From Alcaligenaceae bacterium CGII-47 (GTDB lineage: Bacteria; Pseudomonadota; Gammaproteobacteria; Burkholderiales; Burkholderiaceae_B), in the NCBI GenBank assembly GCA_019166125.1, contig JAHTBO010000010.1:62001-126000 (forward strand): a stretch of DNA of 64,000 bases, in the 5' to 3' direction. The notes beneath the pieces are model-generated. The model searched no databases, was not told the origin of the DNA, and saw nothing but the letters and a program-made list of their open reading frames with translations. Position numbers and translations under genes: made by a program. Positions 1 through 64,000 of this stretch are shown here, in pieces (positions within the stretch are counted from its first letter, which is position 1; each line of letters starts with the position of its first letter).

Positions 1-173
1 AGGGCCTGGCACTGGGCTTCTACAATACGGCACAGTCCCTGGGGGTCTTTGCTGGCGGCTTGCTCGGCGGTGTGCTGGTGAGCTATGGTGGCGCGCATAT
101 GGTATTTTGGGCGGGTGCAATGCTGGCGGTTGTCTGGCTCTATACCGCCCGAGGATTTAGTAAAACTTATTGA
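1..173 (+). CDS. MFS transporter, C-terminal end (partial)
   Basis: Only the last 56 or so codons are in the window; the 5' part lies upstream of base 1. The frame ending at TGA 171-173 reads a Gly/Ala/Leu-rich membrane segment (GLALGFYNTAQSLGVFAGG, then VFWAGAMLAVVWLY), which matches the last two helices of a major facilitator transporter. An MFS gene directly before ssb is a familiar arrangement in Bordetella and relatives, which supports the call. Substrate cannot be told from this piece. Confidence 0.7.
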   Translation, partial: GLALGFYNTAQSLGVFAGGLLGGVLVSYGGAHMVFWAGAMLAVVWLYTARGFSKTY

Positions 174-285
174 ACCCGAAGGGTGTGCGTAGTTTCCGAG
201 GTGGGCGATAATAGGCGTTTGCACGTGATCGTATGCCTGGATCGTCGATAGTAGGCAATCATGTACTTATTACAGGATTTTTATC

Positions 286-762
286 ATGGCTTCCGTTAAC
301 AAAGTCATCCTCGTTGGCAACTTGGGGCGTGACCCCGAGGTACGCTACAGCCCAGAAGGCTCGGCAATCTGCAATGTGTCGATTGCGACCACCAGCGCAT
401 GGAAGGACAAGGCCTCTGGCGAAAAACGCGAAGAGACCGAATGGCACCGCGTGGTGTTTTATAACCGTCTCGCCGAGATCGCAGGCGAGTACCTGAAAAA
501 AGGCCGCTCGATCTATGTCGAGGGGCGCCTTAAGACCCGCAAATGGCAGGATAAGGAGACGGGCGCCGATCGTTACAGCACGGATATCGTCGCCGACCAG
601 ATGCAGATGCTCGGTGGCCGCGAGGGCGGCGAGTCCGGTGGCGGTGAATACAACCAGGCCCCCGCGGCTGCGCCCCGTCGTGCAGCCCAGCCGCGTCCTG
701 CAGCGCCTGCTGCGGCGCCAGCCAGTAATTTAGCGGATATGGATGACGATATTCCGTTTTAG
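286..762 (+). CDS. ssb: single-stranded DNA-binding protein SSB
   Basis: Encodes a 158-residue SSB, which coats single-stranded DNA in replication, recombination and repair and recruits partner proteins through its tail. The OB-fold covers roughly residues 1-110 ([18 protein letters not shown], then [20 protein letters not shown]). A Gly/Pro/Ala-rich flexible linker follows, ending in the acidic tip DMDDDIPF that binds partners. Length and ends are as expected for the family. It follows the MFS gene by about 110 bases and converges on a small membrane-protein gene. No clear LexA box was seen upstream. Confidence 0.97.
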
Positions 763-816
763 ACAACACCCCCAGTGGACTGGGGCATGCAGAAAGAGGC
801 GTCTTTTCTTTTAAGC

Positions 817-854
817 GCAACAGGCCAAGTGATTGTGTTCACTTGGCCTGTTGC
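817..854. terminator. Terminator-like hairpin between convergent genes
   Basis: Perfect 15-bp inverted repeat, GCAACAGGCCAAGTG (817-831) and its complement (840-854), with an 8-base loop. It sits between ssb and the convergent small membrane-protein gene. There is no strong T-run on either side, so it may act weakly or in both directions. Two smaller hairpins lie closer to ssb: CCCCAG/CTGGGG at 770-785 and AAAGA/TCTTT with a T-rich tail at 793-812. The last is a plausible intrinsic terminator for ssb itself. Confidence 0.5.
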
Positions 855-864
855 TGTGCGCTGA

Positions 865-1092
865 TTACTTTTTAAAGAGAACCTTAAAAAGTACCGCAAT
901 GGTGAGTATAAGCACGACAACAATAAGCAGCCAAAAAATTCCCATCAACCACATCATTCCGCCACCCATCCAGCTGCCCATCATCCCACCGCCCATCATG
1001 GCGGTGCCGGTCATTTGGGCATAAACCTCATTAGGTATAAATGCCACAGCGAGGGATAGAAAAAGTGTTAGTGTACTGATCAGGCTGTTCAT
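865..1092 (-). CDS. Small Met/Gly-rich membrane protein
   Basis: A 75-residue protein of unknown function. It has an N-terminal signal-like segment ending near VYAQ (residues 1-26), a short stretch of Met and Gly residues (GTAMMGGGMMGSWMGGGMMW, about 29-48), one strong membrane helix (WLLIVVVLILTIAVLF) and a basic end (KK). A good ribosome site, AGGAAG, precedes the ATG. Met-rich exported segments sometimes bind copper(I), but nothing else here shows that. It is convergent with ssb and divergent from the transglutaminase-like gene. Confidence 0.6.
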   Translation of the reverse strand: MNSLISTLTLFLSLAVAFIPNEVYAQMTGTAMMGGGMMGSWMGGGMMWLMGIFWLLIVVVLILTIAVLFKVLFKK

Positions 1093-1160
1093 GATAGCTT
1101 CCTGGCGCTTGTCTATATGTAGAATAATCCTTACCCCTGTGGGAATGTCAACGACCTTGT

Positions 1161-2309
1161 ATGGCGGATCTTATGCGTGATGGCTTAGTTCGGGCGGCAT
1201 TCGAGATCGTCGGCATACGCCTGAGCGAGCAGGCGGGACAGGATCTGGAGACTGAGCTGCGGCAAGTGCAGGTGCTGCTTGCGGATTACGATTTGGCCCA
1301 GGTGATCCACACTGTCTACGGGGCCGATGCAGCAGGCCGATATGTCGACTTGCGTTTGGATCAGGCATTTGGCGATGTATGGATGCCGGATCACGACACA
1401 AGCGGCTTGGCCCATAGGCTTGATCTCGATACGCATGCACGTGCGAAGGACTTAGAGCGCGAAATCCTGATTACGATGCTCGGTGGTCCGCTGCCCTTTG
1501 TTTTTCCCTGCGCCGCAGAGCTCGCGTCTGCCATGCATATCCGCCGCAATATTGTCCAGGCGGGGCGCCAGACGGTGCTCGCTTTTGATACGGAGGGGGC
1601 CGAGCGTCCAGAGGATTATTGGACATATACGCAGGCCAGCGGTTTTACCGTGCGCCCGGGTCAGTCGATAATTGCCGCCTTGAAAAAGGCAACGCAGCCC
1701 GGCTCGGGCCGACGTTATTCGTTCTCATGCTATCGGGCGACAGAGTATGTAATTTTGCTCGGGCTCGCGCAGGAGCTGGCGCGCTGCCATCCCGCATTAT
1801 TGGCTGCTTTGCAGCGCCAGTGGGAGTCGCGCGCCATTATGTCGGGCGAGTTCCATGATGTGTTTTTGCATGAATATGGGTCGCATGATGCGCCCCTGCC
1901 CTTTCAATACTATGTTCCGGGCGACAGGCTGTGGTTTCGCAATCCTGATGAGCCGTCTGCGTCGGTTGAAGGCTATGAAGGATCTTGGGTCATGTATTTG
2001 GGTGAGGGCTTGTTCACGAATTTCTGGAAGCCGGATGAGCCCTATACACTGCGCCGCAAATGCATTGAGCTCTACCATTGGCGTCATGCCTTGCGTGAGG
2101 ATGCGCGTGGGCACCCGTATATCGATGAGGATGTTGTCGAGGCTCGGGTGCAAGAATCGCTACAGGACCCTGTGGCCGCGAACGCCATCCTCGCGCGCAT
2201 GCGCCGCGTGCGTGATCCCCTCGGCGTCTACGGGGATGGCGGTTGCATCGATGCGACCCGCGAATATGTTCGTTGTGTGCACGCCGGTTTACCTGGACTT
2301 GTACTATAA
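1161..2309 (+). CDS. Tgl-type protein-glutamine gamma-glutamyltransferase-like protein
   Basis: A 382-residue protein whose central part resembles Bacillus Tgl, the transglutaminase that cross-links spore-coat proteins through Gln-Lys isopeptide bonds. Family-like stretches are YWTYTQASGFTVRPG (about 153-167), SGRRYSFSCYRATEYVILL with candidate nucleophile Cys190, FQYYVPGDRLWFRNP (about 248-262) and GSWVMYLGEGLFTNFW (about 274-289). In my remembered alignment the Bacillus Glu before the Cys, and the Glu and His of the active site, are not strictly conserved, so activity is uncertain. It is longer than Bacillus Tgl (about 245 residues), with an extra N-terminal 110-residue region and a C-terminal tail. 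It converges on, and overlaps by 6 bases, the DUF1854 gene of the cyanophycin cluster. A closer upstream start cannot be excluded. Confidence 0.6.
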   Translation: MADLMRDGLVRAAFEIVGIRLSEQAGQDLETELRQVQVLLADYDLAQVIHTVYGADAAGRYVDLRLDQAFGDVWMPDHDTSGLAHRLDLDTHARAKDLEREILITMLGGPLPFVFPCAAELASAMHIRRNIVQAGRQTVLAFDTEGAERPEDYWTYTQASGFTVRPGQSIIAALKKATQPGSGRRYSFSCYRATEYVILLGLAQELARCHPALLAALQRQWESRAIMSGEFHDVFLHEYGSHDAPLPFQYYVPGDRLWFRNPDEPSASVEGYEGSWVMYLGEGLFTNFWKPDEPYTLRRKCIELYHWRHALREDARGHPYIDEDVVEARVQESLQDPVAANAILARMRRVRDPLGVYGDGGCIDATREYVRCVHAGLPGLVL

Positions 2310-2810
2310 AAATCGCTCCAGCAGACGTTTGCTATGCACGTCTAATCGGGTGGTGTCACGGATCAGGAACTGGATACCATTGCGATCAGCAATCAGCAAG
2401 GCCGAGGCTGCCAGATGGCGGATGTCCTCCTCGGCCTTGAGGGTGAGTTGGGTGCGCCCGCGATCGGTCTCGAGTTCCCAGACGCTGGGTGTGGCAAAGG
2501 TCGAGACGCTGAGGATGCGCTGAATCTCGGGGATGAATTCGCGGCTCGCGAGTTCCTCGGCGATGAGCTCGCGTATGGCTGGGGGCAGATCGTCGGGCCG
2601 CTCGATCCAGGCCAGTTCCGTGCCTTGCAGGCCAACCAGCGCAATCCCTTCGTTTGGCGCTGTAATGGGAAAGCTGCGCACGGGCATTACGGATTCATAG
2701 CGCGCTCGGCCACGGGTCAGAATCAGGCGTCCAAAGGCATCACGACTGAGCCCAAAATCCGGCGCGATGGGCGCGGTAGCTGTGCCGTGTTCAGGTGCGT
2801 GTTCGGTCAT
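2304..2810 (-). CDS. Cyanophycin metabolism-associated DUF1854 family protein
   Basis: A 168-residue DUF1854 protein of unknown biochemical role. This family is known as a companion of cyanophycin genes. It starts at ATG 2810 inside the end of the ABC transporter gene (20-base overlap), so the two are translated together. Visible features are a strand-rich N-terminal half (FGLSRDAFGRLILTRGRARY) and a conserved-looking acidic/helical region (LPPAIRELIAEELASREFIPEIQRI). No signal peptide or membrane helix is present, so it should be cytosolic. Its tight coupling suggests that it works with the ABC protein, perhaps as a regulatory or accessory subunit. Confidence 0.8.
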   Translation of the reverse strand: MTEHAPEHGTATAPIAPDFGLSRDAFGRLILTRGRARYESVMPVRSFPITAPNEGIALVGLQGTELAWIERPDDLPPAIRELIAEELASREFIPEIQRILSVSTFATPSVWELETDRGRTQLTLKAEEDIRHLAASALLIADRNGIQFLIRDTTRLDVHSKRLLERFL

Positions 2811-5022
2811 CGATTCGGGCGTTTTCTGCATTCCAATCCTTGGTGCTTGCGGCAGGTGTTTCGCCACGAGCCTGTGCCTGGTATAGGCGGGTATAGGCGC
2901 CGTTTCTCGCCAGCAGCTCTGCGTGGGGACCGACCTCGATGATGTTGCCACGATCCAGGACGACCAGGCGATCGGCCTGGTGCAGGGTGCTTAGGCGGTG
3001 TGCGATCGAGATCGTGGTGCGCCCCCGCACCAGATTGTCGAGTGCTTTTTGGATTTCCTTTTCCGTCGCGGTGTCCACGGATGAGGTGGCCTCATCAAGG
3101 ATCAGGATCTTTGGATCGATGAGCAGGGCACGCGCAATTGATATGCGTTGACGTTCGCCGCCCGAGAGGGCCTGGCCCCGTTCGCCCACCAGTGAATCAT
3201 AGCCATGAGGCAGACGCAGAATGAATTCGTGGGCGTTGGCTGCACGTGCGGCAGCAATGATCGCTGGGCGGCTGGCCTGGGGGTTACCGTAGGCGATGTT
3301 CTCTGCGATGGTGCCAAAAAATAGAAATGGCTCTTGCAGGACCAGGCCGATATTGCGGCGATACTCGCTAATGGGTAACGAGCGAATATCAATCCCATCG
3401 ATACGGATAGAGCCTTGTGATACATCGTAGAAGCGGCAGATCAGATTCGTCAACGTGCTCTTGCCCGAACCACTGTGGCCCACCAGGCCGATCATCTCGC
3501 CCGGGGCGATATCCAGGCTGATGTCCTGGATAACGCTGCGGTTGCCATAACGAAAGCCAACCCGACGAAGTTCAATTCGGCCTTGAACGCGTTCGATATG
3601 GATAGGGTTGCGCGGCTCAGGCACATTCGATACATGGTCCAAAATATCAAAGATGCGCTTAGCGCCGGCTGCCGCCTTTTGGGTGAACGATACGATACGG
3701 CTCATCGCGTCCAGACGGATATAAAAACGACTGATATATGCTAAGAAAGCCGTAAGCACCCCGACGGTGATGTCCTGCTTGGCGACCAGCCATATGCCAA
3801 AGGCCCAGACAATCAGTAGTCCGATTTCGGTGAGCAGGGTCACCGTCGGTGAGAACAGCGACCATAGGGTGTTGACCCGATCGTTGACTGCCAGATTGCG
3901 GTTATTCGCTTCGCGAAAGCGGGTGACCTCACGCTGCTCTTGGGCAAAGGCTTTGACAACGCGAATGCCTGGAATGGTATCGGCCAGCACATTGCTGATC
4001 TCGGCCCAGACGCGATCGACCCGCTCGAAGCCATGGCGCAGACGATCTCGCACCAAATGGATCATCCAGATAATGAAGGGTAATGGAATGAGGGTGACCG
4101 CAGCCAATAACGGATTGATGCTCAGCAGGATCGCAGCCGTCATGATGATCATGAGGATATCCGTGGCGAAGTCCAACAGGTGCAACGAGAGAAAGACACA
4201 GATGCGATCTGTCTCCGAGCCGATCCGTGCGATCAGATCGCCCGTGCGCTTGCCACCGAAATACTGCAGCGAGAGCTTTTGCAGGTGTTCGTAGGTCGCT
4301 GTGCGTAGATCGGCGCCGATGCGCTCACTTACCCATGCGAGGATAAACGTGCGCGCCCAACCCAGCCCCCACGCCAAAATGGCGGCCAGCAACAGCCCGC
4401 CCAGATAGCGTTTGACGAGCGAATAGTCAATTGGTGTGCCATTCTGGAAGGGAATGAGCACATCGTCCATGAGCGGCATGGTTAGGTAGGGGGGGACGAG
4501 GGCGGCTGCCGTCGAGACCAGTGTAAGCAGGAAGCCGAGTGCGAGATGAGCCCGGTAGGGCCGCGCAAAGCGCCAAAGACGCAACAGCACCCAGGTCGTA
4601 GGTGGCGCCTGCAGGTCGCTGTCGGGATGCGGTGCGTCCTCGGGAAGGGGGGTCGAGGCCGGATAATGCTGGGCGACGATATGGCTTTGATGCTTGAAGT
4701 GCATCAGCAAACGGGAGGCGGCGGCGCCCTGATTGAGTGTGTAGCGCCAAATTGCCAAACGCGCCTCGGTATCCCACAGTTCCAGCGTACCCACGCCTGC
4801 GTGATCAGAGTTATGCAAGCTTAGATCGGTGTTCAGCGGCCAGGATTGCCAGCCCGATTGTTCAGGCTCCCAGGCCAGTAGGCGATGCTCAGTGACGACT
4901 AAAAGACCCGACGTGAAATGCAGTTGGGTGTCCAGATCAATAGGCATTAATGCCTGGACGGTTTCGTTTGGCTCAAGTGTGGTGGCGAGCAACGCCCGCC
5001 AGTGTGGCATTTTTGATGGCAT
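2791..5022 (-). CDS. Cyanophycin metabolism-associated ABC transporter (exporter-type, fused TMD-NBD)
   Basis: A 743-residue half-transporter. An unusual N-terminal domain of about 150 residues (PNETVQALMPIDLDTQLHFTS, a possible PH-like fold) precedes the six-helix membrane domain (about 160-440). The ATPase domain has Walker A GHSGSGKST (about 508-516), signature LSGGERQR (about 620), Walker B ILILDEATSS (about 638) and H-loop AHRLS. The architecture is that of MsbA/lipid-exporter-like ABC proteins, which work as homodimers. ATG 5022 is preferred over an in-frame TTG at 5031. It is divergent from cphA' across about 145 bases, so promoters for both lie there. Its substrate is unknown. Membership of the cyanophycin cluster is inferred from position and the known family association. 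Confidence 0.85.
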   Translation of the reverse strand: MPSKMPHWRALLATTLEPNETVQALMPIDLDTQLHFTSGLLVVTEHRLLAWEPEQSGWQSWPLNTDLSLHNSDHAGVGTLELWDTEARLAIWRYTLNQGAAASRLLMHFKHQSHIVAQHYPASTPLPEDAPHPDSDLQAPPTTWVLLRLWRFARPYRAHLALGFLLTLVSTAAALVPPYLTMPLMDDVLIPFQNGTPIDYSLVKRYLGGLLLAAILAWGLGWARTFILAWVSERIGADLRTATYEHLQKLSLQYFGGKRTGDLIARIGSETDRICVFLSLHLLDFATDILMIIMTAAILLSINPLLAAVTLIPLPFIIWMIHLVRDRLRHGFERVDRVWAEISNVLADTIPGIRVVKAFAQEQREVTRFREANNRNLAVNDRVNTLWSLFSPTVTLLTEIGLLIVWAFGIWLVAKQDITVGVLTAFLAYISRFYIRLDAMSRIVSFTQKAAAGAKRIFDILDHVSNVPEPRNPIHIERVQGRIELRRVGFRYGNRSVIQDISLDIAPGEMIGLVGHSGSGKSTLTNLICRFYDVSQGSIRIDGIDIRSLPISEYRRNIGLVLQEPFLFFGTIAENIAYGNPQASRPAIIAAARAANAHEFILRLPHGYDSLVGERGQALSGGERQRISIARALLIDPKILILDEATSSVDTATEKEIQKALDNLVRGRTTISIAHRLSTLHQADRLVVLDRGNIIEVGPHAELLARNGAYTRLYQAQARGETPAASTKDWNAENARIDDRTRT

Positions 5023-5167
5023 GTAACACAATTTTCATATTTTTCTGTAGGTGGCGCAACACTTGCACGATTAATATCGCTGTGTCACCTCGTTACGAGT
5101 TGAACAAAATCCTCGCATAAGGCCGCGATCCCAAGCATTCAGCCGATTTACCTGCATGGTTAAATAA

Positions 5168-7375
5168 ATGAAAAAGAAGAATATTGAGTTCCTCAATATA
5201 TTGTTTTTGCGTGGACCGAATATCTGGGCCTATCGCTCTGTGATCGAAGCCTGGGTCGATATCGGACAGTTCGAGGATTATCCGTCTAACAAGCTCCCTG
5301 GGTTCTACGAGCGATTGAGCCAGTGCCTGCCCACACTTGCCGCGCACCGATGCAGTATTGGTGAGTATGGCGGTTTTTTGCTGCGCGTGCGCGAAGGCAC
5401 CTGGATAGGGCATATTCTGGAGCATGTGACCCTTGAACTGCAAAGCCTGGCTGGCATGCCGGGCGGCCTGGGGCGGGCGCGTGAGACACCCGTGCTCGGC
5501 GTCTACAAGATCATCGTTCGAGCCTGGTATGAGCCGGTCACGCGCGCGGCGCTCTACGCTGCTCGCGACTTGGTGATGGCCGCAGTAGAGGATAGACCGT
5601 ACGACGTTCAAGGTGCAGTTGCTGCGTTGCGCGTGCTTGCGGAAAAGCTCAGCCTGGGGCCGAGTACAGCGTGCATTGTCGATGCCGCAGATGATCGGGA
5701 TATTCCGGCAATCCGTCTAAGTGATGCCAATTTGGTCCAGCTTGGGTACGGCGCGAATCAGCGTTGTATCTGGACCGCCGAGACCAGTCGCACCAGCGCG
5801 ATTGCCGAGAGCATTTCGCGTAATAAACATTTGACCAAAAGCCTGTTGCAGGCCTGTGGCGTGCCGGTGCCTGAGGGTCGGATGGTCGAAAGCGTTGAGC
5901 AAGCCTGGGAGGCCGCGCAGGACATTGGCCTACCGGTCGTTATCAAACCCAGCGATGGCAACCATGGTCGCGGGGTGTTTACTAACCTCATGACCCGCGC
6001 CGAGATTCAGACGGCCTACGATATTGCCGTCGATGAGGGGAGCGGCGTGGTGGTCGAGCGCTTTATACAGGGCGATGAGCACCGATTGCTGGTGGTGGGT
6101 GGCCGGATGGTGGCTGCCGCGCGCGGTGATGCTGCGACAGTGCGGGGCGACGGGGTAAGCACGATCAATGATTTGATCGATCAACAGTTGAATTCCGATC
6201 CGCGACGAGGCCGCGAAGAAGGCCAACCCCTCAATCCCATTCGGCTGGATTCGGCTGCCTTGCTGGAGCTTCAGCGTCAAGGCCTGAGCGCAGATTCGGT
6301 ACCTGCTGCGCAGGCAGAGGTATTGATACAGCGTAACGGCAATGTCTCGATTGATGTGACCGATGCGGTCCATCCCAGCGTGGCGGCCGCAGTTGCCCTG
6401 GCGGCGCGTGTGGTGGGCCTGGATATCGCGGGTGTCGATCTGGTCGCGCAAGACATTTCCCAGCCGCTCTATGAGCAGCGCGGGGCAGTGGTCGAGGTCA
6501 ATGCCGGGCCGGGCTTGCTGATGCATCTTAATCCTGCCAGCGGCACGCCGCGCCCGGTAGGACAGACGATTGTGAATTATCTGTTTCCTGAAGGCGATAG
6601 CGGTCGCATACCCATAGTGGGAATCAGCGGCAGTCATGGCAAGACAACGGTTGCCCGGCTGGTTGCCCGGCTGTCGCACTTGTCAGGTCGCTACACTGGC
6701 CTGGCATGTAGCGATGGGCTGTTTGTCGGCAGACGCTATGTGGCACGTACGGATAGTGCGAATTGGACGGGCGGGCGTCGGGTTCTGATCAATCGCGCCG
6801 TACAGACGGCGGTCATCGAGAACGGTGCGCGTGTGATCGTAAGCGAGGGATTGGCTTATGACCGCTGTCAGGTTGGGGTCGTCATCAATATCGATCCCAC
6901 CGACACCTTGCCAGAGTTTTATATGCCCGAGCTCGAACATCTGGAAAAAATCTATCGTACACAGCTTGATGTGGTGTTGCCCACGGGGGTTGCCGTGCTC
7001 AACGCCGACGATGCCTTGGTGGCCAATATGGCGTCCTTGTGCGATGGCACCGTGATATTTTTCAGCCAGACCCCCGATAGCGCCCTGCTCGCACAACACC
7101 GTGCGGCAGGCGGTCGGGCCGTAACGATACGCAATGCCCAACTCGTCCTGTCAGTGGGTGTACACGAAACGGTGCTGATGGCGCTAAGCGCCATTGCGCT
7201 GCTCGCCGAGGATGCTGGCGGCATTCAGACCGAAAACGTTCTGGCCGCGGTGGGCGCTGCCTGGGCGCTGGGCATGGCGCCCGATCTCATTTGTACCGGT
7301 TTGGAAACCTCAGTCCTGACGCCTGTTGACGCAGGCATTGAGGCTGTTTCCGCCGGGCTTGAAGTATTGATCTGA
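5168..7375 (+). CDS. CphA', short cyanophycin synthetase-like protein
   Basis: A 735-residue relative of cyanophycin synthetase, which builds the Asp-Arg polymer cyanophycin from ATP and amino acids. It has a complete N-terminal domain with the metal-hydrolase motif GHILEHVTLELQ (His82, Glu85, His86, Glu90), known in CphA1 as the site that makes primers. An ATP-grasp domain follows (VVIKPSDGNHGRGV about 258-271, VVEVNAGPGL about 445), then a Mur-ligase-type P-loop ISGSHGKTT (about 484-492). The protein stops after the central Mur domain: the C-terminal Mur domain seen in the next gene is missing. Some beta-proteobacteria, such as Cupriavidus, carry a similar CphA'/CphA pair. It probably forms one operon with cphA (22-base gap). 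Which amino acid step it still performs is not clear. Confidence 0.88.
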   Translation: MKKKNIEFLNILFLRGPNIWAYRSVIEAWVDIGQFEDYPSNKLPGFYERLSQCLPTLAAHRCSIGEYGGFLLRVREGTWIGHILEHVTLELQSLAGMPGGLGRARETPVLGVYKIIVRAWYEPVTRAALYAARDLVMAAVEDRPYDVQGAVAALRVLAEKLSLGPSTACIVDAADDRDIPAIRLSDANLVQLGYGANQRCIWTAETSRTSAIAESISRNKHLTKSLLQACGVPVPEGRMVESVEQAWEAAQDIGLPVVIKPSDGNHGRGVFTNLMTRAEIQTAYDIAVDEGSGVVVERFIQGDEHRLLVVGGRMVAAARGDAATVRGDGVSTINDLIDQQLNSDPRRGREEGQPLNPIRLDSAALLELQRQGLSADSVPAAQAEVLIQRNGNVSIDVTDAVHPSVAAAVALAARVVGLDIAGVDLVAQDISQPLYEQRGAVVEVNAGPGLLMHLNPASGTPRPVGQTIVNYLFPEGDSGRIPIVGISGSHGKTTVARLVARLSHLSGRYTGLACSDGLFVGRRYVARTDSANWTGGRRVLINRAVQTAVIENGARVIVSEGLAYDRCQVGVVINIDPTDTLPEFYMPELEHLEKIYRTQLDVVLPTGVAVLNADDALVANMASLCDGTVIFFSQTPDSALLAQHRAAGGRAVTIRNAQLVLSVGVHETVLMALSAIALLAEDAGGIQTENVLAAVGAAWALGMAPDLICTGLETSVLTPVDAGIEAVSAGLEVLI

Positions 7376-7397
7376 ACAGGGCACGACACAATTCATC

Positions 7398-9875
7398 ATG
7401 GAAATATTAAGTGTACGGGCCCTGCGCGGGCCGAACCTATGGTGTCGGCAACCCGCCATCGAAGCAATTGTGGGCTGTACCGAGGCCGAGGGGGGCATCG
7501 CCCATACCCTGACCGATGCGGCATTGCGCCTGCAAACGCTGGCGGGCTGTCCCGTCGCGTTCAGCCGCACAGCACCCACCACCGAGCCCGGTGTCTACCG
7601 GCTTGTGATCGAATATACCGAAGAGGCTGTCGGGCGCCTCGCCTTTGACTTGGCCCACGCCTTATGTCTGGCAGCCATGGTTGACGAACCCTTTGACCTG
7701 TCCCTCGCGCTGGCACGTCTGTCAGATCTGAATGAAGATATACGCCTGGGGCCCAGCACGAATGCCATTGTTCAGGCTGCCATTAAACGTAATATTCCTT
7801 ATCGGCGCCTGACTGAGGGCAGCCTGGTGCAGTTTGGCTGGGGTGTGCGGCAGCGGCGCATTCAAGCGGCCGAGACAGATGGCAGTGCTGCGATTGCCGA
7901 GGCTATCGCACAGGACAAGTCCCTCACCAAGATGCTGCTGGCAGTGGCGGGTGTGCCCGTGCCCGATGGACGTTGTGTGCAGAGTGCCGAGGACGCCTGG
8001 GCCGCTGCATTAGAGATCGGCGCGCCGCTTGTTGTTAAGCCCCAGGACGGGAATCAGGGTCGAGGTGTGACGGTCAATATTCAGGGTCGCGAGCACGTCA
8101 TGGCGGCTTACGATGTAGCCGACGCCAATGGATCGGGCGTGATGGTCGAGCGTTACTTCCGCGGCCATGATTATCGCCTGCTGGTGGTGGGCAACCGCCT
8201 GGTTGCCGCTGCCCGCCGGGATCCGCCCCAAGTCATCGGTGATGGCCAGCGCAGTATCGTGGCCCTCGTGACCCAGATCAATAGCGATCCCTTGCGTGGC
8301 GAAGGACATAATGCGCCGCTTACCAAGATCAGGATCGATGATGTGGCGCTAGCAACGTTAGCCGCCCAAGGCTATGACGTTGCATCCGTCCCGGCAATGG
8401 GGGTGCAGGTAGCGCTGCGTAATAACGCCAATCTGAGTACAGGCGGCACCGCCACCGATGTAACGGATCATGTGCACCCTGATTTTGCTGCGTGTGCCGT
8501 GGCGGCTGCGCAGATGGTGGGTCTGGACGTGTGTGGGATTGATCTCATCAGCCAGAATGTGAGCCAATCGTTGGATGTACAGAGCGCGTGCATCGTCGAG
8601 GTGAATGCCGCGCCCGGCTTGCGTATGCACTTGAGTCCGTCCTTTGGCGAGGGCAGAGCCGTGGGTGAGGCGATTATTGACGCGATGTTTACGGCGGGCG
8701 ACGACGGCCGTATCCCGCTGGTGGCGGTGACTGGGACCAATGGCAAGACAACGACGGTGCGCCTCATTGCGCATTTGATCGCGCACACGGGACGGTGCGT
8801 GGGCATGACGAACTCGGACGGTGTCACCGTCGGCGATCAATGCGTCGATACGGGTGACTGTAGCGGCCCGCGCAGTGCCAGAAATGTTTTATTACACCCG
8901 GATGTCGAGGTGGCGGTGCTCGAGACTGCGCGTGGCGGGATTCTGCGTGAGGGACTGGGCTTTGATCGCTGTAGCGTGGCGGTCGTCACGAATATTGGGG
9001 CGGGGGATCATCTGGGCCTGAGCTACATCAGCACGGTCGAGGATCTGGCCGCTGTAAAGCGGGTCGTGGTCGAGAACGTCGCGCCCGAGGGCATGGCGGT
9101 GCTCAATGCTGCCGACCCGATTGTCGCCGCGATGGCAGCGAACTGCCCCGGGCAGGTGACATTTTTTGCATGGGATCGACAAAATACAGTGCTTGCCTTG
9201 CACAAGGCCAAGGGCATGCGGGTGGTGTATATCGAGGCGGGTGATCTGGTGCTCGCACAGGGCCAGTTCAAGCATCGTATTGCCTTGGCGAACATACCGC
9301 TGACGCGCAAGGGAACGATCGGATTTCAGGTGGAAAATGCGATGGCGGCAGTCGCTGCAGCCTGGGCACTGGACCTTGCCTGGGAGGATATCGAGGCCGC
9401 ACTGGCAAGCTTCGTCAATGATGCGCGTACCGCGCCTGGCCGATTCAATGTGTACGATTATCGAGGCGCGACCCTGATTGCCGATTATGGCCACAATTCT
9501 GATGCTATTTATGCGCTCACGCAGGCGGTCGAATCGATGCCGGCATCCCGTCGAAGTGTTGTGATCAGTGGGGCTGGGGACCGACGCGATATTGACATTC
9601 GTCGCCAGACCGAGATCCTTGGGGATGCCTTTGATGAGGTGATTCTTTATCAGGATATGTGCCAGCGTGGGCGTGCCGATGGTGAGGTGCTGGCATTGCT
9701 GCGCGAGGGGCTGTGTACGGCGCGACGCACCGTCGCCATACAGGAGATTCGTGGCGAGTTTCTAGCGATCGACACCGCGCTGGCACCCTTGCAGAAAGGC
9801 GATCTGTGTCTGATTTTGGTGGATCAGGTGAATAAGGCGCTGGCTCATATCGAGCAGCGTGTGAGCCAAGGTTAA
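7398..9875 (+). CDS. cphA: Cyanophycin synthetase CphA
   Basis: An 825-residue cyanophycin synthetase with both catalytic halves. The ATP-grasp domain adds Asp (LVVKPQDGNQGRGV about 212-225, IVEVNAAPGLRMHL about 400). The Mur-ligase domain adds Arg (P-loop VTGTNGKTTTVRL about 443-455, TNIGAGDHLGL about 533), followed by a full C-terminal Mur domain (RFNVYDYRGATLIADYGHN about 679-697). The N-terminal domain is about 45 residues shorter than in CphA', and the HxxEHxxxE motif aligns with HTLTDAALR, so Glu85, His86 and Glu90 are replaced by Thr, Asp and Arg. The primer-making hydrolase site therefore looks lost. It converges on a dehydrogenase gene. No cyanophycinase gene is present in the window. 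Confidence 0.93.
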   Translation: MEILSVRALRGPNLWCRQPAIEAIVGCTEAEGGIAHTLTDAALRLQTLAGCPVAFSRTAPTTEPGVYRLVIEYTEEAVGRLAFDLAHALCLAAMVDEPFDLSLALARLSDLNEDIRLGPSTNAIVQAAIKRNIPYRRLTEGSLVQFGWGVRQRRIQAAETDGSAAIAEAIAQDKSLTKMLLAVAGVPVPDGRCVQSAEDAWAAALEIGAPLVVKPQDGNQGRGVTVNIQGREHVMAAYDVADANGSGVMVERYFRGHDYRLLVVGNRLVAAARRDPPQVIGDGQRSIVALVTQINSDPLRGEGHNAPLTKIRIDDVALATLAAQGYDVASVPAMGVQVALRNNANLSTGGTATDVTDHVHPDFAACAVAAAQMVGLDVCGIDLISQNVSQSLDVQSACIVEVNAAPGLRMHLSPSFGEGRAVGEAIIDAMFTAGDDGRIPLVAVTGTNGKTTTVRLIAHLIAHTGRCVGMTNSDGVTVGDQCVDTGDCSGPRSARNVLLHPDVEVAVLETARGGILREGLGFDRCSVAVVTNIGAGDHLGLSYISTVEDLAAVKRVVVENVAPEGMAVLNAADPIVAAMAANCPGQVTFFAWDRQNTVLALHKAKGMRVVYIEAGDLVLAQGQFKHRIALANIPLTRKGTIGFQVENAMAAVAAAWALDLAWEDIEAALASFVNDARTAPGRFNVYDYRGATLIADYGHNSDAIYALTQAVESMPASRRSVVISGAGDRRDIDIRRQTEILGDAFDEVILYQDMCQRGRADGEVLALLREGLCTARRTVAIQEIRGEFLAIDTALAPLQKGDLCLILVDQVNKALAHIEQRVSQG

Positions 9876-9888
9876 AGTGTGAGGGGGC

Positions 9889-10782
9889 TTAGTGCATGGA
9901 TGCGTCGTCGATCAGAACAGAAATTAATTCTGGTACGGTGCCCTGTGGCTTGGCTTGGTGTCCATGCTCGTAGGTTTGGCGTATGGCCTCGGCGGTGCGA
10001 TGCAAGGCGCCCGCCTCGTGCGCCATCGTCGTGTAATAAGTCATGTCCTTCAAGGCGTTGGCCAGCGAAAAACGGAAACCCGAGTCATCACCTGATTCGA
10101 TGAAAGGCCGGAGGCGCTGAAGGACCACGCCATCGCCACCGCCGCTCGAGAGGATCTCCATCAGCACCTCTGGCGTCACGCCAGCGCGCTGTGCGCAGGC
10201 GCTCGCCTCGATCAGTACCGCTGCAAAACCCAACGAGACAAAGTTATGGATGAGCTTCATGCGGTGCCCTGAACCGATAGGGCCGACAAGCGTGATGTGT
10301 TCGGCGTAGCTTTGCATGAGCGGCTTGCAGCGCTCAAATAGTGCCGCGTCACCCCCAACGAGCAGGTTCAAACGACCATTGGCTGCCTCCTTTGGGGTGC
10401 GGGTCATGGGCGCATCTAAAAACAGGGCGCCTGCAGCCTGGATGTCCTGGGCGACCTGAAGCGTCGAGGCGGGGAGTGCCGTCGAGCAGTCGATGATGAT
10501 GGTGCCTGGCTTAATGTGTTGGAGCAGGCCATCGTCGCGGTAGATGACGTCCTGGACCTGCGGTGTGCCCGTCACGCAGAGAATGATGATATCGGCATGT
10601 CTGGCTATTAATGCTGGGGTGTCGACCTGGGTCGCCCCCTGCTCAATCAGGTCATTGACGGGCTGATTGCCGGGATGATCCAGTAATACCAGGGGATAGC
10701 CGTGACGCAGGATATTGGCAGCGATGCCATGGCCCATGAGACCAACGCCAATGATACCGATCTTGTCTGTCTTATGGGTCAT
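9889..10782 (-). CDS. NAD(P)-dependent oxidoreductase, 3-hydroxyisobutyrate dehydrogenase family
   Basis: A 297-residue beta-hydroxyacid dehydrogenase. The Rossmann dinucleotide motif GIIGVGLMGHGIA is at about residues 9-21. The family substrate motif DAPMTRTPKEAANGRLNLLVGG lies at about 128-149, and the catalytic-lysine region GSGHRMKLIHNF at about 176-187. Relatives include 3-hydroxyisobutyrate dehydrogenase and tartronate semialdehyde reductase; sequence alone does not decide between them. It is a cytosolic enzyme, convergent with cphA (13 bases between stop codons) and divergent from ubiA, and appears to stand alone. Confidence 0.85.
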   Translation of the reverse strand: MTHKTDKIGIIGVGLMGHGIAANILRHGYPLVLLDHPGNQPVNDLIEQGATQVDTPALIARHADIIILCVTGTPQVQDVIYRDDGLLQHIKPGTIIIDCSTALPASTLQVAQDIQAAGALFLDAPMTRTPKEAANGRLNLLVGGDAALFERCKPLMQSYAEHITLVGPIGSGHRMKLIHNFVSLGFAAVLIEASACAQRAGVTPEVLMEILSSGGGDGVVLQRLRPFIESGDDSGFRFSLANALKDMTYYTTMAHEAGALHRTAEAIRQTYEHGHQAKPQGTVPELISVLIDDASMH

Positions 10783-10921
10783 GATGCACCTGACTGGCCG
10801 CTTTTATGGTTTGCATTATATATTCTAGATCACACTACCCTGGCGGCGACAGGCGCCCGCGCGCGCCCAGGTTCAGCTATGGGGGATGTGCATGTTCTAA
10901 TTGGCATTTTTGGACAGAAAT

Positions 10922-11842
10922 ATGATCCCTGCGCCCGACCTGTCGGATATGCGCCCCGACGATTGGGTGGCGCGCCATCTACCTGCTTCATGGGGGCCGT
11001 ATGCGCGCCTGTGCCGCCTGGATCGCCCGGTCGGGACCTGGCTGACACTATTGCCTTGTTTGGCGGCACTCGTGCAGGCGGCCGATGGCTGGCCGACGTT
11101 GTGGCGGCTGTTTATTTTTTCATTGGGCGCTTTGCTGATGCGCGGGGTGGGCTGCACATTTAACGATATTTTTGACCGAGACTTCGACCATCGTGTCGAA
11201 CGCACCCGCTACCGGCCGCTTACCAGCGGCCAGTTAAGCCTAAAAAATGCCCTGTGGTTTGCGCTGGCCCAACTGCTGGTCTGCGCTGTGCTGTTGCTGG
11301 CAATCAATAGCATGAGTCGCTGGTTGGCGCTTGCCCTGGTGCCCTTGGTGATCATCTATCCCCTTTGTAAACGCTTTACCTATTGGCCGCAGCTCGTGTT
11401 GGGTATCGCTTTTAATTGGGGCATGTTGATCGCTTGGTCCGATACACGCGACATCGTGCCGTGGACGGCTGTCGCCATGTGGTTGGGTGCGGCGCTTTGG
11501 CAGGTGGGCTATGACTCGATCTACGCCTATGTCGATGTGCGGGATGACCGCATGCTCGGTCTGCGTTCCACAGCGATGCGTTTTGGTGAGCATGGCAAGC
11601 TCTGGATAAGCGGCTTTTATGCCGCAACCACGATGTTGTGGGTGGGGGCGGGCTGGGGGATGGGCATGCGCTGGCCGTATTACCTTGTCATGGCATTGAT
11701 TGCGGCGCATTTCGTCTGGCAGATGCGTGTATTCGATGTGGTGCGCCCAGAGCGCAGCTTTATGTTGTTTCGGTCCAATATGTTGATCGGTGTGCTGCTG
11801 ATTGTGGCCGCCCTGGCCGGCACGGCGCTGCGCTTGGCCTGA
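10922..11842 (+). CDS. ubiA: 4-hydroxybenzoate polyprenyltransferase UbiA
   Basis: A 306-residue membrane enzyme that prenylates 4-hydroxybenzoate in ubiquinone synthesis. The two Asp-rich motifs that bind Mg-prenyl diphosphate are visible: NDIFDRDFD (about residues 81-89) and DVRDDR (about 205-210). Around them are roughly eight to nine hydrophobic helices. ATG 10922 is taken as start; an in-frame TTG at 10901 would add seven residues. It is divergent from the dehydrogenase gene, and the spacer contains TATA-like sequence (ATTATATATTC near 10815-10826) that could serve as a promoter. Confidence 0.93.
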   Translation: MIPAPDLSDMRPDDWVARHLPASWGPYARLCRLDRPVGTWLTLLPCLAALVQAADGWPTLWRLFIFSLGALLMRGVGCTFNDIFDRDFDHRVERTRYRPLTSGQLSLKNALWFALAQLLVCAVLLLAINSMSRWLALALVPLVIIYPLCKRFTYWPQLVLGIAFNWGMLIAWSDTRDIVPWTAVAMWLGAALWQVGYDSIYAYVDVRDDRMLGLRSTAMRFGEHGKLWISGFYAATTMLWVGAGWGMGMRWPYYLVMALIAAHFVWQMRVFDVVRPERSFMLFRSNMLIGVLLIVAALAGTALRLA

Positions 11843-11929
11843 GCAGACGCGCTGCAAGTTTCGAAAGCGCTAGAATATGACGCATAGGGCAATCGGCGTT
11901 ACTGCCAGACGCCCAAGAAGGAGACATCC

Positions 11930-13543
11930 ATGGCCGTTGAACCGCAGAACGATGCGGATCTGGAATTCGATTACGTCATTGTTGGGGCGGGGTCGGCAGG
12001 CTGCCTGCTGGCCAATCGCCTCAGCGCATCGCATCGCGTTCTATTGCTGGAGGCGGGGGGCAAGGACGATTGGCGGTGGATTGATATCCCCGTCGGTTAT
12101 CTGTATTGCATCGGTAATCCGCGCACAGACTGGTGCTATCACACGCAGCCTGATCCGGGTTTGAACTATCGCTCGCTCGCCTATCCGCGTGGCCGTGTAC
12201 TGGGCGGTTCGTCTTCGATTAATGGCATGTTGTACCTGCGCGGCCAGGCGGCGGATTACGATGGCTGGGCAGCGCAAGGTAATACAGGCTGGTCCTGGTC
12301 GGATGTCTTGCCCTTATTTTTGGCGGTCGAGGATCATCACGGTGGCCCAACGCCTTTTCATGGTGCATTGGGCACCTGGCGAGTCGAATCGCAACGTCTG
12401 CGTTGGGATATTCTGGATGCCTTTCGTCAAGCGGCCGCCCAGGCAGGCATCCCAAAGATCAGTGACTTCAACCAGGGTGATAACGAGGGCTGTGCCTATT
12501 TCGAGGTGAATCAGCGTGCAGGGGTGCGCTGGAATGCTTCCAAGGCTTTTCTGCGGCCCGTCCTGGGGCGCGATAATCTGACGGTCATGACTGGCGCGCG
12601 CGCCGAGCGCATCACGTTTTCTGGACGCCGCGCCACGGGGCTGGTCTTTGTGCATAACGAGCGGCAGCGGACAGTGCGTGTGCGTCGCGAGCTGATTCTA
12701 TCGGGTGGCTCTATTGGCTCGGCGCAGTTGTTGCAGGTCTCCGGCATCGGTGCGGGGAAGCGCCTGCACGCCTTGGGTATTCCCCTCGTGCATGATCTGC
12801 CAGGTGTGGGCGAGAACCTCCAGGATCATCTGCAATTGCGCATGATCTATCGGGTGCGGGGTGCGCGCACCCTGAATACGCTGGCCAATTCTATTTGGGG
12901 CAAGGCCTGGATGGGCCTGCAATATGGATTGGCTCGGCGCGGCCCCATGTCAATGGCACCCTCGCAATTGGGGGCCTTTGCGCGTTCGGATCCCCAGCAG
13001 GCACGTGCGAACCTGGAATACCATATACAGCCTCTCTCACTAGAGAAATTCGGCGATCCGCTGCACACCTTCCCTGCTATTACGACGGCGGTATGTAATC
13101 TACGCCCCACTAGCCGAGGCCATGTTCGTATCACTTCGCCCAATGTCAGCGATGCACCAGAGATCTTGTGCAATTATCTGCAGACAGCCGAGGATCGTGC
13201 GGTCGCCGCAAACGGTTTGCGCCTGACGCGCCGAATCATGTCCCAGGCAGCGCTCACCCGCTATCAACCTCAGGAATATCGGCCCGGCGACGCGGTGCAA
13301 ACTCAGGACGAACTAGAGGCTGCGGCAGCTGAGATCGGGACCACCATTTTCCATCCGGTCGGGACATGTAAAATGGGCGTCGATCCAATGGCCGTAGTCG
13401 GCCCTGATTTGCGTGTCCATGGTGTAGAAAACCTGCGCGTGATCGACGCATCGGTCATGCCGACGATCACCTCAGGCAATACCAATTCGCCCACCATCAT
13501 GATTGCCGAAAAAGGCGCGCACCTGATCCTAGAGCGCACCTAA
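11930..13543 (+). CDS. GMC family FAD-dependent oxidoreductase (choline/alcohol dehydrogenase-like)
   Basis: A 537-residue GMC flavoenzyme. The FAD-binding motif VIVGAGSAGCLLANRL is at about residues 17-32. The GMC signature 1 region RGRVLGGSSSINGMLYLRG is near 87-105, and signature 2 GGSIGSAQLLQVSGIG near 261-276. Catalytic-site residues are in HPVGTCKMG (about 475-483) and the terminal SGNTNSPTIMIAE. Such enzymes oxidise alcohols, including choline and alkanols. The absence of betB or a BCCT transporter nearby argues against a dedicated glycine-betaine role. A good ribosome site (AAGGAG) precedes ATG 11930. It is followed 31 bases later by the antiporter gene. Confidence 0.88.
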   Translation: MAVEPQNDADLEFDYVIVGAGSAGCLLANRLSASHRVLLLEAGGKDDWRWIDIPVGYLYCIGNPRTDWCYHTQPDPGLNYRSLAYPRGRVLGGSSSINGMLYLRGQAADYDGWAAQGNTGWSWSDVLPLFLAVEDHHGGPTPFHGALGTWRVESQRLRWDILDAFRQAAAQAGIPKISDFNQGDNEGCAYFEVNQRAGVRWNASKAFLRPVLGRDNLTVMTGARAERITFSGRRATGLVFVHNERQRTVRVRRELILSGGSIGSAQLLQVSGIGAGKRLHALGIPLVHDLPGVGENLQDHLQLRMIYRVRGARTLNTLANSIWGKAWMGLQYGLARRGPMSMAPSQLGAFARSDPQQARANLEYHIQPLSLEKFGDPLHTFPAITTAVCNLRPTSRGHVRITSPNVSDAPEILCNYLQTAEDRAVAANGLRLTRRIMSQAALTRYQPQEYRPGDAVQTQDELEAAAAEIGTTIFHPVGTCKMGVDPMAVVGPDLRVHGVENLRVIDASVMPTITSGNTNSPTIMIAEKGAHLILERT

Positions 13544-13574
13544 GTAACCCGGCCCCAATTTTCTAAGGTCAAGC

Positions 13575-14861
13575 ATGCCCAGTCACATTGAGATTGTCGC
13601 TACCGCATTATTCGCAATTGCCGTCATTCACACCTTTTCGGTTCCTGTTTTCGCGCGCATGGCCAATCGCGGCGGGACCCACGCCGGTCTGTGGCATCTG
13701 CTCTCTGAGGTCGAAGCGGTGTTTGGGGTCTGGGCCTGTGCCTTGTTCGTGTGGATCGGCCTGGCCGATGGCTTGGGCAGCGCCGTCGAGTATCTCGACA
13801 CGCGTAATTTCACCGAGCCCGCCTTTGTGTTCGTGATCATGGTGGTGGCGGCCAGTCGGCCGATTCTTGAATTGGTCAACCAATGTGTGCATGGCCTGGC
13901 GCGCTTGATTCCGATGCGTAAGGAAGTGTCGGTATTCTTTGTGATCCTGACCCTGGTGCCGCTCGCGGGTTCTTTGGTGACAGAGCCAGCTGCGATGACG
14001 CTGGCGGCCTTGCTGATCCGCGACGCTTATTTTCGGCGCCCGGGACAGGATGGGTTTAAATACCTGACGCTGGGCGTGTTGTTCGTCAATATATCGATTG
14101 GCGGTGTGCTGACCGCCTATGCCGCGCCCCCTGTGTTGATGGTGGCCAATACCTTTGGCTGGGATACCGCGTTTATGGCCACGCATTTTGGCTGGCGCGT
14201 TATTATCGCGGTGCTCATTAATGCCTCGATTCTGACGCTCATCTGCCGTCCGCACTTGCTCGATGGCAGTCTGGGCGGGCGCCCCGATCACCTTGAACCC
14301 GAGCCCGAGCGGCCCCGCGTCTCCTATGTCGTGATGGCGGTACATGTACTGTTTTTATTCTGTGTTGTCATGGCCTCGCACCATATCACCATCTTTTTGG
14401 CGCTGCTTGTGCTGTTTATCGGCTACGCGCATGCCTATAAGCGTCACCAATCTCCCTTGCTCATTCGTGAAGGCTTGATGGTCGGGTTCTTTTTGGCAGG
14501 GCTGGTCGTGCTTGGTGGCTTGCAACAATGGTGGCTGCAGGATCTGCTAGGCGGTATGTCGCCGACGATGCTCTTTGTGGGCGCCACCGCGCTCACGGCA
14601 GTGACGGACAATGCGGCGCTGACCTATCTGGGTTCCTTGGTCGAGGGCACGAACGAGCTCTGGCGCTATATGCTGGTGGCAGGTGCCGTGACGGGGGGGG
14701 GGCTGACGGTGATTGCCAATGCGCCGAACCCCGCAGGTTTTGCCATCCTTAAGGGGTGCTTTGGGGACGGTTCCATTTCACCTCTGCGTTTGCTCGGGGC
14801 AGCCAGTGTGCCGACCGCGATTGCGGCCTTTATGTTTCTCTTGCCGAATGCCTTTGGCTAA
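13575..14861 (+). CDS. Putative Na+/H+ antiporter
   Basis: A 428-residue polytopic inner-membrane protein of a putative Na+/H+ antiporter family. It has about ten to eleven hydrophobic helices, conserved-looking polar helix segments (LTLVPLAGSLVTEPAAMTLAALL about 131-153; GATALTAVTDNAALTYLGSL about 336-355) and charged loops. The TEPA and TDNAA motifs in the two halves look like discontinuous-helix ion sites. A run of ten G (14693-14702) lies in the coding sequence at T-G-G-G-L. It probably shares a transcript with the GMC gene. Confidence 0.8.
   Translation: MPSHIEIVATALFAIAVIHTFSVPVFARMANRGGTHAGLWHLLSEVEAVFGVWACALFVWIGLADGLGSAVEYLDTRNFTEPAFVFVIMVVAASRPILELVNQCVHGLARLIPMRKEVSVFFVILTLVPLAGSLVTEPAAMTLAALLIRDAYFRRPGQDGFKYLTLGVLFVNISIGGVLTAYAAPPVLMVANTFGWDTAFMATHFGWRVIIAVLINASILTLICRPHLLDGSLGGRPDHLEPEPERPRVSYVVMAVHVLFLFCVVMASHHITIFLALLVLFIGYAHAYKRHQSPLLIREGLMVGFFLAGLVVLGGLQQWWLQDLLGGMSPTMLFVGATALTAVTDNAALTYLGSLVEGTNELWRYMLVAGAVTGGGLTVIANAPNPAGFAILKGCFGDGSISPLRLLGAASVPTAIAAFMFLLPNAFG
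14693..14702 (+). repeat. Homopolymer of ten G inside the antiporter gene
   Basis: Ten consecutive G bases (last base of an ACG codon plus three GGG codons) about 370 codons into the antiporter. Loss or gain of one base would shift the frame and remove the last 50-55 residues. Other runs in the window, such as eight C in the sulfatase and aspS genes, are shorter. Confidence 0.9.
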
Positions 14862-14910
14862 AAGAGCTAAAATCTAAGGTCCATTTAAAACAATTTCTTA
14901 GGATATTGTT

Positions 14911-15258
14911 GTGCCTATCTATGCTTATCGTTGTAGCGCTTGCGGTCATGCGCAGGATGTGTTGCAAAAGATGTCTGATCCGCTGTTGGTAAGCTGCCCG
15001 CAATGCGGCCAGAATACCTATGAAAAACAGGTCACCGCCGCCTCGTTTCGTCTTAAGGGCACCGGCTGGTATGTGACGGACTTTCGCGACGGGGGCAAGC
15101 CCGGTGCGCCGCCACCGAGCTCGGGTGAATCAAGCTCGCATGGGACGACGACAGAAGGCGCATCAGCCGCTGCCTCAGATTCTGTCTCGGCGCCTGCTTC
15201 GTCACCCGCGCCCGCTGCCCCCGCGTCGGCCGCGCCGCCCGCTGCCACAGCCGACTGA
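14911..15258 (+). CDS. FmdB family zinc ribbon protein
   Basis: A 115-residue protein with an N-terminal zinc ribbon (MPIYAYRCSACGHAQDVLQK, then CPQCG) giving a CxxC...CxxC metal site, as in the FmdB putative regulatory family. The start is GTG 14911. The second half is a low-complexity Pro/Ser/Ala tail with no predicted fold. Function is unknown. It lies 18 bases before the DUF502 gene and upstream of aspS, an order often seen in Burkholderiales. Confidence 0.9.
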   Translation: MPIYAYRCSACGHAQDVLQKMSDPLLVSCPQCGQNTYEKQVTAASFRLKGTGWYVTDFRDGGKPGAPPPSSGESSSHGTTTEGASAAASDSVSAPASSPAPAAPASAAPPAATAD

Positions 15259-15276
15259 GGATGCGAGCCAAACGCC

Positions 15277-15861
15277 ATGCGTTTCTTTAAGCGTTATTTC
15301 ATTACTGGTCTGCTGATCTGGATCCCGTTGGCGATCACCTTTTGGGTGATCGCCACGCTGATCGGCACCCTCGAGAGCATGGTGCCGGCGTTCTTATCGC
15401 CCCAGGCCTTGTTTGGCCGACGTATCCCGGGCTTTGAATTTGTTCTGGTGCTACTTATTGTGCTGGTCACAGGCATGTTGTGCGCCAATTTTATCGGACG
15501 CGCGCTGCTCGAACGCTGGGAGCGTCTGCTTAGGCGGATTCCGCTGGTGCGCTCAATCTATAATTCGGTCAAACAGGTCAGCGATACCGTGTTTGCCCCG
15601 GGTGGCCAGGCCTTCAGGCAGGCGGTATTGGTGCAGTATCCGCGCCAGGGCGCCTGGACAATCGGATTTCTGACCGGTACCCCCTGCGCCGAGGTGGCGA
15701 CGATTCTAGGGGGCGAGTTTGTAAGTGTCTATGTGCCCACGACACCGAACCCCACGTCGGGCTTCTTCCTTATGATGCCTCGCGTTGACGTACGCGTCCT
15801 CGACATGACGGTCGAAAAGGCCCTGAAATACGTCGTCTCCATGGGTGTGGTGGCACCCTGA
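15277..15861 (+). CDS. DUF502 domain-containing membrane protein
   Basis: A 194-residue protein with two N-terminal transmembrane helices (about residues 8-30 and 53-76) and a soluble C-terminal domain with the family stretch RIPLVRSIYNSVKQVSDTV (about 87-105). DUF502 proteins have no firm function. Conserved position between the FmdB-like gene and aspS suggests co-transcription only. Confidence 0.9.
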   Translation: MRFFKRYFITGLLIWIPLAITFWVIATLIGTLESMVPAFLSPQALFGRRIPGFEFVLVLLIVLVTGMLCANFIGRALLERWERLLRRIPLVRSIYNSVKQVSDTVFAPGGQAFRQAVLVQYPRQGAWTIGFLTGTPCAEVATILGGEFVSVYVPTTPNPTSGFFLMMPRVDVRVLDMTVEKALKYVVSMGVVAP

Positions 15862-15900
15862 TTCTGCCGCTTTGATTATCTATTTACGGAGTCATCCTTG

Positions 15901-17691
15901 ATGCGTACGTGCTATACCGGTGAGGTGTGTAGAACCCATCTCGATCAGACTGTGACCTTGTTCGGTTGGGTTCATCGCCGACGCGACCATGGTGGCGTGA
16001 TCTTCATCGACCTGCGTGATCGCGCGGGCCTGGCGCAGATCGTTGTCGACCCTGATAATGAGCAGGCATTTGCCATCGCCGAGCGCATCCGTAACGAGTA
16101 CTGCGTGCGTATCACGGGATTGGTGCGTCTGCGTCCGCAGGGAACGACCAATGCAGACCTGAAGTCCGGCGAGGTCGAAATTCTGTGCCGCGAGATCGAG
16201 ATCCTGAATGCATCGGTCACCCCCCCCTTCCAGCTCGATGATGATAATTTGTCCGAGACCACGCGCCTGACGCACCGGGTCTTGGATCTGCGCCGCCCCC
16301 AGATGCAAAACAACCTCATGCTGCGCTATCGGGTGACCATGGCGGTACGCCGCTATCTGGACGCGCTGGGGTTCATCGATATCGAGACCCCGACGCTGAC
16401 CAAGAGTACGCCTGAGGGCGCGCGCGACTACCTCGTGCCTTCGCGTGTGAATGCGGGTGAGTTCTTTGCTTTGCCGCAGTCCCCGCAATTATTCAAGCAA
16501 ATGCTGATGGTTGCGGGATTTGATCGCTACTACCAGATTACAAAGTGTTTTCGCGATGAGGATCTGCGCGCTGACCGTCAGCCTGAATTCACGCAGATTG
16601 ATTGCGAGATCTCATTTCTGAATGAGCACGAGATCCGCGACATCTTTGAAGGCATGATCCGTCAGGTCTTTCTAGAGGCAAAGGGCGTCTCGTTGGCCGA
16701 GCCCTTTCCGGTCATGAGTTGGGACGAGGCCATGCGCCGCTTTGGCTCGGATAAACCCGATTTGCGCATTACATTGGAATTTACCGATGTGGCCGATTTG
16801 ATGCGTGAAGTGGATTTCAAGGTGTTTTCCGCACCCGCCAACGATCCTGCCTGCCGTGTGGTGGCCCTGCGTGTGCCCGGTGGGGGCAGCATGCCACGTA
16901 GCGAGATCGACGCCTATACCAAGTTCGTTGCCATTTATGGCGCGCGCGGCCTGGCCTACATCAAGGTCAACGATGCGGCAGCAATCCCGGATGGCTTGCA
17001 GTCTCCCATTGTCAAGAACATCAATACAGAGGCCTTGCGCGCCCTGATCGAGCGCACGGGTGCGCAGAACGGAGATCTGATTTTCTTTGGTGCGGATCGC
17101 ACCAAGATCGTCAATGATGCGATGGGCGCCTTGCGGGTGAAGGTGGGCTTGAGCGAGTTCGGGCGCGAGAATGGCTTGTTTGAGGCAGGCTGGAAGCCCC
17201 TGTGGGTCGTTGATTTTCCGATGTTCGAGTATGACGAGGCCGAAGGCCGCTATTTTGCGGCACATCACCCGTTCACCAGTCCTAAGGATGGTCACGAGGA
17301 TCTTCTTGAAACCGACCCAGGCAAGGCGATTGCCAAGGCCTATGACATGGTGCTTAATGGCTGGGAGATGGGCGGTGGCTCAGAACGTATCCACCAAGCG
17401 GCTGTGCAGACCAAAGTTTTTAAGGCGCTGGGCATCGGTGAAGAAGAGGCCCGAACAAAGTTTGGCTTTTTGCTTGACGCCTTACAATATGGCGCCCCAC
17501 CGCATGGCGGCCTGGCCTTTGGGCTGGATCGGCTGGTGACCATGATGGCTGGTGCGGAATCGATTCGTGACGTGATTGCCTTCCCCAAGACCCAGCGCGC
17601 GCAGTGCCTGCTGACTCAGGCACCTTCGCCGGTCGATGACAAACAATTGCGCGAGCTACATATTCGACTGCGTCAGGTCGAGGCCAAGTAA
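15901..17691 (+). CDS. aspS: Aspartyl-tRNA synthetase, probably non-discriminating (Asp/Asn)
   Basis: A 596-residue class II bacterial-type AspRS with an N-terminal anticodon-binding OB domain, a catalytic core (motif 2 [18 protein letters not shown] about 218-235; motif 3 [13 protein letters not shown] about 538-550) and an inserted GAD domain. In the OB domain the sequence [10 protein letters not shown] has His30, where discriminating enzymes such as that of E. coli have Leu. This His is known from non-discriminating AspRSs that also charge tRNA-Asn, with GatCAB then amidating it. ATG 15901 is used; the adjacent upstream TTG is less likely. Confidence 0.95.
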
Positions 17692-17700
17692 GGCCGCGAC

Positions 17701-18555
17701 GTGTCTGTCATCCGGGTCGTCAGCTACAACATCCATAAGGGCCGCTCCGCCACGGGCAGCCGGGAGTCGCTGGCAGACCTGCGTTTGGGGCTGTATGGTC
17801 TACGTCCGGATTTATTGTTTTTACAAGAAGTGCAGGGACGTAACCAGCAACGTTTCAGCCTGGATGCGCAGCACGAATCGTTGGCCGCTGCCTTGCATAT
17901 GGAGGCCGCCTACGGGCGCAATGCGGTACAAGACGCGACCGATCATGGCAATGCCCTACTGTCGCGCTATCCTATTCTGCATTTCGAGAATCAGGATATC
18001 TCTGACCATAGGATGGAGCAGCGCGGCCTGCTGCATGGCGTGGTGGACGTTGGAGGGGCGGGCGTGCATTGCATCGTCGTCCATTTGGGGCTGCTGGCCA
18101 AAGGGCGTTCGCGCCAGGTTGCAGCATTGGTCGAGCGCATCAAACGCCTCGTCCCCAGCGACGAACCCCTACTGATCGCGGGGGACTTTAATGACTGGGA
18201 CAATCGCCTGGCACCCTTATTCGTCCAGCAGTTGGGTCTGGTCGAGGTCTTTGCCGCAGCGCCCCAAGGCATGGACGAGATCTATCGTCTGCGGCGCACC
18301 GTCGCGCGTCTGCGTCACTCTATGCCCTGGGGGCAGGGCTTTGGCGCCACGAGGTCCTTGGAGCTGGGCGTGGGCGATCATGCTGCCCGCTTGACGCCGC
18401 CACCGCGCACATTCCCCTCGGCTTTTCCATGGTTTAGGCTCGATAGGATCTATCAACGCGGCTTTGCCGTGCGCCGCGCACGCGTTTTGCACGGTGCCCC
18501 GTGGAAAAAGCTCAGCGATCATGCGCCGCTGATCGCCGAGCTGGAACTGCCTTAG
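17701..18555 (+). CDS. Endonuclease/exonuclease/phosphatase (EEP) family protein
   Basis: A 284-residue EEP-fold phosphoesterase. Active-site motifs in order are VVSYNIHKGRS (about 5-15), FLQEVQG (about 40-46, catalytic Glu), GDFNDWDN (about 161-168) and SDHAPLIAEL (near the end, catalytic Asp-His). No signal peptide is evident. The GTG start lies nine bases after the aspS stop, so it is very likely in the aspS operon. The substrate (nucleic acid, phosphoinositide or other phosphodiester) cannot be told. Confidence 0.85.
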   Translation: MSVIRVVSYNIHKGRSATGSRESLADLRLGLYGLRPDLLFLQEVQGRNQQRFSLDAQHESLAAALHMEAAYGRNAVQDATDHGNALLSRYPILHFENQDISDHRMEQRGLLHGVVDVGGAGVHCIVVHLGLLAKGRSRQVAALVERIKRLVPSDEPLLIAGDFNDWDNRLAPLFVQQLGLVEVFAAAPQGMDEIYRLRRTVARLRHSMPWGQGFGATRSLELGVGDHAARLTPPPRTFPSAFPWFRLDRIYQRGFAVRRARVLHGAPWKKLSDHAPLIAELELP

Positions 18556-18604
18556 ACGCGCTGCCTGGTGTTGGTAAAACAGGCTTAAAATTACGCTCTC
18601 ATTC

Positions 18605-18633
18605 TTGACTTATCTTAATTCCTAGCTTAAAAA
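18605..18633 (+). promoter_or_regulatory. Candidate sigma-70 promoter for the sulfatase gene
   Basis: TTGACT (18605-18610) and TAAAAA (18628-18633) are separated by 17 bases, about 60 bases before the TTG start of the sulfatase. The -35 matches consensus in five of six positions and the -10 is moderate. Confidence 0.4.
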
Positions 18634-18691
18634 CCAGGGGTGAATATAAGAATTTTGCACTAATGGCCTAGGCCGGGGCAGGGGATAAACT

Positions 18692-20917
18692 TTGAATAAG
18701 AAATTACCCGCATTTTTGGCGGTGGCGGGCGTTGTTTTGTTGCTGACAGCGTGTGATAGCGGCAGTGACCGGGCTGCCACTGCGCAGATCGATAAACCCA
18801 ATATTCTGTTCGTTATTATGGATGACGTGGGCATCGATCAGATGAGGTCCTTTGGCTATGGGGGGGTTAATGCACCCAAGATGCCCAATATTGATGCCGT
18901 GGCCGATGCAGGGATTCGTTTTCGTAATACCTGGTCAGAGCCCGAGTGTTCTCCGGCGCGCGCCAGTTTCTTTGTTGGCCGCCACCCAACGCGCACAAAT
19001 ATAAACCAGGCATTGGGCCCCAATGACTTGGCGAATGCGCAGCTCTCGCCCTACGAGACCACCGCACCACAGTTGCTGCGTAAGGCTGGCTACGAGAACG
19101 CAATGTTTGGCAAGTTTCACTTGGCTGGCCCGGAAAACAATCAGGCCGGCTTTTCAACCCCCAGTGTTTTTGGCCTGGATCATTTCTACGGTTGGGTCGG
19201 CGGCCTGCCCGAATCCATTGATACGACCGCGGGTGGGGCGGGCACAGTCGGGGATTATCAATGCGGATTCGTCCCCGGTGCCTTGGTCGCCCGCGGTGCG
19301 GCCAGCGGGGCGTGTTACACGCCAGATGGTCAGTGTACGCATATCGTTGGTTCACCCACTGGGGACGCCGCGGGTCTGACCTGTGTGACCCAAGGGGGTG
19401 TCCTTGATCCGGGCCAGATCTGCAAGGTGCCTAAGCCGGCTAGTGTGGATCTGGATCGCTACAACGCCTACTACGTGTCCCCCCTGGTCATCATTCATGA
19501 CGGTCAGGTCGAGGAAGTGCCAAAGAGCGACCTTAGGGCGCGGGGCTATCGCACCACGATCGAGACCGATGCAGCAATTGCGTGGATTAAATCCCGCTCG
19601 GCGGCCAAGCCCTGGATGGCCACCGTTAGCTACACCTCTGCGCATACGCCTTGGCAAACACCGCCGCGTCGGCTTTTGCCTAGCGGGGGCAGTGGCCTGC
19701 ACAATGGCGCAGACTGCACATCGACTGCGGTCGTCCGGGGGATTCAGAATGACATGACTGAGGCGCTGGATACCGAATTCGGCCGCCTGCTCGTGGAAAC
19801 CGGCCTGGCGACACGCAAGGCGGATGGCACCCTGCACTATGATCCCAAGGCCAGCAATACCGTGATTGTGATCGTTGGCGATAACGGAACCTTGGCGCTT
19901 GCGGTCAAGACCCCGTTTGATGCAAGTCGCGCCAAGGGGACAGCCTACCAGACCGGTGTCTGGGTGCCGCTGATTGTTGCGGGCCCCCAGGTGGCCGATC
20001 CGGGACGGGAAGTCGAGCATATGGTCAGCGGGGTCGATCTCTTTGAGCTATTTGGCGAGCTCGCGGGAATTAATGTCCACCAAGCGGTTCCCCGTCCCCT
20101 GGACTCGGTGGGCTTGAAAGCCTATCTGATGAATGCTGGCCAAGCCAGTCAGCGCAAAACAAATTTTACGATTGGTGGCTTGAATCAGCAGGCCAATGGG
20201 GGGCGTAATGGGCCTTGTGTTATTCCATCCAGCGGCGGTGGGGGGACCTGCACGCAGATTCCCACGACCAAGAAGGTCTGTGAGGATAATATGGGCTTCT
20301 GGTGGGGTGAAGGCCACGGCGACATCACGGCTGAGGTTGGCGCTGGTGGGGCGCCATCCTATCCCACCTGCGCGGCGGTGAATCAGGCGCGGTATGACTT
20401 TAATGCCGCTGCGCGGATGTATGACATCCTGCCCGACGAATCTGTGGGGGTGCGTGACGAACGCTACAAACTGGTGCGCAATACGTTTACGCGGTTCTAC
20501 CCGGTTGGCGCCCCCCCCATTCGCAAAGAGATCGAATATGAGCTCTATGAGATCGATCAGGCCAAGCTTGCTCCCAAGCTCGATGAAGTGGGTGACAGCA
20601 AGATCAACGCTGACGGCACGATTCCGGGCGGTGCCGCCCCCTGGGTTGGGCCTGCTTATGCTGATTTGCGAGATCGCCTGGATCGGATGATGAAGGCCGC
20701 CGTGAAGTGCCCTGGCGACGGCAATATAGATGGGGTGGTGGATGCAGAGGATCTCAAGAATTGGTCGCGTATCAATCGTGATTGGGGGAAGTCTAGCGTT
20801 TATGATTTTGTCGGGCCCTCAGATGGCCCCCCAGATGGGATTACCGATGGGTCGGATGCTGTCGTGATCAACCGGAATCTTCAAGTGAACTGCGAGTATC
20901 CTCCTAGTGTTAACTAA
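18692..20917 (+). CDS. Lipoprotein sulfatase with C-terminal dockerin-like tail
   Basis: A 741-residue type I sulfatase that should hydrolyse sulfate esters. A lipoprotein signal peptide ends in LLLTAC, so Cys21 would be lipidated, and Asp22 is at position +2. The metal-site start NILFVIMDDVG is at about 36-46. CSPAR (Cys86-Arg90) is the formylglycine motif in which Cys86 would be oxidised by an FGE. GKFHLAG and a second metal-site region with VIVGDNGT (about 392-399) follow. Residues about 673-741 form two Ca-loop repeats (GDGNIDGVVDAEDL, SDGPPDGITDGSDAVVI) between two Cys residues, as in type I dockerins. The start is TTG 18692 behind a GGGGA ribosome site. The gene overlaps the FGE gene by 11 bases. 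Substrate unknown. Confidence 0.9.
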   Translation: MNKKLPAFLAVAGVVLLLTACDSGSDRAATAQIDKPNILFVIMDDVGIDQMRSFGYGGVNAPKMPNIDAVADAGIRFRNTWSEPECSPARASFFVGRHPTRTNINQALGPNDLANAQLSPYETTAPQLLRKAGYENAMFGKFHLAGPENNQAGFSTPSVFGLDHFYGWVGGLPESIDTTAGGAGTVGDYQCGFVPGALVARGAASGACYTPDGQCTHIVGSPTGDAAGLTCVTQGGVLDPGQICKVPKPASVDLDRYNAYYVSPLVIIHDGQVEEVPKSDLRARGYRTTIETDAAIAWIKSRSAAKPWMATVSYTSAHTPWQTPPRRLLPSGGSGLHNGADCTSTAVVRGIQNDMTEALDTEFGRLLVETGLATRKADGTLHYDPKASNTVIVIVGDNGTLALAVKTPFDASRAKGTAYQTGVWVPLIVAGPQVADPGREVEHMVSGVDLFELFGELAGINVHQAVPRPLDSVGLKAYLMNAGQASQRKTNFTIGGLNQQANGGRNGPCVIPSSGGGGTCTQIPTTKKVCEDNMGFWWGEGHGDITAEVGAGGAPSYPTCAAVNQARYDFNAAARMYDILPDESVGVRDERYKLVRNTFTRFYPVGAPPIRKEIEYELYEIDQAKLAPKLDEVGDSKINADGTIPGGAAPWVGPAYADLRDRLDRMMKAAVKCPGDGNIDGVVDAEDLKNWSRINRDWGKSSVYDFVGPSDGPPDGITDGSDAVVINRNLQVNCEYPPSVN

Positions 20918-22073
20918 GCTTTTTCGTCGCAGGCGGCTGACGGTGGTGGTGATCGCTGGCGTGCTGCTGGCTGCTGCGGGCGCCACCGCTTGGTACCGGG
21001 CCGGGGCGGTCGTGCCGCCGGCTGCGCCGCTTATTATCATCGGCGATGGGACGGCCGCCACCCCTAAGGATATGGCGTGGATTCCTCCGGGTGTTTTTCA
21101 GATGGGCAGCGACAGCAAGCTTGCCCAGCGTAATGAAAAGCCCGCCTATCCGGTACGGGTCGATGGCTTCTGGATGGATGTGACGCACATCACGAATGAT
21201 CAGTTTGCCGAGTTTGTGCGGCAAACGGCGTATCAGACCACGGCAGAGCTCAAGCCCGATTGGGATACGATCCGTGTGCAGTTACCCCCCGGGATTCCCA
21301 AGCCTTCTGATGAGGTGTTGGTGCCGGGTGCCATGGTGTTCGTTGGGACCAGTGCCCCGGTCAATCTATCTGACTACAGCCAGTGGTGGCGCTACGTACC
21401 CGGGGCGAATTGGCGCCATCCTCAGGGGCCAGGCAGCACCATCGAGGGCATGGGCGAGCACCCTGTGGTGCAGGTCAGCTATGCCGATGTCCAGGCCTAT
21501 GCCCAGTGGGCCGGCAAGCGCATGCCGACCGAGGCCGAGTGGGAATATGCCGCGCGCGGCGGTCTGGAGCAGGCCACGTATGTCTGGGGGGATGAACTGA
21601 TGCCCGATGGCAAACCGATGGCTAATTACTGGGATACGGGTCAAGGGACTTTTCCTGTCGTCAGCCCCCAGGCAGGCGGGGCAGCGGGCACACTGCCCGT
21701 CATGTCTTTTCCGGCTAACGGTTATGGCCTGTATGACATGACAGGTAATGCCTGGCAATGGGTGGCAGATCGTTACCGCGTTGACTATTTTGCTCAGCAG
21801 GCCGTGGCTGCGCGATCACAGCCTATTGATAATCCGCTCGGTCCAGAGCAGTCCTATGACCCCTCCGACCCAGGCGTACCTTCGGATGCCCCTAAGCGCG
21901 TCATCCGCGGCGGCTCGTTCCTGTGCAACGAGAGCTACTGTTTAGCGTACCGCCCTAGCGCACGCCAGGCGGCGGACCCCTATAGCCCCATGTCGCATGT
22001 CGGTTTTCGTCTCGTACAAGACGCGCCACCGCCGTCTGATAAGTTCGTGGCCTTGGCCGCGAGTAGGCATTGA
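20907..22073 (+). CDS. Formylglycine-generating enzyme (FGE/SUMF1 family), membrane-anchored
   Basis: A 388-residue protein with an N-terminal basic segment and one membrane helix (RRRRLTVVVIAGVLLAAAGATAW, about 6-28), then an FGE domain. Family motifs are WIPPGVFQMGSD (about 54-65), PTEAEWEYAARGG (about 209-221), GLYDMTGNAWQWV (about 274-286) and the active-site segment GGSFLCNESYC. Its Cys340/Cys345 pair matches the copper-binding CxxxxC pair of aerobic FGEs, and RQAADPYSPMSHVGFRL ends the domain. Both Cys residues argue for a true catalyst and not just a sulfatase-modifying-factor-like protein. The GTG start overlaps the sulfatase end, so the two are translationally coupled. The catalytic domain is predicted to face the periplasm. 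Confidence 0.9.
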   Translation: MLTKLFRRRRLTVVVIAGVLLAAAGATAWYRAGAVVPPAAPLIIIGDGTAATPKDMAWIPPGVFQMGSDSKLAQRNEKPAYPVRVDGFWMDVTHITNDQFAEFVRQTAYQTTAELKPDWDTIRVQLPPGIPKPSDEVLVPGAMVFVGTSAPVNLSDYSQWWRYVPGANWRHPQGPGSTIEGMGEHPVVQVSYADVQAYAQWAGKRMPTEAEWEYAARGGLEQATYVWGDELMPDGKPMANYWDTGQGTFPVVSPQAGGAAGTLPVMSFPANGYGLYDMTGNAWQWVADRYRVDYFAQQAVAARSQPIDNPLGPEQSYDPSDPGVPSDAPKRVIRGGSFLCNESYCLAYRPSARQAADPYSPMSHVGFRLVQDAPPPSDKFVALAASRH

Positions 22074-22126
22074 TATCCTCGCCGCCTGGGATGTGGATGG
22101 TCTGGCACGTCGAGACAAGGACAGCC

Positions 22127-22765
22127 ATGCTGGCGGCACTGGCATTTGCCTGGGCATTGGCCGTCCCCCTCAGTCTGGCAGCGTGGCGCTTACCGCGTGA
22201 GCTTGATGGGACGCCTGTCGCCCGACCCCTAGACGTGCATCGACGTTATCGGCTTATATTCTGGATTGCTGTACCGCTACTGGCGGCGGGCTGCGTCTGG
22301 CGTTTTGGGGCAACGGGTGCCGCCCTGGCGGCGATTGTTTGCACGCTGGTGTTGCTGACCCTGGCCTGGATCGACGCAGAGACCGGTTATTTACCGGATG
22401 CGCTCACGATGCCCTTGCTGTGGCTGGGCTTGTTGGTGAATCTACAGGGTACCTTTGCCTCGCTGGATCACGCGGTCGTAGGCGCTGTCGCGGGGTATCT
22501 GTTGCTCTGGTGCGTTTATATGGTTTTTTTGCTGCTCACCGGCCGTCAGGCATTGGGCTTTGGTGATCTTAAGCTACTCGCTGCCCTGGGGGCCTGGCTG
22601 GGCTGGATGGCCTTGCCGCGGATGCTGATTGTTGCCGCCCTATTGGGCCTGACTGTGGCCTTGGTGCGCCGGGTATCGGGTAAGCTGGCCCCAGGGCAGG
22701 CGTTTAGTTTTGGGCCCTATTTGGCTGTGGCGGGCGTGATGGGCTTATTGGATCTATTGGATTGA
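22127..22765 (+). CDS. gspO: Prepilin peptidase of the T2SS (GspO), short N-terminus
   Basis: A roughly 212-residue aspartic prepilin peptidase that processes the type II pseudopilins. Both catalytic Asp motifs are present: AWIDAETGYLPD (about 81-92) and GFGDLKLLAALGAWLG (about 144-159). The usual N-terminal region with the two CxxC zinc pairs and the N-methyltransferase loop is missing. ATG 22127 with an AAGGA site is preferred; in-frame ATGs at 22091 and 22097 and a TTG at 22070 would lengthen it but add no Cys pairs. It follows the FGE gene almost directly and heads the T2SS cluster. Confidence 0.85.
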   Translation: MLAALAFAWALAVPLSLAAWRLPRELDGTPVARPLDVHRRYRLIFWIAVPLLAAGCVWRFGATGAALAAIVCTLVLLTLAWIDAETGYLPDALTMPLLWLGLLVNLQGTFASLDHAVVGAVAGYLLLWCVYMVFLLLTGRQALGFGDLKLLAALGAWLGWMALPRMLIVAALLGLTVALVRRVSGKLAPGQAFSFGPYLAVAGVMGLLDLLD

Positions 22766-22781
22766 TAGCGTATGTTGGGGC

Positions 22782-23252
22782 TTAGCGCGGTATATCACGG
22801 GGGTGGACAGGTACAAAGCCGTTGGCCGGCAAGGCTTGGGGCGGGGTGGTGATGTCTTCGATCAGACCATCTTGCTCGATAGAGATCGCGCCTGCATGGA
22901 CTGCCCCGAGCATCACCCCAGGTGCCAGCGTCTGTCCCACGCGATACGCCTGGGGCGGCGCACCGTTGATGGCCAATAGTGCGACACCCTGTGGCCCGGC
23001 TGCAATCAGCCCAATGATCTGTAGCCGCAGTCGGGCACTACCCCCGCCAAACCAGCGGACTAGCGGTTCCAGATCTACGTTGTCAGTGTGCTTGATCGCC
23101 AGGGTCGCTGGCGTGATGGTAGGTGGGGGGGCCAGCAGTATGGCGCCCCATATCCCGATGCCGCAGGCGAACGCCAACATGGCCAGACCCTGGGTCAGGC
23201 GCGGGCCGTGTTGGCGTAGAAATTCCAAGGGCAGCATCAGACTGTTATTCAT
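22782..23252 (-). CDS. gspC: T2SS inner-membrane protein GspC (short, no PDZ)
   Basis: A 156-residue GspC-like protein with one N-terminal membrane helix (GLAMLAFACGIGIWGAILL, about 23-41) and a periplasmic homology-region domain (LRLQIIGLIAAGPQGVALLAINGAPPQAY about 75-103, YRVGQTLAPGVMLGAVH). The HR domain links the inner-membrane platform to the secretin. The C-terminal PDZ or coiled coil of longer GspC proteins is absent. It is transcribed opposite to gspG onward, with about 56 bases between the starts. Start ATG 23252. Confidence 0.82.
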   Translation of the reverse strand: MNNSLMLPLEFLRQHGPRLTQGLAMLAFACGIGIWGAILLAPPPTITPATLAIKHTDNVDLEPLVRWFGGGSARLRLQIIGLIAAGPQGVALLAINGAPPQAYRVGQTLAPGVMLGAVHAGAISIEQDGLIEDITTPPQALPANGFVPVHPRDIPR

Positions 23253-23308
23253 ATAGGCGCATGATACTCCGACCTGCCAAGCGCGCAATCCAACCCATTA
23301 GAGATTCA

Positions 23309-23731
23309 ATGATTCAACACTTATTTTATCGGCCTGCTGCCCAGCGGGGTTTTTCCCTGATCGAAATCATGGTCGTGGTGGTGATCATGGGGGTATTGGC
23401 GGCTCTCATCGTACCCAATGTCATGGATCGGCCCGATCAGGCGCGTGTGATCGCCGCCAGACAGGACGTGGGCGCCATCATGCAGGCCCTCAAGCTCTAC
23501 CGCCTGGATCATGGCCGCTATCCCTCGAACGAGCAGGGCCTGGGTGCGCTTGTCAGCGGCCAGGGCACAGGTTCAGGCTATATGGATCGGATGCCCGTAG
23601 ACCCCTGGGGCACGCCTTATCAGTATTTGAATCCAGGGGTACATGGCGAGATCGATGTGTTTTCCCTGGGGGCTGACCATCAGCCGGGAGGCGAAGGCGT
23701 TGATGCAGACACTGGCTCCTGGACACGCTGA
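23309..23731 (+). CDS. gspG: T2SS major pseudopilin GspG
   Basis: A 140-residue major pseudopilin. The prepilin site is RG/FSLIEIMVVVVIMG, with Glu at +5. A long hydrophobic helix follows, and the C-terminal region carries the GspG pattern (YPSNEQGLGALV, DPWGTPYQYLNPG, FSLGADHQPGGEG). Start ATG 23309 gives a 14-residue leader. It overlaps gspH by 29 bases, so the operon is tightly coupled. Confidence 0.95.
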   Translation: MIQHLFYRPAAQRGFSLIEIMVVVVIMGVLAALIVPNVMDRPDQARVIAARQDVGAIMQALKLYRLDHGRYPSNEQGLGALVSGQGTGSGYMDRMPVDPWGTPYQYLNPGVHGEIDVFSLGADHQPGGEGVDADTGSWTR

Positions 23732-24218
23732 TCGCCAGCGCGGTTTTACGTTGCTCGAGCTGATGGTGGTGCTACTCATCATCGGTATTGCGACAGCGCT
23801 CGCCAGCGTTTCGATGCTGGGCGACTCGCCGGCCAAGGCATTGCGCCAGGATGCCCAGCGCTTGGCGCAGTTGTTTATGATCGCCCAGAACGAAGCCCGG
23901 GCCAGTGCTCGGAATATTGTTTGGCGCCATCATGCCACGGGTTATACGTTTACCCATTTACCTCGACGCTTAAGCCTACCTGCCCATCAGGCGGCGCGTG
24001 CGCGCGCCGCGCCAGCACCTGCCCTGGACCCAAACCGACCCTTACGAGCACGCGACTGGCTGTCGCGCAATCCGGTGATCGTCTCCATCGAGCCAGCTAG
24101 CGATTTGGTGTTTGACATGGATTGGGTGCATGGACCGCTTGCCATTACCTTGGCCTCAGGCGGGCAGACCGTACGTCTGTCACGCATGGGTGACGGCCAT
24201 TTTGTGGTGCTGCCATGA
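23703..24218 (+). CDS. gspH: T2SS minor pseudopilin GspH
   Basis: A 171-residue minor pseudopilin with the cleavage site RG/FTLLELMVVLLIIGI. The leader is short (about 14 residues) and the body has the strand-rich GspH look (GGQTVRLSRMGDGHFVV at the end). A Pro/Ala/Arg-rich insert lies near residues 92-116. It overlaps gspG and shares ATGA with gspI. Confidence 0.88.
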   Translation: MQTLAPGHADRQRGFTLLELMVVLLIIGIATALASVSMLGDSPAKALRQDAQRLAQLFMIAQNEARASARNIVWRHHATGYTFTHLPRRLSLPAHQAARARAAPAPALDPNRPLRARDWLSRNPVIVSIEPASDLVFDMDWVHGPLAITLASGGQTVRLSRMGDGHFVVLP

Positions 24219-24586
24219 CTGCGCTAAGCCGTCAGCATGGATTCACGCTGATTGAAGTGCTCGTCGCGCTGGCGATCGTCGGGGTTGCGCTGGCAGCGAG
24301 CATCCGGGCGCTGGGGGTCGGCGTCATCGGTGTGCAGCAACTAGAAGTGCGCACGCTCGCATTGCATGCTGCCGAGAACCTGCTGGCGGAAATGCGTCTG
24401 CAATCTGTATTCCCAGCGTTGGGAAGTACGCAACACCCTTGTCCGCAGGGCACCTTGGCACTGCGCTGTACACAATCAGTGCAGGCAACACAGAATGTCC
24501 GCTTTCGGCGTGTGACGGTCCGCGTGCGGCTCGATGACGGGCCCGTGCTCGCCGAGCTCGATGCCTTGGCCTCCAGACTGCCATGA
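24215..24586 (+). CDS. gspI: T2SS minor pseudopilin GspI
   Basis: A 123-residue pseudopilin with site HG/FTLIEVLVALAIVGVALA and the GspI-like segment ALHAAENLLAEMRL (about 48-61). Two later Cys residues could form a disulfide. Start and stop codons overlap its neighbours (ATGA on both sides). Confidence 0.92.
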   Translation: MTALSRQHGFTLIEVLVALAIVGVALAASIRALGVGVIGVQQLEVRTLALHAAENLLAEMRLQSVFPALGSTQHPCPQGTLALRCTQSVQATQNVRFRRVTVRVRLDDGPVLAELDALASRLP

Positions 24587-25170
24587 GTCCGGCGATCCGA
24601 TCACAGCAGGGCTTCACTTTGATCGAGGTGCTGGTGGCCTTGGTCTTATTGTCGCTGCTCAGCGTGATGTCATGGCGTGGGCTCGATGCCGTGGACCGGG
24701 CTGGCAGTAAGCTGGATGCGCGCGCCGAGCAAGTCCTAGCCCTCTCGCGCACCTTGGGGCAGCTTGAGCGTGATATTTTGCTGCGTGCCGGGCCGGATAT
24801 TGTCCCCTCGGGCATCCTGTGGTCTGAGCATGATGGGCTGAGTCTGGTGCGTTCGGCAGGCGCGGGGCAATGGCAGCAGCTGCGTTGGTATCTCCAAGGC
24901 GATGTCCTGTTCAGAGCGGCCGGCACGCCTTCCTATCGCTTGCCGTTGCCAAAGGCTGATGCGGGTGCCGTGGCGGTGCTGCATGGCGTGCACGCCTGGG
25001 CAGTGCGGGTGTGGCGTCCTGGGCAGGGCTGGGTCAATCCTGCGGTAGCGGCGGATACGAGTGGGGCGGGCGCAACGCCCGAGCCGATAGCGACAGGGTT
25101 GGAAATATCGATTTATCGCAACGATCCGGCGCGCGGCAGTCCTTACCTCAAAGTGGTGGTGCTGCAATGA
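24583..25170 (+). CDS. gspJ: T2SS minor pseudopilin GspJ
   Basis: A 195-residue pseudopilin with site QG/FTLIEVLVALVLLSLLSVM, followed by the GspJ-typical MSWRGLDAVDRAG and LSRTLGQLERDI stretches. GspI, GspJ and GspK are known to form the tip complex of the pseudopilus. ATGA overlaps are present at both ends. Confidence 0.92.
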   Translation: MSPAIRSQQGFTLIEVLVALVLLSLLSVMSWRGLDAVDRAGSKLDARAEQVLALSRTLGQLERDILLRAGPDIVPSGILWSEHDGLSLVRSAGAGQWQQLRWYLQGDVLFRAAGTPSYRLPLPKADAGAVAVLHGVHAWAVRVWRPGQGWVNPAVAADTSGAGATPEPIATGLEISIYRNDPARGSPYLKVVVLQ

Positions 25171-26087
25171 GCGCGATGCAGGCGCTGATGCGCGATACCC
25201 AATCGCTTGGGCAACGAGGCATGGCAGTGATCGCTGCGTTGGTCGTCGTCTTGGCCGCATCGGTGATGGCCACATCGGTGATTGAGCGCCAGGGGGTGCT
25301 GGCGTCCGTCCTGATGACCGAGCGCCAACATGCCCAGGCGAGCTGGTTGCTACAAGGCGGGCTGGACTGGTCGCGGGTCATTTTGCAGATGGATGCCCGG
25401 GATAATGCAACGACACGCCAGGATGGAATTTGGGCCCACGCTATTATCGGTTTGCCGGTCGGTGCATCGGATGATCCGCAACGCGCGCTGTTCTCGGGGC
25501 AGATTGAGGATGCCCAGTCCAAGTTCAATCTGCGCACGCTGGCGCAAGGCGGTCAGATTCAGCCCGATGCCCGCCAGCGTCTGGGGCGCTTGCTGCAATC
25601 GTTGGGGTTTGATCCGAGTCTGGCTCACGCCATGGCGCAGCGCGTGGCCGACGCGCAGTTTGCAGGGGATCTACCGCCCCGGGCGACGGGATTGCGCAGC
25701 ATTCATGACCTACAGTCGCTCGATGCCTTTGATGCGCCGACCCTGGATGCATTACAGGCCTATTTAACCTATATTCCTGTCATCACACCGATCAATGCCA
25801 ATACCGCCTCAGCACAGGTGCTGGCTGCTGTCATTACAGATCTGGGGTTGGCGGGAGCGCGCGAACTGGTCGCACAACGCGAGAGAGGGATGTGGTTTAC
25901 TAATCATGGTGATATGGTTAATCGTATTTCTGGGCTCACCTCGGCTGAGGCAAAGCGCCTGAGCGTACGCAGCGACTGGTTTCATGTCAGGGGCGAAGTC
26001 AGTGTGGATGGTACGATGCTTGGCTTAGAGGCATTGCTGCATCGAGACAGGCTGCAATTACCAACGATCCACTGGGTCAGTTATTAA
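25167..26087 (+). CDS. gspK: T2SS minor pseudopilin GspK
   Basis: A 306-residue minor pseudopilin, the largest of the set. The processing site RG/MAVIAALVVVLAASVM lacks the Glu at +5, as is usual for GspK. A large alpha-domain follows (QIEDAQSKFNLRTL, a typical GspK stretch) and INANTASAQVLAAV near residues 211-224. ATG 25167 overlaps the gspJ stop and is preferred to upstream in-frame codons. Confidence 0.92.
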   Translation: MSAMQALMRDTQSLGQRGMAVIAALVVVLAASVMATSVIERQGVLASVLMTERQHAQASWLLQGGLDWSRVILQMDARDNATTRQDGIWAHAIIGLPVGASDDPQRALFSGQIEDAQSKFNLRTLAQGGQIQPDARQRLGRLLQSLGFDPSLAHAMAQRVADAQFAGDLPPRATGLRSIHDLQSLDAFDAPTLDALQAYLTYIPVITPINANTASAQVLAAVITDLGLAGARELVAQRERGMWFTNHGDMVNRISGLTSAEAKRLSVRSDWFHVRGEVSVDGTMLGLEALLHRDRLQLPTIHWVSY

Positions 26088-26098
26088 ATAAGAAAAAT

Positions 26099-27133
26099 AT
26101 GGGACGACATTTGCGCTTGGCCCTGCCGCCTCTATCTTGCTTGTCTGCGGATGAGCAACTCGCCTTTGCCATGATTGGTCGGGATGGGCGTCTGGGGCGC
26201 GCGGGCCAGTTGCCGCTGCGCGAGCTCGATGGCGTGGCGGGGAATTGGCCAGTATGGGCTATTTTGCACCCAGACGATGCGATTGTTACGCGGCTGACCG
26301 TGCCGCCGGTGTCAGCAAAACGACTTGATGCCGCCGTCATGGGCAGCATCGAGCCTATGGTTCTGTCCGAGCTGGATGAGCTCGTCGTAGCGCATGGGCC
26401 ACGTGCATCCGACGGTAGTGTGACCGTTGCCTGGTCGGACCGAGCTCGTTTAGGCAGGGCCTGGACGATGCTCGCCCAGGCTGGCCTGACGATTAGCGCC
26501 TTTGTGCCCCATCAATTAGCGCTCCCCGCAGCCGATTCCGATCTGACGCGGCCTCTGACGCTACCGGCCGACGCGCGCTGGCTGGCACCGCTGCCGAATT
26601 GGTCACTGGCTCGGGACGAGCTGCATCCGGGTATCGGTGCAGGCTGCTGGCGTCGTCCAGGTGTTTGGGGGCTTGCAGCATGTGCGGTCTGGGTTCTTGG
26701 TCTGAACGGCTATGCCATGCAACTGGATGATCAGGTGCAGGGTTTGCAGCAGTCTATGCAGCAAACCGTGATGCAGGCTTTTCCACAGATTCCCGTCATC
26801 CTCGATCCGGTGCGCCAGGCTCAGCAACAGCGTGATGCGTTGCGCCTTGCCCAGGGCGAGGCGGCGACCGATGATTTTATTCCACTGGCTTTGGCGACAG
26901 CGCGCGTGCTGGATTTTGCGCAAGGTCACGTGCAGAGCATGCAATATGAGGGCGGCAAGCTGACCATTCAACTGGCACCAGGCTACGTTCCGCCCGCCAA
27001 TGAGGCAGCACTTGCCCAGGCGGCAGCCGTGCAAAATATAATTTTAGACAAGCGTGCGGCCCAGCCGCATGGCTGGCATGCGCGTCGGCCCGGCGCACTT
27101 GAACCTGATCCCATCGAGGTGCGACGCCCGTGA
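26099..27133 (+). CDS. gspL: T2SS inner-membrane platform protein GspL
   Basis: A 344-residue protein with an N-terminal actin-like cytoplasmic domain that docks the GspE ATPase, one membrane helix (VWGLAACAVWVLGLNGYAM, about 190-208), and a periplasmic ferredoxin-like part after a Gln-rich stalk. Sequence identity to well-studied GspL proteins is low, so the call rests largely on its place between gspK and gspM, its size and its topology. It overlaps gspM by four bases (GTGA). Confidence 0.85.
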   Translation: MGRHLRLALPPLSCLSADEQLAFAMIGRDGRLGRAGQLPLRELDGVAGNWPVWAILHPDDAIVTRLTVPPVSAKRLDAAVMGSIEPMVLSELDELVVAHGPRASDGSVTVAWSDRARLGRAWTMLAQAGLTISAFVPHQLALPAADSDLTRPLTLPADARWLAPLPNWSLARDELHPGIGAGCWRRPGVWGLAACAVWVLGLNGYAMQLDDQVQGLQQSMQQTVMQAFPQIPVILDPVRQAQQQRDALRLAQGEAATDDFIPLALATARVLDFAQGHVQSMQYEGGKLTIQLAPGYVPPANEAALAQAAAVQNIILDKRAAQPHGWHARRPGALEPDPIEVRRP

Positions 27134-27720
27134 CAAACAGGACGACGTCTTTCCAATTCATGGCACGTTGGCGTACCCGTACAGGCCCGCTTCGTGATCA
27201 GGGGCGCGCGGCGTGGCAGCGGCGGACGCGGCGCGAACGACGATTACTCGGGCTGGGTGCGCTGCTGGTGCTGGTCATGGTGTTGTGGATGGTAGGCTTG
27301 CGCCCGGCACTGCGTACGATTGAACAGGCGCATGAGCAGTTGCCGCTTCTGCAGGCCCGGACGGCGCAGCTTGACGCCATTATTCTGGACGTGCAGACGC
27401 TCGGTAGTCGGCGTCAGGGTGTTTTGTCGATCCCAGAGACCCAGGCCGCTATGCAGGCAGGTCTACGTGAATTGGGCCTGAGCACGCTAAGCACCCTGAG
27501 TGAGCAGGCTCAGCCCGCCCCAGACGCCGCACGGTGGCATGTCTCATTCGACAATGCGCCCTCTGCAGCGCTCATGGCGTGGCTCGCCGGGCTACCGGCT
27601 ATTGCCCAGGTGCGCATACACAGGCTGGATCTGGCGCGCAGCAATGTCGATGGCCGGGACCGCCCTGGTCAGATGACTGGGTTCGTCGTGCTGGCGCTGC
27701 CAGCCACGCAGGCGAAGTGA
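27130..27720 (+). CDS. gspM: T2SS inner-membrane platform protein GspM
   Basis: A 196-residue bitopic protein with a basic cytoplasmic N-terminus (RRTRRERRLLGLG), one helix (LGALLVLVMVLWMVGLRPAL, about 41-60), a coiled-coil-like stretch and a periplasmic ferredoxin-like domain. It partners GspL. Start GTG 27130. Confidence 0.88.
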   Translation: MTNRTTSFQFMARWRTRTGPLRDQGRAAWQRRTRRERRLLGLGALLVLVMVLWMVGLRPALRTIEQAHEQLPLLQARTAQLDAIILDVQTLGSRRQGVLSIPETQAAMQAGLRELGLSTLSTLSEQAQPAPDAARWHVSFDNAPSAALMAWLAGLPAIAQVRIHRLDLARSNVDGRDRPGQMTGFVVLALPATQAK

Positions 27721-28484
27721 TGCCGATCGCACGCCATGCCCGGACTGTGCTGCTTGTTGTGGCGGCGGGTGCGACGGCGCTCTGGGTGTTGCCGGCGCGC
27801 TGGGCGATGGCCTGGATCCCGGACGCTTCGCCAATTGTGATTACCAACGCGTCCGGATCGCTGTGGTCGGCCCAGGCCAGTTTGGCCGTTGGCGCGCCAG
27901 GCCTACGTCGCACCTTGCCAGACCCGGTGCAATGGCAACTGGTGTTTAATGGCCGACCCACGTTGCAGATCCGCCATCCCTGGCTAGGCGGGCCGGTCGA
28001 TGTCGGACTGTCCTGGCGTGGTGTTTGGGTGTCCGCCCAATCGCTGCAGCTGCCTGCGACCGTGCTGACCACGGCTCACGCTCTGTTTAATACCTTGGAT
28101 CCCGGTGGAGAAGTGTATATTCAGTGGTCTCGCCTGGCGCTGGGCTGGGGCACGATCCAGGCTGGCGATGATCCCAGACTGGTTCTGGTGCAGTGGCGCA
28201 ATGCATCCTCGTCTCTCAGCCGGGTGCGGCCCATGGGCCAATATTCCCTGTCCGTGGCGCTGGCTGCCGACCAGCGGCTGACCCTGGCGCTGGATACCGA
28301 GCAGGGGCCCTTGTTTTTGCAGGGTAGTGGTGAGGTCCCTGCTTCTGGACGAATGCAGTTTGATGGTCGGGCCTGGGTTGATCCCTCTGCTTCGGCCGAC
28401 AAGCGCCTCGCCCTGCGCAGTCTGCTTGATATATTGGGTCCGCCCACCACACCGAACGGCGATCGGCCGCTACGCCTGCGTTAG
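27720..28484 (+). CDS. gspN: T2SS protein GspN
   Basis: A 254-residue GspN-type protein with one N-terminal helix (TVLLVVAAGATALWVLPARW, about 9-28) and a strand-rich periplasmic domain (ITNASGSLWSAQASL, WQLVFNGRPTLQIRH). GspN is present only in some T2SS clusters and its role is unclear. ATG 27720 overlaps the gspM stop by one base. Confidence 0.87.
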   Translation: MPIARHARTVLLVVAAGATALWVLPARWAMAWIPDASPIVITNASGSLWSAQASLAVGAPGLRRTLPDPVQWQLVFNGRPTLQIRHPWLGGPVDVGLSWRGVWVSAQSLQLPATVLTTAHALFNTLDPGGEVYIQWSRLALGWGTIQAGDDPRLVLVQWRNASSSLSRVRPMGQYSLSVALAADQRLTLALDTEQGPLFLQGSGEVPASGRMQFDGRAWVDPSASADKRLALRSLLDILGPPTTPNGDRPLRLR

Positions 28485-28499
28485 CGCGCGATCGCACCG

Positions 28500-30869
28500 A
28501 TGACTACTTTCTTGACGTCTCACTCCAGACACCGAAGGCTTGCACTGATGATCACCCCCACTCCATTGCGTCTGACCGTATTGCTATTGTCGCTAAGCCT
28601 CGCGGGCTGTGCCACGAACGATGCGCCACGTCCGGCATCGCCCTCGCCTCTGGTGGTGTATACCTCGGTGGGGTCGGGCCAGGTCGAGCCGGCGCAGGAT
28701 TTTTCCACGCCGCCCGAGGCAAAAGCGCCGACTCGGTCACGTGCATTGCCGCCCATTAAGGCGCGCCCTAGCTTCACGGATGAGCAAGCCGCGCCCCAGA
28801 CGGCGACACAGGGCAGTCATGCCGCCACCCAATTGAATTTCAATGAGGCAGAGCTGCATGGGGTGGTCCGGGCGCTGGCCCAGTTTACGGGCCGCAACTT
28901 TGTGGTCGATCCGCGCGTGCGCGGCCAATTGACGCTGGTCTCGGGGACGCCGGTCGACGCCGATACCGCCTATGCCATGTTGCTCAGTGCCTTGCGTATG
29001 CAGGGTTTCGCTGTGGTGGATGTGGATGGGGTGAGTCGCGTCGTCCCCGAGGCTGACGCAAAATTGCTTGGTGGGCCCGTTCTGTCGGGCAATCAGCCTG
29101 CCCGAGGAGGCGAGCTGGTGACACGGGTGTTTCCGCTGCAATATGAAAATGCGGCCGATTTGGTGCCCGTATTACGGCCTTTGGTGGCCCCCAACAACAC
29201 GATCGCCGCCCAGGCCGGGAGCAATGCACTCGTCGTCACGGATTACGCGGATAACGTTCAGCGTATCGCCCAGGTCATCGCACGCATCGATACCCCAATG
29301 GCGATCAATACGGATGTCATTCCCATTGAGTATGGCGTGGCCACGGATGTGGCTGCCCTCGCCCGGCAGTTACTGCAGGACAGTGGCGGCAAAAGAAATC
29401 AACAAGTCAGCATTCTGGCCGATACGCGTAGCAATACCGTGCTGGTACGCGCGAGTACGCCCGAGCGTTTGCGGGTGGTGCGGGATCTGGTGCTGCGCAT
29501 CGATACACCACAATCGCGCACGGGTAACCTGCACGTCGTAAGCTTGCGCAATGCGCAGGCCACGCTTTTGGCCGAAGTGCTGCGTGGCCTGCTGACGGGA
29601 CAGGGTGGGGGGGCTCGGGCGGCAGGCCTGGCGCTGCCCAACGGTAATCTGGATCAGGGTGACTCCACCACGCCGCCTGATAGCGCATTTTCCACCCAGA
29701 TGGGGGACATGGCGGACGCGGGCTTGGGTGCCAGCCCGCAGCAGCCCGTCGCCTTTTCCGCCTCGGGTACGACCATCCAGGCCGACCCCACCACGAATAC
29801 CTTGATCATCTCGGCGCCTGATCCGGTGTATCGCAGCTTGCGCAACGTCATCGATCAGCTGGACCAGCGGCGTGCTCAGGTTTTGATCGAAACCCTGATC
29901 GTCGAGGTCAATGCAGATAAGGCTGCAGAGTTCGGTGTGCAGTGGATGGCGGGGGGTAATAGCCTGGATAGTAGCGGCAGCGCGTTTTTTGGCGGCGCCA
30001 ATTTGGGTGGAACCGGTATTGGCGGAAATCTGGCCAATACCCGCACGACCATCGACGCCCTGGGAGGCGGCCTAAGTCTGGGGATGGTGAATGGCACCGT
30101 AAATGTTTTGGGCTCGCAGATTCTGAATCTGAGTGTGCTGGCGCGTGCCATGCAGCAGCAAGGAGGGGTGAACGTGTTATCCACCCCTAACCTCATGACG
30201 CTGGACAATGAGTCGGCCAGCATCATTGTGGGCCGTACCGTGCCGTTTGTAACGGGTTCCTATACCACCTCGGGTGACGGCGCCAGCAATCCCTTTCAGA
30301 CGGTGCAGCGCGAGGACGTCGGCCTGACCCTCAGGATCCAGCCGCAAATATCCGAAGGCGGCACCGTCAAGCTTGCCCTCTACCAAGAGGTCAGCAGCAT
30401 TGATCCGTCCTCCGCTCTTGCCAGCGGCTCTATCGTCACCCGTAAGCGTGCCTTGCAAACCAATGTGCTGGTCGATGATGGCCAGATTATTGTCCTGGGG
30501 GGATTGCTAGAGGATGTGATGGATGATTCCACCGTGTCCGTGCCCTTGCTTGGTGACATTCCCTTCCTGGGTAATTTGTTCAAATACCAAAAGCGCAGCC
30601 ACAACAAAACTAACCTGATGCTGTTTTTGCGGCCCCACATTGTGCGCAATGCGCAGGACGGCGCCCGCCTCACCTTGGATCGCTATAACTACATGCGGGC
30701 GGCGCAGTCGGGCTTGCCGATCGATCAGTCCTGGCTCATGCCTGATGATGTCATGACTGACCTGCCGCAGATTCGTCCTGACCCGGTCTCGGGCTTGCTG
30801 GAAGTGGGGGATTTCCGTGGGAGTAATGCGCCAGCCTCCGCCAAGCCTGCAGCCGTTCGTACGCCATGA
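28500..30869 (+). CDS. gspD: T2SS outer-membrane secretin GspD, predicted lipoprotein
   Basis: A 789-residue secretin that forms the outer-membrane channel. N0 to N3 ring domains occupy about 105-470 ([47 protein letters not shown]). The secretin core is about 470-735 ([48 protein letters not shown]). The signal peptide ends in LSLAGC, so the secretin itself looks lipidated, as in the self-piloting HxcQ type. ATG 28548 is an alternative start that gives a shorter, more conventional signal. A Gly/Ala-rich insert lies in the N3 region. ATGA overlap with gspE. Confidence 0.95.
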
Positions 30870-32287
30870 CCCCCCGCCTCCCCTACCTCTGGGCGCGTAC
30901 CTATCGAGCCTTGTTGCATCCGGGGGCGGGTGGCCTCGAGCTCACGATTTCCGAGCATACGCCCCAGTGGGCCGTGTCCGAGATTCAGCGCCGCCACGGT
31001 GTTTTACCCATCAACAAGGTAAGCGATGTGGCACTCGAACCCTTGCTGATGAGTGCCTATGCCCAAACGGGGGATGCCGCATCGATCGTCGATGCCGCCG
31101 CCCACGAGATTGATCTGGATCGCCTATTGCAGGACATGCCCGCGATCGAGGACCTGCTCGAGACCAGCGATGATGCCCCCATTATTCGCATGATCAACGC
31201 CCTGTTCACTCAGGCCGCGCGCGACGGCGCCAGTGACATCCATATCGAACCTTTCGAGACCCATTCAGTGGTGCGCTACCGGGTCGATGGCACCTTGCGC
31301 GATATCGTCCGCCCACGCCGGGCCTTGCACAATGCATTGGTGTCGCGCATCAAGGTCATGGCCAGCCTCGATATTGCCGAGAAGCGACTGCCGCAAGATG
31401 GTCGTATTGCCTTGAGGGTAGGCGGGCGCCCCATCGATGTGCGTGTGGCGACTTTACCGACCGGTCACGGCGAACGGGTGTCGCTGCGCCTGCTCGATAA
31501 GCAGGCAGGTCGCTTGCAACTCGAGCGCCTCGGGATGTCGCCGCTTGTATTGCACAGCCTGGATGAGCTGATCCATCGCCCCCATGGCATTGTGCTGGTA
31601 ACCGGCCCCACAGGAAGCGGCAAAACCACCACCCTGTATGCTGCACTGGGCCGCCTGGATACCACGGCGACCAATATCCTGACCGTCGAGGATCCCATCG
31701 AATACGATTTGCCTGGCATTGGCCAGACTCAGGTCAACCCGCGTATCGATCTGACCTTTGCCTCGTCGTTGCGGGCTATTTTGCGTCATGATCCGGATAT
31801 CATCATGGTAGGCGAGATTCGTGATCTGGAAACGGCACAGATCGCCGTGCAGGCCTCGCTCACGGGCCATCTGGTTTTGGCCACACTGCATACCAATGAT
31901 GCGGTATCCGCTGTCACGCGTTTGATCGATATGGGGGTCGAACCATTTTTGCTGGCCTCAACCCTGCAGGGCGTATTGGCGCAACGCCTGGTGCGCAAAT
32001 TATGCCCACACTGCAAGCAGGCCGAGCCCGATGGCAGCGCAAGCTGGCACCCACAGGGGTGCGCGGCCTGCAGCCATACTGGATACAGCGGGCGCACCGG
32101 TATACACGAACTGTTTTTACTGGATGATGCTCTACGCGCCATGATCCACGCGAATGAGTCCGAGCAGGCGGTGCGTCGCGCCGCACACGAGCGCGGCATG
32201 TGCAGCCTGCGTCAGGATGCGCAGCGCTGGATCAACCAGGGCGTGAGCTCGCCAGCTGAGATCGAGCGCGTTACCCGCGATACGTAG
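30866..32287 (+). CDS. gspE: T2SS ATPase GspE
   Basis: A 473-residue cytoplasmic ATPase that powers pseudopilus assembly. Motifs in order are Walker [16 protein letters not shown] (about 247-261), Asp box [10 protein letters not shown], Walker [11 protein letters not shown] (about 310-319), His box [11 protein letters not shown] and the GspE zinc site CPHC...CAAC (about 377-398). The N-terminal domain is short compared with some GspE proteins. Confidence 0.96.
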
Positions 32288-32307
32288 CGTTCCGGAGACC
32301 CCACCCC

Positions 32308-33513
32308 ATGCCCTCCTATCAGTATGAAGCCGTTGATGCCATAGGCCGCAGTGAGCGCGGCTTGCTTGATGCTGACAGCGCCCGCAGCGCCCGCCAGACG
32401 CTGCGCACCCGGGGCCTGTTGCCCTTGTCTGTGGTCGAGTCGCGTCGCGGCAAGCGGCAGGGATGGTCGACCCGCGCCCGGATCAGCGATGCCGATTTGG
32501 GGTGGCTGACGCGCCAACTGGCCAGCCTGCTGAGCGCCCGATTGCCGCTTGAGGCGGCTTTGTATGCCACGATGGAACAGGCCGAGCGTCGCCACGTCAC
32601 CGCCACGCTGGCGGCGGTCCGAGACGATGTACGTGCCGGTCAACGGCTGGGCGATGCGCTAGCTGCTCATCCCGCCGATTTTCCTGAGGTTTATCGTGCC
32701 CTGATCGATGCGGGGGAACAATCGGGTGACCTGGCGCTGGTGCTGGAAAAATTGGCGGACTATATCGAGTCGCGCGGTGCCTTGCGCAATAAGGTGCTGA
32801 CTGCGTTTATCTACCCCGGTATTGTCACCGTGGTATCGATTGGCATCGTCATATTTCTGCTCAGCTACGTGGTCCCCCAAGTCGTTGGTGCGTTCTCTCA
32901 GGCACACCAGGCCTTGCCCTTATTGACCCGCATCATGCTCGTGGCCAGTGGCTTTGCCCAGCAATGGGGTCTAGCCGTTGTGCTGGGTCTGGCCGCTATA
33001 TTTGGTTTGTGGCGCTGGCGTCTGCGCAGTCCCGTGGCGCGCCTGGCCTGGCATACCCGCGTCTTGCGATTGCCCGTGCTGGGCCGATATGCCCTAGGGG
33101 TGGATGTGGCACGTTTTGCCGCCACCTTGGCAATCCTGACAGGCAGTAATGTTCCCTTGCTTGCCGCGCTGGAAGCATCGCGCCGCACCCTCAGGAATAG
33201 TCGGCTGCAGCAGGCGGTGGGCGAGGCCACTGACCGTGTCCGAGAGGGCAGTCCACTTGCCCAGGCACTTCAAGAACAAAAGGTCTTTCCCCCACTGTTG
33301 ATCCATTTGGTGGGTAGTGGTGAGCGCACTGGCGAGCTGGCCAGCATGCTTGACCGTGCGGCGAATGTACTGGCCACCGAACTCGAGCGACGCGCCCTGA
33401 CCATGACCGCTATTCTCGAGCCGCTTATGATATTGGTGATGGGCGCTATGGTGCTGGTAATCGTGCTGGCCGTGATGATGCCGATCATTGAAATGAACCA
33501 GCTTGTGCAGTAG
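32308..33513 (+). CDS. gspF: T2SS inner-membrane protein GspF
   Basis: A 401-residue platform protein with two repeated helical cytoplasmic domains and three membrane helices (about 170-190, 220-240 and 372-395). Family sequences include LTRQLASLLSARLPLEAAL and AATLAILTGSNVPLLAALEASR. It ends the gspG-F operon; no strong terminator was seen before the rpoH promoter region. Confidence 0.95.
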   Translation: MPSYQYEAVDAIGRSERGLLDADSARSARQTLRTRGLLPLSVVESRRGKRQGWSTRARISDADLGWLTRQLASLLSARLPLEAALYATMEQAERRHVTATLAAVRDDVRAGQRLGDALAAHPADFPEVYRALIDAGEQSGDLALVLEKLADYIESRGALRNKVLTAFIYPGIVTVVSIGIVIFLLSYVVPQVVGAFSQAHQALPLLTRIMLVASGFAQQWGLAVVLGLAAIFGLWRWRLRSPVARLAWHTRVLRLPVLGRYALGVDVARFAATLAILTGSNVPLLAALEASRRTLRNSRLQQAVGEATDRVREGSPLAQALQEQKVFPPLLIHLVGSGERTGELASMLDRAANVLATELERRALTMTAILEPLMILVMGAMVLVIVLAVMMPIIEMNQLVQ

Positions 33514-33574
33514 CTAAGAATCCAGAGTGGGAACCATTGGGCCCGCGCCCTGTCTTACATACATACCATTGCAC

Positions 33575-33601
33575 TTAGCACTCTCGTGCGCCGAGTGCTA
33601 A
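33575..33601. promoter_or_regulatory. CIRCE operator (HrcA-binding inverted repeat) upstream of rpoH
   Basis: TTAGCACTC (33575-33583), a nine-base spacer, then GAGTGCTAA (33593-33601) is a perfect match to the CIRCE element, the operator of the heat-shock repressor HrcA. It lies 40 bases before the rpoH start. A promoter may overlap it (TTAGCA at 33575, 18-base gap, TAACAT at 33599), which would place the operator across the polymerase site. Confidence 0.93.
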
Positions 33602-33641
33602 CATAGGGGTTGACCCTATTTTTGTAGAGGACTAATCACGA

Positions 33642-34550
33642 ATGAGCCAAGCTTCGCAATCTTTTGCGCTCGCTCCGGCACAGCTTGCCACAGCGATCGC
33701 CAATCCCGGTGCCTTGGGCACGATTGAGGCCTATATCAGTGCTGTCAACCGTTTGCCGATGTTAAGCCCCGAGCAGGAATCCGAGTTGGGTTACCGTCTG
33801 CACAATGACCCCTCTGATCTGGATGCCGCGCGCCATCTGGTGCTCTCGCATCTGCGCCTAGTGGTGTCTGTGGCCAGGCAGTACCTTGGATATGGACTGG
33901 CGCATGCCGACCTGATTCAGGAAGGGAATATTGGCCTGATGAAGGCGGTCAAGCGCTTTGACCCGACTCGTGGTGTGCGCCTGGTGTCCTTTGCCGTGCA
34001 TTGGATCAAGGCCGAAATTCACGAATATATTGTGCGTAACTGGCGCTTGGTCAAGGTCGCGACGACGAAGGCGCAGCGTAAGCTGTTCTTTAACTTGCGT
34101 CGGATGCGCCCGGATGGTCAGACGCTCGACCCCGAACAGATTGCCCATATCGCACAGACGCTGAATGTGCGCCCGCAGGACGTCTCCGAGATGGAGGTCC
34201 GCATGTCGGGCACCGAGTCAGCGCTCGAGACGCCTAATGGTGACGAGGATACCTTTGCGCCCATTGCCTGGCTGACTGACGAGGGCCAAGAGCCCGCCCA
34301 GGTGTTGGCGCGCCGTGACCAGGACGAACTTCAGGGTGCGGGACTCTCTGCGGCGATCGATGCGCTGGATGCGCGCTCGCAGCATATCGTGCGTGCGCGT
34401 TGGTTGGCCGACGAAGGCGGGGCGACCTTACACGAGCTGGCTGCCGAATATGGCATCTCGGCCGAGCGCGTGCGCCAGATCGAGGTGGCGGCCTTCAAAA
34501 AGCTGCGCGCAGCACTCGCTGATCAGCATGAGGCGCTCGTTGTGGCCTGA
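33642..34550 (+). CDS. rpoH: Heat-shock sigma factor RpoH (sigma-32)
   Basis: A 302-residue sigma-70-family factor that directs transcription of heat-shock genes. It has region 2 (DLIQEGNIGLMKAVKRFDPTRGVRLVSFAVHWIKAEI, about 88-124), the RpoH box QRKLFFNLRRMR (about 146-157), region 3, and region 4 with a helix-turn-helix (TLHELAAEYGISAERVRQIE, about 264-283). The N-terminus is extended by about 20 residues compared with E. coli. ATG 33642 follows AGAGGA. A perfect CIRCE repeat is upstream, so HrcA should restrain its transcription. The next intrinsic terminator is about 165 bases after the stop. Confidence 0.95.
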   Translation: MSQASQSFALAPAQLATAIANPGALGTIEAYISAVNRLPMLSPEQESELGYRLHNDPSDLDAARHLVLSHLRLVVSVARQYLGYGLAHADLIQEGNIGLMKAVKRFDPTRGVRLVSFAVHWIKAEIHEYIVRNWRLVKVATTKAQRKLFFNLRRMRPDGQTLDPEQIAHIAQTLNVRPQDVSEMEVRMSGTESALETPNGDEDTFAPIAWLTDEGQEPAQVLARRDQDELQGAGLSAAIDALDARSQHIVRARWLADEGGATLHELAAEYGISAERVRQIEVAAFKKLRAALADQHEALVVA

Positions 34551-34665
34551 TCGGGACAAGTTTTATTACACCTTGGTGGGCTAGGTACTGAACTTTTGCG
34601 TCACGGATCAGACTAATCACTATGGACTCTGGATTGATCCCTAGGTCATGATAGTTGTCTTGTCG

Positions 34666-34740
34666 TCCGCTTCGGCTTCTCCTCTTCCCCTCCCTATTGA
34701 AGCGGATGTTTATGGGATACCATCAGGTATCCCTTTTTTT
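34666..34740 (+). ncRNA. Candidate structured RNA between rpoH and the antiporter (3'-UTR sRNA or leader)
   Basis: An 8-bp stem TCCGCTTC (34666-34673) / GAAGCGGA (34699-34706) encloses a 25-base loop that is almost all C and U and contains CUCC/CCUCC-like anti-Shine-Dalgarno sequence. An intrinsic terminator follows eight bases later. This layout (exposed pyrimidine loop plus terminator) resembles small regulatory RNAs. No convincing promoter was seen, so it might be processed from the rpoH message, or be a leader of the gene that starts 12 bases after the T-run. Confidence 0.35.
34714..34740 (+). terminator. Intrinsic terminator after rpoH, immediately before the antiporter start
   Basis: GGGATACC (34714-34721), ATCA loop, GGTATCCC (34726-34733), then seven T. 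A textbook rho-independent terminator. The next gene's ATG is at 34752, so it ends rpoH transcripts but also lies inside any message that reads into the antiporter. Confidence 0.92.
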
Positions 34741-34751
34741 AATTCCGGATC

Positions 34752-37298
34752 ATGCAGATAGGCCTCCTGGTATTTGGCCTCGCGGGCTTACTGGCCCTGG
34801 TCTCGTTCATGCCTCCCCTGGCAGGGCGGCTGCGCTTACCTTATTCGATTCTGCTGGCGATTGTAGGGTTTATTCTTGGCGTCATTATCCATGTCCATGG
34901 ATGGGCGCCCGGGGTAGTGGCCGATTTTCTCGATACGCTGCAGCGCTTCGAAGTTTCGTCAGAGACCTTTTTATTCGTCTTCCTGCCCGTTCTGCTCTTT
35001 GAGACCGCGCTATCGCTAAGTGTTCGCCGCTTATTCGACGATATCAGCACGATTCTGGTGATGGCGATCGTCGCTGTGGTGGTCTGCACCGTGGCGGTGG
35101 GCTTTTCCCTGGCGGCTATTTCGCAATACGGTTTGGTGGTCTGCCTGATGCTGGGCGCGATTGTGGCCACGACGGATCCGATTGCCGTGGTCGGCATATT
35201 CCGTGAGGTGGGGGCGCCCAGACGGCTCATGACCCTGGTCGAAGGCGAATCGCTGTTCAATGATGCGGCGTCTATCGCCTTGTATTCGGTGCTGCTCTCG
35301 GTGCTCGTGGGCGGCACCGAGATCACCACCATGACGGTGGTGCGCAGCTTCACCTTCAGCTTTATCGGGGGTGGGCTGGCGGGCTACGCGATGGGTCGCT
35401 TGGCCACGAGCCTGTTTATCTGGCTGCGCGGTTGGCCCACGGCCGAGATCACGCTGACCGTGGCCCTGGCCTACTTGTCGTTTTTTATATCCGAGCATTA
35501 TCTGGGTGTTTCCGGCGTGGTTGCCACCGTGATCTCGGGCTTGGTGGTGGGCTCGAGTGGGCGCACACGCATGTCACCCACAACCTTCGAGCAGTTGGCC
35601 AGTAGTTGGTCGCAATTCGGATTCTGGGCGAATTCGCTGATTTTTGTATTTGCCGCCATGCTGATTCCGCGCATGATGGCCCAGATCACCTGGATGCAAG
35701 TCATGTTGATCCTGGTGGTGTTTATCGTGACCCTATTGGCGCGTGCCGTTATCGTGTATGGTCTGCTGCCGATTCTGGGCTGGCTGCGCTTAAGCACCAA
35801 GGTGAGCCCCCCCTACCGCGCGGTGATGCTGCTGGGCGGCCTGCGCGGTGCGGTGTCGCTCGCCCTGGCGCTGGCCGTCACCGAGCAGCACGCGGTGCCT
35901 CACGAGGCGCGCCAATTCATTGCCGTCGCGACCACAGGCTTTGTGTTGATGACGCTGTTTGTCAACGGTCTGACTCTGCGGCCCTTGATTCAGCGTCTGG
36001 GGCTGGACCAGCTCTCGCCCGTGGATCGGGCGCTACGAGACCAGGCTCAGGTCATCGAGCTCGAGGCCTTACGCGCGCGCACCGACGAGATTGCCCGTCA
36101 CGAGCACATCGGGCCAGTCGTCATGGACCGCATTCATGCCGTGTTCGATGCCAGCCTGGCGAGTGTGGGCGCGACGCAGGTCCGTCAACTGACGGACGAG
36201 CAAAAAATTACGGTGGGAATCGGCATGCTCGCCGAGCGTGAAGAGGAAATGTTCTTCGAGACGCTCAAGGCGCAGATCGTCGATTGGCGTACCACCGAAT
36301 CATTGCTCGCGCGCGCCGAGCGCCTAAGCGATGCGGTGCGTAGCGGAGGCTTGCAGGGCTTTGAGGCAGCAATTGCCCGCGATGTGAAATATGGCCTCGG
36401 GTTTCGCATCGCCTTGCGTCTACATTATTTATCGGGCTTCAGGTGGTGGTTAGAGCTGGAACTATCGCGCAGATTCACCAATTTGATGTCCAAATGGTCC
36501 GTCGCCCGCAGGCTGATCCAGTTTGCCGAGACAGATATTCAGCCGCTGCTGGGTGCCCAGGCGACCCAGGCCATCATCAAGGCGCATCGTCACCGTCTGG
36601 CGCTGGTTGAACATGCACTCCAGGCTTTGATTCTGCAGTACCCCAATTACGCGCAATGGCTGCAGGAGGCTTACCTGGCCCGGATGGCGCGTGCTGCAGA
36701 GCGGATGCGTTATCGCGATATGCTCTCGCAGCATCTGATCAATGGCGAGACCTATGCGCAGCTTATCGATCAGGTCACACAACGCTGGAGCTATCTGGAT
36801 CAGCATGCGCCACTGGACCTCACCATGAGTGCCGATGTGCTGATCCAGCGTGTGCCGATGTTTGAGGGGCTCGCCCCCGACACCTTGCGCGCCATCAGCC
36901 GGGTGCTCAAGCCACGCCTGGCTGTGCCGGATCAGGAAATCGCCATGATCGTCAGACGGGTGCGCGCCATGTATTTTGTCGCGTCCGGCGCAGTCGTGCT
37001 CGACCTGCCTGATGGGACGACTGCTGAACTGGGCAGTGGCGAGATCTTTGGTGAAATGGCCCTCGCGACAAACACGGACTTTGGTGCTCGGGTGCGTTCG
37101 CTGGGATATAGTCGTCTACTGATGCTGCAAGAGCGGGACTTTAATGCGCTATTGCGCCGTGATGCCGCGCTGCGCGAGAAAATCGAGACCGTCGTGCGTC
37201 AGCGCACGCGTGCAATGGAAGTCTGGCAGCAGTTCCAGTCGGGCGAGCGCCAGCACGAGCCGCTACCTGAACTTAAACCGGATAGCACGTCGTCATAA
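34752..37298 (+). CDS. CPA1-family Na+/H+ antiporter with C-terminal cyclic-nucleotide-binding domain
   Basis: An 848-residue protein. Residues 1-415 hold about 12 membrane helices of a NhaP/CPA1-type cation-proton antiporter, with the ion-site region TTDPIAVVGIFREVGAPRRL (about 139-158) and LVEGESLFNDAASIALY (about 161-177). A helical cytoplasmic linker follows, and a cNMP-binding-type domain occupies about 695-830 (FVASGAVVLDLPDG; GSGEIFGEMALAT, the phosphate-binding cassette). Cyclic nucleotides may thus gate exchange. No good ribosome site is seen between the terminator and ATG 34752, so expression may depend on the preceding structure. It overlaps the convergent sco gene by a few bases. 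Confidence 0.88.
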   Translation: MQIGLLVFGLAGLLALVSFMPPLAGRLRLPYSILLAIVGFILGVIIHVHGWAPGVVADFLDTLQRFEVSSETFLFVFLPVLLFETALSLSVRRLFDDISTILVMAIVAVVVCTVAVGFSLAAISQYGLVVCLMLGAIVATTDPIAVVGIFREVGAPRRLMTLVEGESLFNDAASIALYSVLLSVLVGGTEITTMTVVRSFTFSFIGGGLAGYAMGRLATSLFIWLRGWPTAEITLTVALAYLSFFISEHYLGVSGVVATVISGLVVGSSGRTRMSPTTFEQLASSWSQFGFWANSLIFVFAAMLIPRMMAQITWMQVMLILVVFIVTLLARAVIVYGLLPILGWLRLSTKVSPPYRAVMLLGGLRGAVSLALALAVTEQHAVPHEARQFIAVATTGFVLMTLFVNGLTLRPLIQRLGLDQLSPVDRALRDQAQVIELEALRARTDEIARHEHIGPVVMDRIHAVFDASLASVGATQVRQLTDEQKITVGIGMLAEREEEMFFETLKAQIVDWRTTESLLARAERLSDAVRSGGLQGFEAAIARDVKYGLGFRIALRLHYLSGFRWWLELELSRRFTNLMSKWSVARRLIQFAETDIQPLLGAQATQAIIKAHRHRLALVEHALQALILQYPNYAQWLQEAYLARMARAAERMRYRDMLSQHLINGETYAQLIDQVTQRWSYLDQHAPLDLTMSADVLIQRVPMFEGLAPDTLRAISRVLKPRLAVPDQEIAMIVRRVRAMYFVASGAVVLDLPDGTTAELGSGEIFGEMALATNTDFGARVRSLGYSRLLMLQERDFNALLRRDAALREKIETVVRQRTRAMEVWQQFQSGERQHEPLPELKPDSTSS

Positions 37299-37907
37299 GA
37301 GCAGGCGAATATCGTGGACCATATCCTCGGGCGAGGCATCAGAGCGGATAAGCGCACGCGCCTCGCCCTGACGGTCTATCAGATAAAAGGACGAGGCGTG
37401 GTTCATCGCGTATTGCTCGGGCGTGGGGCCGGGTTCCTTCGCATAAAAAGCCTTGAACGATCGGGCGGTTCCGGCCAGTTGCTCGGGTGTGCCGGTCAGA
37501 CCGATGAAGCTTGGGTCAAAGATCTGAACGTAGGCGTCCAAGACTTCAGGCGTATCGCGTTCGGGATCAACTGAAATCATGATGACGCGTACATCCTGCG
37601 CCTGATCCCCAAGCAATTCCATGGCTTGTGCCGCCTGCGCCATGGCAGTCGGGCAGACATCCGGGCACTGGGTATAGCCAAAGAAGATCATCAGCACCTT
37701 GCCCTGATAGTCGGCCAGCGTGCGCAACTGCCCCTGGGTGTCGACCATTTGCAGGTCCTGGCCCAGATGCGTGCCAGAGATATCGCTGCCCTCAAAGCCC
37801 AGCGGCTCTGTGGAGGTGGTGCGTGAGCAGCCCCATAAGGCGATGGGCAGCGCACTGAGTGCGCCTGCGATCAGCAGGCGGCGCTGGGGGCGGAATGTGG
37901 AAGTCAT
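37293..37907 (-). CDS. SCO1/SenC copper chaperone for cytochrome oxidase
   Basis: A 204-residue SCO protein that helps load copper into the CuA site of oxidase subunit II. A signal or anchor (RRLLIAGALSALPIALWGCS) is possibly a lipoprotein signal. The thioredoxin-like domain has TQCPDVCPTAM (CxxxC copper ligands, about 80-90) and the partner His in NHASSFYLID (about 172). ATG 37907 is preferred over the TTG two codons upstream. It is last in the cox assembly group. Confidence 0.93.
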   Translation of the reverse strand: MTSTFRPQRRLLIAGALSALPIALWGCSRTTSTEPLGFEGSDISGTHLGQDLQMVDTQGQLRTLADYQGKVLMIFFGYTQCPDVCPTAMAQAAQAMELLGDQAQDVRVIMISVDPERDTPEVLDAYVQIFDPSFIGLTGTPEQLAGTARSFKAFYAKEPGPTPEQYAMNHASSFYLIDRQGEARALIRSDASPEDMVHDIRLLL

Positions 37908-37929
37908 AAACAAATCACCTTATGTGTCA

Positions 37930-38820
37930 TCAGAGCAGACCAATCCAGTGATCAATTAACAGAGCAGCAAACAATAGCGCCAGATACAGGATGGAAAAAT
38001 GGAACAGCTTACGTGCGCGTGCATCGCTGTAGTCGCGATATAGGCGCCAGGCCTGCCAAACGAAGCGGCCACTGAGCAGGCAGGCGGCCACCAGATAGGC
38101 CGGGCCGCTCATGCGGATGACAAAGGGCAGCAGGGTCGCCGCAAACAGCACAATACTGTAGAGCAGGATATGCAGCTGCGTGAAGGCCCTGCCGTGCGTG
38201 ACAGGCAGCATGGGCAAGCCGGATTTCAGGTAATCGTTATTGCGGTAGAGGGCAAGCGCCCAAAAATGCGGCGGTGTCCAGATAAAAATGATCAACACCA
38301 GTATCCAGGCCTCGGCGGGCACCGCATCAGCCATCGCCGCCCATCCCAATGCCGGCGGCATCGCCCCAGAGAACCCCCCGATGACGATATTTTGCGGCGT
38401 GAGGGGCTTGAGGATGGCGGTATAGATCAGTGCATAGCCGACAAAGGTCGCAAAGGTCAGCCACATCGTAAGCAGGTTCACCTGCCAATACAGAATCAGC
38501 ATACCCAAGCCGCCCAACACCCCCGCCATCATCAACACCTGTTGGTTCGAGATCGTGCCACTGGCCGTACCACGTCGTGCGGTGCGCAGCATTCGGGCAT
38601 CGACCTCGCGCTCGATCAGGCAGTTGATCGAGAACGCTGCGGCAGCCAGCAACCAGATGCCGATGGTCGCAGCGATGACGCGTGGTATATCGGGGACCCC
38701 TGGCGTGGCTAAAAACATGCCGATGACTGCGCAAAACACGGCTAGTTGCGTCACGCGGGGTTTAGTCAGCACCATATATTGGCGCAGCATGGATTGGGAC
38801 GAGACGGTAGCGGTAGTCAT
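37930..38820 (-). CDS. ctaB: Protoheme IX farnesyltransferase (heme O synthase)
   Basis: A 296-residue UbiA-superfamily membrane enzyme that adds farnesyl to heme b to make heme O. Prenyl-diphosphate motif: [15 protein letters not shown] (about 65-79). Around it are [22 protein letters not shown] (about 17-38) and roughly eight helices. ATGA overlap with the heme A synthase gene just upstream. Confidence 0.95.
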
Positions 38821-39833
38821 AAGGGTATTTTAGACGCTTTGCCCGCGCGCGACACGCGCAAGAGCAGGGTGACACAAACGAGGGTCAGACCCGCCGCGCC
38901 GCCGTTATGCAGCACAGCGATCACGAGGGGCCATTGAAAGAAAATAGTGGTCAGGCCGGTGAGTAATTGCGCCGCCAGCAAGACCAGCAACAGGCGCGCT
39001 GGCCCAGCCAGGCCACTGAAGTGGCGCAGGCGCCAGCCAAGCACACCCAGAATCGCAAACACCAGCAGGGCGAAATTTCGATGTGTCCAGTGGATGGCGG
39101 TCAGCGCCTCCTGAGAGATCATGTCGCCGGATGGCAGCAGGCCCAGCCCACGCACCAGCGAGTAGCCTGCCGAAAAATCCATGGGCGGCATCCACTGCCC
39201 ATGACAGGTCGGAAAATCCATACAGGCGAGGGCCGCATAATTCGTGCTCACCCAGCCGCCCAGCGCGAGTTGGACAAAGAGTGTGATCAGGCCGATCACC
39301 ATCCAGGGCAGGTAGTGGCGCGCCGCTGCGGGGACAGGATCGTGGGGTTTTTCACGTGCGGCAAGCCAGGTGATCAGGGCGAGCAGGCTCATGCCCAATA
39401 CCAGGTGCACGCTGACCACCAGCGGCATAAGGCGATGCGTCACTGTCCAGGCGCCAAACGCACCTTGGATGCACACCGCCACCAGCACCACGCTTGCCAA
39501 GCGGGGTGTTTGACCCAGGACGCGGCGATGCCGCCAGGCCATATAGACGATGCCAATGATCATCATGCCCAAGAGCGTGCCTGCGTAGCGATGAATCATT
39601 TCGATCCAGGCTTTGCCCGCACTGACCGGGCCGTAGGGCATGGACTCAAGGGCCTGTTCGATGTGGCCACTGGCACCCAAGGGACTCAAGTGGCCATAGC
39701 ATCCCGGCCAGTCCGGGCAGCCCAGGCCGGAATCCGTCAGGCGCACAAAGGCGCCAAACATGATCAGGTCCAGGGTGAGGAACCAGGTTAGGAAAACGAG
39801 CTTGCGGTAGCGCGCCTGAATCGCGGTCAACAT
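38817..39833 (-). CDS. ctaA: Heme A synthase (COX15/CtaA)
   Basis: A roughly 338-residue membrane enzyme that oxidises heme O to heme A. It opens with [21 protein letters not shown] (about residues 27-47), has two four-helix halves and heme-ligand His residues in HRYAG, HLVLG and HRNFA. ATG 39833 is preferred; a TTG at 39845 would add four residues and overlap the upstream gene. Confidence 0.94.
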
Positions 39834-39837
39834 GGTC

Positions 39838-40452
39838 TTAGCCAATATGAGAATTTTTCAATAGTGTACGCACGTCTGAACGCACGCGCTCGGGCTCTGC
39901 ATTTTCGGGAAACACCATCATCAGATTGCCCAATGGATCGACGATCCACATCCCCTTTTCGAGTTCGGCTTGTGCATCAGCCTGGCCGGGAACGAGCCAT
40001 TGTGCAAGCTGGGCTGGATCCGCACGCAGCGCGATGGTGCCCCGATACGCCTCATCGACAACGGCGGCAATGGGGGCCTTATCGGTGACGAACCAGATGC
40101 GATTCAGGCGCTCGACCTCTTTGCCCTGACTTGCGTGCGTATTGCGCAGGATAAACAGCTTGCGTACACACGCCTCGGGGCATGCCGCCTGATCTGCGCT
40201 GATCAGTAGCCACTGGCCCTTCATACTATGGAGGTCAAAGGCCTTACCCTGGGCATCGACCAAGGCCAGCTGTGCCGCATCAGGCATCGGTCGCTGCGGA
40301 TCAAGGATCTGCCCATAGTTCGAGGTGCCCTCAGGACGCAGGCCGAGCGATGGAAAGTAATAGGCCAAAAAGGCAAAAACGACCGGTGCCAAGCTGACTG
40401 CCACGAGGGCAAACAGGGGTTTACGGGATCGCTGGGGGGCGGGACTGCTCAT
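39838..40452 (-). CDS. SCO/thioredoxin-like cytochrome oxidase-associated protein
   Basis: A 204-residue protein anchored by one N-terminal helix (ALVAVSLAPVVFAFLAYYF) with a thioredoxin-like periplasmic domain. It keeps a CxxxC pair (ACPEACVRKL, about 93-102) as in SCO proteins, but no partner His is seen near the C-terminus (MWIVDPLGNLMMVFP), so copper binding is unproven. It sits between surf1 and ctaA with overlaps on both sides, so a role in oxidase assembly is inferred. Similar proteins are usual in Burkholderiales cox clusters. Confidence 0.75.
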   Translation of the reverse strand: MSSPAPQRSRKPLFALVAVSLAPVVFAFLAYYFPSLGLRPEGTSNYGQILDPQRPMPDAAQLALVDAQGKAFDLHSMKGQWLLISADQAACPEACVRKLFILRNTHASQGKEVERLNRIWFVTDKAPIAAVVDEAYRGTIALRADPAQLAQWLVPGQADAQAELEKGMWIVDPLGNLMMVFPENAEPERVRSDVRTLLKNSHIG

Positions 40453-41249
40453 GACTGGGAATCCTTATGCATCGGGGAGGGTGTCGTCCTACGCCTTGGC
40501 AAGAGCCAGGTGCGCCAGACGGTAACCAGAGCGGCAATAAGCGCGATCGTGGCAAAACTGAACCATTGCAGCGCATAGCCATAGTTCTGGTCAGCGTTCA
40601 GGGAGGGGCCTGGCCATTCCTGTATTAATGGCGAGTTTGGTACGGGTGCTTGTTCGAGAATAATCGGTAGCAGTGACAAGCCGGTGGCGCTCGCCAGCTC
40701 GGCCAATGGCAGGTTCTGCACGCGCGGCGGCGCACCGTCGGGCAAGGGAAGCCGCGCGGGAAGGGTGCCGGCCTGATTGCCCGTGAGACTGCCAAGTTCA
40801 AAAATGCGCGGGACATGATGCAGCAATGTCCCCTGTATCGTCACGGGCCCATCGGGGAGCCTCAGGTCGGGCAGCTGAGCCGTGCCAAGCGGGCGGGCAA
40901 CCCAACCGCGCAACACCAGGACGGCACGCGTGGGGTCATCGTGTAACTGCAAAGGGGTCGCGATCCATAGGCCTGGATGGCCGTTGAGGTTACGATTGTC
41001 CAGGTGTACAGTAAAACGATCCAGCCAGGTGCCCCTGACCTGTGCAGTATGCCAATCCGGTCCATCCGTGATCTGCGCGCTGAGCTTGATAGGGGGCGCC
41101 TGGCGCCCGGCCTCGATGGCGTGCATGAGCGCAGTACGCTGCGCGGCACGCCGCAGTTGCCAGCTTCCGGCGCTCGCGCAGATAATCACCAGCACACCCA
41201 GTATGATCAGGGTGGCCAGTTGACGGATAGGGCGCTGCGGGTCAGCCAT
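40449..41249 (-). CDS. SURF1 family cytochrome oxidase assembly protein
   Basis: A 266-residue protein with an N-terminal and a C-terminal membrane helix (about 13-30 and 221-240) and a periplasmic domain between them, the SURF1 layout. Typical sequences are GSWQLRRAAQRTAL and VLVLRGWVARP. SURF1 aids heme a insertion into subunit I. ATGA overlap with the next gene. Confidence 0.92.
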   Translation of the reverse strand: MADPQRPIRQLATLIILGVLVIICASAGSWQLRRAAQRTALMHAIEAGRQAPPIKLSAQITDGPDWHTAQVRGTWLDRFTVHLDNRNLNGHPGLWIATPLQLHDDPTRAVLVLRGWVARPLGTAQLPDLRLPDGPVTIQGTLLHHVPRIFELGSLTGNQAGTLPARLPLPDGAPPRVQNLPLAELASATGLSLLPIILEQAPVPNSPLIQEWPGPSLNADQNYGYALQWFSFATIALIAALVTVWRTWLLPRRRTTPSPMHKDSQS

Positions 41250-41284
41250 GTTTTCAATTATTCCTGTGTTATACGAGCGTCGCC

Positions 41285-41500
41285 ATGAAGATCATAATCG
41301 TCTTGCTGTTTCTCGGTGTGGTGGGCAGCCTGGTGTCTGCGGTCGTCTATCTGATGCAGGATCGCAATAACGGAAGTCGAATGGCCTGGGCGCTGACCTG
41401 GCGCATCGGCCTATCGGTGCTGTTGTTTGCCGTGTTGCTTGTTGGGCATTGGCTTGGATGGATACAGAGCACGGGCTTACAAACAATGCCTGGCGCATGA
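41285..41500 (+). CDS. Twin-transmembrane protein (DUF2909)
   Basis: A 71-residue protein with two membrane helices (residues 2-22 and 42-60) joined by a short charged loop. This small family is regularly found beside cox genes. It is the only plus-strand gene inside the cox region and is divergent from surf1. A bidirectional terminator follows at once. Confidence 0.85.
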   Translation: MKIIIVLLFLGVVGSLVSAVVYLMQDRNNGSRMAWALTWRIGLSVLLFAVLLVGHWLGWIQSTGLQTMPGA

Positions 41501-41526
41501 AAAAGGTCGGCTGCGCCGACCTTTTT
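41501..41526. terminator. Bidirectional intrinsic terminator
   Basis: AAAAGGTCGGC / GCCGACCTTTT with a three-base loop: A-run on the left and T-run on the right, so it can end both DUF2909 and the convergent coxC operon. Confidence 0.92.
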
Positions 41527-41568
41527 GTTACGACCTGAACACAAGGGCCGGCAGGCGCCTGGGTGTTC

Positions 41569-42444
41569 CTAGAACCAGTAGACGAATAGGTACAAGCCCA
41601 GCCAGACCACGTCAACAAAGTGCCAGTACCAGGCAGCACCCTCGAAGCCAAAATGGTGATCGGCCGTAAAGTGACCCCGTACCAGACGGAACCAGATAAC
41701 CGTCAACATCGTCGCGCCCAGGATAACGTGAAAGCCGTGGAACCCGGTCAACATATAAAACAAGGCACCGTACGCGCCAGAGGTAAAGCGCAGATTCAGC
41801 TCGGTATAGGCGTGGTGATACTCATAGGCCTGGCAGGCCACAAAGGTAAAGCCCAGGATGACGGTGAGGCCAAGCCAGAAGATCGCCTTATTGCGGTGCG
41901 CCGCACGTAGCGCGTGATGGGCAATGGTAAGCGTCACGCCCGAGGACAAGAGCAAGGCCGTATTGATGGTTGGCAGCCAGAACGGGCCGACCGTCTCGAA
42001 TGGGGCGATGGTGCCTGCGGGGCCGAGGTTAGGCCATACGCCGGTGAATTGCGGCCAGAGCAGGGCTTGGTGATCCAGATTGCTCATCCATGGGAGGCTG
42101 ACCTCGCGGGTGTACCACAGCGACCCGAAGAACGCCGAAAAGAACAGCACCTCAGAGAAGATGAACCAGACCATGCTCCAGCGATAAGAGTGTTCGACGT
42201 GCGTGCTGTTCATGCCCGCTTCGGATTCCCGGATGGCATCGCCAAACCAAGCATAGAGCACGGCAAACAGACACAGAATGCCCCCCACACAGAGCCACGG
42301 GCCAATAGCAAAGTTATTGACCCAGAGGGCCGCACCGACCAGCGTAGATAGCAGGCTGATACTGGCGCGGATGGGGTGCACCGAATGAGGGGGCACGTAA
42401 TAATAGGGCGCCTTATGCGTTTGGGCCATTTGACCTGCACTCAT
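41569..42444 (-). CDS. ctaE: Cytochrome c oxidase subunit III
   Basis: A 291-residue seven-helix subunit III. It begins MSAGQMAQTHKAPYYYVPP and has WSMVWFIFSEVLFFSAFFG (about 89-107), the conserved Glu-containing helix, and HGFHVILGATML plus HFVDVVWLGLYLFVYWF at the end. It follows DUF2970 by 37 bases. Confidence 0.96.
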   Translation of the reverse strand: MSAGQMAQTHKAPYYYVPPHSVHPIRASISLLSTLVGAALWVNNFAIGPWLCVGGILCLFAVLYAWFGDAIRESEAGMNSTHVEHSYRWSMVWFIFSEVLFFSAFFGSLWYTREVSLPWMSNLDHQALLWPQFTGVWPNLGPAGTIAPFETVGPFWLPTINTALLLSSGVTLTIAHHALRAAHRNKAIFWLGLTVILGFTFVACQAYEYHHAYTELNLRFTSGAYGALFYMLTGFHGFHVILGATMLTVIWFRLVRGHFTADHHFGFEGAAWYWHFVDVVWLGLYLFVYWF

Positions 42445-42481
42445 CTTGTTCTCCTGATTGATCCAATTTCGTTTTTTGATG

Positions 42482-42691
42482 TCATGGCTGAGCTGTCACC
42501 AGGCTAACAATGCCGATTAGAACCAGCACAAAGACCACGGTAGCAAGCAAGCCGGCCAGAATGAGGTGGCCTGGCGTCATCTTGGCGGCATCATCGTCGT
42601 GACCCGCACCCTTGCGCAGCCCAAGGAACCCCCAAGCGACGGTCTTGAGGGTGCGTAAAAAGCTGGGCCGAGGCGGCATCCGTTGATTCAT
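42482..42691 (-). CDS. DUF2970 family small membrane protein
   Basis: A 69-residue protein with one C-terminal membrane helix (LILAGLLATVVFVLVLIGIV) and the N-terminal pattern SFLRTLKTVAWGFLGLRKG seen in DUF2970. Unknown role, found in beta-proteobacterial cox clusters. ATG 42691 overlaps the stop of the small assembly protein by one base (TAATG). Confidence 0.85.
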   Translation of the reverse strand: MNQRMPPRPSFLRTLKTVAWGFLGLRKGAGHDDDAAKMTPGHLILAGLLATVVFVLVLIGIVSLVTAQP

Positions 42692-42807
42692 TATCCGCCC
42701 ACCCCAAATACGCTGCCGCGCACGAACGTCCACACCATTAGTGCCAGCGCAATCGCAGCGAGCAGCAGTCCGGTGATGATATTGCGGCGGCGTTCTTCGG
42801 GGGTCAT
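42691..42807 (-). CDS. Cytochrome oxidase small assembly protein
   Basis: A 38-residue membrane protein starting MTPEERRRNIITGLLLAA, with one helix and ending GVGG. Short proteins of this pattern (MTPEQ/E plus basic residues plus one helix) are annotated as small assembly proteins directly after coxA in Burkholderiales. Six bases after the coxA stop; no separate ribosome site stands out. Confidence 0.8.
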   Translation of the reverse strand: MTPEERRRNIITGLLLAAIALALMVWTFVRGSVFGVGG

Positions 42808-42813
42808 GACAAC

Positions 42814-44421
42814 TTAAGCCTTTTCAAGGACGGGTGGGGTGACAAACGTATGGTAAGGCGCTGGTGAGGGGACCGTCCATTCCAAACCGATTGCGCCTTC
42901 CCATGGGCTCGCAGCCGCCTTCGCGCCCTTGCCTGCATAGGCCTTCAGGACGACATACAGGAATAATAATTGCGAGAAACCGAACCAGAATGCCCCAATC
43001 GTGGCGATCTGGTGGAAGTCGGTGAACTGCGAGGCATAGTCAGCATAGCGACGTGGCATACCCGCCAGGCCCAAAAAGTGCATCGGGAAGAACGTGACGT
43101 TAAACGAGATCATGGTGGACCAAAAGTGGATCTTACCGAGACGCTCGTCGTACATATAGCCGCACCATTTAGGCAGCCAGTAGTAGGCTGCACCGAATAG
43201 TGCAAACAGCGACCCAGCCACCAGTACATAGTGGAAGTGCGCCACCACGTAATAGGTATCCTGCACCTGGATATCGATCGGTGCAAGCGCCACCACCAGG
43301 CCAGTGAAACCACCGATGGTGAACACAAAGATAAAGCCGATGGCAAACAACATGGGTGTCTCGAAGGTAAGCGCCCCACGCCACATGGTCGCCACCCAGT
43401 TAAAGACCTTGACCCCCGTTGGGATGGAAATCAGCATCGTGCTGTACATAAAGAACAGCTGTGCGGTCGTGGGCATACCGGTGGTGAACATATGATGCGC
43501 CCAGACCAAAAAGGACAGGATCGCGATGGCGCAGATGGCATAGACCATCGAGGAATAGCCAAAGAGCTTTTTGCGTGCAAAGGCCGGTACGATATGCGAC
43601 ACCATCCCGAAGGCAGGCAGAATCATGATGTAGACCTCGGGGTGCCCAAAGAACCAGAACACGTGCTGGTAGAGGACCGGGTCACCGCCGCCTGCGGCGT
43701 TAAAGAAGTGCGTGCCAAAGTGACGATCGGTCAGCAACATGGTGACCGCAGCCGCCAGCACCGGCATCACCGCCAGCAGCAGGTAGGCCGTTACCAGCCA
43801 GGACCAGCAAAACATCGGCATCTTCATAAGCGACATGCCGGGTGCGCGCATGTTCAGGATGGTGACGATGATATTGATCGCCCCCATGATCGAGGATGCC
43901 CCAAGGATGTGTACCGCAAAGATTGCAAAGTCCATCCCCGGACCCATCTGCAAGGATAGCGGCGCGTACATGGTCCAGCCCGAGGCGTTCGCCCCGCCAG
44001 GCACAAAGAACGATGCCGTCAGCAGCGTTGCACCCACGGGCAGCAGCCAGAAGCTGAAGTTGTTCATCCGGGCAAACGCCATATCCGAGGCGCCAATCTG
44101 TAATGGAATCATCCAGTTGGCGAAGCCCACGAAGGCTGGCATGATGGCCCCGAAAATCATGATCAGACCATGCATCGTCGTGAACTGATTGAAGAGTTCG
44201 GGCTGAAAGAACTGTATCCCTGGTTCAAATAACTCTGTGCGCAGCAGCAAGGCGAGTACACCGCCCTCCATGAGCATACAGAATGAGAAAATCAGGTACA
44301 TCGTACCGATGTCTTTGTGGTTGGTTGCAAAGACCCATCGACGCCAACCGTGGGGGACTGAGTGGGCGTGATCGTCGTGCCCCTCGGTGGCTGGAACGTG
44401 ATCGGCAGTGACGCTGCTCAT
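42814..44421 (-). CDS. ctaD: Cytochrome c oxidase subunit I
   Basis: A 535-residue heme-copper oxidase subunit I (aa3/caa3 type) with about 12 helices. The heme a/a3/CuB centre is marked by [32 protein letters not shown] (His-Glu-x-Tyr, the cross-linked Tyr), [11 protein letters not shown] (CuB His pair) and [11 protein letters not shown] (heme ligands). It reduces O2 and pumps protons. It follows coxB by 84 bases. Confidence 0.97.
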
Positions 44422-44504
44422 GGTGAACTCCTTCCTGCTGGATTACGGCCTCGGTTTCGGGGCCGCAAAAAATATTAATTTGTCTGGTGAGTGGCTGGTG
44501 CGGA

Positions 44505-45665
44505 TTAGCGCAGTGCCTGGACATCAGAAGGTTGTACGACCGGATCAGCACCCTTGCCTGCATTGTCCCATGCATGACGCGTATAGGTGATGACTGCAGC
44601 GATCTGGGTGTCGCTTAACTGATCACGAAACGCTGCCATCGCCGTGCCTGGATGGCCATTAAGGACGGTCTCGATCTGACCCTTCATGGGTGCCAGTACG
44701 AATGCGGTACTGCCGTTTAGCGCAGGGAAGGTGCCCGGTATGCCCTGGCCCTCGGCCTGGTGACAGGCGACACAGGTCGTGGTGTAGACTTCCTTGCCCT
44801 GGGCGACGAGTTCCTCGGTCGACCACTTCTTGTTTGGGTCCTCGGCGGCCACAGACTTAGTGGATTGCTGCTTCGCGGTCCATGCAGCGTAATCCTCTGC
44901 CGAGACGACCTTTACAACGATAGGCATATAAGCGTGGTCCTTACCGCACAGTTCGGCGCATTGGCCGCGGTAGGTACCGATCTTTTCGGCGCGGAACCAG
45001 GCGTCGCGCAAAAAGCCCGGGACAGCGTCTTGTTTCACGCCAAAGTCAGGCACCATCCACGAGTGGATGACGTCAGCGGCAGTCACGACGACACGAACTT
45101 TTTTGTTGACGGGGACCACCAGAGGGTTATCGACCTCCATGAGGTAGGTATCGCTGCGCGGTGCACGGCCCTCGATCTCGTCGCGTGGCGTGGACAAGGT
45201 CGAGAGGAACTCGACGCCGGCGGCCGGGCCGTCGATGTATTCATATCCCCAGCGCCATTGATAGCCGGTCGCCTTGATCGTCATGTCGGCACTGCTGGTG
45301 TCCTTCATGGCGACCACCGTACGGGTCGTCGGAATGGCCATGCCGATAATGATCAGGAACGGAATGATCGTCCAGGTCAGCTCGACACCCAGGTGCTCGT
45401 CAAACTTTGCAGGCGTCACGCCGCGGGACTTGCGGTGCATGATGATGGAATAGAGCATGACGCCAAAGACGCCAATAAAGATCACCGTACAGATGATCAT
45501 GATCATCCAGTGCAGATCATAGATTTCGCGTGCGATCTGCGTGACCCCCACGGGGAGGTTTAGCTGGTTGACTGCTGGCCCCCCCGGCATGTCCTTGACC
45601 TGAGCACTGGCAAACCCTGCACTAAGCAGCGCGCCCACGCCAAGCAACCCTCTCACCTTCTTCAT
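44505..45665 (-). CDS. ctaC: Cytochrome c oxidase subunit II with fused cytochrome c domain (caa3 type)
   Basis: A 386-residue subunit II. It has a signal peptide, two membrane helices (about 53-75 and 95-115) and a CuA domain with ligands in VIHSWMVPDFG and GQCAELCGKDHAYMP (about 225-239). A C-terminal cytochrome c domain has heme site CVACH (about 297-301). The fusion makes this a caa3-type enzyme that takes electrons directly through its own heme c. It heads the cox operon. An FNR-like box is upstream. Confidence 0.96.
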   Translation of the reverse strand: MKKVRGLLGVGALLSAGFASAQVKDMPGGPAVNQLNLPVGVTQIAREIYDLHWMIMIICTVIFIGVFGVMLYSIIMHRKSRGVTPAKFDEHLGVELTWTIIPFLIIIGMAIPTTRTVVAMKDTSSADMTIKATGYQWRWGYEYIDGPAAGVEFLSTLSTPRDEIEGRAPRSDTYLMEVDNPLVVPVNKKVRVVVTAADVIHSWMVPDFGVKQDAVPGFLRDAWFRAEKIGTYRGQCAELCGKDHAYMPIVVKVVSAEDYAAWTAKQQSTKSVAAEDPNKKWSTEELVAQGKEVYTTTCVACHQAEGQGIPGTFPALNGSTAFVLAPMKGQIETVLNGHPGTAMAAFRDQLSDTQIAAVITYTRHAWDNAGKGADPVVQPSDVQALR

Positions 45666-45701
45666 GCTGACCTCGAATCGTGGTGTGTTCGTGCGGCGTT
45701 T

Positions 45702-45715
45702 TTGACCTTAATCAA
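45702..45715. promoter_or_regulatory. FNR/ANR-like box upstream of coxB
   Basis: TTGAC-CTTA-ATCAA matches nine of ten positions of the FNR consensus TTGAT-N4-ATCAA. It lies about 40 bases before the coxB ATG (reverse strand), a position suited to repression of this high-oxygen oxidase when oxygen falls. Confidence 0.4.
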
Positions 45716-45929
45716 GCATCTTGAATAAGGCATCACGTCACCGACACAATTATTGGATCGCAGGCATTAAAATGAAAGCCCATTGCTGTTGCCTGCGACA
45801 ATTCCCTAGTGCGGAATGCGGGAATTATAACGAAGCCTTGCAGCTTGTGCGGGATTGCCCATGATCTCACGCATGGTTTTCTTTCGGGGTTTCCACTAGT
45901 AGTCAGATTGCTTACACTACAATTGCCCG

Positions 45930-46775
45930 ATGGATGCCCGATCTGCTCTGCCCACCGTCACTGAACTTAACGCCCGAATTAGCGGGCTGGTGCGTCGCGC
46001 ACAGCAATTGCCGCCGCCCGGCGCTCGGCCGCTGACTGTGGCAACGCGCGTGGCAGGTTGGGTGACCGCCCAGGCGACTGATCTGATCGCCACACTTCCC
46101 GGTGTGCATGTCGAATACGAGGCCGTACACCTTGGTGCCGTCCCAAGTCAGCGCTTGACGCTTAATGCCGTTCTCGAAAATATTGCCGTGACGCTGCGCG
46201 ATGCGGGTGTGTTGCGTAGTTGGCGCGACGAGCTGCTTGATGTGATGGGTGAAGGTCGTCTACTCGGCCGTATCGAGCGCGCCGCTGTGCGTCCCCTGGG
46301 GATGCTCACGCAGGCGGTGCATCTAAATGCATGGTCGCCCGATGGGCGCTTGTGGATCGCACGTCGCGCTCTCGATAAATCCACAGGCCCGGGGATGTGG
46401 GATACGTTGGCGGGGGGGCTGGCGGGGGCAGGCGAGGATCTAGAGACCGCCTTGCTGCGCGAGAGCCACGAAGAGGCCGGCTTATTGGCTGTGGATCTGG
46501 CGGCGCATCAGCCCTTGCGTACCGTGTTGCGCATGCACCGACGCCTGCCCGAAGGGTATCAAGTCGAGAACCTGCTGCTGTGTGATTGCGTGCTGGATGC
46601 GGCTGCCACACCGACCAATCTGGATGGCGAAGTCACCGAGATTCGCTGCGTTCCTATCGCGGAGCTCTGGGAAATGTTGTGCCAAGGGCGCTTTACCCTG
46701 GAGGCTGATCTGGCTATTTTGGATAGCCTCAGGTTACGTGCGGCTGGCGTGTGCGCACCGCCACCCGTAGAATGA
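45930..46775 (+). CDS. Nudix hydrolase (DUF4743-Nudix type)
   Basis: A 281-residue protein with an N-terminal DUF4743-like region and a Nudix domain (about 128-265). The Nudix box GGLAGAGEDLETALLRESHEEAGL fits GX5EX7REUXEEXGU exactly (about 160-182). This architecture resembles thiamine-pyrophosphokinase-linked Nudix proteins, which may clean up damaged cofactors. Divergent from coxB; phaM follows 30 bases later. Confidence 0.85.
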   Translation: MDARSALPTVTELNARISGLVRRAQQLPPPGARPLTVATRVAGWVTAQATDLIATLPGVHVEYEAVHLGAVPSQRLTLNAVLENIAVTLRDAGVLRSWRDELLDVMGEGRLLGRIERAAVRPLGMLTQAVHLNAWSPDGRLWIARRALDKSTGPGMWDTLAGGLAGAGEDLETALLRESHEEAGLLAVDLAAHQPLRTVLRMHRRLPEGYQVENLLLCDCVLDAAATPTNLDGEVTEIRCVPIAELWEMLCQGRFTLEADLAILDSLRLRAAGVCAPPPVE

Positions 46776-46805
46776 AGGTTCCTATCCTGAATCGGAGACA
46801 GCATC

Positions 46806-47504
46806 ATGACGACAGAACAATCCAACCCGTTTGTGTTGCCAGGCTTTGGCCAAAGCGGCGAGACCGCACAGAATCCCGTTTTGGCCGGCATGGAGATGAT
46901 GCGTAAGGCCTGGCAAGGCATGGCCGGTGCGGGGGTGGGCGGCTTCGAGTCCGCAGGCCTATCCATTATGTCTATTGAAGACCTAGAACGGCGCATCAGC
47001 GAGCTACAGACTGTCGAGAGCTGGCTGCGCCTGAACCTATCGATGCTCAGTAATACCATTCAGGGCCTAGAGATCCAGCGCTCTACCATGACGACCTTAC
47101 GATCCTTCGCCGCGCAGGGCATGCCCCAGGGGTTTGGCGCGGCCCAGGCCGCGCCTGCTGTCTCTGCCGCCGCACCTGCTGCCTCTGCCGCCCCGTCTAC
47201 ATCGGACAGTGCGGCAGATACGCAGCCTTATGCGCAGGCCGCCGGAGACTGGTGGAATCTGGTGCAGGAACAGTTCCAGAATCTGGCCGCTGCCACAGCG
47301 GCGAGCTTGCAAACTGCCTCGGACGAGGCCATCGCAGCCACCGCCACGCCTAAATCCGCCTCTGCGACGAAGTCGGCTGCTAAATCCGCCTCCAAATCCG
47401 CCAGCAAATCAAGCGCTAAGTCCGGATCCAGGGCGACCACCAAATCCGCCGCCGGCGCCACCAAAAAGGCCGCCCCCAAGCGCACCACGCAGCGGTCAAG
47501 CTGA
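46806..47504 (+). CDS. phaM: PhaM-type polyhydroxyalkanoate granule regulatory protein
   Basis: A 232-residue PhaM homologue. In Cupriavidus PhaM activates PHA synthase and tethers granules to the nucleoid. The conserved helical part is SIEDLERRISELQTVESWL (about 59-77) and following. The C-terminal 60 residues are histone-H1-like repeats of Lys, Ala and Ser (KSAAKSASKSASKSSAKSG) that would bind DNA. Suggests the host makes PHA granules. No phaC lies in the window. Confidence 0.85.
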   Translation: MTTEQSNPFVLPGFGQSGETAQNPVLAGMEMMRKAWQGMAGAGVGGFESAGLSIMSIEDLERRISELQTVESWLRLNLSMLSNTIQGLEIQRSTMTTLRSFAAQGMPQGFGAAQAAPAVSAAAPAASAAPSTSDSAADTQPYAQAAGDWWNLVQEQFQNLAAATAASLQTASDEAIAATATPKSASATKSAAKSASKSASKSSAKSGSRATTKSAAGATKKAAPKRTTQRSS

Positions 47505-47558
47505 CGCCGCGTTCGCATTCCTCCCAACGTTTAATTCCTTGCTTCATTACGACCATTT

Positions 47559-48926
47559 ATGCTGAACATCATCATCCTGGCTGCCGGACTGGGTAAGCGC
47601 ATGCAGTCCGACTTACCTAAGGTCCTGCACCCGATCGCTGGACGCCCGATGCTGGCGCATGTCCTGGATAATGCCCGATGCCTGAATCCTGATCGCATCA
47701 TTGTTGTGGTGGGCCATGGCGCGGACCGTGTTCAGACGATGTTTGCCGGGCAGGATTTACATTTTGCCCTGCAACAGCCTCAGCAGGGAACGGGTCATGC
47801 GGTGATGCAGGCCCTGCCACTTGTGCTAGAGGGCGATGCGCAGGATGCCTGCCTGGTGCTCTACGGCGATGTGCCCCTGGTTCAGGGGGATACGCTTGCC
47901 CGGCTGCTTCAGGCCCGGCAAACCGGCTTGGCTTTGTTGACCGAGACGCTGGCCGACCCCAGCGGCTATGGCCGGATTGTGCGCGATGATGCCGGCCAGA
48001 TCCTGCGTATCGTCGAACATAAGGACGCGAGCGCGGCGCAGCAGGCTATTTGCGAGGTCAATACTGGCATCCTGGCGGCGCCGACCCAGGCGCTACGCCA
48101 GTGGTTGGGCCGTATCAATAATCAGAATGCCCAGGGTGAATACTATTTGACTGATATTGTCGGGCTGGCCGTCGAGGATCAGATCGCCGTGCATCATACA
48201 CAGCCGAGTGCCGCCTGGGAGACCCTAGGCGTCAATAGTCGTGCCCAGCAGGCCCAGCTCGAGCGGATCTGGCAGGCAGAGCAGGCGCGCCGCCAGCTTG
48301 ATTTGGGCGTGACCTTGGCGGACCCGGCACGCTTTGATTTGCGCGGTACGCTGCATTGCGCACGCGATGTATGGATCGACGTCGGGTGCCTATTTGAAGG
48401 CGAGGTGCGTTTGGGCGAGGGGGTGCGCATCGGGCCGCATTGCGTCTTGCGGGATGTGACGATTGGTGCGGGCACGCACGTCGAGGCCTTCAGCCACCTC
48501 CAAGAAGCGCGGGTGGCCGAGGACGCGCGCATCGGGCCCTATGCGCGCTTGCGCCCGGGTGCGGACATCGGCGCCCAGGCGCACGTCGGCAACTTTGTCG
48601 AAATCAAAAAGACCCAATTAGGCGCAGGCTCCAAGGCCAATCACCTGAGCTACCTGGGCGATGCCATCATTGGCAAGCGCGTGAATATTGGCGCAGGGAC
48701 CATTACCTGTAACTACGATGGGGTGAACAAATTTCAGACCGTAATCGAGGACGAGGTATTTATCGGTTCGGATACCCAGTTGGTCGCACCGGTGCGCGTG
48801 GGTCGGGGGGCGACAATCGGTGCCGGCACGACACTTACGCATGATGCACCCGAGCACACCCTGACCTTATCGCGGGCCCCTCAGACCACGCGCCAAGGCT
48901 GGCGGCATCCGACCAAGCGATCTTGA
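47559..48926 (+). CDS. glmU: Bifunctional GlmU (GlcN-1-P acetyltransferase / GlcNAc-1-P uridyltransferase)
   Basis: A 455-residue enzyme that makes UDP-GlcNAc for peptidoglycan and LPS. The N-terminal nucleotidyltransferase begins [20 protein letters not shown] (about 4-23) with [11 protein letters not shown]. The C-terminal left-handed beta-helix has hexapeptide repeats and the acetyltransferase stretch [20 protein letters not shown] (about 347-366), plus [14 protein letters not shown]. Its stop overlaps the next gene's TTG start. Confidence 0.97.
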
Positions 48927-50017
48927 ACCAGACAAGCCTTCGGGCAACACAGACGCCCTTGCGCATTCTCCAGATTAATCTAGAGCGTGGCTGGCGTGGC
49001 GGTGAACGCCAGACCCTGCTGTGCATGCAGGGCTATCGCGCGGCGGGCCATGAGGTCTGCCTGCTGGCGCGTCGTCGCGGGGCATTGGCGCAGGCGGCAC
49101 AGGAAGCGGGGTTTACTGTTTATGCCTGCGCGGGCGTCCTCAGCATGGCGTGCTGCCTGCTGCGCCGTGCGCGTGCCTTTGACATTTTGCATGCACAAAC
49201 CGCGCAGGCCATGAGCATTCTGGCCTGGCTGCGTCCCGTATTGCGGGCACGGATCGTGTTCACCCGCCGCACCGCATTCAAACCTAAGAACAAGCCCGCA
49301 CGTCGCCGCTGGAAGTGGTCGCGTGCTGATGCGCTGGTTGCGATCAGTCAGGCGGCGGCCCAGGCACCGCGTGCACTGGGCCTGGTTGTACGGGTGATTC
49401 CTAGCGCCGTGACATGGGTGCGGCCCGCGCCCGAGCGCGTCGAGCAGCTACGTGTGCAGTATGCGTTGGCGGGCCGTAGTGTGTTGATGACTGCCGCAGC
49501 GCTTAGCCCCGAAAAAGATCCAGAGACACTGATTCGGGCAGTCCATCGCTTGCACCTGCAGCGCACCCAGATTGTGTTTCTGCATTGTGGGGCTGACGGG
49601 GCTGCCTCGCAGGCCGCGCGGGCCTTGGTGCGGGCGCTGAATCTAGAGGACGTGTACCTTTTTGTGGGATTCCAGACGCATATCGAGGATGTTTATGCGC
49701 TGGCGCACCTTTATGTATCCAGCTCGCGCTCTGAGGCCCTGGGCACCAGTATTCTGGATGCCTGCCTGCAGGGTGTGCCGGTCGTCGCCACCCGCGTGGG
49801 CGGCCACCTAGAGAGCCTGGCCGATGGGCGCGGTCTGCTGTGCGAGGCGGGGGACGATGAAGAGATGGCGCGCCACATGCTGCGGCTGATCGATCATCCC
49901 GATGTGGCGGCGGCGATGGCAGCGCGGGCGCAGACCTATACGCGTGCTGAATATGACGTGTCGGTAATGGTGGCGCGTTATCTGGCGCTTTATCAAGAGG
50001 TCTTACAGGCGGCGTAG
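48923..50017 (+). CDS. Glycosyltransferase family 4 protein
   Basis: A 364-residue GT-B glycosyltransferase. N-terminal acceptor half: [19 protein letters not shown] (about 15-33). C-terminal nucleotide-sugar half: [17 protein letters not shown] (about 191-207), [34 protein letters not shown] with the GT4 E-x7-E region. It most likely adds a sugar to the LPS core, since glmU precedes and waaC/waaA follow. The sugar and acceptor are not determinable. It overlaps the convergent carbonic anhydrase gene by 15 bases. Confidence 0.85.
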
Positions 50018-50524
50018 TTCCTTGCGGTAGAGTGCCGCGCGATCACGATAATGCTGCGCGCTGGCCTCTAAGGCCGCGACATCCTCATCACTTAGGGTTC
50101 GCACGACGCGGGCAGGCGCCCCCAGAATCAAAGAGCGTTCAGGGAACACCTTACCTTCTGTGACGACCGCCCCCGCGCCCACTAGGCAATGACGGCCGAT
50201 CACCGCATTATTCAATACGATGGCCTGAATGCCAATCAGTGCGCCATCTTCAATGGTGCAGCCGTGCAGCATTGCCTGGTGGCCGACGGTGACGTTTTTG
50301 CCTACCGTCAGTGGACAGCCCTCATCGACGTGCAAGACACTGTTTTCCTGAATATTCGAGCCCTCGCCGATATGGATGGGTGCATTGTCGGCGCGGATCA
50401 CGACGCCTGGCCATAGACTGGTGCCTGCAGCCAGCGTGGCGGCACCGATAACGGTGGCCTCGGCGGCAATATAGGCAGATGGGTCGATCTGTGGCGTGAG
50501 GTCAGCCAGCGCATAGCAAGGCAT
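50003..50524 (-). CDS. Gamma-carbonic anhydrase family protein
   Basis: A 173-residue left-handed beta-helix protein (YrdA/gamma-CA-like). Hexapeptide repeats run throughout. The three zinc His ligands are in SVLHVDEG, TVGHQAMLHGC (about 67, 84 and 89). C-terminal helix [15 protein letters not shown]. Some members have carbonic anhydrase activity and others do not. The start is ATG 50524; the open frame extends upstream but without homology. Convergent with the GT4 gene. Confidence 0.9.
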   Translation of the reverse strand: MPCYALADLTPQIDPSAYIAAEATVIGAATLAAGTSLWPGVVIRADNAPIHIGEGSNIQENSVLHVDEGCPLTVGKNVTVGHQAMLHGCTIEDGALIGIQAIVLNNAVIGRHCLVGAGAVVTEGKVFPERSLILGAPARVVRTLSDEDVAALEASAQHYRDRAALYRKELRRL

Positions 50525-50647
50525 ATTGATTCCTGAAAATCCAAAGGGATGCGGGCGCGATGTGCGCCCGGATTGAATTAATCGTAGCACAGGCGCCCGG
50601 GGCTCGAGTGCATGATGCGCCGCATCCAGCACGCCTATAATCCTGCC

Positions 50648-51598
50648 ATGAGTATAGATATCCTCATCGTACGAACCTCCTCGCTGGGCGACCTGGTGCA
50701 TATGCTGCCGGCCATCTCGGACATTGCACGGCATGTGCCCGATGCCCGGATTGACTGGATTGTCGAAGAAGGGTTCGCCCAGATTCCGTCCTGGCACCCG
50801 GCGGTGCGTGAGGTGATTCCGGTCGCGCATCGGCGCTGGCGTAAGCACTGGTGGGCGTCGCAGACCCGAGCCGAGCGTGCGGTTTTGCGCGCTGATCTGC
50901 GCGCGCGCCGCTATGATGTGGTGCTTGATATGCAGGCCTTGATGAAATCCGTCTGGCTGGTACGCCAGACCAACGGCAAGCGCCACGGCCTGGATTGGAA
51001 ATCTGCCCGCGAACCGCTGGCGTCCTTGTTTTATCAGGTCAGGCACCGCGTGGATTTTTGGCAGCCTGCCGTGATTCGTCAGCGCACGCTGGCTGCGGCG
51101 GCGTTCGGCTATGCCTACGACGGGCCGCCTGATTTTGGCCTGCACGGCCTGACACAAGGCGTGCAAATCGAGGATGCTGCAGTGATCATGCCCTCAGCCA
51201 GTCGCGACGATAAATTATGGCCTGCCGACCATTGGCAGCGGGTCTTTGACGAGCTGCAATCGCGCGGCCTGGCCCTGCGCCTGCTTGCGGGCAATGAAAC
51301 TGAACGGGCCCGCGGCCAGGCCCTGATTCAGGGGCGCGATGCAGCCGTGGTGTTGCCGCACATGAGCCTGCGTGAAGTCGCGGATCAGCTCGCCCGGGCG
51401 CGCCTGATGGTGGGCCTGGATAGCGGCCTCACACACCTGGGCGCGGGATTGGGGCGGCCAACCATCGGTATCTATAAGGCCTCAACCCCTGTACGTACCC
51501 CGCTTGAAGGTCGAGCCTATACCGCCAGTCTGGGAGAGCGCGGTCAGGCGCCATCGGCGCAGACCGTGCTGGACGCTATCGAGCAGGCCCTGATTTGA
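50648..51598 (+). CDS. waaC: Lipopolysaccharide heptosyltransferase I
   Basis: A 316-residue GT9 enzyme that adds the first heptose to Kdo2-lipid A. Characteristic stretches: IDILIVRTSSLGDLVHMLPAI (about 3-23), DVVLDMQALMKSVWL, MVGLDSGLTHLGAGLGRPTIGIY (about 255-277). ATG 50648 fits the family N-terminus. Its end overlaps waaA by four bases (TTGA). Confidence 0.95.
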   Translation: MSIDILIVRTSSLGDLVHMLPAISDIARHVPDARIDWIVEEGFAQIPSWHPAVREVIPVAHRRWRKHWWASQTRAERAVLRADLRARRYDVVLDMQALMKSVWLVRQTNGKRHGLDWKSAREPLASLFYQVRHRVDFWQPAVIRQRTLAAAAFGYAYDGPPDFGLHGLTQGVQIEDAAVIMPSASRDDKLWPADHWQRVFDELQSRGLALRLLAGNETERARGQALIQGRDAAVVLPHMSLREVADQLARARLMVGLDSGLTHLGAGLGRPTIGIYKASTPVRTPLEGRAYTASLGERGQAPSAQTVLDAIEQALI

Positions 51599-52932
51599 AC
51601 CGCTTCCTCTATACGCTTGTGATTCGCCTACTGACCCCCGGTCTGCTTATCTGGATGGCCTTACGGGCGCGCCGCGCGGGCGGTGACTGGGGGGTGTGCT
51701 CGGGCGAGCGCTTTGCTTGGTACGGGCGCGCTGCGCCGAATCTTGGCGGATCAGATGCTGGGGCGCTGATCTGGATTCATGCGGTCAGCCTGGGCGAGAC
51801 GCGCGCCGCCCAGCCGCTGGTGCGCGCCCTGCTTGATAAGGGACATCGCATCCTGTTCACCCACATGACGGTCACGGGGCGTGACGAAGGCCAACGCGCC
51901 TTTGGCGCAGAAATCGCCCAGGGGCGTGTTGCGCAGGCCTGGCTGCCATATGATTTTCCGGGCGCCGTGCGTCGCTTTCTTGCCTACTATCAGCCGCGTG
52001 CCGGCGTGCTCATCGAGCGCGAAATTTGGCCCAATCTTGTGCATGCTGCCTACTGCGCACAAATCCCGCTCGTGCTCGCCAGTGCGCGGATGTCCGATGC
52101 CGCATTGCGCCAGAGCCTGCGTTCAGGGAGCGTCATGCGCGAGGCCTATGGGCGATTCAGTGGCGTCTATGCGCAGTCCCTGCAGGATGCCCAGCGCCTG
52201 GAGCAGGCCGGTGCCGCTGCCGTGCGGGTCTCGGGTAATTTCAAATTCGATATCCATCTGGATGCAGAGAAAGTGGCACGCGGCAGCGCATTTGCCGCAA
52301 GGCTCGGGCGCAAGGTCATCGCGATTGCGAGTACCCGTGAGGGCGAGGACGCCTTGTTTATCGCGGCGCTACAACACCAGATCAGCCGGGCCCGTGCGCA
52401 GGGCAATGAATTGGTCGAACACGTGTTGTTTTATCTGATCCCGCGCCATCCTGTGCGTTTTGACGAGGCGGCCGCCCAACTGGACGCTGCGGGCCTCGCC
52501 TATGTACGCCGTACCCACTTGTTGGCGCTGGGGGATGACAGCAGCACAGCGCTGCATGCCTGCCAGGATGTCTGTGTACTGTTGGGCGATACCTTGGGCG
52601 AGATGCCCTGGTATTACGCGGGAAGCCAAATTGCAATTGTGGGCGGGAGCTTCGAGCCCTTAGGCGGACAGAACTTTATCGAAGCCAGTGCCCTGGGCGT
52701 TCCGGTGCTGGTGGGCATGCACACCCAGCATTTCGAGCAGGCCGTGTTCGACGCCTCGCAGGCCGGTGCCATCGAGCGTGTCGCCAGCCCCCACGAGGCC
52801 GTGCAGCGGGCCTTGCAATGGCTCGATGACCCCTCGCATCGCACCCGGATGGGCGCAGCGGGCGAGTATTGGGTCCAGCAGCATATGGGCGCTGTCGAGC
52901 GTGTTGTAGATGGTTTGGAGGGGTTGTTGTAA
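51595..52932 (+). CDS. waaA: 3-deoxy-D-manno-octulosonic acid (Kdo) transferase
   Basis: A 445-residue membrane-bound transferase that adds Kdo to lipid IV-A. Motifs are IWIHAVSLGETRAAQPLVRALL (about 59-80), FTHMTVTGRDEGQ, the catalytic Glu region VLIEREIWPN (about 139-148) and GGSFEPLGGQNFIEASALGVPV (about 350-371). TTG start overlapping waaC. Confidence 0.96.
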   Translation: MNRFLYTLVIRLLTPGLLIWMALRARRAGGDWGVCSGERFAWYGRAAPNLGGSDAGALIWIHAVSLGETRAAQPLVRALLDKGHRILFTHMTVTGRDEGQRAFGAEIAQGRVAQAWLPYDFPGAVRRFLAYYQPRAGVLIEREIWPNLVHAAYCAQIPLVLASARMSDAALRQSLRSGSVMREAYGRFSGVYAQSLQDAQRLEQAGAAAVRVSGNFKFDIHLDAEKVARGSAFAARLGRKVIAIASTREGEDALFIAALQHQISRARAQGNELVEHVLFYLIPRHPVRFDEAAAQLDAAGLAYVRRTHLLALGDDSSTALHACQDVCVLLGDTLGEMPWYYAGSQIAIVGGSFEPLGGQNFIEASALGVPVLVGMHTQHFEQAVFDASQAGAIERVASPHEAVQRALQWLDDPSHRTRMGAAGEYWVQQHMGAVERVVDGLEGLL

Positions 52933-52957
52933 CGCGCGCGAAGACTGGGGGTGAGGG

Positions 52958-53248
52958 TTAAGCCAGCCCCATCTCTATTGCCTTTTTTAACGTGTCATTG
53001 ATGCGTGTCTGCCATCCTGGCCCGGCGGCCTTGAAATGCTCCAAGATCGAGGCGTCATAACGAATCGCTGTTTGCACTTTTTTGGGCGCATGCTGCGGCC
53101 CGCGCTCACCGGGCCGACGCAGCTTTTTTTGCAATGCCTCAGGTAGATCGCGTATCCGTATCGCCGTCTTGAACATCTCGTCTGTCCACTCCGGGTTATC
53201 TTCGTCGATCATTTCTGGGTCGGGTTGATTATGCTCGGGCTTTTTCAT
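52958..53248 (-). CDS. brnA: BrnA family antitoxin
   Basis: A 96-residue antitoxin and presumed autorepressor. The N-terminal part is acidic (MIDEDNPEWTDEMFKTA), followed by a ribbon-helix-helix-like C-terminus (VQTAIRYDASILEHFKAAGPGWQTRINDTLKKAIE). BrnA neutralises the BrnT RNase. Start ATG 53248 lies 20 bases inside brnT, so translation is coupled, with the toxin first, as usual for BrnTA. Confidence 0.92.
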   Translation of the reverse strand: MKKPEHNQPDPEMIDEDNPEWTDEMFKTAIRIRDLPEALQKKLRRPGERGPQHAPKKVQTAIRYDASILEHFKAAGPGWQTRINDTLKKAIEMGLA

Positions 53249-53507
53249 AACGGAAAACCTCTCTGGAATTTGCTTTGCGCAGGCTGATAACGCGGATGCC
53301 GCTTGGGATTTCCTTGAAGACCAGGACGTGCAAACGTTCACGAATCATTCCGATGGCTGAGTAGCGGATCTCACCGTAATCTCGCCGCGTGTCTTGACTG
53401 ATATACGCTGATTCAAAATCAAATTGGGCCGCCAGCGCAAATGGAAACCTCCGCTTCACTGAGTTCTGCGCTGATTTAATAGGGTCGTATTCAATTTTTA
53501 TATTCAT
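53229..53507 (-). CDS. brnT: BrnT family ribonuclease toxin
   Basis: A 92-residue RelE-like toxin. Family pattern: IEYDPIKSAQNSVKRRFPFALAAQF (about 5-29), DYGEIRYSAIGMIRERLHVLVFKE (about 43-66) and VISLRKANSREVFRYEKA (about 73-90), which holds the catalytic Arg/Lys cluster. It cleaves RNA when BrnA is lost. A palindrome covers its start region. Intact length suggests a working pair. Confidence 0.93.
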   Translation of the reverse strand: MNIKIEYDPIKSAQNSVKRRFPFALAAQFDFESAYISQDTRRDYGEIRYSAIGMIRERLHVLVFKEIPSGIRVISLRKANSREVFRYEKARA

Positions 53508-53528
53508 TTTATTGTATATGCAATAAAA
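53507..53528. promoter_or_regulatory. Palindromic operator candidate for brnTA
   Basis: TTTTATTG (53507-53514) and CAATAAAA (53521-53528) form a perfect 8-bp inverted repeat around TATATG. On the brnT strand it covers a TATACA -10-like sequence and reaches the ATG. BrnA proteins are known to repress their own promoter, so this is a likely binding site. Confidence 0.6.
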
Positions 53529-53692
53529 GCAAGACGCAAATATTATCTTGTCGTTGAAAATTCCTGCTATCGGTCCTGCGGGAGATCAGTGCGCCTACAT
53601 AAGCCGATGTATATCAAGGCATCTTTCTATTTTCTCCGTTAGAACTGCGATTGGTCACATTTTGTGACTTATCTATCTATCGGAGAAACACG

Positions 53693-55888
53693 ATGAATCG
53701 TTACACAATAATACGGGCGTCATTACTTGGTCTGGTTTTGGGCGTGCCGCCGCCTGCTTTATCCGCCGAGTTCGAGGCGCCGTGGGATGAGTCCCCGGCG
53801 CCTTTTGTATTTTCCGGCGACCCCGTATGGGTAGATCAGGACCGGGCAGTTCGCCGCAGCATAAAAATTCAATCGCCTGCTGGGCTGAATGTAGGTGAGG
53901 GGGTTACGTTGCGCCTTGACGGGCCGGTGCACAGTGATGGGCCGGCTGTCGCTGGCCTGTATAAGCTTGGGGCAGGTCGTATGACACTATCCGGGCCTAA
54001 CACCTATCGTGGCAATACCTGGCTTCTGCAAGGTAGTCTGCACCTCGCGCATAGCGAGGCACTAGGTTCGGACATCAATGGGCTTGATGCGAACGTCGGC
54101 ACCCGTCTAGAGTATGCCGATGGGATCACGGTTGCCCACGATCTGACCGTGTCACCGATCGATCTCGGGATGCGCCTGCCGGCTGACTGGTGGGTGCCGG
54201 TGATGCCTACAATGGACCCCGATGCCGTACAGTGGGTGGTGGAACAGGGTGAGGCGGCCTTTTCCGGGACCCTGTTCGGGAATGTGCCGATTATCAAGCG
54301 TGGCCAAGGCACCTTGCGTTTTGCCGGCCGCGGCCTGATCTATGGCGGGGATATGACCGTGCGCGAAGGGACCCTACGCCTGGATAGCACACTCGCTGGC
54401 CTCACCCGCATCGAGTCCGGCGCGCGCCTAGAGGGCGTCGGTACCTTGGGCGCAGCCTGGATCGGGGGCACCCTATCACCGGGAGGCCGTGGCATCGGCA
54501 CATTGTCTGTGCAGCGCAATCTGGATTTTGCAGCCGGTTCGCAGACCCACATTCAGGTGGCGGCGGATGGGTCAGGCGACCTCATCAAGGTCGGTGGCGT
54601 GGCCACGCTGGCAGGCCACGTCGCCGTAGAGGCCCTGCCCGGGGACTGGCAAACCAGCACGCAATACACCATTGTGCAGGCCGTGAAGGGGCTGGCGGGC
54701 AGTCGTTATGACTCTGTAGCGGGAAATCTGCCCTACCTCAGCCCAGCGCTTAGCTACGAAGCGGATCGTGTCCTGCTTACCATGTTGCGCAATGACACCG
54801 CGCTGGAGGCCCACGCCACGACACCCGATGCACGAGACGCGGGACGTGTTATCGACCATGATGTCCAGGCCCTGGAGGATCGCGTCGCGCGTCAATCCTA
54901 CAGGGATGCAGACCGAACGCTAAGCACCCTTGCCCATGCGGGCGCGGCATCACTGCGCAGCGCAATGATCGAGGATACGCGGTACGTTCGCCAGGCTGCC
55001 CGCGCCCATGCCGGGTCGGGGCGAAGCTGGACGCAAAGCTGGCTGGCAAATGCCAGTCGTGACGCAGGAATGGGTGATCGTGGCCTGCTGTGGGCTGACA
55101 GTCGGGATACCAGCGGCCTGCTAGTGGGAATCGATCAGGCGATTGCACCCGACTGGTATTTAGGTGGCTTTGCGGGGATGCAGCATATGGACTTTGCCAC
55201 CCAGGGCAGTCCCTATGGTGTCGGTGCGGGTTCGTTTCGGGCCCGTAGCATCAGCTTGCATGCGGGCGCGACCCTTGTGACAGGCGGTGAAGACTGGTCC
55301 TTATCACTAGGCCTGACGCACGGTCAGCACCGCAGCCGCAGCCTGCGTGATATCGGCCGACTGCCGGGGTTCGACACAGCACGTCTGCGCGCCACGCAGC
55401 AGGCTCGCAGCACCCAGGCCTGGCTGGCATGGCAAGCGCGCCAGCCACTGGCACCGCACTGGCGCATCCAGCCCTGGGCGCAACTTGCCTGGGTACGGCT
55501 GGATAGTCAGGACTACGCAGAGGACGGTGGCCTAGCGGCATTGCGGGTCCAGGGTGCCGTTGATCAACGTGTGTTGTCCACCCTAGGTATCCAGGCGACA
55601 CGCCTGCTTGACGCACCCATGGGTGCGGCACGCGTGCAGGCTCGGCTCGGTTGGCAGGCCATGCTGGGTGCGACAGATCTTGTCAGCACGCAGTCCTTTG
55701 GTGCGGGCCAAGCAGGTCAGACCTTCGAGGCCGGTGGCCAGCCCCTCGCCCGGCATGCCTTGCAACTACAGATTGGCGTGGATGCACCGATCGCACCAGG
55801 CATCTGGCTGGGCTTGGGGTATACCGGACAGTTTCAGCGTGGTGGCCCGCAGCACGGCGTCGTGTTGAATATAGGGGTTGGCTGGTAA
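53693..55888 (+). CDS. Autotransporter (type Va) with beta-strand repeat passenger
   Basis: A 731-residue autotransporter. Signal peptide about 1-26 (IIRASLLGLVLGVPPPALSAE). The passenger carries autotransporter-associated strand repeats (LYKLGAGRMTLSGPNTYRGNT about 91-111; IIKRGQGTLRFAGRG about 201-215) and a beta-helix region. The outer-membrane beta-barrel is about 444-731 (WTQSWLANASRDAGM... ending VVLNIGVGW with a terminal aromatic residue). No catalytic motif is seen, so adhesin/autoaggregation is more likely than protease. Ribosome site CGGAGAAA. The palindrome GTCACA-TTT-TGTGAC lies 25-39 bases upstream. Confidence 0.92.
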   Translation: MNRYTIIRASLLGLVLGVPPPALSAEFEAPWDESPAPFVFSGDPVWVDQDRAVRRSIKIQSPAGLNVGEGVTLRLDGPVHSDGPAVAGLYKLGAGRMTLSGPNTYRGNTWLLQGSLHLAHSEALGSDINGLDANVGTRLEYADGITVAHDLTVSPIDLGMRLPADWWVPVMPTMDPDAVQWVVEQGEAAFSGTLFGNVPIIKRGQGTLRFAGRGLIYGGDMTVREGTLRLDSTLAGLTRIESGARLEGVGTLGAAWIGGTLSPGGRGIGTLSVQRNLDFAAGSQTHIQVAADGSGDLIKVGGVATLAGHVAVEALPGDWQTSTQYTIVQAVKGLAGSRYDSVAGNLPYLSPALSYEADRVLLTMLRNDTALEAHATTPDARDAGRVIDHDVQALEDRVARQSYRDADRTLSTLAHAGAASLRSAMIEDTRYVRQAARAHAGSGRSWTQSWLANASRDAGMGDRGLLWADSRDTSGLLVGIDQAIAPDWYLGGFAGMQHMDFATQGSPYGVGAGSFRARSISLHAGATLVTGGEDWSLSLGLTHGQHRSRSLRDIGRLPGFDTARLRATQQARSTQAWLAWQARQPLAPHWRIQPWAQLAWVRLDSQDYAEDGGLAALRVQGAVDQRVLSTLGIQATRLLDAPMGAARVQARLGWQAMLGATDLVSTQSFGAGQAGQTFEAGGQPLARHALQLQIGVDAPIAPGIWLGLGYTGQFQRGGPQHGVVLNIGVGW

Positions 55889-55906
55889 TAGGGCGTAGAC
55901 GTTTTG

Positions 55907-55948
55907 CCCGGAACCCTTGGGCGGTGGGTAGAAGCCGAGGGTTCCGGG
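55907..55948. terminator. Hairpin between convergent autotransporter and O-antigen ligase genes
   Basis: CCCGGAACCCT (55907-55917) and AGGGTTCCGGG (55938-55948) form a perfect 11-bp stem with a 20-base loop. No T-run follows, so it may be a weak bidirectional terminator or a transcript-stabilising structure. Confidence 0.45.
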
Positions 55949-55984
55949 TATTAGAGTGCGTTCATTAAACTGGACGCAGCATCC

Positions 55985-57241
55985 TTAAGCCCGCTCCTCA
56001 GCCTGGCGCATCGCCGCCCATAGCACCGCGAGGGACACGGCAAAGAACATCACCCCATTATTGCGCCCCAGGATCACCTGGGTCAGCCCAAACATTGAAA
56101 ACGCCGCAGGCAGACTCGCCCCGCAACAGGCAAGGATTCGTACCGTCAGATCCGGTGCCCGCAGGCGCTGACAGAAATACCAGAAGCTCGTGACCATCAA
56201 GGCGAGAAAGGCCAGCAAGCCCAGTGCGCCTTGGTGCAGCCAGACTTCAATGAAATTATTGTGCGTGTTGGATAGCGTCGTTACGAATGGGGCGATACGA
56301 CCGGTATCGACAAGGTGCTGGGTCTGTGCATCGTAGTCAGCGTGGCTCCATCCTAGCAGTGGCTTTTCCGGAATGCTGATGAGCGCGGCCTTCCAGGCCT
56401 CGAGGCGCGAGCCAACGTTATTGGTTGCGTCGCCCTTTTCAACATAGTTGTGCCACTCGGTCAGGGCTTCGTTATAGCGACGCTCGGCCACTTGTGGTGC
56501 AGACGTCGAGGTCAGCAATAGCGTGATCGAGATTGCCAGCGCGATAGATACCGCGAGAATAACGCGCCAATGGGAGCGTCTCACCGTGGCGATCAGCAAC
56601 AATATCGCAAGGATAGGTAATGCCACCATGGCGCCGCGTGTCGCCGATGCGATAAAGGCGTAGACGCCTGCCAATGCGCCGATTAAGAGTAGCGCTGTCC
56701 AACCAAGCCGGCGCTGTGAGCCCGTCAGGATTGCGCCGAGCAGGCACCAGACAGCCATGCTTAGGCTGATCCCTCCAAAGGGGATGGCACTCGTCAAAAA
56801 GCCATCGGCGCGGTCGAATCCAATGAGATGCACCTGCCACCAGGCGATCCCTGCCGCGCCGAGTAAACCTAATACGAGTCCGCCCCACAGCCATTCAATC
56901 CGCACTGTCGTACGTCGCAGCGCAATCAGGATAGGAATCGCCAGTAGGTAACGTACTGCCTGATCGAGGTGTTTAAAGGAGTCCTGGTGCCAAAGCACGG
57001 CTATCAGTGTCGTCGCAAAAAATGCCAGTAACAGCGCACATAGCGTCTTATCTTGGATAGATAAGGACGTCGCATCATGATTGCCCCTGCTCAGTACCAG
57101 CAAGCTACCGATCAGTAATAATGCCCCGCCGTATGAGTAACCCGAGGGCGCAGCGAGCATGAGGGTGTAAAAAGCCGCGATGCTGCAGGACATCCATGCT
57201 GAGTAGCGGGGCAAAGTCGAGGAAGGATGCATGGCAGCCAT
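55985..57241 (-). CDS. O-antigen ligase family protein (WaaL/Wzy_C)
   Basis: A 418-residue membrane protein with about 11-12 helices and a large periplasmic loop (about 250-330: VAERRYNEALTEWHNYVEKGDATNNVGSR...) holding the conserved NNVGSRLEAWKAAL and THNNFIEVWLHQGALG motifs of WaaL/Wzy_C proteins. It probably joins O-antigen to lipid A-core; polymerase activity cannot be excluded. It is convergent with the autotransporter and divergent from the regulator gene. Confidence 0.88.
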   Translation of the reverse strand: MAAMHPSSTLPRYSAWMSCSIAAFYTLMLAAPSGYSYGGALLLIGSLLVLSRGNHDATSLSIQDKTLCALLLAFFATTLIAVLWHQDSFKHLDQAVRYLLAIPILIALRRTTVRIEWLWGGLVLGLLGAAGIAWWQVHLIGFDRADGFLTSAIPFGGISLSMAVWCLLGAILTGSQRRLGWTALLLIGALAGVYAFIASATRGAMVALPILAILLLIATVRRSHWRVILAVSIALAISITLLLTSTSAPQVAERRYNEALTEWHNYVEKGDATNNVGSRLEAWKAALISIPEKPLLGWSHADYDAQTQHLVDTGRIAPFVTTLSNTHNNFIEVWLHQGALGLLAFLALMVTSFWYFCQRLRAPDLTVRILACCGASLPAAFSMFGLTQVILGRNNGVMFFAVSLAVLWAAMRQAEERA

Positions 57242-57410
57242 GTGTAAGTGATCAATGAAACGTCGATTGTGCAGAATTGTAGCTTGGCTCTCTTATCAGG
57301 CTTTAGTACGACTTCCCCTCGTGCTATATTTCATCGTTCACCGATTGAACAACGCGCCTGCTGACCGTATCACAGCACGGCGGTAGCCTGCCTGTCGTAT
57401 CCAAAGTACC

Positions 57411-58246
<836 letters not shown>

Positions 58247-58250
<4 letters not shown>

Positions 58251-58822
58251 ATTACACCCAACACGAAACCGCCATCGTCGACGATGGCGCCCAGATCGGC
58301 GAGGGCTCGCGCATCTGGCATTTCGTCCATGTCTGCGCGGGCGCGCGAATCGGCGAAGGCGTCTCGCTCGGCCAGAATGTATTCATAGGCAATAAGGTTG
58401 TCATCGGCGACCATTGCAAGATCCAGAACAACGTGTCTGTCTACGACAACGTAACCCTGGAGGAGGGTGTATTTTGTGGCCCGAGCATGGTGTTCACCAA
58501 CGTCTACAACCCCCGCTCACTCATTGAGCGTAAGACCGAGTACCGGAACACTCTGGTCAAAAAGGGTGCCACCCTGGGTGCTAACTGTACCGTCGTCTGC
58601 GGCGTCACCATAGGTGAGTTCGCCTTTATCGGAGCAGGCGCAGTAGTGAATAAAGATGTGCTTGCCTATGCCCTGATGGTGGGCGTGCCCGCCCGACAGA
58701 TCGGCTGGATGAGCGAACATGGCGAGCAGCTGGACCTGCCTCTGAGCGGCGACGGTGAAGCCATCTGTACCCACACCGGCGCTATCTACCGCCTGACAGG
58801 CGGTCACTGCGTTCACCTTTAA
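58247..58822 (+). CDS. wlbB: UDP-2-acetamido-3-amino-glucuronate N-acetyltransferase (WlbB/WbpD type)
   Basis: A 191-residue left-handed beta-helix acyltransferase. Hexapeptide repeats run from [20 protein letters not shown] (about 11-30) to [31 protein letters not shown] (about 79-92) is typical of WlbB/WbpD, which acetylates the 3-amino group in the UDP-GlcNAc(3NAc)A pathway. A C-terminal tail of about 40 residues ([15 protein letters not shown]) follows. The ATG overlaps the stop of the dead wlbA. Confidence 0.92.
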
Positions 58823-58841
58823 ACCCAACCACTGTGAAACT

Positions 58842-59948
58842 ATGCAATTTGTTGACCTGCACGCCCAATACCAACGCCTGAAATCCGACATTGATGCCAA
58901 CATACAGCGCGTGCTGGCACACGGCCAGTTTATCTTAGGGCCCGAAGTCGCACAACTGGAAGAACGCCTGGCTGACTATACTGGTGCTAAGCACTGCATC
59001 ACCGTCGCTAATGGCACAGACGCCTTGCAGATCGCTCAAATGGCGCTGGGCATCGGACCCGGCGATGAGGTTATCACCCCCGGTTTCACCTATATCGCCA
59101 CGGCCGAGACAGTCGCTCTGCTCGGAGCCAAACCCGTCTATGCGGACATCAGCCCGCAAACCTATACCCTGGACCCAGCCAAGCTGGAAGCCGTCATCAC
59201 TCCTCGAACCCGCGCCATCATTCCGGTGTCCCTGTACGGCCAGTGCGCTGACATGGACGCCATCAACGCCGTTGCCGACAAGCATGGCCTGACCGTAATT
59301 GAAGATGCAGCCCAAAGTCTGGGTGGCAGCTACCGGGGGCGCAAAAGCGGTAATCTGTCCGCCATATCCTGTACGAGCTTTTTCCCTAGCAAGCCCTTGG
59401 GCTGCTACGGGGATGGCGGCGCGATTTTCACCAACGACGACGCCCTAGCTACCGTGTTGCGCCAGATTGCACGCCATGGACAAGACCGCCGCTATCACCA
59501 TATCCGCGTTGGTGTGAACAGTCGCCTGGATACTTTGCAGGCCGCTATTTTGCTACCGAAACTAGCCGTGCTCGACGACGAAATAGCTGCCCGCCAGCGC
59601 GTGGCCGACACCTACACCCGGCTGTTCCTTCAGGCTGGCATCCGGGCCACTCCGGCCATCGAACCTCACAACGCCTGTGCCTGGGCGCAATACACCATCC
59701 AGATTAGTCAGCGCGATGCCGTACAGGCCGCTTTGAAAACCGCTGGTATCCCCACCGCTGTGCATTACCCCATCCCTCTGAATTGCCAGCCTGCTGTTGC
59801 CGACGATAGCGCTGTGCTGCCGGTGGGCGACGCCGTGGCTCAACGCGTCATGAGCTTGCCTATGCATCCGTATCTGGATGACGCGACTGCGGAGTTGGTT
59901 GTGGGCGCCGTAGCGGCTGCTTTGTCGGATTTTTCAGTTAACGGCTAA
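58842..59948 (+). CDS. wlbC: DegT/DnrJ/EryC1 aminotransferase (WlbC/WbpE type)
   Basis: A 368-residue PLP-dependent sugar aminotransferase. The motif region SFFPSKPLGCYGDGGA holds the PLP Lys (about 181). VANGTDALQIAQMALGIGPGDEVI (about 53-76) and VIEDAAQSLGGSYRG (about 151-165) bind the cofactor. With WlbA and WlbB it should convert UDP-GlcNAcA to UDP-GlcNAc(3NAc)A, adding the amino group after WlbA oxidation. Twenty bases after wlbB. Confidence 0.93.
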   Translation: MQFVDLHAQYQRLKSDIDANIQRVLAHGQFILGPEVAQLEERLADYTGAKHCITVANGTDALQIAQMALGIGPGDEVITPGFTYIATAETVALLGAKPVYADISPQTYTLDPAKLEAVITPRTRAIIPVSLYGQCADMDAINAVADKHGLTVIEDAAQSLGGSYRGRKSGNLSAISCTSFFPSKPLGCYGDGGAIFTNDDALATVLRQIARHGQDRRYHHIRVGVNSRLDTLQAAILLPKLAVLDDEIAARQRVADTYTRLFLQAGIRATPAIEPHNACAWAQYTIQISQRDAVQAALKTAGIPTAVHYPIPLNCQPAVADDSAVLPVGDAVAQRVMSLPMHPYLDDATAELVVGAVAAALSDFSVNG

Positions 59949-60042
59949 CTTTTTAATCTATCCGGCGAGGGTTGCCGAATTGGGGTGCCTCTTTATATAT
60001 CTGTCGATCTGTTTTCCGGGTCGACCATCTTTTTTCAACTAG

Positions 60043-61017
<975 letters not shown>

Positions 61018-61055
61018 AGGATGCAAAACGCCAGATGTGAGGCGGGGTGATCGCT

Positions 61056-62324
61056 ATGCTGCGCGGGCTGAGCTTCAAAAGCGGGTATGTTCGTAATATT
61101 ACTACTCTGATGACAGGTACGGCTCTGGCACAGGCGATCCCTATTGCTATTAGCCCCATTCTGACCCGACTTTATAGCCCAGAAGAGTTTGGTGTATTTG
61201 CATTCTATATGGCTATTGTTTCGATCGCCTCTGTGGCCGTCACGGGAAGGTATGAGATGGCCATTTTATTGCCAAAAAAGGATGGCGATGCATTTAACGT
61301 CATGGCATTGGCGATGGGATTGAGTTGCGTCATCAGCGGGTTGCTGTTCTTGCTTGTGGTATTGTTCAATCGCTTCCTTTCAGAACTTCTGGGGATCCCT
61401 GATTTATCTCGTTGGCTGTATTGGGTGCCGGCGTCTACGTTATTGGTCGGTGTCTATCAAAGCTTAAATTATTGGAGCAATCGAAAAGGACACTATAGGC
61501 GTCTGGCGGCGAGCCGAGTGACGCAAAGTGGTAGTTCCGCCTTGGTGCAGCTTAGTGGAGGATATGCGGGCTCGGGCGCCACAGGCCTCGTGGGAGGACA
61601 ATTGATAGGCCAGGCGCTGTCTAGTGCCGTTCTGGGGTGGTTGATCTATAAGGACGATCATACAAAATTAAAAAAATTAAAAAAATTGCGTTTAATGGTG
61701 ATGGCTAGAAGATATTCTGCTTTTCCCAAATACCTAATTGCTGCGCATGGTATCAATATTGCTTCCGCGCAAATGCCTGTTATTCTCCTAGGCATGCTGT
61801 TTACTACGGCCACTGCTGGGTTTTATACATTGACCCAACGTGCCATGGGCGCACCCATGTCCCTGATTGCAGGCGCAATCGGGGATGTTTTTAGGCAAGA
61901 AGCGAGCTATTCTTACGTTCAACATGGAAACTGCAAAGAAATCTATCAGAGAACATTCAAAAGGTTGGTAGTGATTTCTGCTCCCCTCAGTATCTTGTTT
62001 TTCTTTTCTGCTCCTTGGGTTTTCGGCTTCGTTTTCGGGCCTGCATGGCGTGTTTCTGGTGAATATGCACAGATTTTGACGCCTGTACTATTTTTCGGCT
62101 TTGTGGTGAGTCCGTTGAGCGCGATGTTCATGATCGCAGAAAAGCAACGGCTGGACTTGGCTTGGCAGGTGTGCTTCTTCGTTGCCGCTGGCGGATCATT
62201 TTTTATTGGACACTTCTTTTCCAGCGCCAAAGTCTCTTTGGCGGCTTTTTCCTTCGCCTATAGTGTTATGCAGGTCGTCAGTGGTCTGATTTCTTATAGG
62301 CTTGCGGCTGGAAAATCTTTTTGA
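61056..62324 (+). CDS. Wzx-like O-antigen flippase (oligosaccharide flippase family)
   Basis: A roughly 422-residue protein with 12 predicted helices, starting LTGTALAQ-like (LMTGTALAQAIPIAISPILTRLYSPEEFGVFAFYMAI), typical of the polysaccharide exporter family that flips lipid-linked O-units across the inner membrane. ATG 61056 sits behind GGCGGGG and is preferred to GTG 61047. From here base composition becomes noticeably AT-rich. A lysine/leucine repeat with two A7 runs lies near 61666-61685. Confidence 0.87.
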   Translation: MLRGLSFKSGYVRNITTLMTGTALAQAIPIAISPILTRLYSPEEFGVFAFYMAIVSIASVAVTGRYEMAILLPKKDGDAFNVMALAMGLSCVISGLLFLLVVLFNRFLSELLGIPDLSRWLYWVPASTLLVGVYQSLNYWSNRKGHYRRLAASRVTQSGSSALVQLSGGYAGSGATGLVGGQLIGQALSSAVLGWLIYKDDHTKLKKLKKLRLMVMARRYSAFPKYLIAAHGINIASAQMPVILLGMLFTTATAGFYTLTQRAMGAPMSLIAGAIGDVFRQEASYSYVQHGNCKEIYQRTFKRLVVISAPLSILFFFSAPWVFGFVFGPAWRVSGEYAQILTPVLFFGFVVSPLSAMFMIAEKQRLDLAWQVCFFVAAGGSFFIGHFFSSAKVSLAAFSFAYSVMQVVSGLISYRLAAGKSF

Positions 62325-62327
62325 GAA

Positions 62328-63485
62328 ATGAAATTGCAAAAAATTCTGCACCTATCGCATACAGATATACGCGCTGATTCGCGCATCCTGAAGGAAATGG
62401 GTGCTTTGGAGGTATCTGAAAAATTCGAACTGATGGGTGTCGGAGTGAAATTGGAAGAAGGGGCGTCTTCCAGCAAAAAAAATCTGAAAGCCAAGATCGT
62501 ATCTGTCCTATTGTTCAGTAAATCACTATCCTTTTTGCCCAAGCCGATTCGTTATGGATTGAATATGGCTGAGCTCACTATTCGGTTGGTTTATTATGGG
62601 CTGAAATTCAAGCCTGTAGCAGTTCATTGCCACGATACTTTTGCCCTCCCGGCAGGAGTACTGCTTAAGATGGCATTGGGATGCAGACTGATCTATGATG
62701 CGCATGAACTGGAATCAGACAAAAATGGGCAAACGCCTGCTCTTTCCAAAGCTACGCTAATAATAGAAAAATGGGCATGGAAGAGAATCGACCTGTTGAT
62801 ATCCGTGAGCGATTCTATCAATGATTGGTATATCGATAATTTGGGATTAAAGCCGCATTTATTAATATTGAATTCCCCAGAAATAGCTAAAGATGTGGAT
62901 GAAAACGCAGATGGTGATATAGGAGAAAAATATTTCCACTCTCTTTATGGGATCCCATTAGAAAAGAAAGTATTTATCTATATAGGAATATTGAGCGAGG
63001 GGAGAGGCATTGAACTATGTTTGCAGGTTTTCGCGCCAGAAGCTGTAAACGCCCATGTTGTTTTTATGGGGTATGGTCCTCTGAAGCCTAAGATTGATTC
63101 CTTCGCTTTAAAGTACTCCAATATTCATCTGCATAAGCCCATCCCGCACGAACAGGTTGTCGCCATTGTAAAACATGCAGATGTAGGGCTATGTTTTGTG
63201 GAAAATGTTTCACTAAGCGATTACTATTCCCTGCCTAATAAGCTGTTTGAATATGCTTTCTCAGGACTTCCGGTCTTGGCCTCCGACTTTCCGGAGATAG
63301 GTAAGGTTGTGCGCCAATATTCGCTCGGATTCTGCAGTGCGGTTGATCTGGATAGCATGAAGAAAATGATATCCAATATCGTGGATGGCTCTGTTCCGAT
63401 TGCGTCTGGTGATTTCAGTGAACTGGGCTGGGAAGCACAGGCGGTAAGGTTGAATGAGGCATATGATCGCTTGCTTGAGTTGTGA
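62328..63485 (+). CDS. Glycosyltransferase family 4 (O-antigen)
   Basis: A 385-residue GT-B glycosyltransferase. N-terminal half: LHLSHTDIRADSRILKEM and VHCHDTFALPAGVLLKMALGCRLIYDAHELESD (about 98-130). C-terminal half: FIYIGILSEGRGIELCLQVF (about 218-237) and the GT4-type ENVSLSDYYSLPNKLFEYAFSGLPVLAS. AT-rich like its neighbours. The ATG is four bases after the flippase stop. Sugar specificity unknown. Confidence 0.85.
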   Translation: MKLQKILHLSHTDIRADSRILKEMGALEVSEKFELMGVGVKLEEGASSSKKNLKAKIVSVLLFSKSLSFLPKPIRYGLNMAELTIRLVYYGLKFKPVAVHCHDTFALPAGVLLKMALGCRLIYDAHELESDKNGQTPALSKATLIIEKWAWKRIDLLISVSDSINDWYIDNLGLKPHLLILNSPEIAKDVDENADGDIGEKYFHSLYGIPLEKKVFIYIGILSEGRGIELCLQVFAPEAVNAHVVFMGYGPLKPKIDSFALKYSNIHLHKPIPHEQVVAIVKHADVGLCFVENVSLSDYYSLPNKLFEYAFSGLPVLASDFPEIGKVVRQYSLGFCSAVDLDSMKKMISNIVDGSVPIASGDFSELGWEAQAVRLNEAYDRLLEL

Positions 63486-63527
63486 TGTGCACATCTGATA
63501 AGTATTGATTTTAATTGGAACAATGGA

Positions 63528-64000
63528 ATGTGTGGAATTTTTGGAATTATTTCTAATAAAGAAATCTCTTTGACGGATTTAAGAGCCCTGGCAACGCATT
63601 CCCAGCAGCGCGGAATGGACTCTAGTGGCCTATTCTTTGCAGAGTCTGATGGCAGGTATGGCATGTATCGGGCGGATACTGCCGTGACTAGACTGCTTGC
63701 AAAAGCCAATCTAGGCAAGTCAGTATTCGCCATGGGGCATAGCCGCCTGATCACTAACGGACTTTCGGATAATCAGCCTATTTACAGAGATTCCGTCTGT
63801 TTGATCCATAATGGGATTATTGTAAATCACAATGATTTGTGGATTAAAACTCAGAAGGCACGCAAGCAGAAAATCGATACTGAGATTATTGCGGCAATCC
63901 TCGCAGAGGATCTGGAGAACGGTGTCCCGGTGGAACAAGCTTATAAGCGTGTGCTAGATTTATGCAAAGGCATAGTTGCGTGTGCTGTTGCGCTTCCCAA
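63528..64000 (+). CDS. Class II glutamine amidotransferase / asparagine synthase-like protein (partial)
   Basis: The first 157 codons, running off the window. It starts MCGIFGI, so Cys2 is the N-terminal nucleophile. SQQRGMDSSGLFF (about 28-40) resembles the RGxDSxG motif of GlmS/PurF-like amidotransferases, and GHSRLITNG and LIHNGIIVNH follow. In O-antigen clusters such enzymes (for example WbmI) amidate the carboxyl of uronic-acid sugars, which would suit the WlbABC product. The downstream domain is not visible, so an asparagine-synthase type cannot be excluded. Confidence 0.8.
   Translation, partial: MCGIFGIISNKEISLTDLRALATHSQQRGMDSSGLFFAESDGRYGMYRADTAVTRLLAKANLGKSVFAMGHSRLITNGLSDNQPIYRDSVCLIHNGIIVNHNDLWIKTQKARKQKIDTEIIAAILAEDLENGVPVEQAYKRVLDLCKGIVACAVALP

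Follow-up and report, generated by a model that had tools for sequence, protein, structure and literature searches.

Does the bacterium carrying this locus make asparaginyl-tRNA directly, or does it depend on amidation of a mischarged precursor? The window (the whole stretch of 64,000 nucleotides that was analysed) contains an aspS gene, and a sequence-only reading had proposed, from a histidine at residue 30 of the product, that tRNA-Asn is charged as Asp-tRNA-Asn and then converted by the amidotransferase GatCAB, so that Asn-tRNA would depend on amidation. The gene, its neighbours and the two codons of interest are as follows.

14911..15258, + strand: zinc-ribbon protein (Zn_ribbon_8), upstream neighbour of aspS (Pfam)
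15277..15861, + strand: DUF502 protein, upstream neighbour of aspS (Pfam)
15901..17691, + strand: aspS, bacterial-type aspartyl-tRNA synthetase (AspRS) of 596 aa, putatively non-discriminating (translation, profiles, Pfam)
15988..15990, + strand: His30 codon, in RRRDHGG of the OB-fold anticodon-binding domain (translation, alignments)
16141..16143, + strand: Gly81 codon, in RLRPQG, which begins at residue 76 (alignments)
17701..18555, + strand: endonuclease/exonuclease/phosphatase family protein, downstream neighbour of aspS (Pfam)

An intact, bacterial-type aspartyl-tRNA synthetase

The frame at 15901-17691 (+) is intact, translating to 596 amino acids and a stop with no internal stops; a TTG at 15898, one codon 5', is a possible alternative start. 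The product scores 870.7 bits against PRK00476 (cut-off 443) and 794.5 bits against the TIGR00459 aspS_bact model (cut-off 373.85), which identifies it as a bacterial-type AspRS. Its Pfam domains have the corresponding architecture, with an OB-fold anticodon-binding domain at the N-terminus, a class II core and a GAD insertion (PF02938, residues 310-408, 88.5 bits). According to the available part of PMC4206432, it is the GAD insertion that distinguishes bacterial-type from archaeal-type enzymes.

The gene lies in a run of plus-strand genes in the order Na+/H+ antiporter, zinc-ribbon protein, DUF502 protein, aspS and endonuclease/exonuclease/phosphatase protein, an order that recurs in Parapusillimonas granuli (L037) when frames are compared by eye. 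Scans for promoters (2, shuffle mean 1.8) and for terminators (4, shuffle mean 5.0) returned no excess over shuffled sequence. Further downstream, 18692-22073 (+) encodes a sulfatase (Pfam Sulfatase) in which a CSPAR motif, a lipobox and C-terminal, Asp-rich, dockerin-like repeats are visible by eye, the repeats being unmatched by Pfam; its frame shares 11 bases with the next, which encodes a sulfatase-modifying-factor (FGE-sulfatase) protein.

Two residues of non-discriminating enzymes

Translation and alignments bear out the placement of His30 within RRRDHGG. The best solved relative of the enzyme is 4wj3, annotated 'Aspartate--tRNA(Asp/Asn) ligase'. His30 aligns with His in 4wj3 and with Leu in 1eqr, 1c0a and 1efw, and Gly81 aligns with Gly in 4wj3, with Lys in 1eqr and 1c0a, and with a gap in 1efw. 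We take 4wj3 (and 4wj4) to be the Pseudomonas aeruginosa enzyme, 1eqr and 1c0a to be that of Escherichia coli, and 1efw that of Thermus thermophilus. Bernard and colleagues are said to have mutated both residues in the P. aeruginosa AspRS in 2006, with an effect on tRNA-Asn recognition. The protein thus carries the His and Gly expected of a non-discriminating AspRS, as in P. aeruginosa, and His30 alone is insufficient for that assignment.

Among the best 80 of 590 relatives found, the closest of which are from Alcaligenaceae (identity up to 88%), both His30 and Gly81 are present in 80/80, so the pair is common to the surrounding lineage rather than a chance occurrence. Residue 30 is outperformed as a separator of the groups by several other positions, for example 82, 89, 120, 125 and 127; phylogeny is the likelier cause, because the comparison set of 80 consists entirely of close relatives.

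Residue 30 across the class

How much weight can His30 bear as a marker? In a sample of 357 genomes of the class, with asnS and gatB called at E up to 1e-60, profile searches found asnS in 51 and gatB in 338. AspRS was sought in 59 genomes, including all 51 with asnS, in two batches that yielded a locus in 27/30 and 29/30 cases (G147 was in both); none was obtained from G147, which is asnS-positive, or from G002 and G003. AspRS could be read in 50 asnS-positive genomes, and 41 of these carry His at residue 30. The reasoning of the sequence-only reading is in this respect weaker than its conclusion: His30 by itself is no proof of dependence on amidation, and the His marker alone should not be used to infer a missing asnS.

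Residue 30 is instead associated with gatB. In genomes with both asnS and gatB it was His in 37/38 and Leu in one (G044), compared with His in 4/12, Leu in 5/12 and Gln in 3/12 of the asnS-positive genomes in which gatB was undetected (Fisher p = 7.6e-6, uncorrected for relatedness). Seven genomes had neither gene detected, and the six that were read (G326 was left out) all have His30; draft gaps possibly lie behind these. We consider the chances even that residue 30 tracks the presence of GatCAB and not a lack of AsnRS, with His30 marking the two-step route even beside an AsnRS. His30 is better taken as a marker of GatCAB co-occurrence, one that is neither sufficient nor strictly required, since some genomes without gatB have His and one with both genes has Leu.

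The four His30 genomes in which asnS is present and gatB undetected fall into two families. G311 belongs to family f74, whose other three sampled members have gatB, so its lack of the gene is likely an assembly gap. The remaining three (G073, G247 and G312; loci L164, L165 and L163) belong to family f77, in which His30 occurs in 3/4 sampled members with AsnRS present and GatCAB undetected; in this lineage the specificity of AspRS would need another source, either different residues of the enzyme or an altered tRNA-Asn. These three genomes are 1.0-1.9 Mb, and their His30 sits in an altered context, RxRHHGK; G172, also of f77, has Leu at this position.

As a proxy for residue 30, DNA patterns matching either the His or the Leu form were also run over all 357 genomes, and gave rough numbers: the His pattern matched in 272/357 and the Leu pattern in 4/357. 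Among the 299 asnS-negative, gatB-positive genomes, which were covered by this rough pattern only, apart from G002 and G003 where an AspRS locus was sought, the His pattern matched in 238 (272 less 27 asnS-positive and 7 with neither gene, sorted by eye). The proxy both misses and over-counts. The His pattern missed 15 His-type AspRS of asnS-positive genomes and matched G219, where the AspRS found has Gln, and the reversed control of the Leu pattern gave one match (G238) against the four real ones. It was dropped, and our conclusions rest on AspRS sequences read directly.

Complete GatCAB and no detectable AsnRS

The assembly that carries aspS comprises 3,447,753 bases in 41 contigs and is 99.99% complete, and a profile search of all of it returned no asnS above cut-off. 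Matches below the cut-off fell in two genes: AspRS itself, hit in two pieces, and a second on contig C1; the latter was ruled out as an AsnRS, being LysRS (726.3 bits, cut-off 468). Sampled genomes of the order, this one and four others, have asnS in 0/5 and gatB in 5/5. The genes for the amidotransferase are all present, as an intact operon on a contig other than that of aspS.

C13:176966-180258: gatC (102 aa), gatA (507 aa) and gatB (485 aa), co-directional and nearly gapless (profiles)

GatB scores 552.6 bits, above the TIGR00133 cut-off, and GatA 521.5 bits against a cut-off of 481.1 (TIGR00132). GatC passes TIGR00135 at about 78 bits (77.6-78.6, cut-off 47.1) and falls under the cut-off of 97 of the narrower PRK00034.3-4 model, with 40.4 bits. 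Moreover, the genome encodes glnS (684.7 bits, cut-off 425.8). The sequence-only reading had named asnS and gatCAB as the genes to look for; the first was not found in this assembly and the second is complete.

The genome has 43 tRNA genes, and ARAGORN, run on loci covering all 43, identified a single tRNA-Asn(GUU), a single tRNA-Asp and a single tRNA-Gln. Their end pairs read U1-A72, G1-C72 and U1-A72, respectively. According to PMC9976931, the determinant by which Asp-tRNA-Asn is selected for amidation is U1-A72, and tRNA-Asp carries G1-C72 and U20a as antideterminants. The end pairs of tRNA-Asn and tRNA-Asp are therefore those expected for the indirect pathway.

How Asn-tRNA is probably made

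With no asnS found, and with gatCAB, glnS and a U1-A72 tRNA-Asn in the genome, Asn-tRNA is expected to arise by amidation of Asp-tRNA-Asn. The AspRS, which besides LysRS is the only match to the asnS profile, would aspartylate tRNA-Asp and also the one tRNA-Asn. The amidotransferase GatCAB, whose genes lie elsewhere in the genome, would then convert Asp-tRNA-Asn to Asn-tRNA-Asn, reading U1-A72 of tRNA-Asn and being kept off tRNA-Asp by G1-C72, while GlnRS could supply Gln-tRNA directly. We regard this scheme as very nearly certain on the strength of the gene complement, the two AspRS residues and the tRNA end pairs, from which we infer the relaxed tRNA specificity of AspRS, the amidation step and any transamidosome. 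The conclusion of the sequence-only reading, that Asn-tRNA depends on amidation, gains support from the lack of a detectable asnS, the complete gatCAB and the U1-A72 pair.

Two other explanations have to be weighed, both very improbable. The AspRS could be discriminating, with Asn-tRNA supplied by an AsnRS that is absent from the assembly. The division of the genome into 41 contigs leaves a slender chance that an asnS was overlooked, and a His-type AspRS does accompany asnS in the 4/12 class genomes lacking a detected gatB. Against this stand the 99.99% completeness, the restriction of asnS-profile matches to AspRS and LysRS, and the asnS-negative, gatB-positive state of the four other sampled genomes of the order; GatCAB would, in addition, be left without an obvious role, since GlnRS is present. 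A second explanation, that GatCAB works chiefly for Gln-tRNA and that the His-type AspRS is left over in this lineage as a relic, draws on the U1-A72 pair of tRNA-Gln, through which GatCAB could act on Glu-tRNA-Gln, yet it is scarcely credible given a full glnS and a search that turned up no AsnRS for charging tRNA-Asn.

Since the genome has a GlnRS and gave no AsnRS, it is for Asn-tRNA that GatCAB would be needed. Aspartylation by AspRS followed by amidation is the most likely Asn-tRNA route of this organism, and gatCAB is predicted to be essential there.

Two proteins of the genome resemble asparagine synthetase and may make free asparagine.

G000:C1:312503-314182 and G000:C24:191915-193360: two AsnB-like glutamine amidotransferases (profiles)

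They score 458.7 and 284.7 bits against asn_synth_AEB, both above its cut-off of 267.1, and 265.8 and 204.8 bits against PRK09431 asnB, both under the cut-off of 499. One has its top score, 571.8, with the XrtA/PEP-CTERM amidotransferase model, below the cut-off of 816.9. We rejected them as relevant to tRNA charging, because free asparagine is not chargeable without AsnRS. One of the pair, of 628 aa and 3' of an allantoicase-like frame (by eye), resembles the XrtA/PEP-CTERM amidotransferase, and the other is a 510-aa form. An apparent polysaccharide cluster occupies 60064-64000 (+), with oxidoreductase-like, flippase-like and glycosyltransferase-like frames named by eye; its last frame begins MCGIFGI, leaves the window and matches asn_synth_AEB weakly.

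Comparison with known systems

The arrangement of AspRS and GatCAB found here is already well known, ordinary and common, with nothing novel in it. Akochy and colleagues reportedly described, in 2004, direct glutaminyl-tRNA and indirect asparaginyl-tRNA biosynthesis in P. aeruginosa, the same combination as that predicted here. The likeness extends to the His and Gly at the aligned AspRS positions (4wj3). In the available part of PMC6523644, which cites that 2004 paper, P. aeruginosa is described as having no AsnRS and as requiring a non-discriminating AspRS and the amidotransferase. The same partial source gives it no asparagine synthetase, in contrast to the two AsnB-like proteins above the asn_synth_AEB cut-off here (PMC6523644). 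It also describes the bacterial-type AspRS of E. coli and T. thermophilus as discriminating; these enzymes (1eqr/1c0a and 1efw) can be aligned with the present one over almost the whole length, but differ in having Leu at 30 and, at 81, Lys in 1eqr/1c0a and a gap in 1efw.

Legionella pneumophila and Bdellovibrio bacteriovorus, as described in the accessible portion of PMC4206432, have a lone AspRS that charges tRNA-Asn in genomes with GatCAB; unlike this genome, both additionally have AsnRS, a combination that agrees with residue 30 tracking GatCAB. The same source reports that these two enzymes favour tRNA-Asp about 1.6-3 fold, and gives a preference of 500-fold or more for discriminating AspRS. 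The present genome falls into a class of the 547-genus survey, 'GlnRS, GatCAB', for which Table 2, within the available text, lists 98 genera, with a U1-A72 tRNA-Asn in 98/98, AsnB only in 57 and neither synthetase in 41 (PMC4206432). The gene complement of that class, as far as the available text of the survey describes it, is the same as here, with no difference in the features tested.
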